A stretch of 64,000 nucleotides of DNA, from the NCBI GenBank assembly GCA_025355665.1, contig JANXZF010000138.1:52232-116231 (forward strand), in the 5' to 3' direction. The notes under the pieces are model-generated. The model did not search any database and was not told the origin of the DNA. It was given only the letters and a program-made list of their open reading frames with translations. Origin of the DNA: Actinomycetes bacterium. Its GTDB lineage: Bacteria; Actinomycetota; Actinomycetes; Nanopelagicales; Nanopelagicaceae. Below are positions 1 to 64,000 of this stretch, piece by piece. Both the position numbers and the translations under genes were made by a program. The stretch's first letter is position 1. Every line of letters starts with the position of its first letter.

Positions 1-1310
1 GTGAAATGATCTTTTCAAGTCTCCTAAAGAGCTCTTGTTTTAGTGAGAGTTCTTCGAATATCGCCTCTACGATGAAATCAGATCCGGCATATGCGCTTTG
101 ATCGGTGGAGCCTGTTACGAGACTCTTAAGCCGACCTGCGGCGTCTGGTGCCATCCGGTTTTTCTCAACTAGTTTGTCGATTTCGGTATGAACCCAAGCA
201 ACACCTTTATCAACTCGTTCTTGATCCAGATCAGTCATGACAACTGGGCACTTGAGGTTTCGCACCATAATCCAGGCAATCTGCGAGGCCATCAAACCGG
301 CACCGACAATTCCAACTTTTGCCACTTTGCGTGCAAGGGCGGGCTTTGGCGCGCCTTCAACTTTTTTGCGTTTCTTCTGAATCAAATTGAACGCATATAA
401 AGATGCACGAAGTTCATCGCTCATTGTCAGATCGGCAAGGGTTTGATCTTCAGCATCAAAGCCAGTCGACGGCGGCGTTGTTCGCGAGGCCGCTATGAGT
501 TCGAGAGCTTTACGCGGCGCGGCGATATCCGCACCGCCATATTTCTTCTGAGCGGCTGCCTTGCCTGCCGCGATTGCTTTATCCCAGTTGGGGTCATCCG
601 AATAATCTGCACGATCGATTTTCTTGCTTCCCTTGAGAACACTCGCCGCGAATGCCGCTGACCTTTCGAGGAAGTCGGCTGGTTCAAAGACTGCATCCAC
701 TACGCCGAGCGATAGCGCATCTTTTGCTCTTAACATTGTGTTGTTGTTGAGCGGATTCAAGACGATCACCTGTACTGCGCGCTCTGGACCAATCAACTTT
801 GGCAGGAGATACGCCCCGCCCCAACCGGGTACCAATCCCAGGAATACTTCGGGCAGACCCGCCATTGCGGTCGTGGCCATGGTTCGGTATGTGCAATGAA
901 GTCCAACCTCGAGTCCGCCGCCCAGTGCAAGGCCGTTGATGAATGCAAAGGTTGGAATATCCATTTCACCGAGTCGGCGAAATACATCGTGTCCCAATTT
1001 GCCGATGGCGACCGCCTGCTCGTGCGAAGCAAGGTGGGCTAAGCCGGTGAGGTCGGCACCGGCAGCGAAAATAAACGGCTTTCCAGTGATCGCAATGGCC
1101 GATGGCTTGCGCGACGCCGCTTCGGTGATGGCCGCATCTAGGCTCTGCAGAGACGCAACACCGAATGTGTTTGGTCGATTGAAATCAAGTCCATTGTCCA
1201 AAGTGATGAGCGCGAGGTTTCCATCAAATTCGAAAGGCTCTAAGGAAATATTGCGAACGAAGGATTTGGTGACTACCTCTTCTGGTGCCCCTTCAAGTTG
1301 AGTAGTCATT
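1..1310 (-). CDS. fadB: 3-hydroxyacyl-CoA dehydrogenase / enoyl-CoA hydratase fusion (fatty-acid oxidation alpha subunit), C-terminus outside window
   Basis: Open minus frame from ATG at 1310 to the window edge. Reads MTTQLEGAPEEVV..., with crotonase motif NGLALGGGLEVGLHC and Rossmann motif KVGIVGAGLMASQIAW. Sits 3' of a thiolase. Confidence 0.85.
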
Positions 1311-1311
1311 C

Positions 1312-2499
1312 CTATTCATCTCCGTTCCAGTTTGGGTTTTCCCAGATGACGCTGCCACCCATTCCAAGTCCGATGCACATTGTGGTGAGACCAAAACGAA
1401 CTTCAGGATGTTCTTCGAAACCTCTTGCAAGATTGAGCATCAGACGAACGCCAGATGATGCCAGTGGGTGTCCGACCGCAATTGCACCGCCGTAAAGATT
1501 TACCCGAGGGTCGTCATCTGCAATTCCAAAGTGATCAAGGAATGAAAGCACTTGAATTGCAAAGGCCTCATTGATTTCGAAAAGTCCAATGTCGGAAATA
1601 TCTAATCCCGCTTTCTTGAGTGCTTTGTGCGTTGAAGGCACAGGTCCATATCCCATGATTTCTGGTTCGACCCCGGCGAAGGCAAAGGTGACAAGGCGTG
1701 CCTTAATGGGCATGCCGAGCTCGAGTGCACGATCTTCGCTAGCCAAGAGTGCAGCAGTTGCACCGTCGTTGAGACCGGCCGAATTTCCGGCGCTCACTCG
1801 ACCTGCAGCTCTAAACGGTGTCTTCAACGCGGAGAGGGCTTCAAGAGTTGTAGTCGGTCGTGGTGGTTCGTCGGCGGTTGCGATGCCCCAGCCAAATTCA
1901 GAACTCCGAGTGGCAACAGGAATTAGATCGCGCTGAATTCCTCCGTTTTCGTAAGCCCTTGCCGTTTTCAATTGTGAATTAAGCGCATATTTGTCGGCCC
2001 GTTCGCGAGTCAGATGGGGAAAGCGATCATGAAGTCTTTCGGCAGTGTTTCCCATTGCAAGCGCATCGGTTTCAACAATCTTCTCGGCAAGGTAGCGAGG
2101 ATTGGGATCAAATAAATGACCGATCGGATGGTTACCCATGTGCTCGACTCCGCCTGCAATAGCCAAGTCGTAAGCTCCCATGGCAATGGCCCCTGAAATC
2201 GTTGTCACGGCTGTCATGGCTCCTGCGCACCAACGGTCGATCGAATATCCCGGAACCGTATTGGGAAGTCCGGCCAACAAGGCCACGCTTCGCCCAATAT
2301 TCATGCCCTGATCCCCAGTTTGCGTCGCCGCAGCAATGGCCACGTCATCAATTTCGCTCAGGTTGAGCAGGGGATTTCTCTCGATCAGGCCCCTGAGGAC
2401 TCTGACCATGATGTCATCGGCCCGCGTTTCGGCATAGAGGCTTCCAGCTTTTCCAAACGGCGATCTGACGGCATCGACTAGGACAACTGAGCGCGACAT
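1312..2499 (-). CDS. fadA: acetyl-CoA acyltransferase (thiolase)
   Basis: MSRSVVLVDAVRSPFGK..., DRWCAGAMTAV, NEAFA, GGAIAVGHPLASSG, CIGLGMGGS. Start moved to the internal ATG at 2499. Confidence 0.9.
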   Translation of the reverse strand: MSRSVVLVDAVRSPFGKAGSLYAETRADDIMVRVLRGLIERNPLLNLSEIDDVAIAAATQTGDQGMNIGRSVALLAGLPNTVPGYSIDRWCAGAMTAVTTISGAIAMGAYDLAIAGGVEHMGNHPIGHLFDPNPRYLAEKIVETDALAMGNTAERLHDRFPHLTRERADKYALNSQLKTARAYENGGIQRDLIPVATRSSEFGWGIATADEPPRPTTTLEALSALKTPFRAAGRVSAGNSAGLNDGATAALLASEDRALELGMPIKARLVTFAFAGVEPEIMGYGPVPSTHKALKKAGLDISDIGLFEINEAFAIQVLSFLDHFGIADDDPRVNLYGGAIAVGHPLASSGVRLMLNLARGFEEHPEVRFGLTTMCIGLGMGGSVIWENPNWNGDE

Positions 2500-2572
2500 A
2501 GATAATTCCTTCTTCTGGAATGCACTTGAGTGTAGAAGGTTACCCGTCAGTAGGAGAATGCGATACAGCAAC

Positions 2573-3391
2573 TCAAGCGGGTTTGGTCACTCGCGTCATC
2601 GAACTTGATAGGTAGCGTGACAAGACAGCAGTGAGATAGATCGCCCACGCGCCAACTTGGAGCCAGCTCATGGTTGTGGCAAAGCCGATTGAACCGCTCA
2701 GGACGCTAGCAATGAAGGAATCGGGGGCCATCCAGGAATCGATGTTCCATGCCCGACTCGTCGCACCTGGTAACCAGCCGGCACTTTGCAAATCACCCAA
2801 GCCGTTCGCAAGAACGCCGGCGGCAACGATGATCAGAGCAACTCCAGTGATCTTAAAGAACTTGGCAAGATTGAATGAGATCGCACGACGATAGATAAGG
2901 AATCCAAGGCCAACAGCTGATGCAAGCCCTAAGACCAGGCCGATGGACGGGGCAAGGGAAGTCTTGACCGTGCTGAAATTTGTGTAGATAAACAAGGCTG
3001 TTTCTAATCCTTCGCGGGCGACCGCAACGAAAGCGGTGACGCCCATCGCCAGAGAGCCTACGTGCACGGCGTGGTCTACTTTGTTTTCCAGTTCGTGGCG
3101 CATGTTCTGCGCGGTGCGTTTCATCCAAAAGACCATCCATGTCACCAAGGCGACGGCGGCAACGGCCAAACTGCCAGCGAATATTTCCTCTCCGTGCGCT
3201 CCGAGTTGGTGGGAGGTAAAACTTAAGATCGCGCCCAGGCCAAGGCTCAGCAGGAGGGCGAGGGTGACGCCAATCCATAATGGTCGGCGAAGGTGATTCC
3301 TATTCGTCTTGATCAGATAGGCCATCAATATTCCGACGATGAGCGCGGCTTCCAGGCCCTCGCGCAGGGCGATTATGAAGGTGCTCAACAC
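2573..3391 (-). CDS. efeU: FTR1-family iron permease (EfeU-like)
   Basis: Two REGLE motifs (ALREGLEAALIVG and VAREGLETALF) in a multi-TM protein. Confidence 0.85.
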   Translation of the reverse strand: MLSTFIIALREGLEAALIVGILMAYLIKTNRNHLRRPLWIGVTLALLLSLGLGAILSFTSHQLGAHGEEIFAGSLAVAAVALVTWMVFWMKRTAQNMRHELENKVDHAVHVGSLAMGVTAFVAVAREGLETALFIYTNFSTVKTSLAPSIGLVLGLASAVGLGFLIYRRAISFNLAKFFKITGVALIIVAAGVLANGLGDLQSAGWLPGATSRAWNIDSWMAPDSFIASVLSGSIGFATTMSWLQVGAWAIYLTAVLSRYLSSSMTRVTKPA

Positions 3392-3463
3392 GCGCTCAAT
3401 CTAGAACCTAGGGGTTAATTTCGCAACTCTAGTGTTGCGTAATTGGTCACATGAGTTAGAGCT

Positions 3464-3910
3464 TCACTCAAGTTGAATTCGGTACTGAACCTTTCCCGAG
3501 ACCTCGGTGTAGGTGTCATAAAGTCTTCGTGCGACTTCATTTGTCGCGTCCGTATTCCAGTAGATCCGACTTGACCCTTCGTTTCTTGCAATTTCAAAAA
3601 CCGCATCGATCAATTCTCTGCCTAGTCCTTTACCGCGCGTCGTGGGGGAGACATACAAATCTTCTAGATAGCAATAATTCTTCCGCGCCCACGTTGAATT
3701 CTGGAATGAATAGTGAGCGATTCCCAAAACTTCGCCGGCGGACCCAGCGACGAATCCATAGGAATTGAAATTTGGGTCTAGAAGTCGTTCCCATGCCAAT
3801 TGAATTAGTTCCTCGCTCAGTTCGATCTTGTAAAAATCTAGGTAGCCATGGAAGAGAATTTCCCAACTCGCTTTGTCCCTGGGTTCAACCGGGCGTATTT
3901 GGAATGTCAT
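3464..3910 (-). CDS. GNAT-family N-acetyltransferase
   Basis: LEDLYVSPTTRGKGLGRELIDAVFEIARNEG (GNAT motif A). Confidence 0.85.
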   Translation of the reverse strand: MTFQIRPVEPRDKASWEILFHGYLDFYKIELSEELIQLAWERLLDPNFNSYGFVAGSAGEVLGIAHYSFQNSTWARKNYCYLEDLYVSPTTRGKGLGRELIDAVFEIARNEGSSRIYWNTDATNEVARRLYDTYTEVSGKVQYRIQLE

Positions 3911-4039
3911 CCAGTGAGGGTATCAATTCATGGCCTGGTGGGCGCCGCATTAATAGATTGACCAGTCAATAATTTCGCGGCGTGATGAATGGAACGAGAA
4001 AGTAGGTCCCGAATCCAGCCATTCCCATAAGATCGCCAG

Positions 4040-5098
4040 ATGAAGAGAATTCGTCGGTTCCTTTGTTGGATTCCGATGTTGGCTATTTTGCTTTCCTCAT
4101 GCAGCATTCTGCCTTCTTCGAACTCCAAGGCTTTTCACCCGACGGGGAAATATGCGATTAGTCCGCAATTTAATTTCGCCGGCGATTTTGTGAACGGCCT
4201 CGCATTAGTGGATACCAAGACAGGTTGGGGCTTCATTAATAAGTCAGGCAAATTTGTGATAAATCCCAACTTCAATGTGGGCGGTGTTTTTTCTGATGGA
4301 CTTGCCCTTGCGGGAGATAGTCGCACCACCCTTTGGGGCTACATCAACACCTTAGGCAGATACGTGATTAGTCCACAATTTAGGACAGCTGGGAATTTCT
4401 CTGAAGGGCTAGCGGTCGCAGGAAATGACAACCTTTTCGGCTTCATTGATAAATCTGGAAAGTATGTCATTCCACGTCTATTCGATGGTGCGGATAATTT
4501 TTCTGGTGGATTTGCGGCTGTAAAAGTCGGACAGAAATACGGTTTTATCGACAAGCACGGAAAATACCTAGTTATGCCAAAGTTCAACGGAGCGGGAAGA
4601 TTTCATGATGGGCTAGCGGCCATCGAAGTTGGATCGAAGTGGGGATTCATTGATGCAGCGGGGAAGTACGCCATCGAACCTCAATTCAAGCACGTAAAGG
4701 GCGCTGGACCCTGCTGCGAGTTCGCCGAAGGTTTTGCTGACGGTTTGGCAGCGGTTTCGAATGACGGAGCCAACTGGGGTTATGTAGAGAAGACTGGAAA
4801 GTTTGTCATCAAACCCCAAGTTCGTTTTGGAGAAGATTTTGTCGATGGGCTTTCGGTAGTTAATAATGGAGCGAGCGCGTCCTTCATCAACAAGCAAGGA
4901 AAGCAAGTAATCCGAACTCACTACATGTATGCAAGATCCTTTGCTAATGGCTTCGCCCCCGTGGGAAATGGAGCAAAATGGGGATACATCGACCGAAACG
5001 GAAAGACGGTAGTCGCTCCAAAGTTCGACCAGGCCGAGAGCTTTGTTGAGGGTTTAGCGGCCGTCGCCGTCGGAACAAAGTGGGGTTACATTGCTTAA
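4040..5098 (+). CDS. WG-repeat lipoprotein
   Basis: Lipobox-like signal (MLAILLSSCS), then about eight WGFI(D/N)..GKYVI.PQF repeats. Confidence 0.85.
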   Translation: MKRIRRFLCWIPMLAILLSSCSILPSSNSKAFHPTGKYAISPQFNFAGDFVNGLALVDTKTGWGFINKSGKFVINPNFNVGGVFSDGLALAGDSRTTLWGYINTLGRYVISPQFRTAGNFSEGLAVAGNDNLFGFIDKSGKYVIPRLFDGADNFSGGFAAVKVGQKYGFIDKHGKYLVMPKFNGAGRFHDGLAAIEVGSKWGFIDAAGKYAIEPQFKHVKGAGPCCEFAEGFADGLAAVSNDGANWGYVEKTGKFVIKPQVRFGEDFVDGLSVVNNGASASFINKQGKQVIRTHYMYARSFANGFAPVGNGAKWGYIDRNGKTVVAPKFDQAESFVEGLAAVAVGTKWGYIA

Positions 5099-5144
5099 CT
5101 TGAGCCTGTTGAGGTCTCACTGGTACCTCTGCTGAAAATTCGAA

Positions 5145-5582
5145 CTAGCTCTGGGAAGCCGCTTCAATCGCACTCGCTATCTGGCGTTCACCAGAATCTC
5201 CCCAACCGAGCAATGTATTTGCCTGAGTCGGAGGAATCCAAAGTCTTACGTATGTCCTTCCGGTGATTGGATCGGCCTTGCTCGGAAAGATTTCATCTAA
5301 CTGGCAAACCAATCTCACCTGAGCGAACTCCTCGATTCCTGTGACGAGTTGATATCCGAGAAAGTTAATGGTCTTGATCGATACTTGGACTTCTTCTTTA
5401 ATTTCCCGAATAAGAGTCTGGACTGTGCTCTCACCGTATTCCGGTCTTCCGCCTGGGAGATTGAATATTCCATCATCGTCCAAAATGAGAATTCGTCCGC
5501 CATGATCAAAGATGAATCCATAGACTTGTCTGATCTCCAAACCTTCAGGAACGTCAGACTCGAACCATTTGTAGTTAGTCAC
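5145..5582 (-). CDS. Nudix hydrolase
   Basis: Nudix box GGRPEYGESTVQTLIREIKEEVQV. Likely GTG start at 5582, overlapping the rnd stop. Confidence 0.85.
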   Translation of the reverse strand: MTNYKWFESDVPEGLEIRQVYGFIFDHGGRILILDDDGIFNLPGGRPEYGESTVQTLIREIKEEVQVSIKTINFLGYQLVTGIEEFAQVRLVCQLDEIFPSKADPITGRTYVRLWIPPTQANTLLGWGDSGERQIASAIEAASQS

Positions 5583-6882
5583 GTTCAACTTCCTCGGTGG
5601 CGATAACGATTGGTTTGCGTTCAAGCAAAGCTGCGGCGATCAAGGGTCCAACAATCCCAGCCTGCCAGTGCCTTGCTCCTTGTTCAATCAGACTGGATAT
5701 AACTCCATCTATATCCAATTTCATCGTGGCACCCTCCGGTGAATTCCAGCAAAGTCGGCGCACTAGATCTGGTGAGATGAGATTTTCTGGCGGGATGGAT
5801 AGTTCTTCGGCTTTGGCCTCGATAGTGGCACGCGCGTGGGAGAGGGGGGCAAATTTTGCCGGGAATTTGTCGCGCCAGATCTTGACGGGTGGCATTGAAT
5901 CGGATTCAGCGCGTAATTGGGGCCAGTGGCTTTCGGGAACAGCAATTCCTGTTCGGATTGCCCCAAGCCATTGAGCGGTGTGTTCAAACCAACGAGATCG
6001 GGCGCCAATCGGGCGCAGCGCCTTCTCCATATCCGCACGGGTCTTTGGGACATGTATCGCCAATTCCAAGAGTGCGGCATCGGAGAGGAACTTTCCTGGA
6101 GCGAGATCTGCTTCTCGTGCCAATGTGTCGCGTTCGTGCCACAAGGTTTTGATGATGGCCAGTTGATCGCGTCGCCTTATTTTGTGGATACCAGACGCCC
6201 TTCGCCACGGTTCCTTTCGTGGAGCGGAGGGTGGGGATTGGAGGATGGCAGCGAATTCTTCCATTGCCCAACCCAATTTTCCTTGTGCTTCAAGTAGTTC
6301 GCTTATCTTTGAACGAAGTTCGACAAGCAGTTCAACATCGAGTGCGGCGTATGTCAACCACTCATCCGGTAGAGGGCGGGATGACCAATCGACCGCGCTG
6401 TGTTCCTTGGCGAGGGAAATTCCGAGAAGACTTTCCACGAGAGCGCCTAATCCAACGCGAGGCAGGCCGGCGATACGTCCGCCCAATTCTGTGTCGAACA
6501 AGGTGGAGGGGTTGAGACCAACTTCGCGGAGACAGGGAAGATCTTGAGTACTTGCATGCAAAATTACTTCATCGGTGCGAAGTAGGTCATTGAGTTCTCG
6601 GAACAAAGGATGAACTTCGAATGGATTTTGTTGGTGAAAGGGGATCGGGTCGATGAGGTGCAAACCACCGCCAGTGCGTTTGATTTGAATCAGATATGCC
6701 CGTGGGCTGTATTTGTATCCCGATGCGCGCTCGGCGTCGATTGCGAACGCACCGGTGCCTGCCTCCAGCATCTCGATTGCATTGCTGAGTTCCTCTTCCG
6801 TTGTTATTAGCGGCGGTGTTCCTCCGACAGGTTGAAGGAGCGGCGTTGGGGCATTGCCCTCTTCAAGGATCGGCTCACTCAT
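5575..6882 (-). CDS. rnd: ribonuclease D (3'-5' exonuclease plus HRDC)
   Basis: FAIDAERASGYKYSPRAYLIQI, HASTQDLPCL, TYAALDVELLVEL DEDD exonuclease motifs. HRDC region RRRDQLAIIKTLWHERD. Confidence 0.88.
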   Translation of the reverse strand: MSEPILEEGNAPTPLLQPVGGTPPLITTEEELSNAIEMLEAGTGAFAIDAERASGYKYSPRAYLIQIKRTGGGLHLIDPIPFHQQNPFEVHPLFRELNDLLRTDEVILHASTQDLPCLREVGLNPSTLFDTELGGRIAGLPRVGLGALVESLLGISLAKEHSAVDWSSRPLPDEWLTYAALDVELLVELRSKISELLEAQGKLGWAMEEFAAILQSPPSAPRKEPWRRASGIHKIRRRDQLAIIKTLWHERDTLAREADLAPGKFLSDAALLELAIHVPKTRADMEKALRPIGARSRWFEHTAQWLGAIRTGIAVPESHWPQLRAESDSMPPVKIWRDKFPAKFAPLSHARATIEAKAEELSIPPENLISPDLVRRLCWNSPEGATMKLDIDGVISSLIEQGARHWQAGIVGPLIAAALLERKPIVIATEEVERD

Positions 6883-6885
6883 TGA

Positions 6886-7551
6886 TTAGTGTCGGTCACG
6901 ATTATTTGAATTGACCTTGGGATTGATCGCAGAGACACCGTCGGGAATTGGCGCAAGACCCGACAATTCGGCAAGGAGTGTGCACCAACCTTCGATATGC
7001 GACCGGATATCTTCTGGAGTCTTTATCATCGGAGTCCACGATGCGCGAATTTCAATTTCTGCCTCATCACTTTTCGGAGAAAGCTTCCCGAATGAGGCGC
7101 TTGCGACTCTCGTGACAGTTCCGCTTGCCGCGACAAATTTGCATCCAGCAAGACTTAGAGATTCAAGGAGCCAATTCCAGCCAACTTCAGGAAGAAGCGG
7201 ATCTTCTTGCATGACGACGTCGACATCAGCGCGGACGTAAGTCACGCAGCGGAATTCGCCTTCCCATGTGTCCTGTCCTCCGGGTTCATGAAGAAGCACG
7301 AACCGCCCAGATGCGATTTCATCTTCGTCATCACCAAGAAGCCCGTTGCTTACATCTGCCGAAAATGCATAAGCAAACGCTGCTAATTTTTGGGGAGCAG
7401 GGACTTCCTCGAGGAGAATTTCGGCACGCGGATGATAAGTACGCAAGACGTCAGAAACTTTTGCGAAACCCTTTGCGTCCACTACCTCAATGTATGGATA
7501 TTCCTTTGTTAAAGGTGGGAGGCAGGGCGGTAACCTACTGCACGTGGCCAT
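6886..7551 (-). CDS. DUF3000-like protein
   Basis: WEGEFRCVTYVRADVD...; position next to rnd is typical of actinobacteria. N-terminal start uncertain. Confidence 0.65.
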   Translation of the reverse strand: MATCSRLPPCLPPLTKEYPYIEVVDAKGFAKVSDVLRTYHPRAEILLEEVPAPQKLAAFAYAFSADVSNGLLGDDEDEIASGRFVLLHEPGGQDTWEGEFRCVTYVRADVDVVMQEDPLLPEVGWNWLLESLSLAGCKFVAASGTVTRVASASFGKLSPKSDEAEIEIRASWTPMIKTPEDIRSHIEGWCTLLAELSGLAPIPDGVSAINPKVNSNNRDRH

Positions 7552-8380
7552 CTTCCTAGCTCTTTTCTCATCGTTGTTATGGGGGAGTTCGGATTTTGAA
7601 GGCGGTCGGTTGGCAAAGCGATTGCCCGCAATTGCAGTTACTGGAGTCTCTCAAGCGTTCGGATTGATCTTTGGACTGGTGCTCGTTGTGTCCACGGGGC
7701 AGTGGAAGGCACCGGCTTTTGGGCACCATGGATATTTCTTCCCTGCTCTAGTCGCAGGAGTGACTGGATACATCGGACTTGCGTTGCTTTATGCAGGACT
7801 GGCCAGCGGTCGTATGGGCGTTGTCTCGCCGATCAGTTCTCTTTGCGCAATCATTCCGATAACGGTTGCACTCATAACTGGCGAACACGTTCCGTATCTC
7901 AAGGGAATAGGCATCGCCATTGCCCTCACCGGAGCATTCTGTGCAAGCGGGCCAGAGGTATCTCAGGGTTTGCCACTTCGGCCGGTACTTCTCGCATTTG
8001 GTGCAGCGGTTGGTTTTGGCACCGCGCTTACATTCATGGCAAAAGGCTCCGTCTCCAGCGCATTGATGACGATGGTGATGATGAGAATCACAACGCTCGT
8101 TATCTCATGTTCTATCGCTTTGAAATATCGAGGAGTTGGGGGAATTCAAAAATCAGATCTCCCGAAATTGGTGTACGTCGGTATGGCAGATTTTTCTGCC
8201 AACGTTCTTCTAGGAATTGCATCGACGCACGGCCTAGTTTCGGTCGTGATGGTGTTGGGCTCGCTCTTCCCGATCATGACTGCCGTACTTGCTTTCAAGA
8301 TATTGCACGAACGCCTTCATCGAATCCAGTATGTCGGGATAGTTCTGGCCGTACTTGGAGTGGCAGTTATCTCGGCTTGA
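7544..8380 (+). CDS. EamA/DMT-family transporter
   Basis: About 10 TM helices, GSSDFEGGRLAKR..., C-terminal GIVLAVLGVAVIS. GTG start at 7544 preceded by TAACCT. Confidence 0.75.
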   Translation: MAIFLALFSSLLWGSSDFEGGRLAKRLPAIAVTGVSQAFGLIFGLVLVVSTGQWKAPAFGHHGYFFPALVAGVTGYIGLALLYAGLASGRMGVVSPISSLCAIIPITVALITGEHVPYLKGIGIAIALTGAFCASGPEVSQGLPLRPVLLAFGAAVGFGTALTFMAKGSVSSALMTMVMMRITTLVISCSIALKYRGVGGIQKSDLPKLVYVGMADFSANVLLGIASTHGLVSVVMVLGSLFPIMTAVLAFKILHERLHRIQYVGIVLAVLGVAVISA

Positions 8381-8876
8381 TCATCGGCCTTGTGCACGTG
8401 TAAAAAATCGTTTCAACGACCAATTCTTCCTCGACTTTCTCGAAGAACTTGAGCAACTGCTCGCGGTTAATCTTGTTCTCGCCGCCCGTCTTAGGTGAGA
8501 TGCTGAGTTCCAGTTGCGAAATCGCACCAGCCGCGAGAAGTTCGGAGATCATGGAGATCCCGCCTTCGATGGAAACGGTAGGACCGAATTCTTTTTTCAC
8601 CCGCTCAATCGCCTCGGTCGCTGGCATCATCCACCAGTGCGCTTTTGGATTGACGTCTAGAAGGCCCGGACGCGAGTGCGAGATGATTACGAGAGGAACC
8701 GGGGTTGTTTTGTAGCCATCTGCCTTTGCCGTCCTTCCTCCGACGATAATCACGTCGCAAAGCCTTCGTCTGGCTAAGAAGCGCTCACGGTCAATGGGGG
8801 TGGAGATGGCCGCCGAATTACCTCGCAAGCTGCTTGAACCGTCGGCGCCGAGCACGAGGGACGCGATCACAGCCAT
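8367..8876 (-). CDS. RibD C-terminal / pyrimidine reductase-like protein
   Basis: IVGGRTAKADGYKTTPVPLVIISHS..., VSIEGGISMISELLAAGAISQLELSISP. Confidence 0.7.
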   Translation of the reverse strand: MAVIASLVLGADGSSSLRGNSAAISTPIDRERFLARRRLCDVIIVGGRTAKADGYKTTPVPLVIISHSRPGLLDVNPKAHWWMMPATEAIERVKKEFGPTVSIEGGISMISELLAAGAISQLELSISPKTGGENKINREQLLKFFEKVEEELVVETIFYTCTRPMIKPR

Positions 8877-8926
8877 GCTGGAACTCTAACCCGTGAGATG
8901 TCAGTGGCCATGGCTACCGTTCGTCC

Positions 8927-9103
8927 ATGATCATCGATTGCGACACCTGCGTTGTGCGAGAGATTGCCTGCAAGGACTGCGTTGTGACATTTCTCCTCGC
9001 CCCGATTGAAGACGTGAGCGACAAGACGGCAGATGCCATCGAATTGCTCTCCTCGCGCGGGATTGTGCCCCCAATGCGCTTTCAGAGGGCTATTCAAGGC
9101 TAA
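8927..9103 (+). CDS. small conserved-looking protein with two CxxC knuckles (58 aa)
   Basis: Manual translation MIIDCDTCVVREIACKDCVVTFLLAPIEDVSDKTADAIELLSSRGIVPPMRFQRAIQG. Below the ORF-track cutoff. Confidence 0.7.
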   Translation: MIIDCDTCVVREIACKDCVVTFLLAPIEDVSDKTADAIELLSSRGIVPPMRFQRAIQG

Positions 9104-9165
9104 ATCCAAGGTTTGACACCCTAAATTGGGTTGAGTCGAAAGCCAAGCCCCGTTAGCCTGACCAG

Positions 9166-10176
9166 ATGAAATTCGCTGGGGTGATGAGGGTTTGTCTTGC
9201 CCTCACGATCTTCGTCGGAATTTCGGTAGCACCGGCCAGCGCGGCTCCTTCGTTGCGCGATGTCCAACGCCAGATCGTCCAACTTCAGGAGCAGGCAGCC
9301 GCATCGGCCGAAGGTGCCCAGGCGGCCAAAGTGCAACTCGACCAGCTCACCCGCACCTTGACCGGAATCCGCCAACAGGCAGCGGTACAAGGAAAAACGG
9401 TTACTCAACTTCGTAGATCCCTAGGCGCCATCGCCATAACCCAGTACCAATCCGGGGGGCTGAGTCAGAGCTTGGAACTTCTATTCTCCTCCGATCCGAC
9501 TTTGTATCTCTCTGCCGCTGGATCGTTAGATGCGATTACACGTCGCAAGTCCCTTCAGCTCCACCAATATGCGGCGGCTCGCCAGAGACTCGATGCCACG
9601 ACTATGACGGTTAACGACAAGTTGTCATTAGTGAGGGCGACGCAGGCTCGTTTGGCGGCGCAGACAGCGCTAGCCAATTCAAAATTGAAGCAGGTGGAGA
9701 CGTTGCTGGCTAAATTGAAGCAGGCTGACCGAATTCGACTTGCCAAACTCAACGACCAAGCAAATGCTCAAGATCAAAAATCTTCGCTGGCATTCGCCAA
9801 AACAGCCGGAGGAGTATCGGGCAGAGCAGGAATTGCCATTCGCTTTGCGCTTAAGCAAATCGGTGATCGATATGTATTTGGCGCTGCTGGGATGATCTAT
9901 TGGGATTGTTCCGGGCTCACCATGCGCGCATATCAAGCGGCCGGTGTTTCACTTCCTCACTCGGCGGCGGCTCAATCAAACTACGGCCGAAGAGTTCCGC
10001 TTAATCAATTGCAACCTGGCGACATTGTCTTTTTTGGCTCGCCGATCGGGCATAATGGAATTTACTTGGGCGGAGGCAAAATGGTTGATGCACCCCACAC
10101 CGGCGCTCGCGTGCGAGTTGAATCATTCGGCGCCTGGTTTGGATCGGAACGGCTAGTAGCTGCCCGCCGTTTCTAA
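9166..10176 (+). CDS. NlpC/P60-family peptidoglycan endopeptidase with coiled-coil N-terminus
   Basis: Signal peptide, coiled coil, YWDCSGLTMRAYQAAGVSLPHSAAAQ..., GHNGIYLGGGKMVDAPH (Cys/His catalytic motifs). Confidence 0.9.
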   Translation: MKFAGVMRVCLALTIFVGISVAPASAAPSLRDVQRQIVQLQEQAAASAEGAQAAKVQLDQLTRTLTGIRQQAAVQGKTVTQLRRSLGAIAITQYQSGGLSQSLELLFSSDPTLYLSAAGSLDAITRRKSLQLHQYAAARQRLDATTMTVNDKLSLVRATQARLAAQTALANSKLKQVETLLAKLKQADRIRLAKLNDQANAQDQKSSLAFAKTAGGVSGRAGIAIRFALKQIGDRYVFGAAGMIYWDCSGLTMRAYQAAGVSLPHSAAAQSNYGRRVPLNQLQPGDIVFFGSPIGHNGIYLGGGKMVDAPHTGARVRVESFGAWFGSERLVAARRF

Positions 10177-11313
10177 ATGAAGAAAATTCTTTTTGTTACA
10201 AATGATTTTGGTCCTCGTGCCGGCGGGATCGAGTCCTTCATTATGGGATTGGTCGAGAGACTTCCTAAGGATTCGGTAACTGTATTCACTTCATCTCAAG
10301 GTGATACCTCTGCTTACGATGCAAAATGGAAAGTCGATGGAGTTGAGGTAATTCGTGATCGCACTAAGATGTTGCTTCCAACGCCACGCATTGCTTGGGC
10401 AATTCGATCTATTGTTAAGAAGACCGAACCGTCAGTAGCGTGCTTTGGCGCGGCGGCGCCGTTAGCCCTTCTTGCTCCGACTTTGCGCAAGGCAGGTGTT
10501 CAACGAATCGTTTCCCTCACCCATGGTCATGAAGTCTGGTGGGCCAAGGTTTTTCCTTTTTCACTTGCGATTAGGCGCGTTGGCAATACTGTAGATGCGC
10601 TCACGTACTTGGGAGATTTCACGAAACGAAACATTTCGCGTTCTCTCTCGCCAAAGGCGCAGAAGGCCATGGTTCACCTCGCACCGGGAATAGACACTTC
10701 GCATTTCGTGCCCTTAGAAGCACCATCTGAATTGCGCGAAGAACTGGGCTTGACGCATAAGTCCGTCATCGTCAGCGTGGGTCGACTCGTCCCTCGCAAG
10801 GGGCAGGATCGGCTTATCGAAGCATTGCCACTTATTAGTAAGTCAATCGCCAACGTGCACTTGCTTCTCGTTGGTGAAGGAAGTTACCGAAAATCTCTTG
10901 AAAAAATGGTTGCCAAAAGGGAATTGGGTAGAAACGTCACATTTGTTGGAAGAGTGAACTTCGCCAAACTTCCAGCGTATTTCCAGTGTGGAGACATCTT
11001 CGCGATGCCATCGCGCAGTCGACTTGCTGGCCTTGAAGTTGAAGGGCTAGGCATTGTCTATTTGGAGGCAGGCGCTTGTGGGCTTCCCGTTATTGCGGGC
11101 AACTCGGGTGGCGCACCTGATGCAGTCGTTGATGGAGTCACGGGAATTGTCGTGGATGGAACTAATGCTAATGAGATTGCTGCAGCGATTGTGCGAGTCT
11201 TGAGCGATCCGGCGAAAGCAAAGGCGATGGGTGAAAAGGGGAATGAGTGGGTGAGATCGGGCTGGTCATGGAAGATCTGGTCGGACAAATTTGCTCAACT
11301 TCTTCAAATCTGA
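10177..11313 (+). CDS. GT4-family glycosyltransferase (PimB-like)
   Basis: NDFGPRAGGIESF, VGRLVPRKGQDRLIEALPLI, GLGIVYLEAGACGLPVIAG. Confidence 0.82.
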   Translation: MKKILFVTNDFGPRAGGIESFIMGLVERLPKDSVTVFTSSQGDTSAYDAKWKVDGVEVIRDRTKMLLPTPRIAWAIRSIVKKTEPSVACFGAAAPLALLAPTLRKAGVQRIVSLTHGHEVWWAKVFPFSLAIRRVGNTVDALTYLGDFTKRNISRSLSPKAQKAMVHLAPGIDTSHFVPLEAPSELREELGLTHKSVIVSVGRLVPRKGQDRLIEALPLISKSIANVHLLLVGEGSYRKSLEKMVAKRELGRNVTFVGRVNFAKLPAYFQCGDIFAMPSRSRLAGLEVEGLGIVYLEAGACGLPVIAGNSGGAPDAVVDGVTGIVVDGTNANEIAAAIVRVLSDPAKAKAMGEKGNEWVRSGWSWKIWSDKFAQLLQI

Positions 11314-11933
11314 GAAATCAATCCTTGCTTAATGCTGAGCGCCACGGCCGCGCTTCTATTCGATACTGAGAGTTTTCGGTAGATTGAAGATAAGTGGGTT
11401 TTAACTGTGGCTTCACTTATAAATAATTCATCCGCGATTTGTGACGACATCCTTCCCTTAGGCAAAAGCGCCAAGATTTCGAGCTCTCTCGCGGTGAGAC
11501 CAAAGCCATTTTCTTTTCTAGATACTGCTGCCTTCAAGCCCTTGGCTGAAAAACTGTTCGGTGATTTATAAGAATGCAGTACAGCGGAGACAACTTCCTT
11601 GACCGGATCACTTTTAAGGACGTAAGCACTCGCTCCAGCCTGCAAAGAGGCGAGAAGATTGGCGTCATCATCGTTGAAAGTGAGAACCACGATTCCGATA
11701 GTAGGTGAGACGCTTCTTGCCCACGCAATCACTTCTAGACCGCTTCCATCTGGAAGATTCAAATCGACGATGATCACATGGGGATCTTTGTGAGCGATCT
11801 GTGCGAAGGCTTCGCTTTTTGAAGCAGCCTCACCAATGACGTTGAATTCCTCTTGCATCAAGGAGTTGCGCAAACCATCCCGGACTACTTGATGGTCATC
11901 AATAAGGAGAACTGAGATATCGGAATTAGCCAT
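11304..11933 (-). CDS. NarL/LuxR-family response regulator
   Basis: VLLIDDHQVVRDGL receiver; GLTARELEILALLPKGRMSSQIADELFISEATVKTHLSSIYRKL HTH. Confidence 0.88.
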   Translation of the reverse strand: MANSDISVLLIDDHQVVRDGLRNSLMQEEFNVIGEAASKSEAFAQIAHKDPHVIIVDLNLPDGSGLEVIAWARSVSPTIGIVVLTFNDDDANLLASLQAGASAYVLKSDPVKEVVSAVLHSYKSPNSFSAKGLKAAVSRKENGFGLTARELEILALLPKGRMSSQIADELFISEATVKTHLSSIYRKLSVSNRSAAVALSIKQGLISQI

Positions 11934-12522
11934 CGCTAGGTTTTCCTCTCGGAATACGAAGCAGAACTCGCGTGCCAGAGCAGTCCGAAACGAAATCAAT
12001 CTGGGCACCAATTGATAGCGCGCGGTCCTGAAGGCCCTGCATTCCGAAATGGCCCTCCTTGATCTCCGCTCCTCCGACGCCCGTATCCCGAATGCTCAAT
12101 TCGATTGTGTGCTCCATCTCCTTGAGCGAAACCGAAACTTTGTCTGCCTTTGAATGTTTTGCCACATTGCGCAATATCTCTTGAGCAATTCGATCTATCT
12201 CAAGTGTCACGTTTCCATCGAAATCTTCGTTCATTTCCTCTAAGTCGAGTTGCAGTTCCATTTCACTACATTCCTTTGTCGCGCAGTTCGCAATTCGCTT
12301 GCTCAAACTTAAGCCTTCTGGTTGTCCAAGAAAGTAGATCTCTCTCCGCACTTTGTCGATGAGTTCCGAGATATTTAATCGCAGAGTTCTGATTTGAGAC
12401 CGAGAGGCCGTCGACGTTTCCGGATTCGCCAAGAGCAGGTCGAGTGAGTAGCCAACTGCCACTAGGTCTTGCGCGATTCCATCGTGGAGTTCGCGCGCTA
12501 GGCGCGCTCGGTCAGAACTCAT
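11926..12522 (-). CDS. sensor histidine kinase core (HisKA_3 + HATPase), no sensor domain seen
   Basis: RARLARELHDGIAQDLVAVGYSLD; IRDTGVGG; overlaps the downstream response regulator. Confidence 0.82.
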   Translation of the reverse strand: MSSDRARLARELHDGIAQDLVAVGYSLDLLLANPETSTASRSQIRTLRLNISELIDKVRREIYFLGQPEGLSLSKRIANCATKECSEMELQLDLEEMNEDFDGNVTLEIDRIAQEILRNVAKHSKADKVSVSLKEMEHTIELSIRDTGVGGAEIKEGHFGMQGLQDRALSIGAQIDFVSDCSGTRVLLRIPRGKPSDG

Positions 12523-12534
12523 GATCACCTTGCT

Positions 12535-14322
12535 CTAGTTGTATAGCGCTTCGATTTTGTCGGCGAACTCCTGAGCAACAACGTGTCGCTTGATAGAAAG
12601 TTTGGCGGTGAGCTGGCCTCCTGCAATAGTGAAATCCACGGGAAGTATGGTGAATTTTCGTACTGATTCGGCTCTACTAACCGCTTTATTGGCCTCGTCG
12701 ACTCCAGTTTGTATTACTGCAATGAGATCGGGATCTTGTGCGAGCTCAGCCACAGATGTCCATTCTTTTTTGTGAATAGAAACCCACGGCTTAAGCGCAT
12801 CTAGGTCAAGAGTGATCAACGCGGCGATGAACGGTTTATTGTCACCAACCACCACGCATTGGCTTACGAGGGGATGGGCGCGAATCCGATCCTCAAGGAC
12901 GGCCGGAGCAACATTCTTTCCACCGGATGTCACGATCAATTCCTTTTTCCGACCGACGATAAATAAATAACCCTCATCGTCCAGGCGACCGAGATCTCCG
13001 GTTCTAAACCATTGACCATCAACAAATGCGTCGGCGTTGGCTGCTTCGTTTTGCCAGTATCCGCGCATCACAATTGGCCCCTTGATGAGGACCTCACCGT
13101 CATCGGCAATCTTGATGGTAGTGCCAGGAACAGGCATACCGACAGAACCAATTTTGAGGTGTTGTGTCAGATTGAGAGTTGCACCTGCTGTGGTTTCAGT
13201 TAATCCGTAACCTTCGAGGATTCGAATCCCGGCACCACGAAAGAAATGTCCAAGTCGCTCACCGAGTGGAGCTCCTCCGGATATTGAAGCCTCGACTCGT
13301 CCGCCCATGTTGGTGCGAATTTTGGAGAAAACTAATTTGTCGAAAATGCGATGCCTAATGAGAAGCGGAACAGGAATACGTCCCTTATCCAGGGCTTGGC
13401 TATATGCGATAGCGACTGCTGCGGCCTTGCGGAAGATTCTCCCCTTGCCTCCGGCTTCGGCGTGGGCTTCCGCTCCGTTATAGATCTTCTCGAAAATTCT
13501 TGGCACTGCGAGAACGAAAGTTGGTTTAAAGGATGCCATGTCGATAGCAAGCCTGGTCGACGGGTCGCCGCAATGTGCCATATGTAATCCGGCGCTAACG
13601 GCGCCAATTTGAACCATTCGACCAAAAACGTGCGCGACCGGGAGGAAGAGAAGGGTGGAGCCACCCGGCTTCAAGAACAAATCTGCAGCGCCCTGAACTA
13701 CATTGCCACATTCGGCTAGGAAGTTGGAATGAGTAAGTTGGACGCCCTTGGGTTTGCCAGTAGTGCCCGAGGTGTAAATCAAAGTGGCGAGAGTGTCTGG
13801 AACAAGTGCATTTCTGCGCCGGTCAATTTCTTCATCAGAAACACCGACACCAGTTGTGCTCAAAATATGCATCGCTTCTTCGGTAATAGTCCAAACTTTT
13901 TTTGTATGAGATGGCAGAACCGTAGAGACTAGATCGCGATGCGTAGGGGTCTCAACAATGATGGCAACTGCGCCAGAGTCGCTCAGAATCCATTGGACTT
14001 GGTCGGCTGAGGATGTTTCGAAGATCGGAACAACGCACCCGCCAGCAAACCAGATAGCAAAATCCAAGATGGTCCACTCATATCGAGTTCGGGCCATGAT
14101 CGCTACTCGATCCCCAATTTGGACGCCTGCTGCAATTAATCCCTTTGCAGTTGCCCGAACCTCGGATTCGAATTCCCTGGCAGTGACTTCTTGCCAGCCT
14201 GCTCCAAGTGGCCTTGAGAGCATGATGCGTTCCGGTTCGAACCATGCCCGTTCTGCAACGAGGTTTGTGAGATTTCCCGCAGTGGCGGCAGGGACAAGGG
14301 CGGGTACCGTCTTTTCATTCAT
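12535..14322 (-). CDS. long-chain fatty-acid--CoA ligase (AMP-forming)
   Basis: LIYTSGTTGKPKGVQLTH; GYGLTETTAGAT; WFRTGDLGRLDDEGYLFIVGRKKELIVTSGGKNVAP. Confidence 0.92.
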   Translation of the reverse strand: MNEKTVPALVPAATAGNLTNLVAERAWFEPERIMLSRPLGAGWQEVTAREFESEVRATAKGLIAAGVQIGDRVAIMARTRYEWTILDFAIWFAGGCVVPIFETSSADQVQWILSDSGAVAIIVETPTHRDLVSTVLPSHTKKVWTITEEAMHILSTTGVGVSDEEIDRRRNALVPDTLATLIYTSGTTGKPKGVQLTHSNFLAECGNVVQGAADLFLKPGGSTLLFLPVAHVFGRMVQIGAVSAGLHMAHCGDPSTRLAIDMASFKPTFVLAVPRIFEKIYNGAEAHAEAGGKGRIFRKAAAVAIAYSQALDKGRIPVPLLIRHRIFDKLVFSKIRTNMGGRVEASISGGAPLGERLGHFFRGAGIRILEGYGLTETTAGATLNLTQHLKIGSVGMPVPGTTIKIADDGEVLIKGPIVMRGYWQNEAANADAFVDGQWFRTGDLGRLDDEGYLFIVGRKKELIVTSGGKNVAPAVLEDRIRAHPLVSQCVVVGDNKPFIAALITLDLDALKPWVSIHKKEWTSVAELAQDPDLIAVIQTGVDEANKAVSRAESVRKFTILPVDFTIAGGQLTAKLSIKRHVVAQEFADKIEALYN

Positions 14323-14375
14323 GCCTCCAACGCTAGCGCGAGAAGAACAGTAAAGGGAGGGGGTAACCTACGGAC

Positions 14376-14813
14376 ATGGCCGATTTCAGCACCGGAAAGA
14401 TTTCCATTGAGGCACCACTTGCAATCGTTGCGGCCGCTCTTTTTGATATCGCTCAATACCCCACGTGGTCGAGTGCGATTAAGTCGGTCAACGTCACTTC
14501 GGTCGACGATATGGGCCGCCCAGTTGCTGCCACTCTTTCCATCGATGCAGGAATGATGAAGGACCGGGTCAGCCTCGCCTATGACTGGAGTCAGGCGCCA
14601 AGTCGATTGAGTTTCTCGCTCACGGATGCTGACCTTTTGACCGCTATGGACGGGGCCTACGTAATTTCGGCCCAGGACGAAGATACGACAGATGTGACTT
14701 ACGAATTGCACGTTGACCTTTCGATGCCAATTCCATCGATCATGCGCAAGAACGCCGAAAAGGCGACAATTGAAATGGCCCTATCGCAACTCAAGACATT
14801 TGCGGAGAAATAG
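14376..14813 (+). CDS. SRPBCC / polyketide cyclase-like protein
   Basis: ISIEAPLAIVAAALFDIAQYPTWSSAIKSV. Confidence 0.8.
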   Translation: MADFSTGKISIEAPLAIVAAALFDIAQYPTWSSAIKSVNVTSVDDMGRPVAATLSIDAGMMKDRVSLAYDWSQAPSRLSFSLTDADLLTAMDGAYVISAQDEDTTDVTYELHVDLSMPIPSIMRKNAEKATIEMALSQLKTFAEK

Positions 14814-15758
14814 ATGGGCTTTTCTATCGGTGTCGATGTCGGCGGCACCAAAGTTCTTGGTGGTGTGGTTAATGAGCACGGGACGGTCTTGGCACACGCA
14901 CGCCGCGATACGCCACGTCAGGGCGGTTCTGCCCTGACTCAAGCGATTGCAGATGTCGCGTTGGAGCTCATGAAAGATTACGACGTTTCGTGCGTCGGAA
15001 TTTCAGCCGCCGGTTTTGTTTCGTCAGATCGAAAGACAATGCTCGCTTCGCCAAATATTGCCGGCTGGAATGGCGTCAATCTAGATAAAGAGCTTGGAGC
15101 CCTCATCGGATTACCTCTTGTTATTGAAAATGACGCAAATGCCGCGGCTTGGGGCGAAGCGCGATTTGGTGCAGGAATAAATGAAGACCACTTGATGATG
15201 CTGACAATCGGCACAGGGATTGGCGGTGGCGTTGTTGTAAATGGTCAGTTGTACCGTGGCGCCTTTGGCGTGGCTGCCGAGTTTGGCCACATGAGAGTCG
15301 TCCCAGATGGACATCTATGCGGATGTGGAGGACGGGGATGTTTTGAACAGTATGCATCTGGCAACGCTCTGCTTCGACATGCACGGGAGGCAATTAGCGC
15401 ATCTCCGGAAGTCGCCCGCAATCTTCTCGCCCTTGGTGACGGCACCGTCGCTGGATTAACAGGAAAACACATCACTGATGCGGCACGCCAGGGAGATGCG
15501 GTTGCACTTGCTGCTTTCAACACAACAGCGCAATGGTTAGGAGCAGGTATCGCATCCTTATCTGTCGTGCTTGATCCTGCCTGCGTTGTAATCGGCGGGG
15601 GAGTAATTGATGCCGGCGAGATATTGCTAGCCCCCACTCGAGTAGCGGTCGAACGGTATATGCCCTTTGCAGGAAAGCATCCTTCACCACGGATCATTGC
15701 GGCCGAACTCGGAAATGAAGCAGGCCTTGTTGGCGCTGCCGATTTAGCTCGCGCCTAA
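14814..15758 (+). CDS. glk: ROK-family glucokinase
   Basis: GVDVGGTKVLGGVV; GTGIGGGVVVNGQLYRG; zinc motif CGCGGRGCFEQYASG. Confidence 0.88.
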   Translation: MGFSIGVDVGGTKVLGGVVNEHGTVLAHARRDTPRQGGSALTQAIADVALELMKDYDVSCVGISAAGFVSSDRKTMLASPNIAGWNGVNLDKELGALIGLPLVIENDANAAAWGEARFGAGINEDHLMMLTIGTGIGGGVVVNGQLYRGAFGVAAEFGHMRVVPDGHLCGCGGRGCFEQYASGNALLRHAREAISASPEVARNLLALGDGTVAGLTGKHITDAARQGDAVALAAFNTTAQWLGAGIASLSVVLDPACVVIGGGVIDAGEILLAPTRVAVERYMPFAGKHPSPRIIAAELGNEAGLVGAADLARA

Positions 15759-15759
15759 A

Positions 15760-16743
15760 TTATTCAAAAGGGTAAGTGAGTTTCACTTGACTTCGAATTT
15801 CATCGAGTGATTTCATGATTTCATAACTTTCGTTCAAAGTTAGTATGGACGATTCCAATTTTGATGTTCGTACTAGTCGGGCGAATTCAATCGCTTCCTC
15901 GCGAAGACCATGACCTTCATAGGTATTTGGATATTCAGTAATGGAACCGTCGTTGAGAATCAGTCGCATGGGGGCCGGGTTGTAGAAGACGGAGTCGATT
16001 TCCATCCGCCCCAACGTTCCGCTAACTACCGCACGGCAGGGGGTCTGTGTGATCATGTTTGTAGTCAATATTGCCTGGGCTCCCGACGCATAATCAAAGA
16101 TCGCGGTGGTTTGGGCATCGACGCCTTCAACAGTAAAGGTTGACGAAGCAGTAATTTTCTCTGGAACTCCAAGAATCATGTGAGCAAAGGAGATTGGGTA
16201 GATGCCGAGGTCAAGGAGTGCGCCTCCTGCAAATTCAGGAAGCATCAACCTCGGAATTCGAAGTGGAGCAAGCCTTTGGCCGTGGTCGGCCTCCACGGAG
16301 ATGATTTCTCCAAGTACGCCGCTACGAAGAATCTCTCTTGTCTTTTTGATATGTGGGAGAAAGCGTGTCCACATTGCCTCCATCAAGGTGACATTCATTT
16401 CGCGCGCGGCATCGATCATGAGGTTTGCCTCAGCGGAGTTAACCGCGAATGGCTTTTCGCAAAGCACTGGTTTGCCCGAACGGAGAGCGAGAAGCGTGTT
16501 TGATACGTGCGAAGTATGTGGAGTTGCAACATAAACGCCGTCAATATTTGGATCGGCTACCAATTCTTCATAACTGCCGTACGCCTTGCAATCTGGGTAC
16601 TTCGCTGCAAATGCGTGGCCCTTTTTGACAGACCGTGAACCCACGGCCTTAACTCTATGGTCTGGCAACCTCTGTAAATCCGTGGCGAAAGCAATGGCGA
16701 TTCCACCGGTGCCAATGATTCCCCATCGAAACGCGTCTTTCAT
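15760..16743 (-). CDS. Gfo/Idh/MocA-family oxidoreductase
   Basis: WGIIGTGGIA; GVYVATPHTSH; GKPVLCEKPFAVN. Confidence 0.9.
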   Translation of the reverse strand: MKDAFRWGIIGTGGIAIAFATDLQRLPDHRVKAVGSRSVKKGHAFAAKYPDCKAYGSYEELVADPNIDGVYVATPHTSHVSNTLLALRSGKPVLCEKPFAVNSAEANLMIDAAREMNVTLMEAMWTRFLPHIKKTREILRSGVLGEIISVEADHGQRLAPLRIPRLMLPEFAGGALLDLGIYPISFAHMILGVPEKITASSTFTVEGVDAQTTAIFDYASGAQAILTTNMITQTPCRAVVSGTLGRMEIDSVFYNPAPMRLILNDGSITEYPNTYEGHGLREEAIEFARLVRTSKLESSILTLNESYEIMKSLDEIRSQVKLTYPFE

Positions 16744-16779
16744 GTCTCGTACTCCTTCATTTGTTTTTGTCTTGCGTAA

Positions 16780-17754
16780 CTAAAGGATGGCTCCATCGTC
16801 ATCTTCGTAGCCATCTCGGAGATGAAAAAGAAAGGAAGCAAGCCCGCCGATGAAGACAAGTACGCCTGGCCACGGTTCGATTCCAAATGGATTGAAACCG
16901 ATGATTGCTGCGGTGATGGCGTAGATGGGACCGAGCAGCATTGCCAATAGGGAATTTCTTTTGGTGCGATCGTGGATCGGTTCGAGAATCGGATCGGGCT
17001 TCTGAAAATGATCCTCCGGATCGGGTCGATCTAATTCGTCTAGAAAGTTGGTGGGTAGGGACTCGTCAAGGGAGAGCCCTGCAATAATCGATTCGAATTC
17101 CGCGTCGATAAGATCGTCGTCCTGGCTCACCATATCCGTGAGCCAGAATCCGTTGGCAACCTCGTTGATAAATGCCGAGGATTCTTCGAGGATGATGGGG
17201 AGATCGCCAAAGGAATTTTGCAATACGATTTCTCGAACAAATGGTGAAGTCACCGCACGTGAAATGTGAAGTACATTTTCGGAATATTCATCGGTTGCTT
17301 GCTGGGAGTAAAGCATTACGAGCGGTTGTTCGACTAAGTAAAGCTCCTCGTCGATAACTCTCCAGGCTTTGCGCAGAGCGAATCTGTTTTTCGGCAATGA
17401 GGGTTCAAGAAGAATGACGCCATCAATTTCTTCTCCCAGAAGTTCTGCTAAACGTAGGACGACAGTGCTCGCCATGGAAATCCCAACAATGAATACGGCA
17501 CTACATCGGTTCTTTAAAAAAGCCAGTGACTGTTCTGCGATGGTGAGCCAGATTTGAAGATCGTCGGATTTGGTTTCCTGCCAGGAGACTGGGTTCATCG
17601 AAAGTTGAGGGAGGCGAACGGTCAATCCCGAATCGTGCAGGGAATGTGCCCACGTAGATGCCAAATCAGTTGAAGTTGTCGCCTCGTGGAGGATGAGGAC
17701 GCCAATGTCTCCCGCAATTAACTCCAAACTCTGCGAGATTGGGTTCTCCGTCAC
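16780..17754 (-). CDS. uncharacterised protein, alpha/beta-hydrolase-like N-terminus and C-terminal TM helices
   Basis: VFIVGISMASTVVLRLAELLG (nucleophile-elbow-like); C-terminal hydrophobic helices. GTG start. Confidence 0.5.
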   Translation of the reverse strand: MTENPISQSLELIAGDIGVLILHEATTSTDLASTWAHSLHDSGLTVRLPQLSMNPVSWQETKSDDLQIWLTIAEQSLAFLKNRCSAVFIVGISMASTVVLRLAELLGEEIDGVILLEPSLPKNRFALRKAWRVIDEELYLVEQPLVMLYSQQATDEYSENVLHISRAVTSPFVREIVLQNSFGDLPIILEESSAFINEVANGFWLTDMVSQDDDLIDAEFESIIAGLSLDESLPTNFLDELDRPDPEDHFQKPDPILEPIHDRTKRNSLLAMLLGPIYAITAAIIGFNPFGIEPWPGVLVFIGGLASFLFHLRDGYEDDDGAIL

Positions 17755-17856
17755 TTTCCCATAGTGTCATAGAGGGTCAAGACCCACTAAATTGGTCCCC
17801 TGAGATATGGGGGCATCTGATGTGCCCTAACCGCGAGTAGATCGAGGAGCGCAATA

Positions 17857-18537
17857 GTGAATCTGCCCTATGGCCTCCTTCGCGCATTCTTGACTCCGTT
17901 TTTGATGATCCTTTTTCGACCCAAGGTGCGCGGCCTTCGAAACGTACCTGTGACTGGTCCGGTGATCTTGGCGTCGAATCATCTCTCTTTCAGCGATTCA
18001 GTATTCATGCCTCTTGTTGTCCCGCGAAAAGTTACCTTCTTGGCGAAGAGCGAGTACTTCACATCTCCTGGTCCAAAAGGGCTGCTCAAGAAACTGACCT
18101 TTCTTGCTCTGGGCCAAGTTCCCGTCGATCGCTCGGGAGGGCGCAGGAGTGAGGCCGCTTTGATCACGGGGCTGAAAGTCTTATCCGACGGCAACTGCCT
18201 TGGTATCTACCCTGAGGGAACGCGCTCGCCAGATGGTCGCCTCTATAAAGGTCGGACGGGGCTTGTTCGCCTCGCACTCGAATCTGGCGCCCCGATCATT
18301 CCGATTGCCATGTTTGATACCGACAAGATTCAGCCGTCTGGAAAATTGATTCCGAAGATCATGCGGGTGAAGATGATTTTTGGTGAACCGATCTACCTCA
18401 AAGGTGATTCGACAAATCTGCAGTTGCTCCGAGATCTGACCGATGATTTGATGAGAAAGATCCAGGCCCTTTCAGGCCAAGAATACGTAGATATTTTTGC
18501 AACCAGGCGTAAGGCCGAAATGGACGAAGGCGACTAA
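17857..18537 (+). CDS. plsC: 1-acyl-sn-glycerol-3-phosphate acyltransferase
   Basis: ASNHLSFSDSVFMP (acyltransferase H-x4-D-like block, NHLSFSD); GIYPEGTRSPDGRLYKGRTG. Confidence 0.88.
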   Translation: MNLPYGLLRAFLTPFLMILFRPKVRGLRNVPVTGPVILASNHLSFSDSVFMPLVVPRKVTFLAKSEYFTSPGPKGLLKKLTFLALGQVPVDRSGGRRSEAALITGLKVLSDGNCLGIYPEGTRSPDGRLYKGRTGLVRLALESGAPIIPIAMFDTDKIQPSGKLIPKIMRVKMIFGEPIYLKGDSTNLQLLRDLTDDLMRKIQALSGQEYVDIFATRRKAEMDEGD

Positions 18538-18543
18538 TAGTCC

Positions 18544-19224
18544 TTAGTCCTCAAGCGCAAGTCGTTCGACAAGATAATTACATGTAGTGCACGTTGGACC
18601 TGGAAGAGGAACTGGGCCTTCAAGCACGTTGATGAAGTCTCCGATGACGTTCAAGAACTTTTCGTGGTCTCGGGGGACTGGCACGTATTTTTGAGTTACC
18701 CCGAATGCATAATCAAGAGCACTCGTTCCGACGACCTTGTCTGGATTCCAAACCAATAGTCCCATGGTTGCAACCTGTAACGCTTTTCCAGCAGCCGGTA
18801 CCTCCATTGCGTACGCGTACGCCTCAAGCTGAGGAGAGTAGAACTCGCCCGAGTCTCGCGCGCTGTCTGAGACCTTGCAATCAATCAATGCCACCGTGCC
18901 ATCGTCATTCTCAGCAACAAGGTCGTATTTACCGAGAATGCGCCAACGAGATGTTTCTCCGTTTACAGCGAGCGGCTTACTCTTCACCCATTCAGCAAGT
19001 TTGGTAACTCGACCAGGTCTAAGCGAGGGATCGATGTCCTCCGTTGCAACGCCTCGGAATGCCTTTTCCTGCAGAGAGGAAAACGTGCCAACCAGTGGAA
19101 AGGCGCCAGGCATGGTGACTTTGTGCCAGTACTTAATCCAGAGGCAGCGCTTGCACGTGGAAAGCCCGAAGGTGAGATCCGAAGGCGAAATGTTTTCACG
19201 TGCAGGAACTGAAGGTTTTCTCAT
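18544..19224 (-). CDS. RecB-family PD-(D/E)XK nuclease, Cas4-like, probable Fe-S
   Basis: GKYDLVAENDDGTVALIDCKVSDSARDSGEFYSPQLEAYAYAM; N-terminal CKRC and C-terminal CTTC cysteine pairs. Confidence 0.75.
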   Translation of the reverse strand: MRKPSVPARENISPSDLTFGLSTCKRCLWIKYWHKVTMPGAFPLVGTFSSLQEKAFRGVATEDIDPSLRPGRVTKLAEWVKSKPLAVNGETSRWRILGKYDLVAENDDGTVALIDCKVSDSARDSGEFYSPQLEAYAYAMEVPAAGKALQVATMGLLVWNPDKVVGTSALDYAFGVTQKYVPVPRDHEKFLNVIGDFINVLEGPVPLPGPTCTTCNYLVERLALED

Positions 19225-19273
19225 ACTCCCATTGTGCCTAATCACGGTGACAATTGAGGCTTAATGGTGATCG

Positions 19274-20503
19274 CTAGCCGTGTTGACTTGTCTTGGCACG
19301 CAGTGACCAAATTCCCAAACCAATGACTGGAATCGAGGCAATCGCGCAGAGCCATCCGTAGCTCATGGTCGCGATAATCACGCCTGCTAATGCGCCACCT
19401 GCCGCGCCCGTGAGGTTCATGATGAGATCAGATGCTCCTTGAGTCGAAGGAAGGAGCTCCTCACTTACTGATTCAGATAACAAAGCGGACCCGGCGATCA
19501 ACGTGCATGACCATCCCAGACCTAGAAGAAACAACCCAACTCCCAAAGTGAAAGCATGATTGCCAGGAGACCGTCCTGCTATGACCGCTGCTGAAAGGAG
19601 GATCACTAACCCGATTTGAATAACGCCTTTGCGTCCGAGAGTGTCGCTGAGATAGCCGACCAACGGAGAAAATGCGTACATTCCCGCGACATGGACGCTG
19701 ATCACCATCCCAATAATTGTGAGCGTTACGTCAACGTGGGCCATATGAACTGGCGTCATCACCATGACCGAGACCATCACCACATGTCCGACTGCTATCG
19801 AAACTATTGCAAAGAGGGCCGAAGGCGTTTTTGAAATCAATTTCAACGTTGAACGAGTAGAAGGCTTTGTATCCACCAATGAAGTCGGCGGTAGGAGGGC
19901 TACCGCGGTCAGAAATGGATCAGGTTTTAAGTAAAGAGCGATGACCGCAGTTGCCAGAGTCAGAGAGATGATTGCGAGGATGTAGGGCCCCACCAATCTG
20001 GGCAGCCCTAAAGACTGCGCGAGATTTCCCGAGGGCTCCATGAGATTGGGTCCTGCCACCGCACCAATTGTCGAGCCCCACACAACCATAGAGAGTTGCC
20101 TTGAACGCGACTCATCGGTTGATAGGTCGACAGCGGCAAAGCGTGCTTGATACCCGGCCGCAGATGCCGCACCGACGAGAAAAGTTCCGAGGAGCATAAG
20201 TTCAAGAATTCTGGTTGCGCCACCGACGATTGCGAGAAGTGCACCGAATACTCCGATCGCATAGCCGACCGATAAGGCCAATCTCCTGCCTCCATGAAGG
20301 GTGAGGCGAGACAGCGGCAATGCCATGGCAGCAGCTCCGAGTACGGCGCTAGTTTGAGCGAGCCCCGCAAGTGATTCGGATTTGGATATTGAGGATACGA
20401 GTAGCGAACCAGCCGCGACCGTTCCGGCTACTCCGACTCCGTTGAGAATCTGTGCAGAGGTGAGGACTTTGACAATGTGTTTTTCAAGTGACGTATTTTT
20501 CAA
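19274..20503 (-). CDS. MFS transporter
   Basis: 12-TM profile; GYLSDTLGRKGVIQIG. TTG start at 20503. Confidence 0.85.
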   Translation of the reverse strand: MKNTSLEKHIVKVLTSAQILNGVGVAGTVAAGSLLVSSISKSESLAGLAQTSAVLGAAAMALPLSRLTLHGGRRLALSVGYAIGVFGALLAIVGGATRILELMLLGTFLVGAASAAGYQARFAAVDLSTDESRSRQLSMVVWGSTIGAVAGPNLMEPSGNLAQSLGLPRLVGPYILAIISLTLATAVIALYLKPDPFLTAVALLPPTSLVDTKPSTRSTLKLISKTPSALFAIVSIAVGHVVMVSVMVMTPVHMAHVDVTLTIIGMVISVHVAGMYAFSPLVGYLSDTLGRKGVIQIGLVILLSAAVIAGRSPGNHAFTLGVGLFLLGLGWSCTLIAGSALLSESVSEELLPSTQGASDLIMNLTGAAGGALAGVIIATMSYGWLCAIASIPVIGLGIWSLRAKTSQHG

Positions 20504-20525
20504 GATTTCATCCTACGACTGGGCA

Positions 20526-21176
20526 TTAAGAAAGGGCATGTCGAACGGCAGATGCGACCACGAATATCCCAAGTGCCACCATCACAACTCCGCCAACAGT
20601 TCGAAGCCTTATTAATCGGAGCGGATCGGTGGCTAGCCATTCGCGTGCGCTGCCTGCCAGGAGTCCCCATGTCCCGTCTGACATTAGCGCCATCACGGCA
20701 AAAATAGTTCCAAGAAGAAGCAGTTGAAAGGTTACGTGTCCTCTTTGGCGATCAATGAATTGGGGAAGTACAGCAGCGTAGAAGACCAATGTCTTGGGGT
20801 TGAGAATGCCAACCCAGAAACCATCGCGTATGGAGCGAAAAGCGGAAGGTGCGGTTCCACTTCGGATTTTCATGTCTGCAGCGTGAATCCTGCGATGCCT
20901 AAGAGCATCAATTCCCAAGTAGACGAGGTAGGCACCTCCAGCCCATTGCACCAGCGAATAAGCGATGCTCGAGTGCTGCAAAATCGGACCGAGTCCTAGC
21001 GCCACTAAAACCGATAGAAGGAAAGACCCAAAAACATTACCGACAACACTGAAGATAGCCGTTTTTTTGCCCCAAGCAATCGCCCTAGCAATGACAAAGA
21101 GAACACTCGGGCCTGGAGCAATAATTATTACGAACGAAGCAATCAAGTACTGCCATATCCGCGTCGGAACGATCAC
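20526..21176 (-). CDS. LysE/RhtB-family amino-acid exporter
   Basis: APGPSVLFVIARAIAWGKKTAIFSVVGNVFG; GILNPKTLVFY. Exact start uncertain. Confidence 0.85.
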   Translation of the reverse strand: MIVPTRIWQYLIASFVIIIAPGPSVLFVIARAIAWGKKTAIFSVVGNVFGSFLLSVLVALGLGPILQHSSIAYSLVQWAGGAYLVYLGIDALRHRRIHAADMKIRSGTAPSAFRSIRDGFWVGILNPKTLVFYAAVLPQFIDRQRGHVTFQLLLLGTIFAVMALMSDGTWGLLAGSAREWLATDPLRLIRLRTVGGVVMVALGIFVVASAVRHALS

Positions 21177-21228
21177 CGCGGAATCGTATCCTCTTGAGCA
21201 CGTTTGAAGTGACGTGACTTGGAGTGCA

Positions 21229-21302
21229 AAAGAAGGGAGATGGACCAAGGCCGGCGAACTGAAAAGATTACGTTCGCCTAACCTTGCCCATCTCCCTTCT
21301 TT
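21229..21302 (-). terminator. long compound hairpin, probable uraA terminator
   Basis: AAAGAAGGGAGATGG (21229-21243) with CCATCTCCCTTCTTT (21288-21302), plus internal CAAGG/CCTTG and GGCGAAC/GTTCGCC stems. T-rich in minus reading. Confidence 0.75.
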
Positions 21303-21317
21303 GTCTAAAAAAGGCGC

Positions 21318-22583
21318 TTATGCGGCTCTATTGCCTCGAGCCTTAGCGATCATGCTGAGGACTTGGTAGCCGATCACTGCCACGAGTGTTGCATTGACGA
21401 TGCCCGTGAATGTGTATTGGCCCTTCGTCCATGCCATGTCAGAGATGCCGATCACCAAAGATGATGCAGCGATGATCAAATTGGTCGAGTCGGCAAAGTT
21501 GACTTTGCCTTCGATCCAAATACGAGCACCGAGTACGCCGATCATGCCGAAGAGTGCAACCTCGACTCCGCCAAGTGCACCAACTGGTGTGGCCAGAAGT
21601 ACCGCTCCGAATTTAGGCGAGAGCGAAAGAAGTACCGCTCCGAGCCCGGCAATCCAGTACGCCGCCGTGGAGTAAACGCGAGTTGCAGCCATGACGCCAA
21701 TGTTCTCAGCATACGTCGTCGTTCCAGAACCGCCACCGGCACCTGCCAATGTTGTTGCGACTCCGTCTGCAAACAGGGCCATTCCCATCTGGTCATCTAG
21801 GTTCTTGCCTGTCATAGCAGCGACGGCCTTTACGTGACCGACGTTTTCTGCGATGAGGACAAGAACTACCGGAAGGAATAGAACAATTGCGCTGATCTTG
21901 AATGACGGTGTTGTGAAGTGAGGGAAAGCAACCCACTTCGCAGCATGAATTCCAGTTGTCACTACGTCGCCGCGAATCAGGGCGAAAACGTAACCGATTA
22001 CTAGGCCGGCAAAGATGCTAATCCGACCGATAAATCCGCGTGAAAAAGCAGCGATAAGTGCCACGGCTGCCAGAGTGACAATCGCATCCAGTGGACCCTT
22101 TGCAAAATTAGCCTTCGCCGCTCCAGATAAGTTCAGGCCGATGACCATAACAATTGTTCCGGTGACAACAGGAGGTAGGAGATAGTTGATCCAGGAAATT
22201 CCCGCAGCGCGAACAATCAAGCCAATGAGCGCCAGGATAATTCCTGTAACCATGACTCCGCCAAGTGCCTGAGCCATACCGCCTTTTGCAACGGCAGCCG
22301 CGATAGGTGCCAAGAAGGCAAAAGATGAGCCTAAATAACTAGGAACTCGATTCTGGGTGATGATGAGGAAGAGCATCGTGCCGATACCTGAAAAGAAGAG
22401 AGTGGTTGTCGGTGGAAGCCCGGTGATGATCGGGACGAGGAAGGTAGCTCCGAACATCGCAGCTATGTGTTGGAGTCCAAAGCCGATGGTGCGAGGCCAA
22501 CTCAATCGTTCATCCGTAGACACAACTTCACCTGGGGCAATGCTTGTTCCGGTGCCGTGAAGTTTCCAAGATAGTAAGGACAT
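21318..22583 (-). CDS. uraA: uracil-xanthine permease (NCS2)
   Basis: GLQHIAAMFGATFLVP; AENVGHVKAVAAMTG; TTTYAENIGVMAATRVYS. Confidence 0.9.
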   Translation of the reverse strand: MSLLSWKLHGTGTSIAPGEVVSTDERLSWPRTIGFGLQHIAAMFGATFLVPIITGLPPTTTLFFSGIGTMLFLIITQNRVPSYLGSSFAFLAPIAAAVAKGGMAQALGGVMVTGIILALIGLIVRAAGISWINYLLPPVVTGTIVMVIGLNLSGAAKANFAKGPLDAIVTLAAVALIAAFSRGFIGRISIFAGLVIGYVFALIRGDVVTTGIHAAKWVAFPHFTTPSFKISAIVLFLPVVLVLIAENVGHVKAVAAMTGKNLDDQMGMALFADGVATTLAGAGGGSGTTTYAENIGVMAATRVYSTAAYWIAGLGAVLLSLSPKFGAVLLATPVGALGGVEVALFGMIGVLGARIWIEGKVNFADSTNLIIAASSLVIGISDMAWTKGQYTFTGIVNATLVAVIGYQVLSMIAKARGNRAA

Positions 22584-22724
22584 CGAATAATTCCTTCCTC
22601 AGTAGTAACAAGCCCTAATGGCTCTTAAGCCGAGGGGAAGGCGCTTTAAGGGTAAGGCGCTCCACGCTCAAATCTGCCTAAAGTGGGCCTGCGCCACGCC
22701 GAGACTGGCAGATTTGCCAACATC

Positions 22725-22772
22725 GGATATATCCGCTTGACTGTGCATTCGATATATCGAATCGATATATCC
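22725..22772. promoter_or_regulatory. cluster of GATATATC palindromes, probable PadR operator/promoter
   Basis: GGATATATCC (22725-22734), ATTCGATATATCGAAT (22747-22762, perfect), CGATATATCC (22763-22772), with TTGACT at 22737. Confidence 0.65.
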
Positions 22773-22793
22773 AGTCGATAGTTGGAGGCAATC

Positions 22794-23330
22794 TTGCGCT
22801 CGCGCTCTGAATCGTTGGAGTTCGCCCTACTGGGCCTTCTCTCAAAAGACGATCTTCACGGCTACGAGCTTCGCAAGAGGATGAGCGCCATTTATGGCCC
22901 TTTCCGAGCACTCTCCTTCTCGGTTCTCTATCCCCAATTGCGCAGGATGTCAGATGCTGGCCTGATCGAGGAGTCCTTCGGCGAAGACGGGGGCCTGTCA
23001 CGTCGCTCCCGGATCGTCTACCGGCTTTCAGATGCCGGTAAGGCACGCTTCGCCAAGTTGACCGATACGGTCAGCCCCGACACGTGGGAAGACGAAGGTT
23101 TTGAAATCCGTTTTGCATTCTTTGGCCCGACATCGCGAACCAACCGAGTTCGCATCCTCGAAGGCCGTCATCGTCGTCTTAAAGAGCGCGCTGAAATTCT
23201 CCGCGGCGAATTAGAGAAGTCACCTGTAGGCATCGATAAGTACCTCGAAGAATGGCGACGTCATTCTTTGGAATCCGCCGAGCGCGAAATCGCCTGGTTG
23301 GAAGACATGATTAAAACCGAAAGGAAATAG
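22794..23330 (+). CDS. PadR-family transcriptional regulator
   Basis: [23 protein letters not shown]...; TTG at 22794 preceded by GGAGG. Confidence 0.88.
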
Positions 23331-23331
23331 T

Positions 23332-24429
23332 GTGACCATCACAACCGGCAAGGGCGACATTCGTGTTGCAATCATCGGCGTAGGCAACTGCGCGAACTCT
23401 CTCGTTCAGGGAGTTGTCTATTACAAGGACGCACCCATCGACCAGGAAATTCCAGGGTTGATGCACGCCGTTGTTGGGGGATACCACATCAGCAACGTGA
23501 AGTTCGTAGCGGCCTTTGACGTAGATGCGAAGAAAGTTGGTCTCGACCTAGCGGATGCAATCTGGGCAAGTGAGAACAACACCATAAAATTTGCTGACGT
23601 TCCAAAGTCGGGCGTCATCGTTCAACGTGGACACACCCTCGATGGACTTGGTCGGTATTACCGAGAGACCATCACCGAGTCCGACGCGACACCAGTTGAC
23701 ATCGTTCAAACTCTTAAGGACAAGGCTGTTGACGTCCTGATCTGCTATTTGCCGGTTGGATCAGAAACTGCCGCCAAGTATTACGCCCAGTGCGCAATCG
23801 ACGCTGGGGTGGCCTTCGTTAACGCCCTTCCTGTCTTCATTGCCTCAGATCCAGTGTGGGCCGAGAAGTTCGAAAAGGCCGGCCTGCCCATCATTGGCGA
23901 CGACATCAAGAGTCAAGTTGGGGCGACAATCACTCACCGCATCATGGCGAAATTGTTCCAGGATCGTGGCGTTCACTTGGATCGCACCTACCAACTCAAC
24001 GTTGGTGGGAATATGGACTTCAAGAATATGTTGGAGCGCGATCGACTTGAATCCAAGAAGATTTCGAAGACAAATTCGGTCACCTCGCAGCTCGAGCACG
24101 ACCTTGGATCACGCAACGTGCACATCGGCCCATCTGATTACATCCCTTGGCTTGACGATCGCAAGTGGGCATATGTGCGCCTTGAAGGACGAGCTTTTGG
24201 TGACGTTCCCTTAAATCTTGAATACAAGCTCGAAGTTTGGGATTCCCCCAACTCTGCGGGCGTAATTATCGATGCTCTTCGTTGCGCCAAACTTGGTTTG
24301 GATCGCGGGATTGGCGGAGCACTTCTTTCTCCTGCAAGTTACTTTATGAAGACCCCGCCGGTTCAGTACACCGACGATCTTGCCCAAGTTCGCACTGAAG
24401 AATTTATCGCAGGCAAGGTAGAACGCTAG
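23332..24429 (+). CDS. ino1: myo-inositol-1-phosphate synthase
   Basis: [52 protein letters not shown]. Confidence 0.93.
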
Positions 24430-24444
24430 AAAATTAGGACGTGA

Positions 24445-24476
24445 AAAACGCCCCCCGATAAATCGGGGGGCGTTTT
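24445..24476 (+). terminator. Rho-independent terminator after ino1
   Basis: AAAACGCCCCCCGAT-AA-ATCGGGGGGCGTTTT, 15-bp perfect stem followed by T-rich DNA. Confidence 0.93.
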
Positions 24477-24501
24477 CTTCACCCTCACGGAGAGTAGAGG
24501 G

Positions 24502-25083
24502 CTAGATCATCGCATCTTCTGGAGTGCGACGAAGATGTATCCAGCCAGCTATTGAGAAACCAAACAGTAAGAGCCCTCCAACGAGCATCGCGATGGCGCC
24601 AAGTTTGGCAATCTGACCCATCTGCCAGAATGCGTAAGCGGTAAGCAACGTTCCCCTCAAAGTTGTTCCCTTGAAGACAGTGTCCAACGTCGCATCCGCT
24701 GTGGTTTTTGCAGTCTGGAGTGCAGCGTCCGTGGGGTTGGCGGCAAGTGCTGCGGCTGCAGCGCGATCTGCAGCAGATGCGGCCGCGTACGTTCCCATAC
24801 GTGACAAATGGAAGCCAAGATAATGGTCGGCGTACATCTGCGCCTGCTTGCCGGTAGTCATGTTCTTTCCACCATTGGCTTTGAAGAATGCGGTCGTAGC
24901 AGCATCTTCTTTTGCATTCTGAGTTGCCGTCGGAATGGTGATTTGTTGAGATGACAACTGACTTTTTACCGTGTTGTTAGTAAAGGTATATCCCCAATTG
25001 AGCAATCCAGCGGCAAGGAATAAAAACAGACTTACTGCCACACCAACCAAGGTGAGCATCTTGTCAAAAGTGCGACGTTTCAT
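24502..25083 (-). CDS. uncharacterised membrane protein, two TM helices flanking an Ala-rich domain
   Basis: Long ORF with RBS AAAGGAGAGAAAATA-ATG; N- and C-terminal hydrophobic helices. Confidence 0.6.
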   Translation of the reverse strand: MKRRTFDKMLTLVGVAVSLFLFLAAGLLNWGYTFTNNTVKSQLSSQQITIPTATQNAKEDAATTAFFKANGGKNMTTGKQAQMYADHYLGFHLSRMGTYAAASAADRAAAAALAANPTDAALQTAKTTADATLDTVFKGTTLRGTLLTAYAFWQMGQIAKLGAIAMLVGGLLLFGFSIAGWIHLRRTPEDAMI

Positions 25084-25307
25084 TATTTTCTCTCCTTTTT
25101 AGATTCACTTTTTTTATGAACATAGCAATTAGTACACGCTATTTAATGAGATACGAAGCATTTTGCGAGAGATAGCCCTAGCAATAGTGTGATAAATGTT
25201 AACGAGTTATGTGCGTCACCTGAGGTTATCTAGATCACAAATTTGTGTGTTTGCTAAAAATTCATCTTACACAATACACACTTGTGAATAGAAAATACTT
25301 TCAGATC

Positions 25308-25625
25308 CTAGAGATGTCGAGTACAGACATACTTTCCGTCGGGACCCAGTTCCATATGTTGACAAGCAATCCCAAGACGTTCAAAAGCTTTGTCCCCGTA
25401 ATGTGTCCGATAAGCCAGAGCCAACAAAACGCGAAGATTGGTATCACCGTCGGCTTTGATGCCAAATGTCTTGGCGGTGCGACTGACAGTGTTCTCAACC
25501 ACTTTTTCAGTATGGGAGGTCTCGTGCGCGATGGCTGCATTTGACTTACCCTCGCATAGTAAATCCATTACTAGACGTTCAAATGGCGTTAATTCTCTCG
25601 ACAATATGGTTATATCTGCGCTCAT
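25308..25625 (-). CDS. orphan LuxR-type HTH protein
   Basis: LTPFERLVMDLLCEGKSNAAIAHETSHTEKVVENTVSRTAKTFGI. Confidence 0.7.
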   Translation of the reverse strand: MSADITILSRELTPFERLVMDLLCEGKSNAAIAHETSHTEKVVENTVSRTAKTFGIKADGDTNLRVLLALAYRTHYGDKAFERLGIACQHMELGPDGKYVCTRHL

Positions 25626-25706
25626 CCGGGTTGACCTGGCCTCTCCGAAGACTCGATGGAGATTGTCCTACATTACTTTCTCCATTACCAGCCATAAGAT
25701 TGCCAA

Positions 25707-26453
25707 ATGAATGAAATCCTGGCAATAAGCGACGGGGGTGTTTTGACTCTCACTCTTAACCGTCCAATGAAGATGAACGCGCTCACAAGAGGCATGTATT
25801 CAAGCCTTGCAAAGCACCTCAGGCTGGCGGCGGGTGATTTTGGCATCCGGAGTGTGCTCATCAAGGCCGAAGGTCCTCATTTTACTGCAGGCAATGACAT
25901 CAATGATTTCATTGAGGCATCAGGAGAAGTAACTGATTCAGCAGGGTTTGATTTCTTGGTCGAACTTCGCGATTTTCCTAAACCAATCATCGCCGTTGTG
26001 CAAGGTTTGGCAATTGGCATTGGGACCACGTTGTTGCTCCATTGCGACGTGGTCGTTGCCGATCGGACGGCAGATTTTTCTATGCCCTTCGTCACGCTGG
26101 GATTGGTTCCAGAGGCCGGGTCAAGCTTCCTCTTTCCGCAGTTGGTTGGGTATCAGCGCGCATCGCACATTTTTCTTACCGGTCGAAATTTCGGCGCGGA
26201 GGAAGCACGAGAAATGGGACTGGTAACGCTGGTTGCAGATGACGCAACCAAACAAGCAGAACTCATTGCACAGAAAATTGCGCAGCAGCCGCCGACCGCC
26301 GTACTACATACAAAGGCCTTATTGAAGAGCAATTCGTATGAGGCGCTAAAAGCAGTAATGAATGCTGAAGCCCAATTATTTACCCTAGCGCTGCAATCCC
26401 ACGAAGCTCAAACTGCTCTTATGAATTTCGCGGCAAAGCGAGTGAAGATATGA
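25707..26453 (+). CDS. enoyl-CoA hydratase/isomerase family protein
   Basis: LNRPMKMNALTRGMY; GPHFTAGNDINDF; GLAIGIGTTLLLHCDVVVAD; VPEAGSSFLFP. Confidence 0.88.
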   Translation: MNEILAISDGGVLTLTLNRPMKMNALTRGMYSSLAKHLRLAAGDFGIRSVLIKAEGPHFTAGNDINDFIEASGEVTDSAGFDFLVELRDFPKPIIAVVQGLAIGIGTTLLLHCDVVVADRTADFSMPFVTLGLVPEAGSSFLFPQLVGYQRASHIFLTGRNFGAEEAREMGLVTLVADDATKQAELIAQKIAQQPPTAVLHTKALLKSNSYEALKAVMNAEAQLFTLALQSHEAQTALMNFAAKRVKI

Positions 26454-27280
26454 GCCTGTCAGGAAAGCGAATATTTATCACCGGAGGTTCACGGGGGATT
26501 GGTCTTGCAATTGCATTACGAGCGGCGCGAGACGGCGCTTCAGTGGCAATCGCGGCAAAGACAGCAGAAACCAACCCGAAATTGCCCGGGACGATATTTA
26601 CCGCGGCTGAGGATATTCGCGCCGCCGGAGGTAAAGCGCTCCCAATTCAGTGCGATATCCGAGATGAAACCCAGATTGCTCAAGCGATTTCTTTGGTAGT
26701 TGCAGAATTTGGTGGAATCGACATTCTCATCAACAATGCCAGTGCGATTAACTTGACCCGAACCGAGGAAACTTCGGCAAAGCGGTTTGATCTCATGTTT
26801 GATGTGAACGTCCGAGGAACCTTTCTCACGTCTCAGGCAGCAATTCCTCATCTGCGAAAATCCGCTGAAGGCGGGCTCAACCCTCATATTTTGAACTTGT
26901 CTCCACCGCTGTCGATGAAACCGAAGTGGTTCAAAAGCAATTTGGCTTACACGATGGCCAAGTACGGGATGAGCATGTGTGTTCTTGGAATGTCTGAAGA
27001 ATTTCGTCGCGAAGGAATTGCGGTTAACGCACTCTGGCCACGGACTGCAATTGATACTGCGGCCCTTGCAATGATTCCAGGGATAGATACGGCGGCATGT
27101 CGGAAGCCAGAGATTCTTGCAGATGCAGCCTACGCAATATTGAATCGGCCTGCCAACGATTGCACTGGAAACTTCTTCATTGATGACGAGGTTTTAGCAT
27201 CCGAAGGAATGACAAATTTGGATAAATATTCAGTAATTCCGGGAACAACTGAGTTCCTTACTGACTTTTTCCTCGATTGA
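26450..27280 (+). CDS. short-chain dehydrogenase (SDR)
   Basis: GKRIFITGGSRGIGLAIALRAARDGA; INNASA; ATGA overlap with the upstream gene. Confidence 0.88.
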   Translation: MSLSGKRIFITGGSRGIGLAIALRAARDGASVAIAAKTAETNPKLPGTIFTAAEDIRAAGGKALPIQCDIRDETQIAQAISLVVAEFGGIDILINNASAINLTRTEETSAKRFDLMFDVNVRGTFLTSQAAIPHLRKSAEGGLNPHILNLSPPLSMKPKWFKSNLAYTMAKYGMSMCVLGMSEEFRREGIAVNALWPRTAIDTAALAMIPGIDTAACRKPEILADAAYAILNRPANDCTGNFFIDDEVLASEGMTNLDKYSVIPGTTEFLTDFFLD

Positions 27281-27327
27281 GAAATGTGCGACGTATACTG
27301 TCTTCAGGGAGCACTCGTTAGGACGTA

Positions 27328-29349
27328 ATGTTAAATATGATGGCAATTGATTGGGTGCTCTGGATAATTGGCGCCTGGATTGCCTTGGGGCTCCTTGGGA
27401 TTATCGCTCTTCATAAATTTGCCTTGGTAGCCCGAGTATTTTTCCCGCTGGGTGCAGTCGGCGGTTTGATTCTGGCCTATGCCGCGGCGCAGGCGCTCGT
27501 GAGCGGGCGAGTGGAAAGCAAGCAGTTGGCCCTTGGATTGCCATCACTCCCTTTTCATCTCCGCCTTGATGCGCTATCTGCTTTCTTTCTTGTAATCATC
27601 GGTCTGGCAAGCTTTGGCATCTCACTTTTCGCTGCTGGATATTTTCGTAACGGCGAGGGAACTGCGCCGGGATTACTCTGTCTTGAGTTTCATTTCTTTC
27701 TCGCGAGCATGGCTCTGGTGTTGCTGGCAGACGATGCTTACGCCTTCATGGTCGCGTGGGAAAGCATGGCCCTGACTTCCTATTTCTTGGTTACTGCAAA
27801 TCATCGACTGCCGAAGATTCGCGCGGCAGGTTTTCTTTATCTACTTATCGCCCATATTGGGGCGATTGCCATACTTCTGTGTTTCGGTGTGCTCCAGGCA
27901 AACACTGGCGACTACACCTTTGCAAATATGAGGGCCCAGAATCTTTCAACCTTCTGGGCATCTGCCGCTTTCTTACTTGCTATTTTCGGTTTCGGTGCGA
28001 AGGCGGGCATTCTGCCTTTGCACATCTGGCTTCCTGAAGCCCATCCCGCTGCACCTTCTCCCGTCTCGGCATTAATGAGCGGCGTAATGCTGAAGATGGC
28101 GATCTACGGGCTACTTCGAGTTTGCTTCGATCTGCTGCATCTGCATATCTGGTGGTGGGGTGTATTGATGCTTGCCCTTGGGCTCATCACTGCGATTTTC
28201 GGGGTTGTTTTCGCCGCCGTACAAGTCGAGATGAAGCGATTACTTGCTTACTCATCAATTGAAAATATCGGCTTGCTTTTTGCGGCGATGGGTCTGGGCC
28301 TTCTCTTCCGTTCTTATGGAATGAACGCACTGGCTGCACTTGCTTTAACCGCTTGTCTCTATCACGTTGCTGGACATGCGTTCTTCAAGAGCTTGCTCTT
28401 CTTAACTACTGGATCGGTTCTGCATGCCACTGGCGAGCGAAACTTGGGAAGACTTGGCGGGCTGATTCGCTTCATGCCGTGGGTCGCTTGGCTTGCTCTA
28501 ATTGGCGTACTTGCAAGTTCGGGGCTGCCGCCTTTCTCTGGCTTTGTATCTGAGTGGCTACTTCTTCAGAGCTTCTTATTTACTCCAGGCTTGCCACAGC
28601 CTTTCCTCAACATGCTCATTCCGATTGCTACGGCATCCATCGCACTGACTGCCGCACTTGCTGGCTACGCAATGGTGAAATTTTTTGGCGTTATTTTTCT
28701 TGGTCAGCCACGAGAAGAGAAACTCAGTCAAGCTCATGATGCTGGCAAATTTGAGAAAATCGGAATGGGTTGGTTGGCCATTTTGAGCATCGGCCTTGGC
28801 GTTGCACCAAACTGGGTCTTGCACCTAATTGATCCCGTTACCAAGGGCCTGGTCGGGGAGGGAATTGCACGCAACGCAAGTGCCAACGGTTGGTGGTTGG
28901 TTACTCCCACATCAATTGCTCGCGCGAGTTATGGTCCGCTGTATTTCCTCTTTGGGGTTATGGCCGCATGCGCTGTTGCATTTGTGCTTGTCCGTCTTTT
29001 CTACCACGCACGACTGCGGCGATCTGCGCCCTGGGGTGGAGGACATTCTTGGAGAAATTCTCGGATGCAAGATACTGCTGAAGGCTATGGGCAGCCGATT
29101 CGACAAATCTTCGAACCCTTCTTCCATCTCGAGCGCCATCTTCCCAAACCCGAAGACACCGAACCGGAGTACAGCGTGGCCGTCAGCGACAAATTCTGGG
29201 AGGGCATATATATGCCAATTGCCCGGGCCACCGAATACGTTTCTGTAAAAGTGGGTCGTTTGCAGCAAGGAAGAATCTCGATTTACCTCCTTTACAGCTT
29301 CATAACCCTTCTAGTTATCTTGCTGCTAGTTCCGACGGCACGCCGATGA
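27328..29349 (+). CDS. HyfB/NuoL-like antiporter subunit of hydrogenase-4-like complex
   Basis: WESMALTSYFLVTANH; GAKAGILPLHIWLPEAHPAAPSPVSALMSGVMLK; YSSIENIGLLF. Confidence 0.88.
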   Translation: MLNMMAIDWVLWIIGAWIALGLLGIIALHKFALVARVFFPLGAVGGLILAYAAAQALVSGRVESKQLALGLPSLPFHLRLDALSAFFLVIIGLASFGISLFAAGYFRNGEGTAPGLLCLEFHFFLASMALVLLADDAYAFMVAWESMALTSYFLVTANHRLPKIRAAGFLYLLIAHIGAIAILLCFGVLQANTGDYTFANMRAQNLSTFWASAAFLLAIFGFGAKAGILPLHIWLPEAHPAAPSPVSALMSGVMLKMAIYGLLRVCFDLLHLHIWWWGVLMLALGLITAIFGVVFAAVQVEMKRLLAYSSIENIGLLFAAMGLGLLFRSYGMNALAALALTACLYHVAGHAFFKSLLFLTTGSVLHATGERNLGRLGGLIRFMPWVAWLALIGVLASSGLPPFSGFVSEWLLLQSFLFTPGLPQPFLNMLIPIATASIALTAALAGYAMVKFFGVIFLGQPREEKLSQAHDAGKFEKIGMGWLAILSIGLGVAPNWVLHLIDPVTKGLVGEGIARNASANGWWLVTPTSIARASYGPLYFLFGVMAACAVAFVLVRLFYHARLRRSAPWGGGHSWRNSRMQDTAEGYGQPIRQIFEPFFHLERHLPKPEDTEPEYSVAVSDKFWEGIYMPIARATEYVSVKVGRLQQGRISIYLLYSFITLLVILLLVPTARR

Positions 29350-30293
29350 CATTTACCAGAGCGCTTTCTCAAGTCATTTCTGTTGTGACTCCTCTTGCCC
29401 TCGCACCGCTTCTACTGGGTTGGGTCAATCAAGTTCGGGCATGGCTTTCAAATCGCAGGGGTCCAGGAATCCTGCAGCCATATCGCATGTTGCACAAACT
29501 CTTTAACAAGGATTCTGTGATGGCCGATTCAGCGTCCTCGCTTTTCCGATTTGCCCCCTACGCGATATTTGGCTGCATGCTTCTGGCTAACGCGATTATC
29601 CCGACGCTGTCAACGGATCTGCCGCTTGCATCTGCGGCGGATGCAATCGCACTTGTGGGGTTGCTGGCTTTGGCCAGAGTATTTATTTCACTGGCTGCCA
29701 TGGACATCGGAACTGCTTTTGGAACCTTGGGCGCCAGGCGAGAAATGCTTGTTGGATTTCTCGCCGAACCCGCGTTGTTGACGGTGCTTTTTTCAGCATC
29801 CTTAAATGGCAAATCAACAGCCCTTGCGACAATCGTCGAAGCCGTGGTTCACCGAGATTTTGCGATCTACCCAAGCCTTGTATTTGCTGGGATGGCCTTC
29901 ACCCTTGTCTACCTCGCCGAAAATTCGCGAGTTCCGGTTGATAATCCATCAACTCACCTTGAGTTGACCATGATTCATGAGGCGATGATTCTTGAATATT
30001 CAGGCAGGCACCTTGCTTTGATGGAGTGGGCGGCTGCGCTTAAGTTGTTTGCGTACTCCACTCTCGGAATTGCCCTCTTCCTGCCTTGGGGGATTGGACA
30101 GAGGGCAACACCTTCGAGTCTGCTGTTCTCACTACCGTCATTAGCTTTGAAATTGGTCGTGATTGGTGCGGTCCTTGCCCTGGTTGAAACATTCTCCGCC
30201 AAATTGCGAATTTTCCGTGTGCCGGAGTTTCTTGCGACTGCATTCCTTCTAGGTGTCATCGGTATGTTGACCCACATTTTGTTGGGTGCGTGA
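29346..30293 (+). CDS. HyfC/NuoH-like membrane subunit
   Basis: RRGPGILQPYRMLHKLFNKD; LAENSRVPVDNPSTHLELTMIHEAMILEYSG. ATGA overlap with the preceding gene. Confidence 0.88.
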   Translation: MTFTRALSQVISVVTPLALAPLLLGWVNQVRAWLSNRRGPGILQPYRMLHKLFNKDSVMADSASSLFRFAPYAIFGCMLLANAIIPTLSTDLPLASAADAIALVGLLALARVFISLAAMDIGTAFGTLGARREMLVGFLAEPALLTVLFSASLNGKSTALATIVEAVVHRDFAIYPSLVFAGMAFTLVYLAENSRVPVDNPSTHLELTMIHEAMILEYSGRHLALMEWAAALKLFAYSTLGIALFLPWGIGQRATPSSLLFSLPSLALKLVVIGAVLALVETFSAKLRIFRVPEFLATAFLLGVIGMLTHILLGA

Positions 30294-30296
30294 GAC

Positions 30297-30956
30297 ATGA
30301 CCGAACTTAGTATTCAACTCGTAAATCTTTTCGCGTCTTTCTTGCTCATGCTTGCATTTGCCATGTTGGCCCAGCGACGAGTTTTAACTTTAATCAACCT
30401 TTATTCTTTGCAGGGCCTAACAGTTGTTGCGGCAACGACGGTGGTGGCTCACATGACACATCAGGAGCATCTCTACTACTCGGCTGTTCTCACCTTGATA
30501 CTCAAAGTCTTCTTGATTCCTTGGATTTTGCATCGTCTGGTCAAGCGGCTCAATGTCCGCTGGGATGTCGAGACATTAATAAATATTCCAAGCACCATGT
30601 TGGTCGGAATAGTCTTGGTGGTTTTCGCCTTCAATTTAGCATTGCCGATTTCTCGTCTCTCATCCTCTGTCGTGCCTGGCACGTTAGGGATTGCCTTAGC
30701 CTGCGTCTTGCTTTCGTTCATGATGATGATCATGAGAACCAAAGCACTACCACAAGTAATCGGCTTCCTTGCGATGGAGAACGCGCTTTTCTTCGCGGCC
30801 ACATCTGCAACGTACGGAATGCCGATGGTTGTCGAATTGGGAATTGCCCTCGACGTCCTAGTGGGTGTCTTTATTCTTGGAGTCTTCTTGTTCCAGATTC
30901 GAGAGCAGTTCGAGAGTCTAGATATATCTCATCTTGAGAGTTTGAGGGAAGACTAG
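30297..30956 (+). CDS. HyfE-like membrane subunit
   Basis: INLYSLQGLTVVAATTVVA; LPQVIGFLAMENALFFAA; position in Hyf-like operon. Confidence 0.8.
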   Translation: MTELSIQLVNLFASFLLMLAFAMLAQRRVLTLINLYSLQGLTVVAATTVVAHMTHQEHLYYSAVLTLILKVFLIPWILHRLVKRLNVRWDVETLINIPSTMLVGIVLVVFAFNLALPISRLSSSVVPGTLGIALACVLLSFMMMIMRTKALPQVIGFLAMENALFFAATSATYGMPMVVELGIALDVLVGVFILGVFLFQIREQFESLDISHLESLRED

Positions 30957-32411
30957 ATGAGTCCCCTAGTTCTAGTTTTCATCTCGCCACTTGTTGGGTC
31001 GGCCGTGCTTGCTTTCATGGGCCATCATCGAAACGGTCGCGACATCAATGTTGCCTTTAGCTTCCTGACATTTCTTGCATCCACTTTTCTGACCGCCAAA
31101 GTGGTGGCCCATGGACCGATGTTTGCCCTAGACAAGCAGTTCTTTATCGATTCACTCAATGTGTTCCTGGTGACGCTGACTGCACTGATTGGCTTCACTA
31201 CATCGATATTTTCCCGACCTTATATGCGCATCGAAGAAGAACGCGGAAAAATGACTCCAAATCGGATGCGCCTGTATTTCAGCATGTACCAGTTATTCAA
31301 CTGTTGCATGCTGTTGGCGCTGACGACGAACAACATGGGCATTCTCTGGGTCGCGATGGAAGCGGCAACTTTAACCACCGTACTTCTCGTATCTGTCTAT
31401 AGGACTCCAGCAAGCTTGGAAGCGGCCTGGAAGTACTTCATCCTCTGCGGTGTTGGCATCGCTCAGGCGCTCTTTGGAACGATACTTCTTTATATGGCCG
31501 CGCAGCGCGTTATTGGCCACGGTCTTAACCCACTCCTCTGGACCAACCTCAACGCGTCCAAAGCTCATCTCAATCCAGTGATCATGTCTTTGGCGTTCGT
31601 ATTTCTGTTGGTTGGCTACGGAACAAAAGTTGGCCTAGCGCCCTTGCATAACTGGCTGCCGGATGCTCATGCTGAAGGTCCGACACCGATTTCTGCAGTC
31701 TTGTCTGGATTGCTACTCAACGTTGCCCTCTACGCGGTCATTCGCTGCAAAGTGCTAACGGATGGAGCGCTGGGAAATCATTTCGCGGGGCATTTGATGA
31801 TTGGCTTCGGACTTCTATCGGTTCTGGTCGCGGCGTTTTCATTGCTACGCCAGAAGGACATTAAGAGAATGTTCTCTTACTCTTCAATTGAGCACATGGG
31901 TCTGATGACCTTTGCGTTCGGCATCGGCGGTCCAATTGCGAATTTCGCAGGACTACTCCACATGACTGTTCATGCACTGACCAAATCTGCGATCTTCTAC
32001 GCCGTGGGCCACGCGGCACAAAAGGCCGGCTCGCAAATGATGGATCAGATCAGGGGACTTATAAAGATCAGTCCTACAGTCGGTTGGGGTCTCATGATGG
32101 GAACGTTGGCAATTTTGGGCATGCCTCCATTTGGAGTTTTTGCGAGTGAATTCCTCATTCTCACGAGTGCCATGCGCCAGTTGCCTTGGGCCACGCCAAT
32201 ACTTCTTCTTGGCCTTGGTGTTGCCTTCGGAGCAATATTTAGCAGGGTTCAACCCATGGTGTTTGGTGAAACGACAATGAAACGACTGCCGCACCCACCG
32301 GCCTTATTACCGGTCTTCGTTCATCTTGGGCTTGTCCTGATGCTTGGCCTTTATATCCCCACGTATTTAAATACATGGTTCCTTCAAGCTGCGCGAATAA
32401 TTGGAGGGTAG
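30957..32411 (+). CDS. HyfF/NuoN-like antiporter subunit
   Basis: GYGTKVGLAPLHNWLPDAHAEGPTPISAVLSGLLLN; YSSIEHMGLM. Confidence 0.88.
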   Translation: MSPLVLVFISPLVGSAVLAFMGHHRNGRDINVAFSFLTFLASTFLTAKVVAHGPMFALDKQFFIDSLNVFLVTLTALIGFTTSIFSRPYMRIEEERGKMTPNRMRLYFSMYQLFNCCMLLALTTNNMGILWVAMEAATLTTVLLVSVYRTPASLEAAWKYFILCGVGIAQALFGTILLYMAAQRVIGHGLNPLLWTNLNASKAHLNPVIMSLAFVFLLVGYGTKVGLAPLHNWLPDAHAEGPTPISAVLSGLLLNVALYAVIRCKVLTDGALGNHFAGHLMIGFGLLSVLVAAFSLLRQKDIKRMFSYSSIEHMGLMTFAFGIGGPIANFAGLLHMTVHALTKSAIFYAVGHAAQKAGSQMMDQIRGLIKISPTVGWGLMMGTLAILGMPPFGVFASEFLILTSAMRQLPWATPILLLGLGVAFGAIFSRVQPMVFGETTMKRLPHPPALLPVFVHLGLVLMLGLYIPTYLNTWFLQAARIIGG

Positions 32412-33957
32412 CTGCATGGACATTGCAAATCTCGAACTAGATGTGAGCGCGATGCCTGCTGAGTTCACGCTCTTTCGTGGTGAAGTTTCGTCGGATGAAT
32501 GGTCAACTGCAGCCTTTGCAATTGCTGAGGATCACGGCCGTCTCGTAAGCCTCTGGGGAAATCAACGTGGGGACGGCACATTTGTTCTCTCTTCGGTATA
32601 CGACATTGGCGCATTGATCTGGCTAGATCTGCCTCTCGCAAAAGGAAGCATTTCCTACCCTGATATCTCAGGGCTCTTTCCCTCGGCCAACAGATTGCAA
32701 CGAGCCGTGGGCGATCTCCTTGGACTTGAAGCCGCAGGGGCAGCAGATTCCAGACCTTGGCTAAACCACAGGATGTGGCCGGCAGATTACTTTCCGCTTC
32801 GGAAAGCAAATTCTGGAAAAGAAGAGTTTGCTGATGACCTCGCTGATGATTATCAGTTCGTGCAGGTTTTAGGTGACGGTGTACATGAAATTGCGGTTGG
32901 TCCAGTGCATGCGGGCATTATCGAACCCGGGCATTTCCGGTTCTCAGTTGTCGGAGAGAAAACCCTTCGTTTAGAAGAGCGACTCGGCTATACGCACAAG
33001 GGAGTAGACAAAGCATTTGAGCAACTCTTCGCAGTAGATGGGTACCGACTTGCTGGACGAATGTCAGGTGATTCCACTGTGGCTTACGCCTGGAGTTACT
33101 GCATGAGTCTTGAAAATATCTGGAATTGGAAACTGCCCGAACGTGCCACGTGGTTACGTGCCATTGCTCTGGAGCGCGAGAGGATCGCTAATCATTTGGG
33201 AGACCTAGGTGCACTTGGCAATGATGCGGGATTCGCCTTCGGCCTCTCGCAGTTCATGCGCTTGAAAGAGGATGTCCTTCGTTTAAATAAGAAACTCTTC
33301 TCGCATAGATTTATGATGGATTACATCTGCCCTGGGGGTGTCGAGCGCGATGTTGATGCCGACGGACTTGCTGTAATCTTGGCGCAATGCGCAGTAGTTG
33401 AAGAAGAAGTGCGCACTCTGCAAAAAATATATGACGATCATTCTGGGCTTCAGGATCGGTTCATGACGACCGGAATAGTGACATTTGACGTGGCGACAAA
33501 ATTGGGTCTTACCGGAATGGCAGGCCGCGCTAGTGGGATCATTCACGATGTTCGGATAGATGCTTCGTGTGCGCCTTATAGCAAGATGGATGTACACGTT
33601 TCATCTCGTGAAACGGGCGATGTATGTGCGCGTGTTGACGTCCGTTTTGACGAGCTCTTCGAGTCACTTCGGCTCATTCGCAATCTGATAGGCAATCTTC
33701 CGATGGGGGCGATTCGGACCGAATATGTCGAGCGTGGGCCAGAGGGCTCGGGTGCCGGATGGATAGAAGGATGGCGGGGCGGAATCTTTACTGCCCTCTA
33801 TGTTGATTCCAAGGGACAGATATCTCGCTGCCACGTCCACGATCCTTCTTGGCAAAATTGGCCCGTAATTGAATACGCCGTAATAGGCGATATCGTCCCT
33901 GACTTTCCATTGATTAATAAATCATTTAACTTGAGTTATTCGGGACATGACCGATGA
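32401..33957 (+). CDS. HyfG/HycE-like large subunit lacking NiFe-ligand cysteines
   Basis: IEPGHFRFSVVGEKTLRLEERLGYTHKGVDKAFEQL; L1 site reads GRMSGDSTVAYAWSY and L2 site reads VHDPSWQNWPVIEYAV. Confidence 0.85.
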   Translation: MEGSCMDIANLELDVSAMPAEFTLFRGEVSSDEWSTAAFAIAEDHGRLVSLWGNQRGDGTFVLSSVYDIGALIWLDLPLAKGSISYPDISGLFPSANRLQRAVGDLLGLEAAGAADSRPWLNHRMWPADYFPLRKANSGKEEFADDLADDYQFVQVLGDGVHEIAVGPVHAGIIEPGHFRFSVVGEKTLRLEERLGYTHKGVDKAFEQLFAVDGYRLAGRMSGDSTVAYAWSYCMSLENIWNWKLPERATWLRAIALERERIANHLGDLGALGNDAGFAFGLSQFMRLKEDVLRLNKKLFSHRFMMDYICPGGVERDVDADGLAVILAQCAVVEEEVRTLQKIYDDHSGLQDRFMTTGIVTFDVATKLGLTGMAGRASGIIHDVRIDASCAPYSKMDVHVSSRETGDVCARVDVRFDELFESLRLIRNLIGNLPMGAIRTEYVERGPEGSGAGWIEGWRGGIFTALYVDSKGQISRCHVHDPSWQNWPVIEYAVIGDIVPDFPLINKSFNLSYSGHDR

Positions 33958-34484
33958 TGTGGCCACTAATCCGACAAATCGCCAAGGTTGGCATTGTGAC
34001 CGAGAAGCGGCCGGTTGCTCAAGAAATGGAGAACCCGAAAGAGATTCATGATGAGATTTTGAAAATTCTAGGGCGCGCGCTCACGATTAGAGAAGTTGAT
34101 GCAGGAAGTTGCAACGGTTGCGAACTTGAACTCAATGCACTGGGAAATGTGTACTACAACCTGGAGGGCTTAGGGATCAAATTCGTTGCTAGCCCACGTC
34201 ATGCTGACATGCTCCTCGTTACGGGCCCCGTGGCTCGAAGTATGTCCCATGCCCTTGCCGTTACCAATGAAGCGATGCCAGACCCAAAGATCGTCGTGGC
34301 TGTGGGGGATTGCGCGATCAACGGTGGAATCTTTGGAACAAGTTATGCCTCACTCGGTGGGGTATCAAAAGCGCTGAAGGTGGATTTGGCGATTCCGGGC
34401 TGCCCCCCTGAGCCAATTGTGATTTTGGAAGGTATATTGACCGCCGTTCGCTATCGAATGAGGCCACGTACGGGAGAGAAATGA
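33954..34484 (+). CDS. HyfI/NuoB-like Fe-S small subunit
   Basis: DAGSCNGCELELNALGN; AVGDCAINGGIFG; IPGCPPEPIVILEG (four cluster cysteines kept). Confidence 0.9.
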   Translation: MMWPLIRQIAKVGIVTEKRPVAQEMENPKEIHDEILKILGRALTIREVDAGSCNGCELELNALGNVYYNLEGLGIKFVASPRHADMLLVTGPVARSMSHALAVTNEAMPDPKIVVAVGDCAINGGIFGTSYASLGGVSKALKVDLAIPGCPPEPIVILEGILTAVRYRMRPRTGEK

Positions 34485-35911
34485 TTTTGCGCTCAATAAA
34501 TCTGGAGATGAACTCGATCAATTTCATCAAGGAGGAGGAGCGAGGAGGCAAACCAAGTTCGCTTTTCTGGCCTTGGTGCGGGGCAAATGTCTCGTTGCTC
34601 GCGCTTTCATTCGGTGCCTTTTTTCTGGGATTTGGGATTTCATTCTCTCAAGTTTGCGTAGCCGCCTTCTTAAGTGTGGTGCTTTCATTTGTTCTTGTCG
34701 GCGTGAGTTCACTGGCCGGGAAAAAGTCCAATGCTCCAACGATGACACTTTCTCGGGCGGCCTTCGGGGTCCGCGGAAATATCGTTCCGGGTCTGCTTTC
34801 GTATTTGATCTTTGTCGGTTGGGAAACCGTGCTCGTTTCACTTGCGACTCTGGCTACGGAAACAATATTTGCCCGACTCGGGCATATGGATCACAACCTT
34901 GCACGAATAATTGGATTTGTTGTCGCTGTCAGTCTCACTGTCTTTGGTGGGGTACTCGGATTTCATGTAATCATGAAATTGCAGAAGTGGCTAACGATTG
35001 CTACCGCGGCAATGACGATTGGTTACATTGCTCTAACGGTTAACCACATTGACTGGAGCAAAGTCTCAGCGATTCATGGCGGAAGCTTCCAAGGTTTTAT
35101 TGGCGCAATTGTTTTCGGTGTAACTGGAGTTGGTTTGGGTTGGGTGAACTCTGCTGCCGACTACTCGCGTTACCTTCCTCGCAATACTTCAAGCAAGGCC
35201 GTAATTGGTTGGACAGTGTTCGGTTCTTCTCTCGTGCCGGTCATACTTATTGTTTATGGTTCATTACTTGCTGGAAGCAGTAAAGGGTTGAGGGATCAAA
35301 TATCGGCCGACCCAGTCGGCGCATTAACGACGATCCTGCCAACGTGGTACCTCATTCCATTCGCGATTGTCGCTGTCCTCGGTCTCATCGGCGGGGCCAT
35401 TCTTGATCTTTACTCATCCGGATTGGCGTTGGTCTCGATTGGGTTGCCAGTTCGTCGCCACGTTGCTGCCTCGATTGACGCCACGATCATGCTGTTCGGG
35501 ACGATCTACATCGTTTGGCACGCTTCCAATTTCATCGGACCCTTTCAAGGATTTTTGATCACCCTTGGTGTGCCTATCGCGGTCTGGTCTGCGATATTTG
35601 TTGCGGATGTCCTGATGCGAAGACGAGATTATGCCGAGGCCGAACTGTTCCAGCCGACTGGAAGATATGGTGCATGGAATGTGCGATCGATCGCGTTGAC
35701 GATTGGTGGTTCCATCATCGGCTGGGGATTCGTAACCAATCCATTCGCGTCCTGGCTCTCATGGCAAGGTTATTTCATGGGGGCTATAGGAGGCAAGACC
35801 GGCCCGTGGTCCGGTGCAAATGTAGGAGTGATTGTTGCCCTGTTTGTCGGTTTTGTCGGACATTTTCTTCTCGCCAGGCGTGCGATTAAGGCCCAAGAAG
35901 CGCATCTGTAG
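34481..35911 (+). CDS. NCS1-family (cytosine/purine/allantoin) permease
   Basis: TLSRAAFGVRGNIVPGLLSYLIFVGWETV; WVNSAADYSRYLPR; ATGA overlap with the HyfI-like gene. Confidence 0.85.
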   Translation: MILRSINLEMNSINFIKEEERGGKPSSLFWPWCGANVSLLALSFGAFFLGFGISFSQVCVAAFLSVVLSFVLVGVSSLAGKKSNAPTMTLSRAAFGVRGNIVPGLLSYLIFVGWETVLVSLATLATETIFARLGHMDHNLARIIGFVVAVSLTVFGGVLGFHVIMKLQKWLTIATAAMTIGYIALTVNHIDWSKVSAIHGGSFQGFIGAIVFGVTGVGLGWVNSAADYSRYLPRNTSSKAVIGWTVFGSSLVPVILIVYGSLLAGSSKGLRDQISADPVGALTTILPTWYLIPFAIVAVLGLIGGAILDLYSSGLALVSIGLPVRRHVAASIDATIMLFGTIYIVWHASNFIGPFQGFLITLGVPIAVWSAIFVADVLMRRRDYAEAELFQPTGRYGAWNVRSIALTIGGSIIGWGFVTNPFASWLSWQGYFMGAIGGKTGPWSGANVGVIVALFVGFVGHFLLARRAIKAQEAHL

Positions 35912-35948
35912 CTCTTGAAAAGCGAAGTGAGTGGTGGACTCTCTTTGA

Positions 35949-36724
35949 ATGCCAACATTTACCGAACATGCAGAGGGTATGCCGTGCTGGATTGATGCCA
36001 GCGTAGCCACTAAAGAGCTTAGGGAAGCTCTTATAGATTTCTACAGTTCACTTTTTGGTTGGAGTTTCGATGTGGATGCACCCGAAACCGGTTTTTACTT
36101 GATCGCGCGCCACAATGGCAAAGCCGTTCTGGGTATCGGTGAGCAACCCGATGGCCAAGGTAGTTGGGTTACCTATTTTTCTACTTCAGATATACAGGCC
36201 GCTTGCAAAGTCGCCAGCGCCGAAGGAGGGCAAGTGTTCTTTCCTCCAATGCAAGTAATGGACGTTGGCTGGATGGCTCTTGTAATGGATCCGGCCGGTG
36301 TCGTTCACGGGTTGTGGCAGCCAATCACTTTTGCTGGATTTGAAGTGCAATATGAACCAAACACCCCTGGTTGGTTTGATCATTTTTCTCCGGATCCAGT
36401 TCGGGCGACCGCTTATTACGACAAAGTTCTCGGCAAAGACATTTCGCCATATTCTTTTGAAGGGATGACAATTTTGCAACGAGGTGACCAGTGGTTTGCA
36501 AGTTTGACGCCACGTGCGAGTTCGGAGAAACTTCCGCAGTGGACTCCAGTTTTCGTTGTAGATTCGCTGGATCGAACGAGCGAGAAAGTGCGCGCTCTTG
36601 GGGAACCGTAGTTGCAGAAAATCTTCCTGTTCCAGGAAGCGCCTTATCCGTCTACTTGGATCCTGTCGTTGGAAGTTATCTAACGGTTATGAAGTCTGGC
36701 GAGGCTACAAATTCAGGAAATTGA
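35949..36724 (+). pseudogene. VOC/glyoxalase-like protein interrupted by a one-base frameshift
   Basis: Frame 35949-36611 ends ...RTSEKVRALGEP*. The next frame continues GTVVAENLPVPGSALSVYLDPVVGSYLTVMK up to 36724. Junction is the G4 run 36600-36603. Confidence 0.8.
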
Positions 36725-37708
36725 AAACTTCCGCAACATCGTTAACCCAACACATGCTGATATCAGTGCGGAGACTATTAATCCAGTCTTTATCTCTGAC
36801 AATTGTGATTGATTTGTGACAGCGAGATCTGCGATGAAGAGAGAAACCGTCAGGCCCATACCAGCCAACGCTGCCGCTCCAGAAATTTCTTTGATCGAAA
36901 GTGAATCGGGCAATTTTGCAAGTCGCAATTTGACGGACAGCCATGCAAATAATGTGATCCCAATCAGTTTGCCAACTACTCGTCCAACAATGATTCCCCT
37001 TGAGACGGGGGAAGAGAGAAGGTTGCCAAAATTGTGGAAATCGACCGAGATTCCAATATTGGCTAACACAAATATCGGAATAACTAGGTAACTGCTCCAA
37101 GGGTGAATAATGGAAATTAATCGATCAGTTGAAAAACTTCTTTTCGTGGGGAGTATCCAGGCCAAGAAGACAGCGCCAAATGTCGAAAGGACTCGCAAGG
37201 GGTTTAGTCCTGAGGAATAGAAAAAACCGATAACAAGCAGAGATCCAAAATCGTCTGCGATTGCCAGGGTGAGCAAGAAAATCTTTATTGCGGGATCGAT
37301 TTTCGAGCCGAGTAAGGCAAGGGCTCCAATCGAGAGTGCAATGTCGGTCGGCATTGGCACTGCCCAGCCATGTATCCCGGACCCGCCGTGATTTATCGTG
37401 ATGAATATCAACGCCGGAGTGAGCATTCCGCCAAATGCGGCGATAATTGGCAATGCTGCCGACTTAGGATTTCTCAAGTCGCCGTCTACAAATTCACGTT
37501 TTATCTCCAGCCCGACGAGGAAGAAGAAGATACTCATCAGGCCCTCGTTGATGAAACTTTGGCCGTGATGCCAAAAATTGGCATACGCGGAATGCATTGG
37601 CGAATTTGCAAATATCAGGGCGACGATGCATGAAATCACGAGCACGACGCCACCAGCGCTCTCGGTGGCGAAGAATTCGCGCATGCTTTGGGGGATTCTG
37701 CGAATCAT
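36713..37708 (-). CDS. nhaA: Na+/H+ antiporter NhaA
   Basis: MPTDIALSIGALALLG; LTLAIADDFGSLLVIGFFYS; FFLVGLEIKREFVDGDL. Confidence 0.93.
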   Translation of the reverse strand: MIRRIPQSMREFFATESAGGVVLVISCIVALIFANSPMHSAYANFWHHGQSFINEGLMSIFFFLVGLEIKREFVDGDLRNPKSAALPIIAAFGGMLTPALIFITINHGGSGIHGWAVPMPTDIALSIGALALLGSKIDPAIKIFLLTLAIADDFGSLLVIGFFYSSGLNPLRVLSTFGAVFLAWILPTKRSFSTDRLISIIHPWSSYLVIPIFVLANIGISVDFHNFGNLLSSPVSRGIIVGRVVGKLIGITLFAWLSVKLRLAKLPDSLSIKEISGAAALAGMGLTVSLFIADLAVTNQSQLSEIKTGLIVSALISACVGLTMLRKFSIS

Positions 37709-37775
37709 GTCGCAAGACTATCTTCGCGGCCGATATTGCCGGCGCGGTGTCAGACAAAAAGGCTATCGTGTCCCA

Positions 37776-39020
37776 ATGCCAATGGAGCCGCGAAAGTCTC
37801 TTGCCAAGTTAAAGAACGCCGCGATCCCCAAAGAAAGTGCTATTCGCATTCTTAGCCTCGCGACTTTGATTAATACTTTCGGCAACGGCTTATTCATGAC
37901 CGTGGAGGTTATTTACTTCACTTTCTATGTGGGGCTTTCAGCGGCTCAAGTGGGCTTAGGGCTTTCCCTGGGTGGTGCAGTCTCGCTCTTGTTCAATATC
38001 CCAGCCGGTCACCTTGCAGACAGACTTGGGCCCAGAGATATCACGGCGATCGCCTATGCCGGCGAGGGAGTTGCACTTGCAAGTTTCGTTTTCATTCACT
38101 CATTCATTCCGTTTCTCTTTCTTTCGTTGGCATTGGGAGCAGTTGGGGCCACTGGTCAAACCTTGCGAATGGCGACGATCGCCAAATTCGGAGTAGGTGA
38201 AGAACGAGTCCGCATCCGTGCTTACACTCGTGCGGTCACAAACTTAGGTATCGGACTAGGCGCCATATTTGCCGGAGTTGCTCTAGCAATCAATACAAGA
38301 ACTGCTTACGTGTCGATGTTGCTTTTAGATGCCGCAACCTTCTTTATCGCCGCACTTGTCTGGAGACGTTTGCCTTATGTCGCACCCACTGTTGGCAAAG
38401 GCGAGCCTTTTAGCTTCGTGGCGCTAAAGGACAAGAAATATGTCGCAGCGACTTTGCTCAATGGGGTCATGACATTGCATTTCGTCATTCAGAACGTGGC
38501 CATACCGCTTTGGGTGGTTCATGAGACCAAAGCGCCAAGATGGTGGGTAGCCGTGTTGATGCTGGTCAACACTATTTCCGTAGTCCTTTTTCAAGTCCGT
38601 GCAAGCAAGGGCTCAGGAGATGTGAAGGCGGGGGCGCGAATGTATGCCCGCGCGGGATATCTGGTCGCTGCAGCTTGCATTCTGTATGCCCTGGCGGCGG
38701 GAGCATCCAAAATCCTCGCTTGTGTAATTTTGGTTGTCGCTGCTCTTGTTCATGTTGCTGGAGAACTCATCGGTTCTGCTGGATCTTGGAGTATTGGATT
38801 TGGGCTGGCGAACCAAAATCATCAGGGCCAATATCAAGGCGTTTATTCGATGGGTTTTGGATTGGGAGGCGCAGTCGGTCCGACCGTTGTAACTGCTCTT
38901 GCAATTGGCATGGGGAAGGTCGGCTGGGTAATTCTCGCTTCTATTTTTCTTACGACGGGCGTGCTTATGCGTCGTCTTGTAACTGGAGCCTGGATGGCAA
39001 AGAGTTCAAAACCTATTTAG
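37776..39020 (+). CDS. MFS transporter
   Basis: AGHLADRLGPRDITAIAYAGEG; 12-TM profile. Start 37776 preceded by TATCGT-N6. Confidence 0.85.
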   Translation: MPMEPRKSLAKLKNAAIPKESAIRILSLATLINTFGNGLFMTVEVIYFTFYVGLSAAQVGLGLSLGGAVSLLFNIPAGHLADRLGPRDITAIAYAGEGVALASFVFIHSFIPFLFLSLALGAVGATGQTLRMATIAKFGVGEERVRIRAYTRAVTNLGIGLGAIFAGVALAINTRTAYVSMLLLDAATFFIAALVWRRLPYVAPTVGKGEPFSFVALKDKKYVAATLLNGVMTLHFVIQNVAIPLWVVHETKAPRWWVAVLMLVNTISVVLFQVRASKGSGDVKAGARMYARAGYLVAAACILYALAAGASKILACVILVVAALVHVAGELIGSAGSWSIGFGLANQNHQGQYQGVYSMGFGLGGAVGPTVVTALAIGMGKVGWVILASIFLTTGVLMRRLVTGAWMAKSSKPI

Positions 39021-40528
39021 TCTTTTCCTTGGTCATGCCTTGGCGATAAATTTTCTGCAGCGTGAGCGATATTTCTTTGCATGCCACCGAAGACAAGGCC
39101 ATGAAAGGGGTAAATCATTATCCAATAGAGACCACCGGTTGGTCCGATGGGATGAAAGAGGGCACGCTGTCTGAAAATTGTTCGCCCTCGCGTGTCTGTA
39201 TCAACGATAAGTTCGAGCCATGCAAGTCCAGGCAGGCGCATCTCAGCCCGAAGTCTGAGTAGATGGCTCTCTTCAATATCTTCAACTCTCCACCAATCGA
39301 GTGCATCGCCCACCACGAGGTCAAAAGGATCTCGTCGACCTCGACGAAGTCCTGGTCCACCCACAAAGCGATCAAGCAGCCCGCGAGTCCACCACCCTAA
39401 TCGCCATGAATACCAGCCATGTTCACCGCCAATGCCTTTAATGATGTGCCACAGTTGATCAGGCGATGCACGCACTATGCGTTCGCGTTCATCAACGTAA
39501 AGCGACCCTCCTGCCCAATCAGGGTCGCCAGGCAACGGATCACTTGGTGCCCCCGCCGTTGTCGCGGACGACCACGAAGTTGTAACCCGGCGATCTTGAA
39601 TTCGCTGAAGCGCGAGTTCTACTGCCTTTTCGAAGGTGGTGAGGCTCTCTTTGGGATCGGCAACGTATTCGGCGATGTCATGTTCTTTGCAGATGACTTC
39701 GTTCACAAGACTTTGCATCAGGGGTTTTGCAATGCGTTTTGGCACTGGAGTGACCAAGCCGACCCAGTGGCTTGATAACGATGGAGTCAACAGGGGGAGC
39801 GCGAGTATTCGGCGTGGCTTTAAACCAGCTACTTTTGCATATCGAAGCATCATCTGTCGGTATGTGAAAACATCCGGCCCGCCAATATCAAATCCTCGAT
39901 TTATATTGGGTGGCATCGACGCAGAACCAACGAGATAGTGAAGGACGTCTCTCACTGCGATGGGTTGAATTTTGCTGTCGACCCAGTGTGGGGTGATCAT
40001 GATTGGCAAGCGTTCCGTCAAATATCGAAGCATCTCGAAAGACAAGGATCCGGAGCCGATAATGACGGCTGCCCGCAGCACAGTGGTCGGGACTCCACTT
40101 GCTAACAGGATTTCGCCCACTTCTTTCCGCGATTTTAAATGGCGACTCAATTCTTCAGCTTTTGGATAGAGGCCACCCAAGTAGACAATGCGGTCGATGT
40201 GACACGCGTAAGCGGCGGCAGCAAAATTATGTGCATTGGTGTGATCGAGCGATTCAAATGAGGCTCCCGCACCCATGGAGTGAATGAGGTAGTACGCAAC
40301 ATTGACGTTATAGAGTGCACGAACCAGGCTGGCTGGATCTGCGGCATCGCCTTGAACGATCTCTACTCGGGAACTCCATTCTCGGTCAGCCAGTTGTCGC
40401 GGTTGACGAACCATGACTCGAACTTTGAAACCGGCCGCCAGCAGCTCAGGGACTAATCGGCCACCGATGTACCCGGTCGCACCGGTCACGAGAACTAGCA
40501 GCGGATTGGTTGAAACATTCTCTGTCAT
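39017..40528 (-). CDS. NAD(P)-binding epimerase-like plus DUF2867-like C-terminal domain
   Basis: LVLVTGATGYIGGRLVPELLAAGFKVRVMVRQP; C-terminal GGSLYVDERERIVRASPDQLWHIIKGIGGEHGWYSWRLGWWTRGLLDR. Confidence 0.85.
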   Translation of the reverse strand: MTENVSTNPLLVLVTGATGYIGGRLVPELLAAGFKVRVMVRQPRQLADREWSSRVEIVQGDAADPASLVRALYNVNVAYYLIHSMGAGASFESLDHTNAHNFAAAAYACHIDRIVYLGGLYPKAEELSRHLKSRKEVGEILLASGVPTTVLRAAVIIGSGSLSFEMLRYLTERLPIMITPHWVDSKIQPIAVRDVLHYLVGSASMPPNINRGFDIGGPDVFTYRQMMLRYAKVAGLKPRRILALPLLTPSLSSHWVGLVTPVPKRIAKPLMQSLVNEVICKEHDIAEYVADPKESLTTFEKAVELALQRIQDRRVTTSWSSATTAGAPSDPLPGDPDWAGGSLYVDERERIVRASPDQLWHIIKGIGGEHGWYSWRLGWWTRGLLDRFVGGPGLRRGRRDPFDLVVGDALDWWRVEDIEESHLLRLRAEMRLPGLAWLELIVDTDTRGRTIFRQRALFHPIGPTGGLYWIMIYPFHGLVFGGMQRNIAHAAENLSPRHDQGKD

Positions 40529-40535
40529 TACCGAC

Positions 40536-41024
40536 TTACTTCTTGAGAAGTTGGATTGCTTTCGGTCGATGAGACTCCTCAGGCATTGGGAAAGTATTTG
40601 TTTCGAGGGCTTTATCGTTTTCAACTAACTTAGCCAGAGTGACTTTCCCGAGCGTTTCGCGGAATGCTGAAATGGAATCGCTCCAAATCCAGTGAAGTGG
40701 GCACACGAAATCCCACGTGCAGGGTCCGTCTTGAAGTGCACAGCGCTCGGCCTTAAGGGGCCCTTCTCCAGCTTCAACAACTTCAAGCATGGAGATTTCC
40801 TCGGGTGGCCGGGTCAGACGGTATCCACCGTCTTTGCCGGCCTTGGATTCGGCGATATTGGCCCGAACTAGCTCAGCAAGGATTTGGGAGGCAAAAGTCT
40901 GCGGGACCTTCATGCGTGCCACGACTTCGCGAATCTTTCGGTATTCGCCAGTTTCGTACGACCAGGCAAGGCAGAGTGCCGAGAGAACCACATAATTCCC
41001 GCGCTTGGAGAGAGTCATGTTCAT
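40536..41024 (-). CDS. Rrf2-family regulator with three-cysteine Fe-S signature
   Basis: MTLSKRGNYVVLSALCLAW; GKDGGYRLTRPPEEISMLEVVEA; ERCALQDGPCTWDFVCPLH. Confidence 0.85.
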   Translation of the reverse strand: MNMTLSKRGNYVVLSALCLAWSYETGEYRKIREVVARMKVPQTFASQILAELVRANIAESKAGKDGGYRLTRPPEEISMLEVVEAGEGPLKAERCALQDGPCTWDFVCPLHWIWSDSISAFRETLGKVTLAKLVENDKALETNTFPMPEESHRPKAIQLLKK

Positions 41025-41060
41025 GTCAAAAGTATACATAGATTCACAGCGTTTACGTAT

Positions 41061-41099
41061 AGTAAGTTACTTGACATATAGTGACGTGCCCAACATACT
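41061..41099 (+). promoter_or_regulatory. sigma70-like promoter with palindrome at the -35 box
   Basis: AGTAAGTTACT (41061-41071) abutting TTGACA (41071-41076)-N17-CATACT (41094-41099), upstream of ATG 41137 with AGGAGAGG. Confidence 0.65.
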
Positions 41100-41136
41100 T
41101 CCGATTATTGGGGAATCCCTAGGAGAGGAAATTCTG

Positions 41137-42696
41137 ATGCCCATGGTCGGAGAGCAAAACAAAGTGGCCGCTCCACGAGAACTGCCAGTAATCCAAATTC
41201 ATTTGAGGCCGCAGGAAAGAGAAGGTGTCGGGGATCACTTTTTAGAGTCGGATCCGAAAAAGGGCTTGGAACTGACTAAATATCCTCGGGTTGCGAAGCT
41301 ACTTCAAGATCGCAAATTTCAATTCCTAACAATTGTTCCTAATCAACTCATATTCTGGTTTGTAATTCTCATTGGCTTTGTTGGCACAGCTGATCCAGGC
41401 TTGAACTTCGGAACGGCAATCACATGGTACATCTGGTTTGCTCTTGTTTTTGTCTTAATGGTGGTCGTTGGTCGTGCGTGGTGCCTCATGTGCCCATTTG
41501 GGGGTTTTGGCGAATGGATTCAACGAAAAACTTTCTGGAAAAGAACTCAATCACGCCTGGGCCTTGGATTGAAATTTCCAGACCGAGTTGCTCAGTATGG
41601 ATTCTTAACGTCAATCGGTGCCTTCGTGCTTTTGACTTGGCTCGAAGAATTTTTCAACATTGCCGGCCCAGGAAATCCAACGGCGACGAGTTATATGGTC
41701 CTTGGAATTGTTGCAAGCGCGCTTCTTTTCTTTCTGGTTTTTGAGCGACGGACGTTCTGCCGATATGTCTGTCCACTCTCTGGTCTGATCGGCACCGTCG
41801 GCTCAATGGGTATGGCTGCTGGTTTTCGGACAAGAGACAGAGAGGTTTGTCTTACCTGTGAGACCAAAGATTGTATGCGCGGTGGCGAAAATGGTTATGG
41901 CTGTCCTTGGTACACATGGCCGGGAAGTGCGGACTCCAATGCGGCATGTGGATTGTGCAGCGAATGCTTCAAAGGTTGTCCATCCGGAAATATTGGACTT
42001 TATGTTCAACGTCCAATGACATCTGTTATTGCTCCGACGCGTCGACGCGCGGACATTGCTTGGGCGGTCGCGATTTTGTGGGGCTTGGTTATGTATCAGC
42101 AAGTAAATGCGTTACCTGCGTACGCGACGATCGATGATTGGCTGAACAAGCACATGAATTTTCCTCAGTATCCAAATCCAGTGGATTACTTAGCGATCAT
42201 TGGCGGAGTTACCTTATTGATGGCGGGATTAGTTGGAATTATTACGAAATTCTTTGCCGCCCATGACCTTGTTGTTCCAAACGGCGGCGAAAGTTTTCTG
42301 AGTAAGACGAGTAGATTCCGGGCGTTCTTTCTCCCACTTATGTATGGCTTGATCCCTGTCGTTGGATCGGATTATTTCGCTCGGCAGATGCCTAAATTGT
42401 TTAAGCATGCGACGCGTATAGTTCCGGCAGTCGGCCATCTATTCGGAGCGGGCTCATCCTCGTCGACCCTATACAAGACAACAATTCTTAGCGATCCCTC
42501 GATCGTTAAAGCGCAAGTGCTTGTTATTGCATTGGGAACTTTGGCGGCAATGTGGGCAAGTTGGCGAATCGCCAAGCGAGATCTTGTTCCACTCACTGAC
42601 TTCCGACAGGGAATTCAAGTTGCGGCGGTTTCTCTAGCCGCCGCTTGTGGACTGATCGCAAGCGTTTTGTATGTATTAATGAGCGCGGCCGACTAA
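41137..42696 (+). CDS. NapH/NosR-like polytopic 4Fe-4S membrane protein
   Basis: CLMCPFGGFGEW; CRYVCPLSGLIG; CLTCETKDCMRGG...; CGLCSECFKGCPSGNIGLY. Confidence 0.85.
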   Translation: MPMVGEQNKVAAPRELPVIQIHLRPQEREGVGDHFLESDPKKGLELTKYPRVAKLLQDRKFQFLTIVPNQLIFWFVILIGFVGTADPGLNFGTAITWYIWFALVFVLMVVVGRAWCLMCPFGGFGEWIQRKTFWKRTQSRLGLGLKFPDRVAQYGFLTSIGAFVLLTWLEEFFNIAGPGNPTATSYMVLGIVASALLFFLVFERRTFCRYVCPLSGLIGTVGSMGMAAGFRTRDREVCLTCETKDCMRGGENGYGCPWYTWPGSADSNAACGLCSECFKGCPSGNIGLYVQRPMTSVIAPTRRRADIAWAVAILWGLVMYQQVNALPAYATIDDWLNKHMNFPQYPNPVDYLAIIGGVTLLMAGLVGIITKFFAAHDLVVPNGGESFLSKTSRFRAFFLPLMYGLIPVVGSDYFARQMPKLFKHATRIVPAVGHLFGAGSSSSTLYKTTILSDPSIVKAQVLVIALGTLAAMWASWRIAKRDLVPLTDFRQGIQVAAVSLAAACGLIASVLYVLMSAAD

Positions 42697-42707
42697 GGAG
42701 AAATCAG

Positions 42708-44441
42708 ATGACTACTACTAATCTTAGTAAAAAATCGAAAATCGAATCCGTCATTTTAGAAGATCACTTACGCGTGACGGTCCTCGCTGATCGCTGCGCA
42801 GGATGCCAAGAGTGTCTTATTCGCTGTCCAACTAATGCAATAACAATGGACTCGGGCAACTGGACTGTTCTAGCGAACAGTTCTACATGTGTTGGGTGTC
42901 GCCAGTGTGTTCGAACCTGTCCCTTTAGCGCGATCACGGTCGATGGCCCGGCAATTGTGTCCAGTCGCGTACACACTTCGCCGAATCATCCTCAAAAATT
43001 CATTGGGAATTTGGACGAAACGCGGTCGGGATTCACAACGTGGGCAGAAGCCAAGGCCGAAGCAGAGAGGTGTCTTGATTGCCCAGATCCAACGTGTGTA
43101 CGCGGATGTCCCGCGCACAATGACGTTCCTGCATTCATTGCGGCGATAAGGAACGATGACCTTCAAGAGGCACATCGAATATTGCAACAGACCACATTTC
43201 TTCCTGACGTGTGTTCAAGAGTGTGCGATCAGGCACTTCAATGTGAGGGCGCATGTACCTGGTCTCTAGCCGGAGGCGAAGGAGTAGCGATCGGCGCACT
43301 TGAAAGGTTCGTGGCCGACAATGCCCCTGTTCCGCCAGTTGAGCGAGTCTCTGACGAAGGTGCTGGAATTAAGATTGCGATCGTAGGGTCGGGACCGGCG
43401 GGAATAGGGGCTGCTTGGGAGTTGACGAGAGCATCTGCGTCGGTGACAGTATTCGAAAAAGATGATGAACCTGGCGGACTTCTAAAGTGGGGAATCCCCG
43501 ATTTCACGCTGCCAGATGAAATTGCAAATCGTCCGTGGGAGGCACTTTGTGATTCAGGGGTCACCCTTCATTGCCGATCTTTGGTTACGGCAGACGGAAT
43601 TAGCGCGCTATTAGCGGATTTTGATGCAGTGCTAATGGCTCAAGGAGCGGGTATGCCTATTCATCTACCAGTAGATGGTGGATCCTTAACTCGAGTCTGG
43701 GACGCCACTCGATTTCTAAAAGAGGCGCAATCTGCCGTACTGAATGAGAAAACACTTTCATATCTGACAAAAGAAGACAATCCCGGCGGAGTACGGATTC
43801 GAACCGTATTGGTAGTTGGTGCAGGCAATACGGCGATGGACGTTGCTCGTTTGGCGCGTCGACTAGGTGCTCGTGCTATTTGCGTGGATTGGATGGATCA
43901 GCGCTTTGCACCCGTGCGGCCCGACGAATTGGACGAAGCCGGAATGGAAGGGGTTGATATTCGCTTCTCAACGACTATCGACCATCTTGAAGAACTTGAA
44001 GATGACCTCGTCAAGGCTCACCTCAATTACACAGCTCAAAAATCCTCGACCGACTTGCCAGTGGTTGTGTCGAAGTTGGCAACCACTGAAATCGTTGATT
44101 TGGTCGTCATGGCTATGGGGTATCGAGTTGATTCATCTTTTGCGACGTTGCTCCCCAATTCACCTATCTCGCGACGACTCAAGCCAGGGCTGACGGATCG
44201 GCGATGGCAGGCCAGTGGAATTCTTGCTGCAGGTGAGCCGGTTTTCGCTCGTCATCAACCAATCGGCAAACTTGCCTTGGGCCGTGAAATCGCGATGACG
44301 CAGGCCGGAATATCAGTGGCGGATCGAGTCTGGGTTGCAGGGGATGCCTTAGTGGGGCCTGCGACTGTGGTGGAAGCAATGACGCACGGTCGAAAAGCAG
44401 CTCAGGCAATTATTAGAATGCGGCCTTCAAGAATAAAATAA
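42708..44441 (+). CDS. 2x[4Fe-4S] ferredoxin fused to GltD/NfnB-like FAD/NAD(P) oxidoreductase
   Basis: CAGCQECLIRCP and CVGCRQCVRTCP; CLDCPDPTCVRGCPAHNDVPAFI; IVGSGPAGIGAAWEL; VVGAGNTAMDVARLARRLGA. Confidence 0.9.
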   Translation: MTTTNLSKKSKIESVILEDHLRVTVLADRCAGCQECLIRCPTNAITMDSGNWTVLANSSTCVGCRQCVRTCPFSAITVDGPAIVSSRVHTSPNHPQKFIGNLDETRSGFTTWAEAKAEAERCLDCPDPTCVRGCPAHNDVPAFIAAIRNDDLQEAHRILQQTTFLPDVCSRVCDQALQCEGACTWSLAGGEGVAIGALERFVADNAPVPPVERVSDEGAGIKIAIVGSGPAGIGAAWELTRASASVTVFEKDDEPGGLLKWGIPDFTLPDEIANRPWEALCDSGVTLHCRSLVTADGISALLADFDAVLMAQGAGMPIHLPVDGGSLTRVWDATRFLKEAQSAVLNEKTLSYLTKEDNPGGVRIRTVLVVGAGNTAMDVARLARRLGARAICVDWMDQRFAPVRPDELDEAGMEGVDIRFSTTIDHLEELEDDLVKAHLNYTAQKSSTDLPVVVSKLATTEIVDLVVMAMGYRVDSSFATLLPNSPISRRLKPGLTDRRWQASGILAAGEPVFARHQPIGKLALGREIAMTQAGISVADRVWVAGDALVGPATVVEAMTHGRKAAQAIIRMRPSRIK

Positions 44442-44442
44442 A

Positions 44443-44499
44443 AATTCTCGCGTTCGTTACTTGCTCACTTAGGGTGAACTTGCAACGAACGCGAGAATT
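44443..44499. terminator. bidirectional hairpin between convergent genes
   Basis: AATTCTCGCGTTCGTT (44443-44458) and AACGAACGCGAGAATT (44484-44499), 16-bp perfect inverted repeat, 25-nt loop. Confidence 0.8.
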
Positions 44500-44504
44500 G
44501 TTAT

Positions 44505-45437
44505 TTAGAGATTGTTCTCTCTGTAGTACCTGCGCCAGATGAGGCGATGGAACGGAATCAATCGTGGGAGACGATTGATGAACGGAATCTTTGGCATGAA
44601 GATGAAGCCCAAATTGAGCAACATCAAGAATGCGAAGATTTGGATATCTGCATTTGCGGATGACTTGAAAGGCTCAACTTGATACCAGAGCGAGAAGAGC
44701 CAGAGCCAGGATTGACCTGGATAAGATCCGGTCTCGTTCATCATGCCCCATTGGTCACCGTGGAGATGTTGCTTTGCTCCTAGATCGTCAAAGTACCCGC
44801 CGTCTGCAAGGAAGAGCATTGGCTTAGTGAAATCACTTGGGTATGGGGTAACAGTTGTTGTTAGCAATCCATCCAGAACGTCGGATTGCGCAAGAACTAG
44901 CAGACCAGATGCCATTGTGGGAACTGGGCCATAGGTCTGGCTTGCCGTGACCTTTGTGTAATCCCCGGCCTTACCTATGGCGGTGGAATAGTCCGTAGCC
45001 CACTTTGTTTGTTGGCCTGAACTTGCGCCATTCCATTGAGCGAGGGCGGCAGGAACAGCTGGGTCCTTGCTGAATTTCAGCGGAGTGGTCACGAAGTCAA
45101 CCGCTGGATTCACTGGAATCGTGACGCCAGCCCACTTTTGAATCTTTATTGGTCCAAGATTGAGACCTTCGCTAGCGGTGTTGTACGGAGGCCCATAAGC
45201 CGCGCTGATGGTAGTACCGGCTAATTCCCCAGCCGTTGTGGCTACGAAATCAGCTGGTGCTTGATTAGCCCATTGTTGCAAGGTGACTGCTGGCTCATCA
45301 GGGGAGCTAAAGATCGCCGAAATAGCGCCGACCAGCAACCCAACGACCACGAAGGCGATGACGAATTCCTTTACCAAGTCGTACGGACGCTTTGGACCGC
45401 TCCACTTTGCAAGATCTACATTGCGCTCTTTACTCAT
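44505..45437 (-). CDS. cytochrome b C-terminal (subunit IV-like) protein with large inserted soluble domain
   Basis: N-terminal TM (DLVKEFVIAFVVVGLLVGAISAIFSSPDEPA), about 180-aa soluble region, then SWLWLFSLWYQVEPF and a C-terminal TM. Adjacent to the cyt b N-terminal gene. Confidence 0.65.
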   Translation of the reverse strand: MSKERNVDLAKWSGPKRPYDLVKEFVIAFVVVGLLVGAISAIFSSPDEPAVTLQQWANQAPADFVATTAGELAGTTISAAYGPPYNTASEGLNLGPIKIQKWAGVTIPVNPAVDFVTTPLKFSKDPAVPAALAQWNGASSGQQTKWATDYSTAIGKAGDYTKVTASQTYGPVPTMASGLLVLAQSDVLDGLLTTTVTPYPSDFTKPMLFLADGGYFDDLGAKQHLHGDQWGMMNETGSYPGQSWLWLFSLWYQVEPFKSSANADIQIFAFLMLLNLGFIFMPKIPFINRLPRLIPFHRLIWRRYYRENNL

Positions 45438-46051
45438 TTGGCACCTCCGGCAATCTCTTTGGCATCCAGGGGAGGTACAACGCCGTTGCGTCTGACCAGA
45501 ATCACGTGCCAAATGACGATAAATGTAAGTACTAGTGGAAGCAAGGAAACGTGAAGAAGAATTGCCTGACCTGTGTTCAATGTGTTAAAGAATGAGCCGA
45601 TGCCAGCAGAATTAAGGCCGTCTTTGGCTTGCGTGGCGATCCACTGAGAGTCAAAATCCCACTGAATAAGGTAACCGGTGAAACCTGTTGCCACCGATGC
45701 GAGAAAACAAAACGCGCCCGTCACCCACGTTGCGAAACGTCGTCCACGCCAAGCCGCCATCCAGAATTTTCCCCAGAGGTGAACAACCATGAAGACGAAG
45801 AAGAGTTCTACTGACCAAAGGTGCATCGAGTTAACGAAGTGGCCCACGTTTGAACTGTGCCACCAGATTGCGCCTCGCGTCGTAAGTATCAATCCGGAAA
45901 GAATGATGATTGCGAATGATGAAAGGGTCAAAACACCGAAGACGTAGATCCACGATGCAACGTATGAAGGTTGGTCATCTGGAAGTACATCCTGTGGCTC
46001 GAACTTCTCGACTGTGGCTTTACGAAGTTTTGTAGTCCACATTGATGACAT
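45434..46051 (-). CDS. cytochrome b N-terminal (b6-like) diheme subunit
   Basis: MHLWSVELFFVFMVVHLW (H-x13-H); GYLIQWDFDSQWIAT; LLHVSLLPLVLTFIVIWHV (H-x14-H). Confidence 0.88.
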   Translation of the reverse strand: MSSMWTTKLRKATVEKFEPQDVLPDDQPSYVASWIYVFGVLTLSSFAIIILSGLILTTRGAIWWHSSNVGHFVNSMHLWSVELFFVFMVVHLWGKFWMAAWRGRRFATWVTGAFCFLASVATGFTGYLIQWDFDSQWIATQAKDGLNSAGIGSFFNTLNTGQAILLHVSLLPLVLTFIVIWHVILVRRNGVVPPLDAKEIAGGAK

Positions 46052-46216
46052 TTACTTCCCCTTCGGTTTCTCGTGAGTTGGAAAGGGGAGAAGTAGTGCG
46101 AGGAAGAAAAGTACAAAGATGATCCCGATCATGACCAGGTTTGGGATAGAAATCGAAATAAATCCCCAATTGAAAAAATGTGCGGGATGGTTGAGCGAAA
46201 TTGCAAGTAAAACCAT
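46052..46216 (-). CDS. 54-aa single-TM protein at head of cytochrome b operon
   Basis: MVLLAISLNHPAHFFNWGFISISIPNLVMIGIIFVLFFLALLLPFPTHEKPKGK; RBS AAAGGAGAGAGAT before the ATG at 46216. Confidence 0.7.
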   Translation of the reverse strand: MVLLAISLNHPAHFFNWGFISISIPNLVMIGIIFVLFFLALLLPFPTHEKPKGK

Positions 46217-46357
46217 ATCTCTCTCCTTTTTTGGATCCATGGTTGCGGACCACAATGGAGTTACTCTCCTGCAAAAAAGATCAAAGGGAAAGCGACGACA
46301 TATGAATTTCTGTGTGAGATAGGCCAATGAGGGCTACCACTTCGTCGGTCGGTCGAG

Positions 46358-46383
46358 TCTTGATACCCCTGGGAGTATCAAGA
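46358..46383. terminator. 9-bp perfect inverted repeat, terminator or operator
   Basis: TCTTGATAC-CCCTGGGA-GTATCAAGA between the acyltransferase 3' end and the cyt b operon 5' region; no T tract. Confidence 0.45.
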
Positions 46384-46396
46384 TTGCGAGTATTTC

Positions 46397-48586
46397 CTAC
46401 GGTGTGGACGTTGATGTCGGAGTGGAAGAAGAATCACTTGATGCAATAGTTGGTGTAGTAGCGGGCGTTGGCGTTGGGATCGGAATGCCTGTCGCGACCG
46501 ATATGGCCTTTTGCAGTCGACCTGCAAGGGCTCCCGAGAATGTTGCCGTCAAATGGCCACCGTCTAGGTAGATCAAGATATTTCCCAATATGACAGGGCA
46601 TGGGCTGGTTGGGCAAACCCAGAGTTCGGGATCGATAAAAAATATGTTCTCCTCAGTTGTCATAGCCAGTTCTTGTTCGATCCATGCCGATTGAATTGCT
46701 TTGTCGACCGGGGTGGCGCAGGCGATCGAGCTCTTTGGGTGCGCCGACAGGCAAACGGGTGGGTCAATCAAAGATGTAGGAGTATCGGCAAGGTATACAA
46801 CATTTTTTGAAGCAATTTTCAATTGATCGACAGTTCGGTTCATCCCCGCTCGCCAAATCGCCGTTCGTGGATCTCCCTTTATGAGTTTGCCCTTGGAATT
46901 GAGAGTGGCAAATCCACGAGTCCCAGCAATCACAATGACGAGTGGGTGAGCATCTTGGATCTTTTGCAGCGATTGCCTGCGCCAGATGGCGCAATTCTTC
47001 ATCACCGCATTGTTTGATGGATCCCAAGCTGGAATATCGGCGGGGGAGCACGCCGACATCGTCAGCGAAAGCAGTTTCCAATGATTTCTTTTCGCAACAG
47101 TGTTCACGGCGGGGAACCACGAAAGGGCGTGACTGTCTCCGAAAAGTACAATGGTGCTAGTGGATGATGTATCACCGTAAATGCAGGGCGCGGTCGATGG
47201 CGGGAGATTTTGTTGGGTGTGACAGCGATCCGCATAAGAGATTGCTCGATCGTTTTTTGCGTTAATCAATTGAGGTTCAAGATTGGCGGGGACTGGTCGA
47301 TTCATGGTGGCTGGTCGAAGGTTTGACGACTTTTTGGCCTCCGCTAGCGGAGTTAAAAGAGCTTCCACTTGTGCCAATTTCTCCTCCGGCGTACTGGCTT
47401 TTAGTTTGTGATGCTCCGTTGCCGTGAAACCGTAGGCGGTTCCAAAGGATGCCACCGCGATTACCACCGCCATCGCCGTGGCTGTGAGCAAGTTCTTCCG
47501 CGGGAGGGTGCCAACGAATTTGCCGCGGCGAAGTGGGTCCTCAACCCAACGATGCGTCGCATATGCGAAGGGAATTGCGGCAATTGCAAGACCCGAGCGT
47601 TCGTAAATATTTAATGGGCCGTCATTGATGGCGATTGGCAGTACAAGTAACGGCCAATGCCAGAGGTAGAGCGAGTAGCTGACCTTGCCGAAAAATTGAA
47701 AAATACCCCCGCTAAGAAGCGTCGTAGGAGAGAACTTGCTAGCACGGCTGCCACCAACAATCAGCAGGGCGGCGCCAAGAGTCGGGGTGAGGGCAGGCCA
47801 TGATGGAAATGGGGAAGTTACTTTCGTAAAGACACCCGACCAAATAACGGCGCCGAGACCGACCCAGCCAAGCAGGATCGAGTACAACTGTGGAATCCGA
47901 GAAAGTCGGGCGCCAATGGCCGCCAACATTCCTCCCAGGGCCAATTCCCAAGCCCGAGTTGGAAGAGAGAAGAACGCCCAAGGCCCATGTCGCGTAACAA
48001 GATATGTCGCGAGAGTGAACGAGGAAAACCCAATGATCGCCATGGCAAAACCGATGCGAGCTCTGAACCTCTTTGCTCCGTATACGGCTAGGAGAAAAAT
48101 TGCGGGCCAAAGTAGATAGAACTGTTCCTCCACTCCTAGGGACCAAAAATGCAAGATGGGCGAGGGCGCCGTTGTTGCCGCAAAATAGTCCGTTGCTCGA
48201 TAGGCAAAGACCATATTTGAAACGTACAAAGTTGCAGCAGCCACGTCCGTGGCAACCGATGGAACGGAAAGCGGCGGCAAGAGAATCGCTGAGGCGACAA
48301 GAGTTACGACGAGCACTAGTGCAGATGCGGGCAGAAGTCTGCGAACGCGTCGTGCATAGAAATTGCTCAGCGAGATTTTCCCGGTGGTTTCGTACTCCCG
48401 AATGAGCATCCCTGTGATTAAGAAGCCGGAGATGACAAAGAAGACATCCACACCCACAAATCCGCCATTGAAGCCGGGAATTGAAGCGTGAAATAGCAGA
48501 ACCAGGACGACGGCAATCGCGCGAAGACCTTCAATATCGGGGCGGAAACTCGGCTTAGACGCTTTTGGAATCTCGCCCGTGCTCAT
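46397..48586 (-). CDS. acyltransferase-3 (OafA/YrhL) with C-terminal SGNH domain
   Basis: RPDIEGLRAIAVVLVLLFHASIPGFNGGFVGVDVFFVISGFLIT; VLFGDSHALSWFPAV; DGGHLT. Confidence 0.92.
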   Translation of the reverse strand: MSTGEIPKASKPSFRPDIEGLRAIAVVLVLLFHASIPGFNGGFVGVDVFFVISGFLITGMLIREYETTGKISLSNFYARRVRRLLPASALVLVVTLVASAILLPPLSVPSVATDVAAATLYVSNMVFAYRATDYFAATTAPSPILHFWSLGVEEQFYLLWPAIFLLAVYGAKRFRARIGFAMAIIGFSSFTLATYLVTRHGPWAFFSLPTRAWELALGGMLAAIGARLSRIPQLYSILLGWVGLGAVIWSGVFTKVTSPFPSWPALTPTLGAALLIVGGSRASKFSPTTLLSGGIFQFFGKVSYSLYLWHWPLLVLPIAINDGPLNIYERSGLAIAAIPFAYATHRWVEDPLRRGKFVGTLPRKNLLTATAMAVVIAVASFGTAYGFTATEHHKLKASTPEEKLAQVEALLTPLAEAKKSSNLRPATMNRPVPANLEPQLINAKNDRAISYADRCHTQQNLPPSTAPCIYGDTSSTSTIVLFGDSHALSWFPAVNTVAKRNHWKLLSLTMSACSPADIPAWDPSNNAVMKNCAIWRRQSLQKIQDAHPLVIVIAGTRGFATLNSKGKLIKGDPRTAIWRAGMNRTVDQLKIASKNVVYLADTPTSLIDPPVCLSAHPKSSIACATPVDKAIQSAWIEQELAMTTEENIFFIDPELWVCPTSPCPVILGNILIYLDGGHLTATFSGALAGRLQKAISVATGIPIPTPTPATTPTIASSDSSSTPTSTSTP

Positions 48587-48702
48587 TGGGAAACCGTACT
48601 GCCTCGAAGTTGAGAGTTGAATGAAGTATTCTTGCGGCGAGCTCATTCACATGAGATTCACATGGAAATAGGATGCTCACCTATGAATTTGAAAGGGTGA
48701 GC

Positions 48703-49476
48703 ATGTCAGAAAATGTGATGGATCTGATATTCGTCCATGGGATGTACTTGAACGGCTCAAGTTGGCAACCGTGGCTGGAGAAGGCTCGGGCTCTGGGTTT
48801 CTTGGCCACCGCGCCTTCGTGGCCTTTTCACGAGGGCGAGCCTCAAGCACTCCGGAGAAACGTCGATCCTTCTTTAGGGAAATTGCGTTTCAGAGAGGTT
48901 GTTGACTACTACAAGAGATTGATTGACTCGTTGCCAATGCGGCCCAATCTAATAGGACACTCAATAGGTGGACTTGTAGTTCAAAAACTTCTAAACGAAG
49001 GCTATGCGAAAGCGGGAGTCGCAATCAGTTCAGCGCCGCCTCAAGGAATCATCTCCTTTAGTCCACATTTCTTGCGCGCCAACTTTCCGCACGCCAACCC
49101 GCTTGCGGGAAATAAGCCGGTATTCATGACACCCCAGCGGCTCCATTACACCTTTTGCAACACAATGGGCAGAGAGTCTTCCAATTGGGCATTTGATAAG
49201 TACGTTGTTCCAGAAAGCAGAAACGTTCCGCGAAGCACGCTTACAAAGCAGGGCAAGATTAATTTTCGAGCCCAACACGCTCCCTTACTTTTGATTGCGG
49301 GCGACGCGGATCACCTAACCCCTCTATCCATGATCAAGAAGAATGCCAAGGCGTATGAGGACTCTGCCGGCATTCTAGAATTCAAGATTTTTAAGGGGAG
49401 ATCGCATTTCATCTGCAACCAAGATGGATGGGAAGAGGTCGCAGATTTTGCTCTTGATTGGCTAAAGGCGAATTAA
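48703..49476 (+). CDS. alpha/beta hydrolase
   Basis: VHGMYLNGSSWQPW; LIGHSIGGLVVQKL; AGDADHLTPL. Confidence 0.85.
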   Translation: MSENVMDLIFVHGMYLNGSSWQPWLEKARALGFLATAPSWPFHEGEPQALRRNVDPSLGKLRFREVVDYYKRLIDSLPMRPNLIGHSIGGLVVQKLLNEGYAKAGVAISSAPPQGIISFSPHFLRANFPHANPLAGNKPVFMTPQRLHYTFCNTMGRESSNWAFDKYVVPESRNVPRSTLTKQGKINFRAQHAPLLLIAGDADHLTPLSMIKKNAKAYEDSAGILEFKIFKGRSHFICNQDGWEEVADFALDWLKAN

Positions 49477-49578
49477 CGTTTCTTTGGTCACATCTCACGT
49501 TCCTATGTTCCGCGACGGGTATAGCCTGACAATTACGGGATCGTAGATGCGCTGCGGCCCTTGGAATTGAGGCATGAG

Positions 49579-50346
49579 ATGGACGCCATTGAAGGATTCA
49601 AAAGTAAGAGCGTAATTGTCACAGGCGCTGGCTCTGGCATCGGACGAGCCGCCGCAATTGAATTTGCCAAGCAGGGAGCCAGAGTCCTGGTCGCGGACAT
49701 CAACGAAAAGACGGCCAACGAAGTTGTTGCCGAGATACATGCTCGGGGTGGGGTCGCGGTCGCAGTGGCTGGCGATTTGAGCGATCAAAAAACGGTGGAA
49801 AAGGTAGTTAGTACGGCCATTCAAGTTCATGGTGGATTGGATGTGTTGGTCAACAACGCCGGAATTATGGACAGCATGAGCGCTAATGATGAAGTGAGTG
49901 TCGAAGAATGGGAACGAGTTCTTCGAGTTAATTTAACCGCGCCATTTTTGCTTTCTCGCGCCGCGTTGCCGCACATGCTTTCACAGGGGAAGGGCGCCAT
50001 CGTCAATACAACATCGGAGGCCGGACTGAGGGGGAGTTGCGCCGGAACGCCCTATACCGTCTCCAAACACGGGCTTATTGGACTTACGAAATCTGATGCG
50101 ATCATGTATCGCACCAGGGGGATTCGAGTTAATGCAGTGGCACCAGGTGGGACAAAAACCAACATTTCCGTGGTGCCGATTCCAGGAAATAAGGGTCCTG
50201 AAGTGATCGGGACCTATATGGGCAACGTGGGCAAGATGGCAGAAGCTTATGAAGTGGCGGCCGCCATCGTGTTTTTGGCTTCCGACCAAGCCAGTGACAT
50301 TACTGGAGTAGTTCTCCCGGTTGATGGTGGCTGGTCTGCGGTTTAA
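49579..50346 (+). CDS. SDR-family oxidoreductase (FabG-like)
   Basis: VTGAGSGIGRAAAIEFAKQGA; LVNNAGIMD; YTVSKHGLIGLT; GVVLPVDGGWS. Confidence 0.9.
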   Translation: MDAIEGFKSKSVIVTGAGSGIGRAAAIEFAKQGARVLVADINEKTANEVVAEIHARGGVAVAVAGDLSDQKTVEKVVSTAIQVHGGLDVLVNNAGIMDSMSANDEVSVEEWERVLRVNLTAPFLLSRAALPHMLSQGKGAIVNTTSEAGLRGSCAGTPYTVSKHGLIGLTKSDAIMYRTRGIRVNAVAPGGTKTNISVVPIPGNKGPEVIGTYMGNVGKMAEAYEVAAAIVFLASDQASDITGVVLPVDGGWSAV

Positions 50347-50353
50347 TTGACAA

Positions 50354-51061
50354 ATGGTTCCACTCGCGCTCTTCATCTTCATCATCGCGATAGATCGATT
50401 GGTGATGTCCGAGCGATGGCCGGCCTTCGATCCATTCCGTGCCTTATGGAGAAAATGGATGCCGCGAGCGAAGAATTTCTTAAGATCAGCGCCGGGCACG
50501 TTTACATACCTATTCGTACTGATAATCACTACATGGGTCTTGCAAACGTCGAGTAGCAAAGTCGCCCAGCAACTGCTTCTCGAACGCAGCACCAATTTGC
50601 ATCAACTCGTTCATGATCCCATGCGTGTGCTTTTCGGAAGCGCCTTCTGGGTGACGAATACGGGAGAACTCTTGTTTATGTTGCTTGCGTTCAGCTTCGC
50701 AGCAAGCCATGTGGAGCGGTGGATTGGGACGGCCCGCACGGCTAGCGTCTTCTTTTTCGGTCACGTCGGAGCGACTTTGATCGTGGCATTTTGGTTGTGG
50801 GCGTCATTGAATTTCACAATCGTAAAATCGCCGACTACGAGTGCAAGGGATGTTGGAGCAAGTTATGGATTGGCGGCCTTGGCGGCCCTGTTGACATACC
50901 GCGCTCCAACGCCGCGTAGATGGATCTTTATCGGGGCGATCGCACTTTTGCTGGCTATAACGCTTTCGATAGATCCATCTTTCACAAATTGGGGCCATGC
51001 TTTTGCCTTTGGGATTGGATTCCTAAGTTATCTCTTTATCCCTCGCAAAATTCGAGGTTAG
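50354..51061 (+). CDS. rhomboid-like membrane protein
   Basis: GASYGLAALAALL and NWGHAFAFGIGFL (Ser and His positions); multiple TM. Start uncertain. Confidence 0.55.
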   Translation: MVPLALFIFIIAIDRLVMSERWPAFDPFRALWRKWMPRAKNFLRSAPGTFTYLFVLIITTWVLQTSSSKVAQQLLLERSTNLHQLVHDPMRVLFGSAFWVTNTGELLFMLLAFSFAASHVERWIGTARTASVFFFGHVGATLIVAFWLWASLNFTIVKSPTTSARDVGASYGLAALAALLTYRAPTPRRWIFIGAIALLLAITLSIDPSFTNWGHAFAFGIGFLSYLFIPRKIRG

Positions 51062-52281
51062 ATCTTCCGTCGTCCCTTGGTAACAGGCATCTGGCTTATG
51101 GACGACGGTGCTTCGACCAGTGCTTGGATTGGCAATTCCGCTGCGCCGATCATTAGAAGGTTGGCACTTAATTTTCCAGGAATTACCACGACTTCCTCCT
51201 GCGAAGCAACGAGGGCGTGCTTTTGAAATTCGGCAAGGAGTCGTTCCCGATCGAATTTGAAAAGAGAGGCAAGGAAGCCGGAAAGTATGACGACCTGAGG
51301 ATTAAAAATATTCACGAGGTTGGCAACTCCAACCCCAAGGGCATCAATTTGATTTTGGAATTCAATGCTGGCTTCTCGTGATTCTGTGGACAGGATTGCC
51401 GCCTCCAATTCGTCTTCATTGGCAGCCTTTAGTTTGAGGACTTCTAGCAACTTATCGCGACGGACCGCCGATTCTAAGGTACCGACTAATCCCGAATGAT
51501 CTTCCACATCAGAATCGGAAATATGAACGTGACCCAATTCGCTTGCGTATCCGGTTGCTCCGCGCAGTTGTTTGCCGTCGATGACGACGCCTCCGCCGAC
51601 ACCGGTGCCTCCGAAGAGATACACAATGTCTTTGTATTTTCGCGCGCTTCCCATTGTGCGTTCGGCCAAACATCCCAGACTCGCGTCATTATCAATATAG
51701 ACAGGAAGATTCGCGAGTTTATTCAACATTGGCCCAAAAGGAGCGTTAATCCATTTAAAGGCAGGGGCGAAGCGAACAACGCCTTCGGCGACTCTTACTT
51801 GTCCAGGTATTGCAACGCCAATCCCGATGATTCGAGTACCCGGTGCAAGTTTTGCGCGTAGATGAATTATGAGGTCGTTGGCAATTTGTACCGCCATGAC
51901 GGGGGAGAGATTTGCCGGGTTTGGGCGTCGAGCTTTCATGAGAACTTGGCCCAATAAGTTCACAACTCCCACCGTGGTGGCATCTAGAGCCGTATTTACG
52001 GCAAATGCAACTACGTCGCCGCTCATCGAAACCATGACACTTGGGCGGCCAACTCCCGTTGGTCCCGCTGATTGCGATTCAAATACAAGTCCTAGAGATT
52101 TCAATTCCGCCACAAGATTTGAAATTGTCGTTCGGTTAAGTCCGGTGCTAGAGGTGAGTTGAGCACGAGAGAGAGTGCCGAATCTATGGAGTAGGCCAAC
52201 TACCGCCGAAAGATTGTGTTCACGAAGGTCTTCTCGATTGCGACCGCGATCTGAGTCCGTTGGCAGCAAGGAATTTGGCAC
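51058..52281 (-). CDS. xylR: ROK-family transcriptional repressor (XylR-like)
   Basis: LLHRFGTLSRAQLTSSTGLNRTTISNLVAELKSLGLV HTH; FGGTGVGGGVVIDGKQLRGATGYASELGHVHI; divergent from xylAB. Confidence 0.87.
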   Translation of the reverse strand: MPNSLLPTDSDRGRNREDLREHNLSAVVGLLHRFGTLSRAQLTSSTGLNRTTISNLVAELKSLGLVFESQSAGPTGVGRPSVMVSMSGDVVAFAVNTALDATTVGVVNLLGQVLMKARRPNPANLSPVMAVQIANDLIIHLRAKLAPGTRIIGIGVAIPGQVRVAEGVVRFAPAFKWINAPFGPMLNKLANLPVYIDNDASLGCLAERTMGSARKYKDIVYLFGGTGVGGGVVIDGKQLRGATGYASELGHVHISDSDVEDHSGLVGTLESAVRRDKLLEVLKLKAANEDELEAAILSTESREASIEFQNQIDALGVGVANLVNIFNPQVVILSGFLASLFKFDRERLLAEFQKHALVASQEEVVVIPGKLSANLLMIGAAELPIQALVEAPSSISQMPVTKGRRKI

Positions 52282-52309
52282 CGTACGCCTACCTTTCCTG
52301 ATTCGTCCA

Positions 52310-52362
52310 TTGACAGGTAAGCAACAATATAGTAAATTGTCAATTCAAACAACAAACTTACT
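52310..52362 (+). promoter_or_regulatory. xylAB promoter with overlapping imperfect operator
   Basis: TTGACA (52310-52315)-N17-TAAATT; inverted AGTAAATTGT (52331-52340) / ACAAACTTACT (52352-52362). Confidence 0.55.
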
Positions 52363-52377
52363 CCCAAGGAAAATACA

Positions 52378-53535
52378 ATGTCTCTGACTCCCACACGCGA
52401 GGACAAATTCACATTCGGCCTATGGACGGTCGGCTGGCAAGCCCGTGATCCATTCGGAGATGCAACGCGGGCAGCTCTTGATCCAGTCCGAACAGTTAAT
52501 GAATTGGCATCGCGTGGAGCCTACGGAGTGACATTTCACGACGATGATCTAATTCCATTCGGATCAAATGATTCTGATCGAGATGCCCACATTGCCCGTT
52601 TCAAGAAGGCATTGACAGAGACCGGAATGAAAATTCCTATGGCCACGACAAATCTTTTTTCTCATCCGATTTTTAAAGACGGCGCACTTACATCAAATGA
52701 TCGCGATATTCGTCGGTACGCCATTAAGAAAGTAATGCGAAATATAGATCTTGCCGTCGACCTAGGTGCCGAAATATATGTGTGCTGGGGTGGGCGCGAA
52801 GGAGCCGAGTCTGACGGAGCCAAGGATGCTTATGTCGCACTCGAGCGTTACCGCGAAGGTTTCAACATCTTGTCTCAGTTTGTTATCGATCGTGGATACA
52901 AGATCAAGTTTGCAATCGAACCCAAGCCCAATGAGCCACGTGGAGATATTTTCCTTCCAACTATCGGCCATGCAATTGCCTTTATTAACTCTCTTGACCA
53001 TCCAGAGATGGTTGGCGTGAATCCAGAAGTTGGACACGAGCAGATGGCCGGACTGAATTTCGTGCACGGAATCGCACAGGCGCTCTTTCATAAGAAGTTA
53101 TTCCACATTGACCTCAACGGTCAGCATGGTCCCAAGTTCGATCAGGATCTTGTCTTTGGGCATGGCGATTTGAAATCTGCGTTCTTTTTGGTCGATTTGC
53201 TTGAGCGTTATAACTACCAGGGTCCAAAGCATTTTGACTACAAACCCGCCCGTACTGAAGATGACAAAGGAGTTTGGGAGTCGGCAAGTGCAAATATGCG
53301 CACATACCTTGCGCTAAAGGAGCGTGCTTTGGCATTCCGAAATGACCCAAGGGTGAAGGCCGCGATGGTCGAGTCGCATATCGATCAATTAGCAGTTCCC
53401 ACACTTTCACAAGCCGAAAGTTGGAAGGACATCGAGAAGGATTCCATCGACGTTGACAGTGCCGGTGCGCGCGGCTATGGCTACGAAAAAATCGATCAGT
53501 TGGCTCTCGAGCATCTGATGGGAGTTCAAAGCTAG
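52378..53535 (+). CDS. xylA: xylose isomerase
   Basis: [82 protein letters not shown]. Confidence 0.95.
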
Positions 53536-53538
53536 GCG

Positions 53539-54960
53539 ATGACAGTCCTAGACGAGAAATCACTTGTTGCCGGAGTAGATTCCTCAACCCAGTCAGTAAA
53601 GATAGTCATTCGCAATGCTCATACCGGCGAACTTGTTCGATCAGGTCGAGCAAACCATCCATCTGGGACTGAAGTCGACCCAGAGCATTGGTGGACTGCT
53701 CTTCAAGAAGCGATTGATATAGCTGGCGGCTTAGACGATGTTGCTGGAATCTCGATTGGTGGTCAGCAACACGGAATGGTTGCCCTGGATGAGTCGGGCG
53801 AAGTCATTCGTCCCGCACTTCTCTGGAATGACACGCGATCGGCAGAGGCCGCCGGTGAATTAAATGACGAGTACGAGAAACTACATGGCGGAGAACCGAT
53901 CTCGAATGCTGTCGGTTCTCGTTTAGTCGCTGCATTCACTGCGAGCAAAGTTCGCTGGTTAGCCGACCACGAACCCGATAACGCTTCGCGTCTAGCTGCC
54001 GTCGCGCTTCCGCACGACTGGTTGTCCTGGAAGCTCTCGGGATCGACAAATATTTCTGATATTTTCACCGATCGATCGGATGCTTCAGGTACTGGTTACT
54101 TTGATTCCGTGACTTCGCAATACCGTAGGGACATCTTGGCTCTTGCTTTGCGCGATGAACGCCAGATTGTTCTGCCCAAGGTCTTGGGGCCTTTTGACAT
54201 TGCATCGCGCACTCTGGGGGGAGTGGCGATCGGTGTTGGTTGCGGAGATAACGCAGGAGCCGCACTTGGTGTTGATACGCAAGCAGGCGACGTCATAGTG
54301 TCTCTCGGTACGTCGGGCACCGCCTTTTCCGTCTCCAAGACACCAACGCATGACAATCGCGGATTCGTCGCTGGATTCGCAGACGCCACAGGGCACTATC
54401 TTCCTTTGGTGTGCACGCTGAATGCTGCGAGGATTCTTGATGCAGGATCAAATATTTTGGGGCTTTCGCACAACGAATTCGGCGAACGAGCTTTATTGGC
54501 TGCTCCTGGTGCAGATGGACTCACCCTGTTGCCCTATTTTGAAGGGGAGCGAACACCGGATAGACCTTTCGCGACTGGCACGCTCACCGGACTCACGCTG
54601 CGCAATTCCACTCCAGAAAATATCGCCCGAGCAATGATCGAGGGAATGCTCTGTGGACTAGTTGATGCAGTCTCGCAATTGGAATCACAGGGAGTAGCGG
54701 TATCTCGAATTCTTATCATCGGCGGTGCGGCGAAAAATCCCGCTATCGCGCCGATCGCATCCTCGCTCTTTGGAAAGCCCGTCTATCTCCCGCAAGACGG
54801 GGAATATGTTGCCGATGGCGCCGCATATCAAATTGCATGGACGCTGATCGGCGCTCGACCGCAGTGGCAAAATTCGAAAATGGAAATGGTTGAATTGCCG
54901 GCAGATCCATCGATCATGGCGCGTTATCTGACCCTCGTCGATCGAACGAGTTCCTGGTGA
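53539..54960 (+). CDS. xylB: xylulokinase
   Basis: VAGVDSSTQSVKIVI; ISIGGQQHGMVALD; LLWNDTRSA; GCGDNAGAALGV; SLGTSGTAFSVS. Confidence 0.93.
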   Translation: MTVLDEKSLVAGVDSSTQSVKIVIRNAHTGELVRSGRANHPSGTEVDPEHWWTALQEAIDIAGGLDDVAGISIGGQQHGMVALDESGEVIRPALLWNDTRSAEAAGELNDEYEKLHGGEPISNAVGSRLVAAFTASKVRWLADHEPDNASRLAAVALPHDWLSWKLSGSTNISDIFTDRSDASGTGYFDSVTSQYRRDILALALRDERQIVLPKVLGPFDIASRTLGGVAIGVGCGDNAGAALGVDTQAGDVIVSLGTSGTAFSVSKTPTHDNRGFVAGFADATGHYLPLVCTLNAARILDAGSNILGLSHNEFGERALLAAPGADGLTLLPYFEGERTPDRPFATGTLTGLTLRNSTPENIARAMIEGMLCGLVDAVSQLESQGVAVSRILIIGGAAKNPAIAPIASSLFGKPVYLPQDGEYVADGAAYQIAWTLIGARPQWQNSKMEMVELPADPSIMARYLTLVDRTSSW

Positions 54961-55006
54961 TGAGAATTGCTTGCCCTATACCGTGCACGAGTCCTATTCT
55001 CTAATC

Positions 55007-55336
55007 ATGACCTACGCTTCCATCTTCGTTGCGCTGATTTTGGCTATGTGCGTTGCTCGAATAATTTTTCTAAATAAGGAAATAAAGACTTTGGACGCCG
55101 CGAGTTCCACATTTTCGGCCGTAGTTGAAGGTTGGCGTGCCTCGCCATTAAAAGGTGGGGTTGCAGTAGAGCACGAAATGCCTAAGGAGATTCAGGAGGC
55201 CTTAACTGAATTTGAATGGGCGAGCAATGCAAGGGATTCAAAGAAGGAAAGTCGAACAATTTGGGTAGGTGCTGCCGCGGTTTTGTTGATTGCTTTAGGT
55301 ACAGCATTGGTTGAGATATCGCATAATTCGTACTAA
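55007..55336 (+). CDS. uncharacterised small membrane protein (two TM)
   Basis: MTYASIFVALILAMCVARIIFL... and C-terminal WVGAAAVLLIALGTALVEI. Start 55007 preceded by TATTCT-N6. Confidence 0.6.
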   Translation: MTYASIFVALILAMCVARIIFLNKEIKTLDAASSTFSAVVEGWRASPLKGGVAVEHEMPKEIQEALTEFEWASNARDSKKESRTIWVGAAAVLLIALGTALVEISHNSY

Positions 55337-55515
55337 TTAACGGTGCATGCCTCGAAAAGAATTTGGTGAGTTGAACTGGGAATCCTGAATTTCATCCTCG
55401 GTTGCAGTTCCTGAGAGGAATTACTAGAGCATTCACAGGCAAATAAGCGGGAGGATTGGTTTAACTCAGGAAATTCAGCATTCTTGCAATTCCCAGTGGC
55501 TGTAAGGTGGAAATT

Positions 55516-56259
55516 ATGAAGCAACTTATTGTGTTCGATCTAGATGGCACCTTGGCCGAAAGCAAGTCAGATCTGGACTCGGACATGGTCTCCCTTCTGG
55601 ATGCACTTCTTCGCGTGGCAAAGGTCGCGATCATTTCAGGAGGGGATTGGCCGCAATTTGAAAAGCAGATTCTTTCCCATAACTTTGCGTCCGAAGGTTT
55701 GGTCAATCTTTCATTGCTGCCCGCGTGCGGAACAAAGTTTTACAGTTACACGTCTGGATGGATGCCGATTTACTCCGAGGATCTCACTCCTGCCGAGAAA
55801 AAAGAGATTATCTCTTCCCTCAAGGTCGCCTCAGAACTCTTGGGTTTCGTTCCAGCCAAGGCGTGGGGCGAAGTCATTGAGGACAGAGGAAGTCAGATCA
55901 CATATTCTGCGTTGGGCCAGAACGCACCGCTTGCACAGAAGAAGGCATGGGATCCAGATTTCTCCAAGCGGAAGCAAATGCAAACATTGCTGGCAAAGTC
56001 GATTCCAAAATTTTCCGTTCGTCTTGGTGGAACTACTTCGGTAGATGTGACAAGGGCCGGTATAGATAAGGCCTACGGAATAGGCAAACTTGTCGAGATC
56101 CTATGCATACGAAAAGGCGAGATGATCTTCGTGGGTGATGCCATCTTCCCGGGTGGCAATGATTACCCCGTTAAGGAAGCTGGAGTCGATTCAATTGAAG
56201 TTCGTGACTCCACTGAAACCAAAAGAGTTATAGCTGCAATTACTGCCTGTCTTACTTAG
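55516..56259 (+). CDS. HAD-superfamily (IIB, phosphomannomutase-like) hydrolase
   Basis: LIVFDLDGTLAESKSDLD; IISGGDWPQFEKQI; FVGDAIFPGGNDYPVKEAGVDSIEV. Confidence 0.8.
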   Translation: MKQLIVFDLDGTLAESKSDLDSDMVSLLDALLRVAKVAIISGGDWPQFEKQILSHNFASEGLVNLSLLPACGTKFYSYTSGWMPIYSEDLTPAEKKEIISSLKVASELLGFVPAKAWGEVIEDRGSQITYSALGQNAPLAQKKAWDPDFSKRKQMQTLLAKSIPKFSVRLGGTTSVDVTRAGIDKAYGIGKLVEILCIRKGEMIFVGDAIFPGGNDYPVKEAGVDSIEVRDSTETKRVIAAITACLT

Positions 56260-56695
56260 TTTCTCCATGTACGACAAGGACTGGACACTTTGCGTGCTCT
56301 GCGCATGCAGAACTTACGGATCCTAGGAGCAGACTCGCAAATCCGCCTAAGCCGCGTGACCCAACGATCAACATTTCTGCGTCTTTGCTTGCATCAAGGA
56401 GGACGAATGTGGGATGTCCTTGGCTAATACTTCCTTGCAGGTCCGTGGGTCGGACTTTTCCAAAGACTTCTTCCAAAGATGCGTTGAGAATTTCCTTGGC
56501 GACCTGATCTGGCTTCCAGTCCAATGGTAGTCCCCCTTCTAAACCAAATATGATCGGGTACTCCCAAGCAACTATTGCGTGAATCGTCGCACCTACAGAC
56601 GGCGCCAAACGCGCAGCCCACTTGAGTGCTGCCTTAGATGCTTCTGAGCCGTCTACTCCAACGACTATCTGATTACCTGAATTGCTGTCCATCAT
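56252..56695 (-). CDS. universal stress protein
   Basis: VVGVDGSEASKAALKWAARLA; LIVGSRGLGGFASLLLGSVSSACAEHAKCPVLVV. Confidence 0.93.
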   Translation of the reverse strand: MMDSNSGNQIVVGVDGSEASKAALKWAARLAPSVGATIHAIVAWEYPIIFGLEGGLPLDWKPDQVAKEILNASLEEVFGKVRPTDLQGSISQGHPTFVLLDASKDAEMLIVGSRGLGGFASLLLGSVSSACAEHAKCPVLVVHGETK

Positions 56696-56873
56696 CGCGA
56701 CCTTTCCGAGTGCGGCAAATCTTCACTTCAACTTTAGACCTGCTAACCAGAGTTCGATAGGACACATTGAGCGTGAGATCGGTGACTTTTGAGTACTAAC
56801 GCTCGCGCCTTTGGATTCTCGGCGCACTATTTTGTAACTGCGGAGAGGCCTACATTGAAAAAAGGAAAAGAAA

Positions 56874-57323
56874 ATGGCCACCAAAGAAATACAAATCAAA
56901 AGACCAACAGTTCTTCGCCCACTGATGGATCTCCCAATCCTCATGGACTGGTTCGACGATTTTGTTCCCTTTAGTTTTTCGCTTCGAAACGAAGACACTC
57001 ATCCGATTAAGATCGAAGAGTTCGTGAGGGACAATGAACTCACGGTACGAGCTGAGTTGCCAGGAGTCGATCCCGAAAAGGACATTGCAGTCACCGTTGG
57101 CGAAGGAAGTTTGACAATCAAAGGGGAGCGTCGCGAGGAGCATAAGGGCGCGGAAAGGTCAGATTTTCATTACGGCAGTTTTATCCGCTCGATTGCACTT
57201 CCAAATGGAACTGATGAAAAGGGCGTTCATGCCACGTATAAGGACGGCATCCTTGAGGTCAAAGTGCAAATTCAACCAGTCGTGAACAAAACGATCAAAG
57301 TGAAGGTGGATCGAATCAAATAG
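56874..57323 (+). CDS. Hsp20 / alpha-crystallin small heat-shock protein
   Basis: VRAELPGVDPEKDIAVTVGEGSLTIKGERREE; GSFIRSIALPNGTDEKGVHATYKDGILEVKV. Confidence 0.93.
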   Translation: MATKEIQIKRPTVLRPLMDLPILMDWFDDFVPFSFSLRNEDTHPIKIEEFVRDNELTVRAELPGVDPEKDIAVTVGEGSLTIKGERREEHKGAERSDFHYGSFIRSIALPNGTDEKGVHATYKDGILEVKVQIQPVVNKTIKVKVDRIK

Positions 57324-57352
57324 TCTGAATCGTCTTCCGACGTCGGATGCTT

Positions 57353-57592
57353 CTAAAAGGAAACCAGCGCGTCAGCAGTCGCAATAAGCGTTTGTACTGA
57401 TTGTGCTCTTGAAAAATAAGCCTCTGCAACGGCTTGTTCGCCCGGGAAATGGATGACAACTTCATCCAGTTTTTGCGGATCAAATGTGCATGACGGCCAG
57501 CAGGGGTGGTTACTCCAGTGAGAAGGGATGTCTGCAGTGGCTCTAAATGAGTACGGAAGAAGTCCGCATTGGCGAAGGTTCGTATCCGTCAT
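57353..57592 (-). CDS. degenerate WhiB-like protein (tentative)
   Basis: SCTFDPQKLDEVVIHFPGEQAVAEAYFSRAQSVQTLIATADA. F-x2-A-x5-L sits where Wbl proteins have C-x2-C-x5-C. Confidence 0.3.
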   Translation of the reverse strand: MTDTNLRQCGLLPYSFRATADIPSHWSNHPCWPSCTFDPQKLDEVVIHFPGEQAVAEAYFSRAQSVQTLIATADALVSF

Positions 57593-57742
57593 TATGGAAC
57601 TTTGAAGAGGGAAAAAACCAATAAGGAGATCGCTGAAGACCTAGATTTCAGCGAGTCTCTCATTTGTCAAGAAACCGTTCAAATTTATCGAAAGTTGGGG
57701 ATTACAGGCCGCAAGCAATTGACGGCCGAAAAAAATCGATAG
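57547..57742 (+). pseudogene. LuxR-type HTH gene with frameshift in an A6 tract
   Basis: Frame 1 MSTEEVRIGEGSYPSLWNFEEGK; next frame TNKEIAEDLDFSESLICQETVQIYRKLGITGRKQLTAEKNR*. Removing one A of 57612-57617 joins them as EEGKTNKEIAEDL. Confidence 0.65.
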
Positions 57743-58737
57743 AACTGCTGAGCAGTTGAAAGCATAGCCATTGTTGATTCGGCTCCTTGATTCTGATTTG
57801 GGCCGTGATCATGCAGACCATCAAAACCGCCACCTGTTTCGGGATTGAGCATTGCAACTCCTACGTCGTTATCGCCAAGAAACCAGAGCCACGCACTTTC
57901 GATTTCTTTTAACCACCTTGAGTCACCGGTGATCTTCCAGGCGCGCGACGATGCATCTGCAATTGCGGCAATTTCGATGGGTTGCTGATCAAACTGCGTT
58001 TCAAGTTCATCGGGACCTCGCCCACCAACCGGAGTCGGCGAGAAATGTCCGTTCCGCGTTTCAATTGTTAAAAGAAATGTGAGCATTTTTAGGCCACTTT
58101 TGATGAGAGTGTCATGTCCGAGTGCTTCACCTATAATCATCGCTGCCTCGGTGAGAGAGGCGTTACTGTAACCAAGTCGCGTCTCCGGCCAGTACCAATC
58201 TGCAGAAATCTGAAGTTGAAGACGTGGCTCGGCTTCGTACAAAATATTTCGTGCAGCGCTCTCTTCGGGTAATTCGAGAAGTATTTCTCCGGCTCCAAGT
58301 GCTGCAAAGGAAATGGCCCGTAGATCTGGTGAAGGGGTTTTAGAAAGTCTGCGAAATCCGTCTAACGCGGCCGCCCTCTGAGACGCAATTGGCGCGTGGA
58401 TTGCTGCGAAACCAAGACCCCAGCATGCCCGTCCCCACCAATCTCCCGAAGCTGGTTCGTCCGTCCAATTTCCAGTGTCGTCCATGCGATTATGGCATCG
58501 TCCCTCCTCTGAAATCGCAGACAGTGTGAAATTTAGATATGTGTTAAGCATTCCTTCCGCAGTCGCGTCGAGTTGTGGCTCTCGACATAAGAACAATAGG
58601 CCCCTCGCCACGTCGTCGACGCAGTAACCATGTTCGGGTCTTGGTTCATGCAAGAGCGCATGTTCGTATAGCCCCAATGACGTGGTCAGTCGCTCGAGGT
58701 GAACTAGCGATGGTTTATCTATGTCTCTTATAGTCAT
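57685..58737 (-). CDS. glycoside hydrolase/alpha-alpha-barrel-like protein in glycan cluster
   Basis: HGYCVDDVARGLLFLCREP; RMDDTGNWTDEPASGDWWGRACWGLG; ATGA-linked to the upstream GT4 gene. Confidence 0.6.
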   Translation of the reverse strand: MTIRDIDKPSLVHLERLTTSLGLYEHALLHEPRPEHGYCVDDVARGLLFLCREPQLDATAEGMLNTYLNFTLSAISEEGRCHNRMDDTGNWTDEPASGDWWGRACWGLGFAAIHAPIASQRAAALDGFRRLSKTPSPDLRAISFAALGAGEILLELPEESAARNILYEAEPRLQLQISADWYWPETRLGYSNASLTEAAMIIGEALGHDTLIKSGLKMLTFLLTIETRNGHFSPTPVGGRGPDELETQFDQQPIEIAAIADASSRAWKITGDSRWLKEIESAWLWFLGDNDVGVAMLNPETGGGFDGLHDHGPNQNQGAESTMAMLSTAQQFYRFFSAVNCLRPVIPNFR

Positions 58738-59870
58738 GCCACCGCACTTGTTCTAATAAGGGATTTCGCTAATTGCACGTAACGGGTGGCAACGGCGGGC
58801 CAGAGCAGTTTTGGTGCCATATGCGCGGCGCGCTGCGACATATCCTGTGCGAGATCGGGATTACTCAGGATTCTTCTAATTGCAGCAGCGATCGCTTCAG
58901 GGTCTTGATGAGGGACCAAAATCCCGACTCCTCGTGCGAGAAGCTCGGCGGCGTGCGGAAAATCGGTCGCTATCACGGGACGGCGAGCTGCAACGGCTTC
59001 GATGAGTACGCCGGAAGTGACTTGCTGAGTTGAGTCATAGGGAAGCAGTACGACTGAGGCGGAAGGCGCCAATGCCGCAAGTGTCTTATTGCTTAGATAT
59101 TCGGGAAGCAGTTCCACGCAATTCTCCAGTCCCAACTCGTGAATCCGGGATTGTAGATATTCCCGATATGCCTCGCCCTCTCGTTCAAAAACTTTTGGAT
59201 GAGTGCGTCCCGCCACAACATATCGGGGCATTGGAATTAAATCTCGAAGGTTGGCCATAGCCTCGATTCCCCATTCGATTCCCTTTCCCGGGCCGATCAA
59301 TCCCCATGTCAGGATCATCGGGGGATTATCGGAATTTCGGCTCCTCGCGATGGGAAAAGTTGGGGAACCGTGTGGGATTGTATATATCTTTTTCGGGTCG
59401 ACGAAGTATTGAGTGAGTAGAAGATGGCGCGCTGACTCGCTCATGGTGACAATCGCTGTTGATTTCCTACAAATGTCGGTCATCACTTCACGTTGACGCC
59501 ATGTCGGATATGCGAGCACTGTATGTAAGATCGTCAAAGAAGGGATGCGCAGATTGTCGAGGATCTTAATTACTTCCTCGCCATCCTCTCCACCGTAGAT
59601 GCCAAACTCATGCTGTATCACGGCAATATCTTTGGTGTTCAATTTTCTAAGGGTCATCCTCATTGACATTTCATCCCCAGAAATGATGTTGGCGACCACT
59701 TCTGGTCTGGATCCATGGAAGTCATTGTCGTTAGAGGATTCAAGGAGGCGAAATACGGAGGCCGAATGCGAATTGAGATTTGAAATCGCCTTCACGAGCG
59801 ACCGATTAAAAGTGGCAATTCCGCATCGGGTAGGTGGGTAAGTACTCACAAATCCAAATCGAATGTCCAT
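58734..59870 (-). CDS. GT4-family glycosyltransferase
   Basis: MDIRFGFVSTYPPTRCGIATFNRSLVKAI; LTWGLIGPGKGIEWGIEAMANL; SGVLIEAVAARRPVIATDFPHA. Confidence 0.88.
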   Translation of the reverse strand: MDIRFGFVSTYPPTRCGIATFNRSLVKAISNLNSHSASVFRLLESSNDNDFHGSRPEVVANIISGDEMSMRMTLRKLNTKDIAVIQHEFGIYGGEDGEEVIKILDNLRIPSLTILHTVLAYPTWRQREVMTDICRKSTAIVTMSESARHLLLTQYFVDPKKIYTIPHGSPTFPIARSRNSDNPPMILTWGLIGPGKGIEWGIEAMANLRDLIPMPRYVVAGRTHPKVFEREGEAYREYLQSRIHELGLENCVELLPEYLSNKTLAALAPSASVVLLPYDSTQQVTSGVLIEAVAARRPVIATDFPHAAELLARGVGILVPHQDPEAIAAAIRRILSNPDLAQDMSQRAAHMAPKLLWPAVATRYVQLAKSLIRTSAVA

Positions 59871-60090
59871 CTCGTGTACCTCGCAAAACGGGGAGTAAGT
59901 CAATAAACAACTGTCTGCCAATTACTTTTGATAGTAGCCCCATACTCGCAAGAAATTCCAGTTGGTTTATTAGCCGTAAGCGTAAATTCACAGAGGAATC
60001 TCAGGCCGTGAGCAAGATTTTGAGCGCTGACGCTTAAAGCGTGAACTGGAAGTCGAGAGTAAGGTGGAATCAACGAGAGGCAGTAAATAT

Positions 60091-61569
60091 ATGGATGCTC
60101 TATCAAAATTGGTCCGAAAGGATCCGTTGATCCTTCGCTCTGATGCGCGCAGAGTCATCGCGAGGCTATACCTTCCGGGGCAAGAGATTATGGATAACGA
60201 GTTGTCTCGCGCCGATTCGGTGATCGAACGCGTCTTAGGAATGACGGACGAAGAAGTTCTAACAGTTCTTAATGAAACCATCGTCCAGTACGGCGAAAGG
60301 CACGCGAATTTTCGGAATATTCTGGCGGAGAATTTCACTCTGGTCGCGCGACATTTGCCAAAACTTGTTGTGGATTCGTCTGAACGTCGTGATTTGATCG
60401 GGGCGTATTTCACAAAGGAATTTTCGATCGAAGGAGCTGCTTTTTTCAATCCATCAATAGTTTTGCATCCTGACCAGACTGGACTGGAGAGCGACCAACT
60501 TCGCTTCGTCATGAGCGCCCGAGCTGTGGGCGAGGGTCATATTTCGAGCATCGAATTTAGGACAGGAGTAATGACGAATTTGGAGAAGGTTGAGATAGAC
60601 CACCCTGGAACCTACCTTGTTACGGGCCATGTATCTCACGGTCCGATGTCGATCGATTTCCTGAGGGATGCCCTTAATGATTTCGAGGATGAAGCCGCAT
60701 CTAAGTATTTCTTGGGGCTCCTTCCCGATCAGTTCAGCACGGCACATCTTCACGAAGCGATCGCGTCCCTTGAACAAGATGAGCTCACGAGAAACAGCAC
60801 AAAGGAGATTGTCACAGAGATCCGGTGGATCGCATCGTGCAATTATCGAGTCGAATTCCCTCACGACCGTGAAATTTCGGAACGAATTCTCTATCCGAAC
60901 TCAGTCGACGAATCTCATGGGATGGAAGATGCACGCTTTACCCAGTTCACCGAAGATGATGGTCGTGCGACGTATCTTGGGACTTACACCGCTTATAACG
61001 GCTATCAAGTGAAACCTCACTTGATCCAGACCAACGATTTCCGAACATTCGATGTCACTCGTCTCATTGGGCCAGCGGCGAAGAACAAGGGGATGGCGCT
61101 GTTTCCGCGTCGCATCAACGGCAAGTACTTGGCACTTTCACGATGGGATCGCGAAAACATCAGCGTTGCCAGTTCGGAAAACATGTATCAGTGGTCCGAG
61201 GCAGTAAATATCCACGTACCAGAGCAGCCGTGGGAATTTACTCAACTAGGAAATTGTGGCTCACCGATAGAAACTAAAGACGGCTGGCTGGTCATCACTC
61301 ATGGCGTGGGGCCGATGCGCGAATATGGGATTGGTGCTCTGTTGTTGGATTTGAAGGATCCAACTGTGGTCATCGGCAACCTGAGTTTGCCACTGCTTAC
61401 CGCAGATGCCGAGGAGCGTGAAGGATACGTTCCCAATGTCGTGTACTCCTGCGGAGCTCTTTTGCACGACGACACTCTGCTCTTGCCTTACGGGTATAGC
61501 GATGAGGCGATTCGCTTTGCCTTCGTCAAGCTCCCTGAACTTCTAGAGCAACTCCACGGCCACCTTTAA
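60091..61569 (+). CDS. GH130-family mannoside phosphorylase-like protein
   Basis: HGMEDARFTQFTEDDGRATYLGTYTAYNGYQVKPHLIQT; WLVITHGVGPMREYGIGALLLDLKDP. Confidence 0.85.
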   Translation: MDALSKLVRKDPLILRSDARRVIARLYLPGQEIMDNELSRADSVIERVLGMTDEEVLTVLNETIVQYGERHANFRNILAENFTLVARHLPKLVVDSSERRDLIGAYFTKEFSIEGAAFFNPSIVLHPDQTGLESDQLRFVMSARAVGEGHISSIEFRTGVMTNLEKVEIDHPGTYLVTGHVSHGPMSIDFLRDALNDFEDEAASKYFLGLLPDQFSTAHLHEAIASLEQDELTRNSTKEIVTEIRWIASCNYRVEFPHDREISERILYPNSVDESHGMEDARFTQFTEDDGRATYLGTYTAYNGYQVKPHLIQTNDFRTFDVTRLIGPAAKNKGMALFPRRINGKYLALSRWDRENISVASSENMYQWSEAVNIHVPEQPWEFTQLGNCGSPIETKDGWLVITHGVGPMREYGIGALLLDLKDPTVVIGNLSLPLLTADAEEREGYVPNVVYSCGALLHDDTLLLPYGYSDEAIRFAFVKLPELLEQLHGHL

Positions 61570-61571
61570 AC

Positions 61572-62126
61572 TTACTTGGTTTCAGCCAATCTCATTTTCA
61601 CCATCGCCAGAAGAAGTTTCGCATCGACATTCCAATCATTTGGCACGCCGATGGTCTTCTTCTTGACATCCAAGTCCTTCATCTTTGGCGTGAGTTTTTC
61701 TATGACATCTTTACTCCACGGGGCCATGAGTAAGTGATTTTTGGCCGCGGAGATTCCAAAAATATATTTCCCGTCGCTGCGGAGCATGGGCTGGTTCCAG
61801 GCGATAACAAGGTCCAGGTCGGGGTATTTTGTCTTTATTACCTTGAATATTGCGCGAGCCGTTTTTGCCTGTTGTGGACTTAGAGTCTTGAAATACTCAC
61901 TCGGCGTTTTAAAACGCGAGGACGAATCCGAGCCCCGCGAATACATGATGAGGGCATTGGCGTGCGCCTGCGAAAAGCCGTAATTTGCCCGAAGATACTC
62001 AAATTGCTCTGGATACTTTTGATCGGCTAAGTCGGACATGACGTCAAACCAGTACGACATCGGTTGGCCGTACTTCTTCTCAATTGCCGGAAAGTAGGAT
62101 TCTCGACTTTTGCCCGTTGTTGTCAC
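61572..62126 (-). CDS. DUF4287/DUF1801-like protein
   Basis: N-terminal YWFDVMSDLADQKYPEQFEYLRANYGFSQAHANALIMYSRG; C-terminal ...LVIAWNQPMLRSDGKYIFGISAAKNHLLMAPWS. GTG start. Confidence 0.7.
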   Translation of the reverse strand: MTTTGKSRESYFPAIEKKYGQPMSYWFDVMSDLADQKYPEQFEYLRANYGFSQAHANALIMYSRGSDSSSRFKTPSEYFKTLSPQQAKTARAIFKVIKTKYPDLDLVIAWNQPMLRSDGKYIFGISAAKNHLLMAPWSKDVIEKLTPKMKDLDVKKKTIGVPNDWNVDAKLLLAMVKMRLAETK

Positions 62127-62172
62127 GGGGGAAGATTAGCGAATTTCCTATCTGCACGAATAGGGTCAAACC

Positions 62173-62751
62173 ATGAGTCTTAAATGCTATTTGATCAGGC
62201 ACGGCCAAACGGCCTGGTCGATATCGGGGCAACATACGGGGGAGACGGATTTAGCGCTGACGGTGCAGGGGGAGATTCAGGCGAGTAAGTTAGGTCCGAT
62301 TTTGGACACGATCGAATTTAGCGCAGTATTCACCAGTCCCTTGAATCGGGCGATTTTGACGTGTGAATTGGCGGGGCTTTCCGAGCACGCGCAAGTTCTT
62401 CCCGAATTAACTGAATGGCGCTACGGCGATTACGAGGGTCTGACATCGGAGGATATCCGCAAGTTCAATGCCAAATGGAATTTGTTTCGAGATGGCGCCC
62501 CAAATGGAGAAACGCCGGAGCAGGTTTCAGAACGCGCTGATCGTGTAATCGAACGTCTTAGTCGGTTGACAGGAAATGTCGCGTTATTCTCGCATGGACA
62601 TTTTTCCTGCGCACTTGCCGCACGCTGGATTGGACTTCCGATTGGTGAAGGCGATCATTTGGAATTATCGACCGCATCGGTTAGTTCTTTTGGATATTCG
62701 ACGAATCACCCTGAGACAAGAGTCATCTCTAGTTGGAACTCAGTTATTTAG
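62173..62751 (+). CDS. histidine phosphatase (phosphoglycerate mutase-like)
   Basis: CYLIRHGQTAWSISGQHTGETDLALT; FTSPLNRAILTCELAG; LFSHGHFSCALAARWIGLP. Confidence 0.9.
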   Translation: MSLKCYLIRHGQTAWSISGQHTGETDLALTVQGEIQASKLGPILDTIEFSAVFTSPLNRAILTCELAGLSEHAQVLPELTEWRYGDYEGLTSEDIRKFNAKWNLFRDGAPNGETPEQVSERADRVIERLSRLTGNVALFSHGHFSCALAARWIGLPIGEGDHLELSTASVSSFGYSTNHPETRVISSWNSVI

Positions 62752-62798
62752 AGCGTGAAGGTCCTTGTACATTAAGGGGCGTTTTTCGCCAGCTGTGT

Positions 62799-63617
62799 CT
62801 AAACCGCCGAGTGAGTAGTGACTGTACTTGGGAACTTCGTTCCAATAACCACGGTCGCATCTAACTCCTCCGAATGGACAATTCTCGAAGTTAACCCGTT
62901 TTGCGAAAATATCTTGGCGGCCTTGGATCCCTGATTCTCCCCGGTTTCAATGAGCAAATGTCCGCCCGTTGTAAGCCAATCCGGTGCAGCCATCGCAATT
63001 CGTCGATGAACCTCAAGCCCGTCATAACCACCATCGAGGGATATATGAGGTTCGTAGAGGCGTGACTCTCGAGGCATCACTTCAATTGCCTCAGTTGGAA
63101 CATACGGTGCATTTGCAACCAATACATTGATCCTGCCTTTCCATTTTTCAGAAATGGGTTCGAAGAGGTCGCCTTCAAAAACTTCAACTCCAAAAGGTGC
63201 GAGATTTCGCGCGGCGCAAGAAACTGCAAGTGGATCAATGTCGGAGGCAAGAAGTTGAATTGCTGGATTATTCGAAATTATCGCTAGACCAATTGCTCCC
63301 GATCCGCAGCAAAGGTCAAGAACGGCTGAATCAGATTCGCATAAAGAAATAGCCTGTTCGACCAGGAATTCAGTTTTGTAACGTGGGACGAAGATCCCCG
63401 GTGTAATCTCAACTCGAAGACCTCGAAACTCTGCCCACCCGAGAATTTGTTCAAGGGGAACCCCATTAGTGCGGGCTTCAATCATTCGGTTCAAATCTGA
63501 ATTTGTTTTTGCTTCCGCGAGCATGAGTTGTGCTTCTTCTTCAGCGAATACGCATCCGGCAGTTCGGAGCTCGGAAGTAACGTTCTCATACGAAAGTAGC
63601 CCCGATGATTTTGACAG
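62799..63617 (-). CDS. HemK/PrmC-like methyltransferase
   Basis: AVLDLCCGSGAIGLAI; NVLVANAPYVPTEAIEVMPRESRLYEPHISLDGGYDGLE. Coding similarity extends upstream of ATG 63524; possible CTG start at 63617. Confidence 0.75.
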   Translation of the reverse strand: MSKSSGLLSYENVTSELRTAGCVFAEEEAQLMLAEAKTNSDLNRMIEARTNGVPLEQILGWAEFRGLRVEITPGIFVPRYKTEFLVEQAISLCESDSAVLDLCCGSGAIGLAIISNNPAIQLLASDIDPLAVSCAARNLAPFGVEVFEGDLFEPISEKWKGRINVLVANAPYVPTEAIEVMPRESRLYEPHISLDGGYDGLEVHRRIAMAAPDWLTTGGHLLIETGENQGSKAAKIFSQNGLTSRIVHSEELDATVVIGTKFPSTVTTHSAV

Positions 63618-63696
63618 ATGTTTACCTTTCGGTGGGACTGGCGAACTTCAGCCTACAAGAATGGATGGCACATTTGGCCTGTTCTGGTGTCAATAC

Positions 63697-63726
63697 AAAA
63701 CCCCCGTCATCTCTGACGGGGGTTTT
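63697..63726. terminator. Rho-independent terminator hairpin
   Basis: AAAACCCCCGTCA-TCTC-TGACGGGGGTTTT, 13-bp perfect stem with A/T tails on both sides. Confidence 0.9.
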
Positions 63727-63895
63727 GCGTACGTTTGGTTTAGAGGTCGAAGTAAAACTATTCGGAATCGGATTCCCAGCGCCAACTGGAGTTTTGTCGA
63801 AAATCCAAAGGTCTGGGGCACATACGGGGCACAAAGGGTTTGATCATGTATTTCCTATACTCCGAGACTTGCTGGATCGATGCGTCTAATGATAT

Positions 63896-64000
63896 TCAAT
63901 TTCTTGGGCGAGTGAGCCAATCGTTAACTTGATCCCTTGTGACTTTCCATCGAGCTAATCCTTCATCTGTTTTTGGCGGCCATGCTGGTAGAAATCCTGC
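63896..64000 (-). CDS. C-terminal fragment of an unknown protein running off the window
   Basis: Minus frame ...AGFLPAWPPKTDEGLARWKVTRDQVNDWLTRPRN*; open to the window edge. Confidence 0.45.
   Translation of the reverse strand, partial: AGFLPAWPPKTDEGLARWKVTRDQVNDWLTRPRN

Follow-up and report, generated by a model that had tools for sequence, protein, structure and literature searches.

Two Adjacent Gene Sets in an Actinobacterial Genome: A Predicted Fe–S/Flavin Oxidoreductase Module and a Cytochrome b6-like Trio

Results

The window (the whole stretch of 64,000 nucleotides that was analyzed) contains two separately transcribed gene sets lying side by side and tail to tail (Table 1). One, referred to here as module A, consists of an Rrf2 regulator, a NapH/NosR-like Fe–S membrane protein, and a ferredoxin–GltD flavoprotein. 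The other, the trio, encodes a cytochrome b6-like diheme core along with a small transmembrane (TM) protein and a protein of 310 aa. A preliminary description had proposed these genes as a candidate six-gene system. All six open reading frames were verified at the coordinates and strands it gave, and its assignments of an Rrf2 gene divergent from the Fe–S membrane protein, a ferredoxin–GltD/NfnB-like oxidoreductase, a b6-like diheme cytochrome b, and a 54-aa TM protein were all upheld. Its observation that Rieske and cytochrome c genes are absent nearby also stands (no Rieske motif or CxxCH within 6 kb). The locus is nevertheless not one six-gene system; synteny lends that proposal no support, and 12 genomes of the window's genus carry the trio without module A. 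The NmrA-like/DUF2867 gene next to the regulator was considered as a further member of module A and rejected because this linkage is confined to the window's genus.

Table 1. Genes and sequence elements at the locus
Feature	Position	Strand	Support
NmrA/NAD(P)-binding DUF2867 protein, adjoining Rrf2; part of the apparent inserted island	39017..40531	-	
Rrf2-family regulator, 167 aa	40536..41039	-	PF02082, 3.4e-26
Predicted Rrf2 operator in the Rrf2/NapH promoter, ACGTATAGT-AAGTT-ACTTGACAT	41055..41077	.	Palindrome conservation
NapH/NosR-like polyferredoxin membrane protein, 519 aa	41137..42696	+	Fer4_5, 5.6e-11
Ferredoxin–GltD/NfnB-like flavoprotein, 577 aa	42708..44441	+	Fer4_20, 2.7e-33
Inverted repeat with 33-nt arms separating the convergent units, probably a terminator for both	44436..44506	.	
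310-aa protein, two TM helices and an extracytoplasmic domain of ~200 aa	44505..45437	-	Uncharacterized family
Cytochrome b6-like diheme subunit, 205 aa	45434..46051	-	PF13631/PF00033
54-aa protein with one TM helix, encoded upstream of cytochrome b and conserved along with the trio	46052..46216	-	

The regulator combines an Rrf2 fold with three cysteines (C100, C107, and C113) that are invariant in an alignment of 22 homologs, as expected of an Rrf2 Fe–S regulator. Its predicted operator conforms to the consensus AYGTWNAGT-N5-ACTNWACRT and overlaps the −35 element (TTGACA at 41071; 17-bp spacer, CATACT) of a promoter-like site for the NapH-like gene. The palindrome was found with three or fewer mismatches in 33 of 36 intergenic regions, against 0.5% of shuffles, and the copy in the window is the sole site in this genome with no more than one mismatch. 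Rrf2 control of the trio through this operator was considered and rejected: no such site was found upstream of the trio in ~30 module-A genomes.

The NapH-like protein contains CxxCP and CxxxCP motifs and two further [4Fe–4S] cysteine sets, the features that mark NapH relatives. Eleven cysteines (C116, C119, C208, C212, C241, C246, C256, C271, C274, C277, and C281) are invariant among 49 homologs, and C238 is nearly so. Its scores fall well below the curated NapH cutoffs (34.2 versus 213.05 for TIGR02163; 25.1 versus 234 for PRK09477), and its C-terminal half is an additional multihelix region of ~210 residues with no Pfam domain. Neither sequence nor fold searches gave a significant match to a solved homolog.

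The flavoprotein is built from a 2[4Fe–4S] ferredoxin, a DPD/GltD Fe–S domain, and FAD and NAD(P)H domains, and all 16 cysteines of its four predicted clusters are conserved. Matches to Fer4_20, Pyr_redox_2, and PDB profiles (4ylf, E 6.2e-101; 5jca, E 3.7e-95) place it in the GltD/NfnB family. An acidic residue occupies the position in the NAD(P) site where a YRR motif is expected, and because of this replacement the sequence suggests use of NADH, with NADPH less likely. The protein is not a glutamate synthase small subunit or part of an NfnAB pair, as judged by its partner: in place of GltB or NfnA, a NapH-like gene is adjacent in 55/55 testable loci (gaps of 10–169 bp), which come from acid-environment Acidimicrobiia and two Chloroflexi. 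Divergent from the pair lies an Rrf2 gene in 34 loci; 12 others have a NarL-type response regulator together with a PAS-HisKA_3 kinase in this position.

Module A is an uncharacterized Fe–S/flavin module that the window has largely in common with acid-mine actinobacteria; Acidithrix ferrooxidans and Aciditerrimonas ferrireducens are among the species that carry it. It is rare in the window's genus (3 of 21 genomes) and class, and its nearest known relatives are acid-environment actinobacterial sequences. Where the window holds module A, related genomes show the trio adjoining an MFS gene or nhaA, and this altered gene order indicates that module A appears to have been inserted between the trio and its former neighbors. 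Base composition did not mark module A as foreign. A literature search that covered few subscription journals found no description of module A or the trio.

The cytochrome b of the trio has the b6-type core of the bc1/b6f family and its four heme-ligand histidines (H77, H91, H167, and H182), which are invariant in 48 sequences; its best PDB match is cytochrome b6 (1q90, 2.9e-13). An adjacent Rieske protein and cytochrome c or f are lacking: in 35 of 37 loci no such gene lies within 6 kb; the two loci with a DoxX-Rieske fusion within that distance belong to one genus. QcrA/QcrC-like neighbors occurred in 0/36 relatives. The preliminary description had asked for a separate canonical qcrABC, and a qcrCAB-cta set is indeed present elsewhere in the genome; the trio was therefore rejected as the bc1 complex of this organism. 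The trio is found in 15 of the 21 genus genomes, usually beside nhaA, and because it often occurs in the absence of module A, it has a function independent of that module. These comparisons mark the trio as native in the genus, where its ancestry is independent.

The 310-aa protein had been described as subunit IV-like, and this assignment was rejected. None of 54 homologs matches a Pfam cytochrome b C-terminal family, and only four show a weak SoxC match (E 0.005). An hhalign comparison with QcrB from the same genome was negative (E 0.42, probability 0.1%), the PEWY motif is absent from the protein, and a fold search with its model gave no significant match. Homologs occur across Actinobacteria and in some Chloroflexi and have no Pfam or NCBIfam entry. 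The protein belongs to a previously undescribed family with two TM helices and an extracytoplasmic domain.

The trio cytochrome b was detected in 47/50 genomes with module A. Within Acidimicrobiia, the trio is present in 9 of 11 genomes with module A and in 11 of 236 without it (Fisher p ~1e-9, a value that ignores phylogeny and shared acidic habitat). Besides the window, the two units lie within 10 kb of each other in three unrelated genomes (L201, L202, and L200), in differing arrangements, against roughly 0.4 cases expected by chance (a rough estimate that takes 20 kb per 2.5 Mb in each of 47 genomes). In L201, an Rrf2-TM54-cytb-SIV cluster is divergent from the NapH-like gene. Because genomes with module A nearly always have the trio, the two units may work together. 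The earlier proposal of cofunction survives weakly, through co-occurrence and through linkage in these three genomes.

Discussion

The model proposed here starts from observed gene content, adjacency, operator conservation, co-occurrence, and altered gene order. Unit A would be a mobile module in which an Fe–S-sensing Rrf2 repressor controls a divergent two-protein membrane oxidoreductase. Electrons from NADH (less likely NADPH) would enter the FAD of the GltD-like part, cross the four predicted [4Fe–4S] clusters of the flavoprotein, and pass through two [4Fe–4S] clusters and the CxxCP sites of the NapH-like protein to menaquinone, although flow the other way is possible. If the Rrf2 cluster were lost or oxidized, the repressor would leave its palindromic operator and the pair would be induced. 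Unit B would be a native complex of the diheme b6-like core, the small TM protein, and the two-TM protein with its extracytoplasmic domain. It would exchange electrons with the quinone pool and, with no dedicated Rieske protein, move them across the membrane or out of it. The quinone pool would probably be the only point of contact between the two units. The route from NAD(P)H through FAD and Fe–S centers to quinone, as first suggested, is thus sensible for module A but not as part of a six-gene unit with the trio. The occupancy of the cofactor sites, the direction of electron flow, the use of NADH, reactivity with quinone, and any functional link are predictions of this model. We are evenly divided on the combined interpretation, in which module A is an Fe–S/redox-controlled NADH–quinone oxidoreductase, the trio is a Rieske-less quinone-reactive cytochrome b complex, and the two are separate units.

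An alternative to any functional link is that a transferred module A simply landed beside the trio, with the statistics reflecting only shared acid or metal-rich habitats. The rarity of module A in the genus and class, its acid-environment relatives, and the independent ancestry of the trio are consistent with such an accident, but close linkage in three unrelated genomes in different arrangements is not readily accommodated, and we regard this explanation as possible but doubtful. Linkage, the L201 cluster, and the asymmetry of co-occurrence, in which module A implies the trio, would instead fit a single chain from module A through menaquinone and the trio to an extracytoplasmic acceptor, for example Fe(III) in acidic habitats. 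The hosts suit this idea, and Fe(III) reduction has been reported for Acidithrix (PMC8790237). A single chain nonetheless seems unlikely given the genus genomes with the trio alone, the lack of an operator common to both units, their opposite strands and intervening inverted repeat, and the absence of a cytochrome c near the trio.

Electrons might also run the other way, with quinol and the proton motive force driving reduction of NAD+ or ferredoxin via module A. Iron-oxidizing hosts, a ferredoxin domain suited to low-potential chemistry, and the extra C-terminal multi-TM region of the NapH-like protein, which could couple to ions, argue for reverse transport; however, no ion-pump subunit or known motif was recognized and sequence gives no electron direction, so we consider it improbable. 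More improbable still is a further reading, in which the trio is a new class of cytochrome b complex without its own Rieske protein, an undescribed extracytoplasmic subunit replaces subunit IV and the Rieske protein, and module A, under redox regulation, serves acidophilic iron-cycling actinobacteria as the dedicated feeder of the trio on the NADH side and was transferred to freshwater or groundwater relatives.

Few components are known for the use of Fe(III) or other electron acceptors by acidophilic actinobacteria. The locus offers testable candidates in two cultured species, A. ferrooxidans and A. ferrireducens: a conserved NAD(P)H/Fe–S membrane oxidoreductase of two proteins that has its own regulator, and a cytochrome b complex whose extracytoplasmic subunit is unannotated.

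Comparison with Known Systems

Like RsrR and NsrR, the window regulator is a winged-helix Rrf2 protein with three cysteines and a palindrome in a divergent promoter, but the palindrome differs and the target is an Fe–S/flavin oxidoreductase. Streptomyces venezuelae rsrR has an NmrA-like neighbor (PMC5015018). An NmrA-like gene likewise adjoins Rrf2 in the window's genus, although here it is codirectional and is missing in other lineages. With NapH, NosR, and CcoG, the membrane protein shares the Fer4_5 region, the CxxCP/CxxxCP pair in TM helices, and two more [4Fe–4S] cysteine sets; it differs in its ~210 extra C-terminal residues, which form several helices, in being encoded without Nap or Nos genes, and in its pairing with a GltD-like flavoprotein. 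That flavoprotein has the DPD-type Fe–S, FAD, and NAD(P)-binding domains of NfnB (NfnL), GltD, and dihydropyrimidine dehydrogenase. It differs in having an additional N-terminal 2[4Fe–4S] ferredoxin and a membrane-bound partner in place of NfnA or GltB, and an acidic residue replaces the NADPH-binding YRR motif. The trio shares a diheme four-helix core with cytochrome b6 and QcrB; unlike bc complexes, it has no subunit IV, Rieske protein, or cytochrome c/f encoded nearby, and its other members are the 54-aa TM protein and an unrelated protein with two TM helices.

Gene Identities and Arrangement

All six ORFs of the preliminary description lie where it placed them, and Pfam and NCBIfam bore out the assignments of an Rrf2 regulator, a Fer4_5/NapH-like 4Fe-4S membrane protein, an oxidoreductase comprising a 2[4Fe-4S] ferredoxin and a GltD flavoprotein (FdGltD), and a b6-like cytochrome b. 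The four haem-ligand histidines of the cytochrome b are invariant in an alignment of 48 homologues, and its profile aligned with the N-terminal half of the QcrB encoded in this genome. The 54-aa and 310-aa proteins had no family match in either database. The 310-aa protein had been called subunit IV-like, an identity that was ruled out: a cytochrome b C-terminal family was matched by 0/54 homologues, hhalign of the family against the genome's QcrB was not significant, and a PDB fold search using the AlphaFold2 model (mean pLDDT 79.5) gave no match. The model predicts an N-terminal TM helix, a helical domain of ~200 residues, and a C-terminal TM helix.

The proposal of a single six-gene system was correct in its convergent layout, but the genes form two units, not one: module A (Rrf2, NapH-like, and FdGltD genes) and the trio (54-aa, cytochrome b, and 310-aa genes). 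An inverted repeat with 33-nt arms, likely a bidirectional terminator, lies between them, and in the organism's genus the trio (15 of 21 genomes) mostly occurs without a NapH-like orthologue (identity at least 87%; 3 of 21). In relatives (loci L084, L085, L086, L093, and L098), the trio is followed by nhaA, directly or after an MFS gene. The window retains both the MFS gene and nhaA, with the NmrA-like, Rrf2, NapH-like, and FdGltD genes separating the trio from them; the arrangement reads as an insertion of ~5.4 kb and is the same in the two other module-A genomes of the genus. In the NapH tree, the sequences of the three genus members group as one clade, whose placement among acid-environment actinobacterial sequences is weakly supported (64/93); acquisition of module A by transfer is therefore likely, short of proof. 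Outside this genus, the NmrA/DUF2867 gene shows no linkage to module A; its position recalls the nmrA-rsrR pair of Streptomyces venezuelae. Locus L096 (G035:C60) carries a decayed module A, with a truncated NapH-like gene and an intact-looking Rrf2 gene.

Features around module A and the trio
Feature	Position	Remark
nhaA	window 36713-37708	still present
MFS gene	window 37578-39020	still present
NmrA/NAD(P)-binding DUF2867 gene	window 39017-40531	adjoins Rrf2
Palindrome	window 41055-41077	overlaps -35 box of promoter-like site
Inverted repeat	window 44436-44506	between the two units
DoxX/DoxD-Rieske fusion	L136:6112-7695; L148:5663-7261	convergent with trio

Module A Is a Conserved Unit

Scanning 85,462 species genomes yielded 59 module-A loci, nearly all from actinobacterial MAGs (several labeled Acidimicrobiaceae or Acidimicrobiales) plus two Chloroflexi; among the hosts are the cultured Acidithrix ferrooxidans and Aciditerrimonas ferrireducens. 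FdGltD directly follows the NapH-like gene in all 55 loci whose contig continues. The divergent neighbor is Rrf2 in 34 loci and a NarL/LuxR-type response regulator with a PAS-HisKA_3 histidine kinase in 12 others; module A is thus a real conserved unit with two enzymes as its core and an exchangeable regulator. FdGltD conserves FAD and NAD(P) motifs and 16 cysteines for four predicted [4Fe-4S] clusters. In place of the YRR that NfnB and GltD carry at the NAD(P) site, its family shows an acidic residue (DW or EW), which suggests the use of NADH. In the NapH-like protein, the CxxCP and CxxxCP motifs are conserved along with two more four-cysteine sets. Other members of the family (L098, L022/L099, L100, L018-L021, and L189-L192) encode a distant paralogue of ~465 aa with 25-30% identity, often next to a two-component pair and genes for metal handling or cupredoxin-like proteins.

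The Rrf2/NapH intergenic regions contain a palindrome, AYGTWNAGT-N5-ACTNWACRT, that recurs across lineages. Sites with up to three mismatches were found in 33/36 regions vs. 0.5% of shuffled copies, a figure that overstates significance since the pattern was built from the same regions. The window genome has a single site, overlapping a -35 box, which makes Rrf2 a probable local repressor. Some 30 module-A genomes showed no such palindrome ahead of the trio.

The Trio and Its Association with Module A

The separate qcrABC sought elsewhere in the genome was found: qcrC (two CxxCH), qcrA (Rieske), qcrB, and cta genes lie together on another contig, and the trio is therefore not the bc1 complex. 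The reported lack of Rieske or cytochrome c genes nearby held in 35/37 trio loci, where neither a Rieske nor a credible cytochrome c gene occurs within 6 kb, but two loci of one genus encode a DoxX-Rieske fusion. This could be the Rieske partner of the trio and is the only hint of one among these loci. In L134, L136, L141, L148, L151, L200, and L203, a conserved ~190-aa protein without a Pfam family is encoded close to the trio or elsewhere on its contig.

Co-occurrence of the two halves proved asymmetric; neither these counts nor the linkage figures below are corrected for phylogeny or habitat. Trio cytochrome b (identity ~49% or more) is present in 47/50 module-A genomes, but the trio is commonly found alone. 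Among 247 Acidimicrobiia, it occurs in 9/11 with module A (one, the center of the search, included by design) and 11/236 without (Fisher p ~1e-9). In Actinomycetes, the trio is present in both genomes with a NapH-like orthologue and in G035, with its decayed remnant, vs. ~42/395 overall. Linkage within 10 kb is rare but recurrent (L201; L202, Aciditerrimonas; L200, Chloroflexi), against a rough chance expectation of ~0.4 cases; in L201, Rrf2 and then the trio are divergent from NapH.

Electron transfer between NADH and menaquinone, controlled by Fe-S/redox state, is the most likely role of module A; the trio would most likely form a cytochrome b complex that reacts with quinones and includes an undescribed extracytoplasmic subunit. 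A common quinone pool would join the two. We infer the direction, cofactors, and link between module A and the trio. The organism is represented here by a draft genome alone. The parts are of known kinds; their combination is new and includes one undescribed family.
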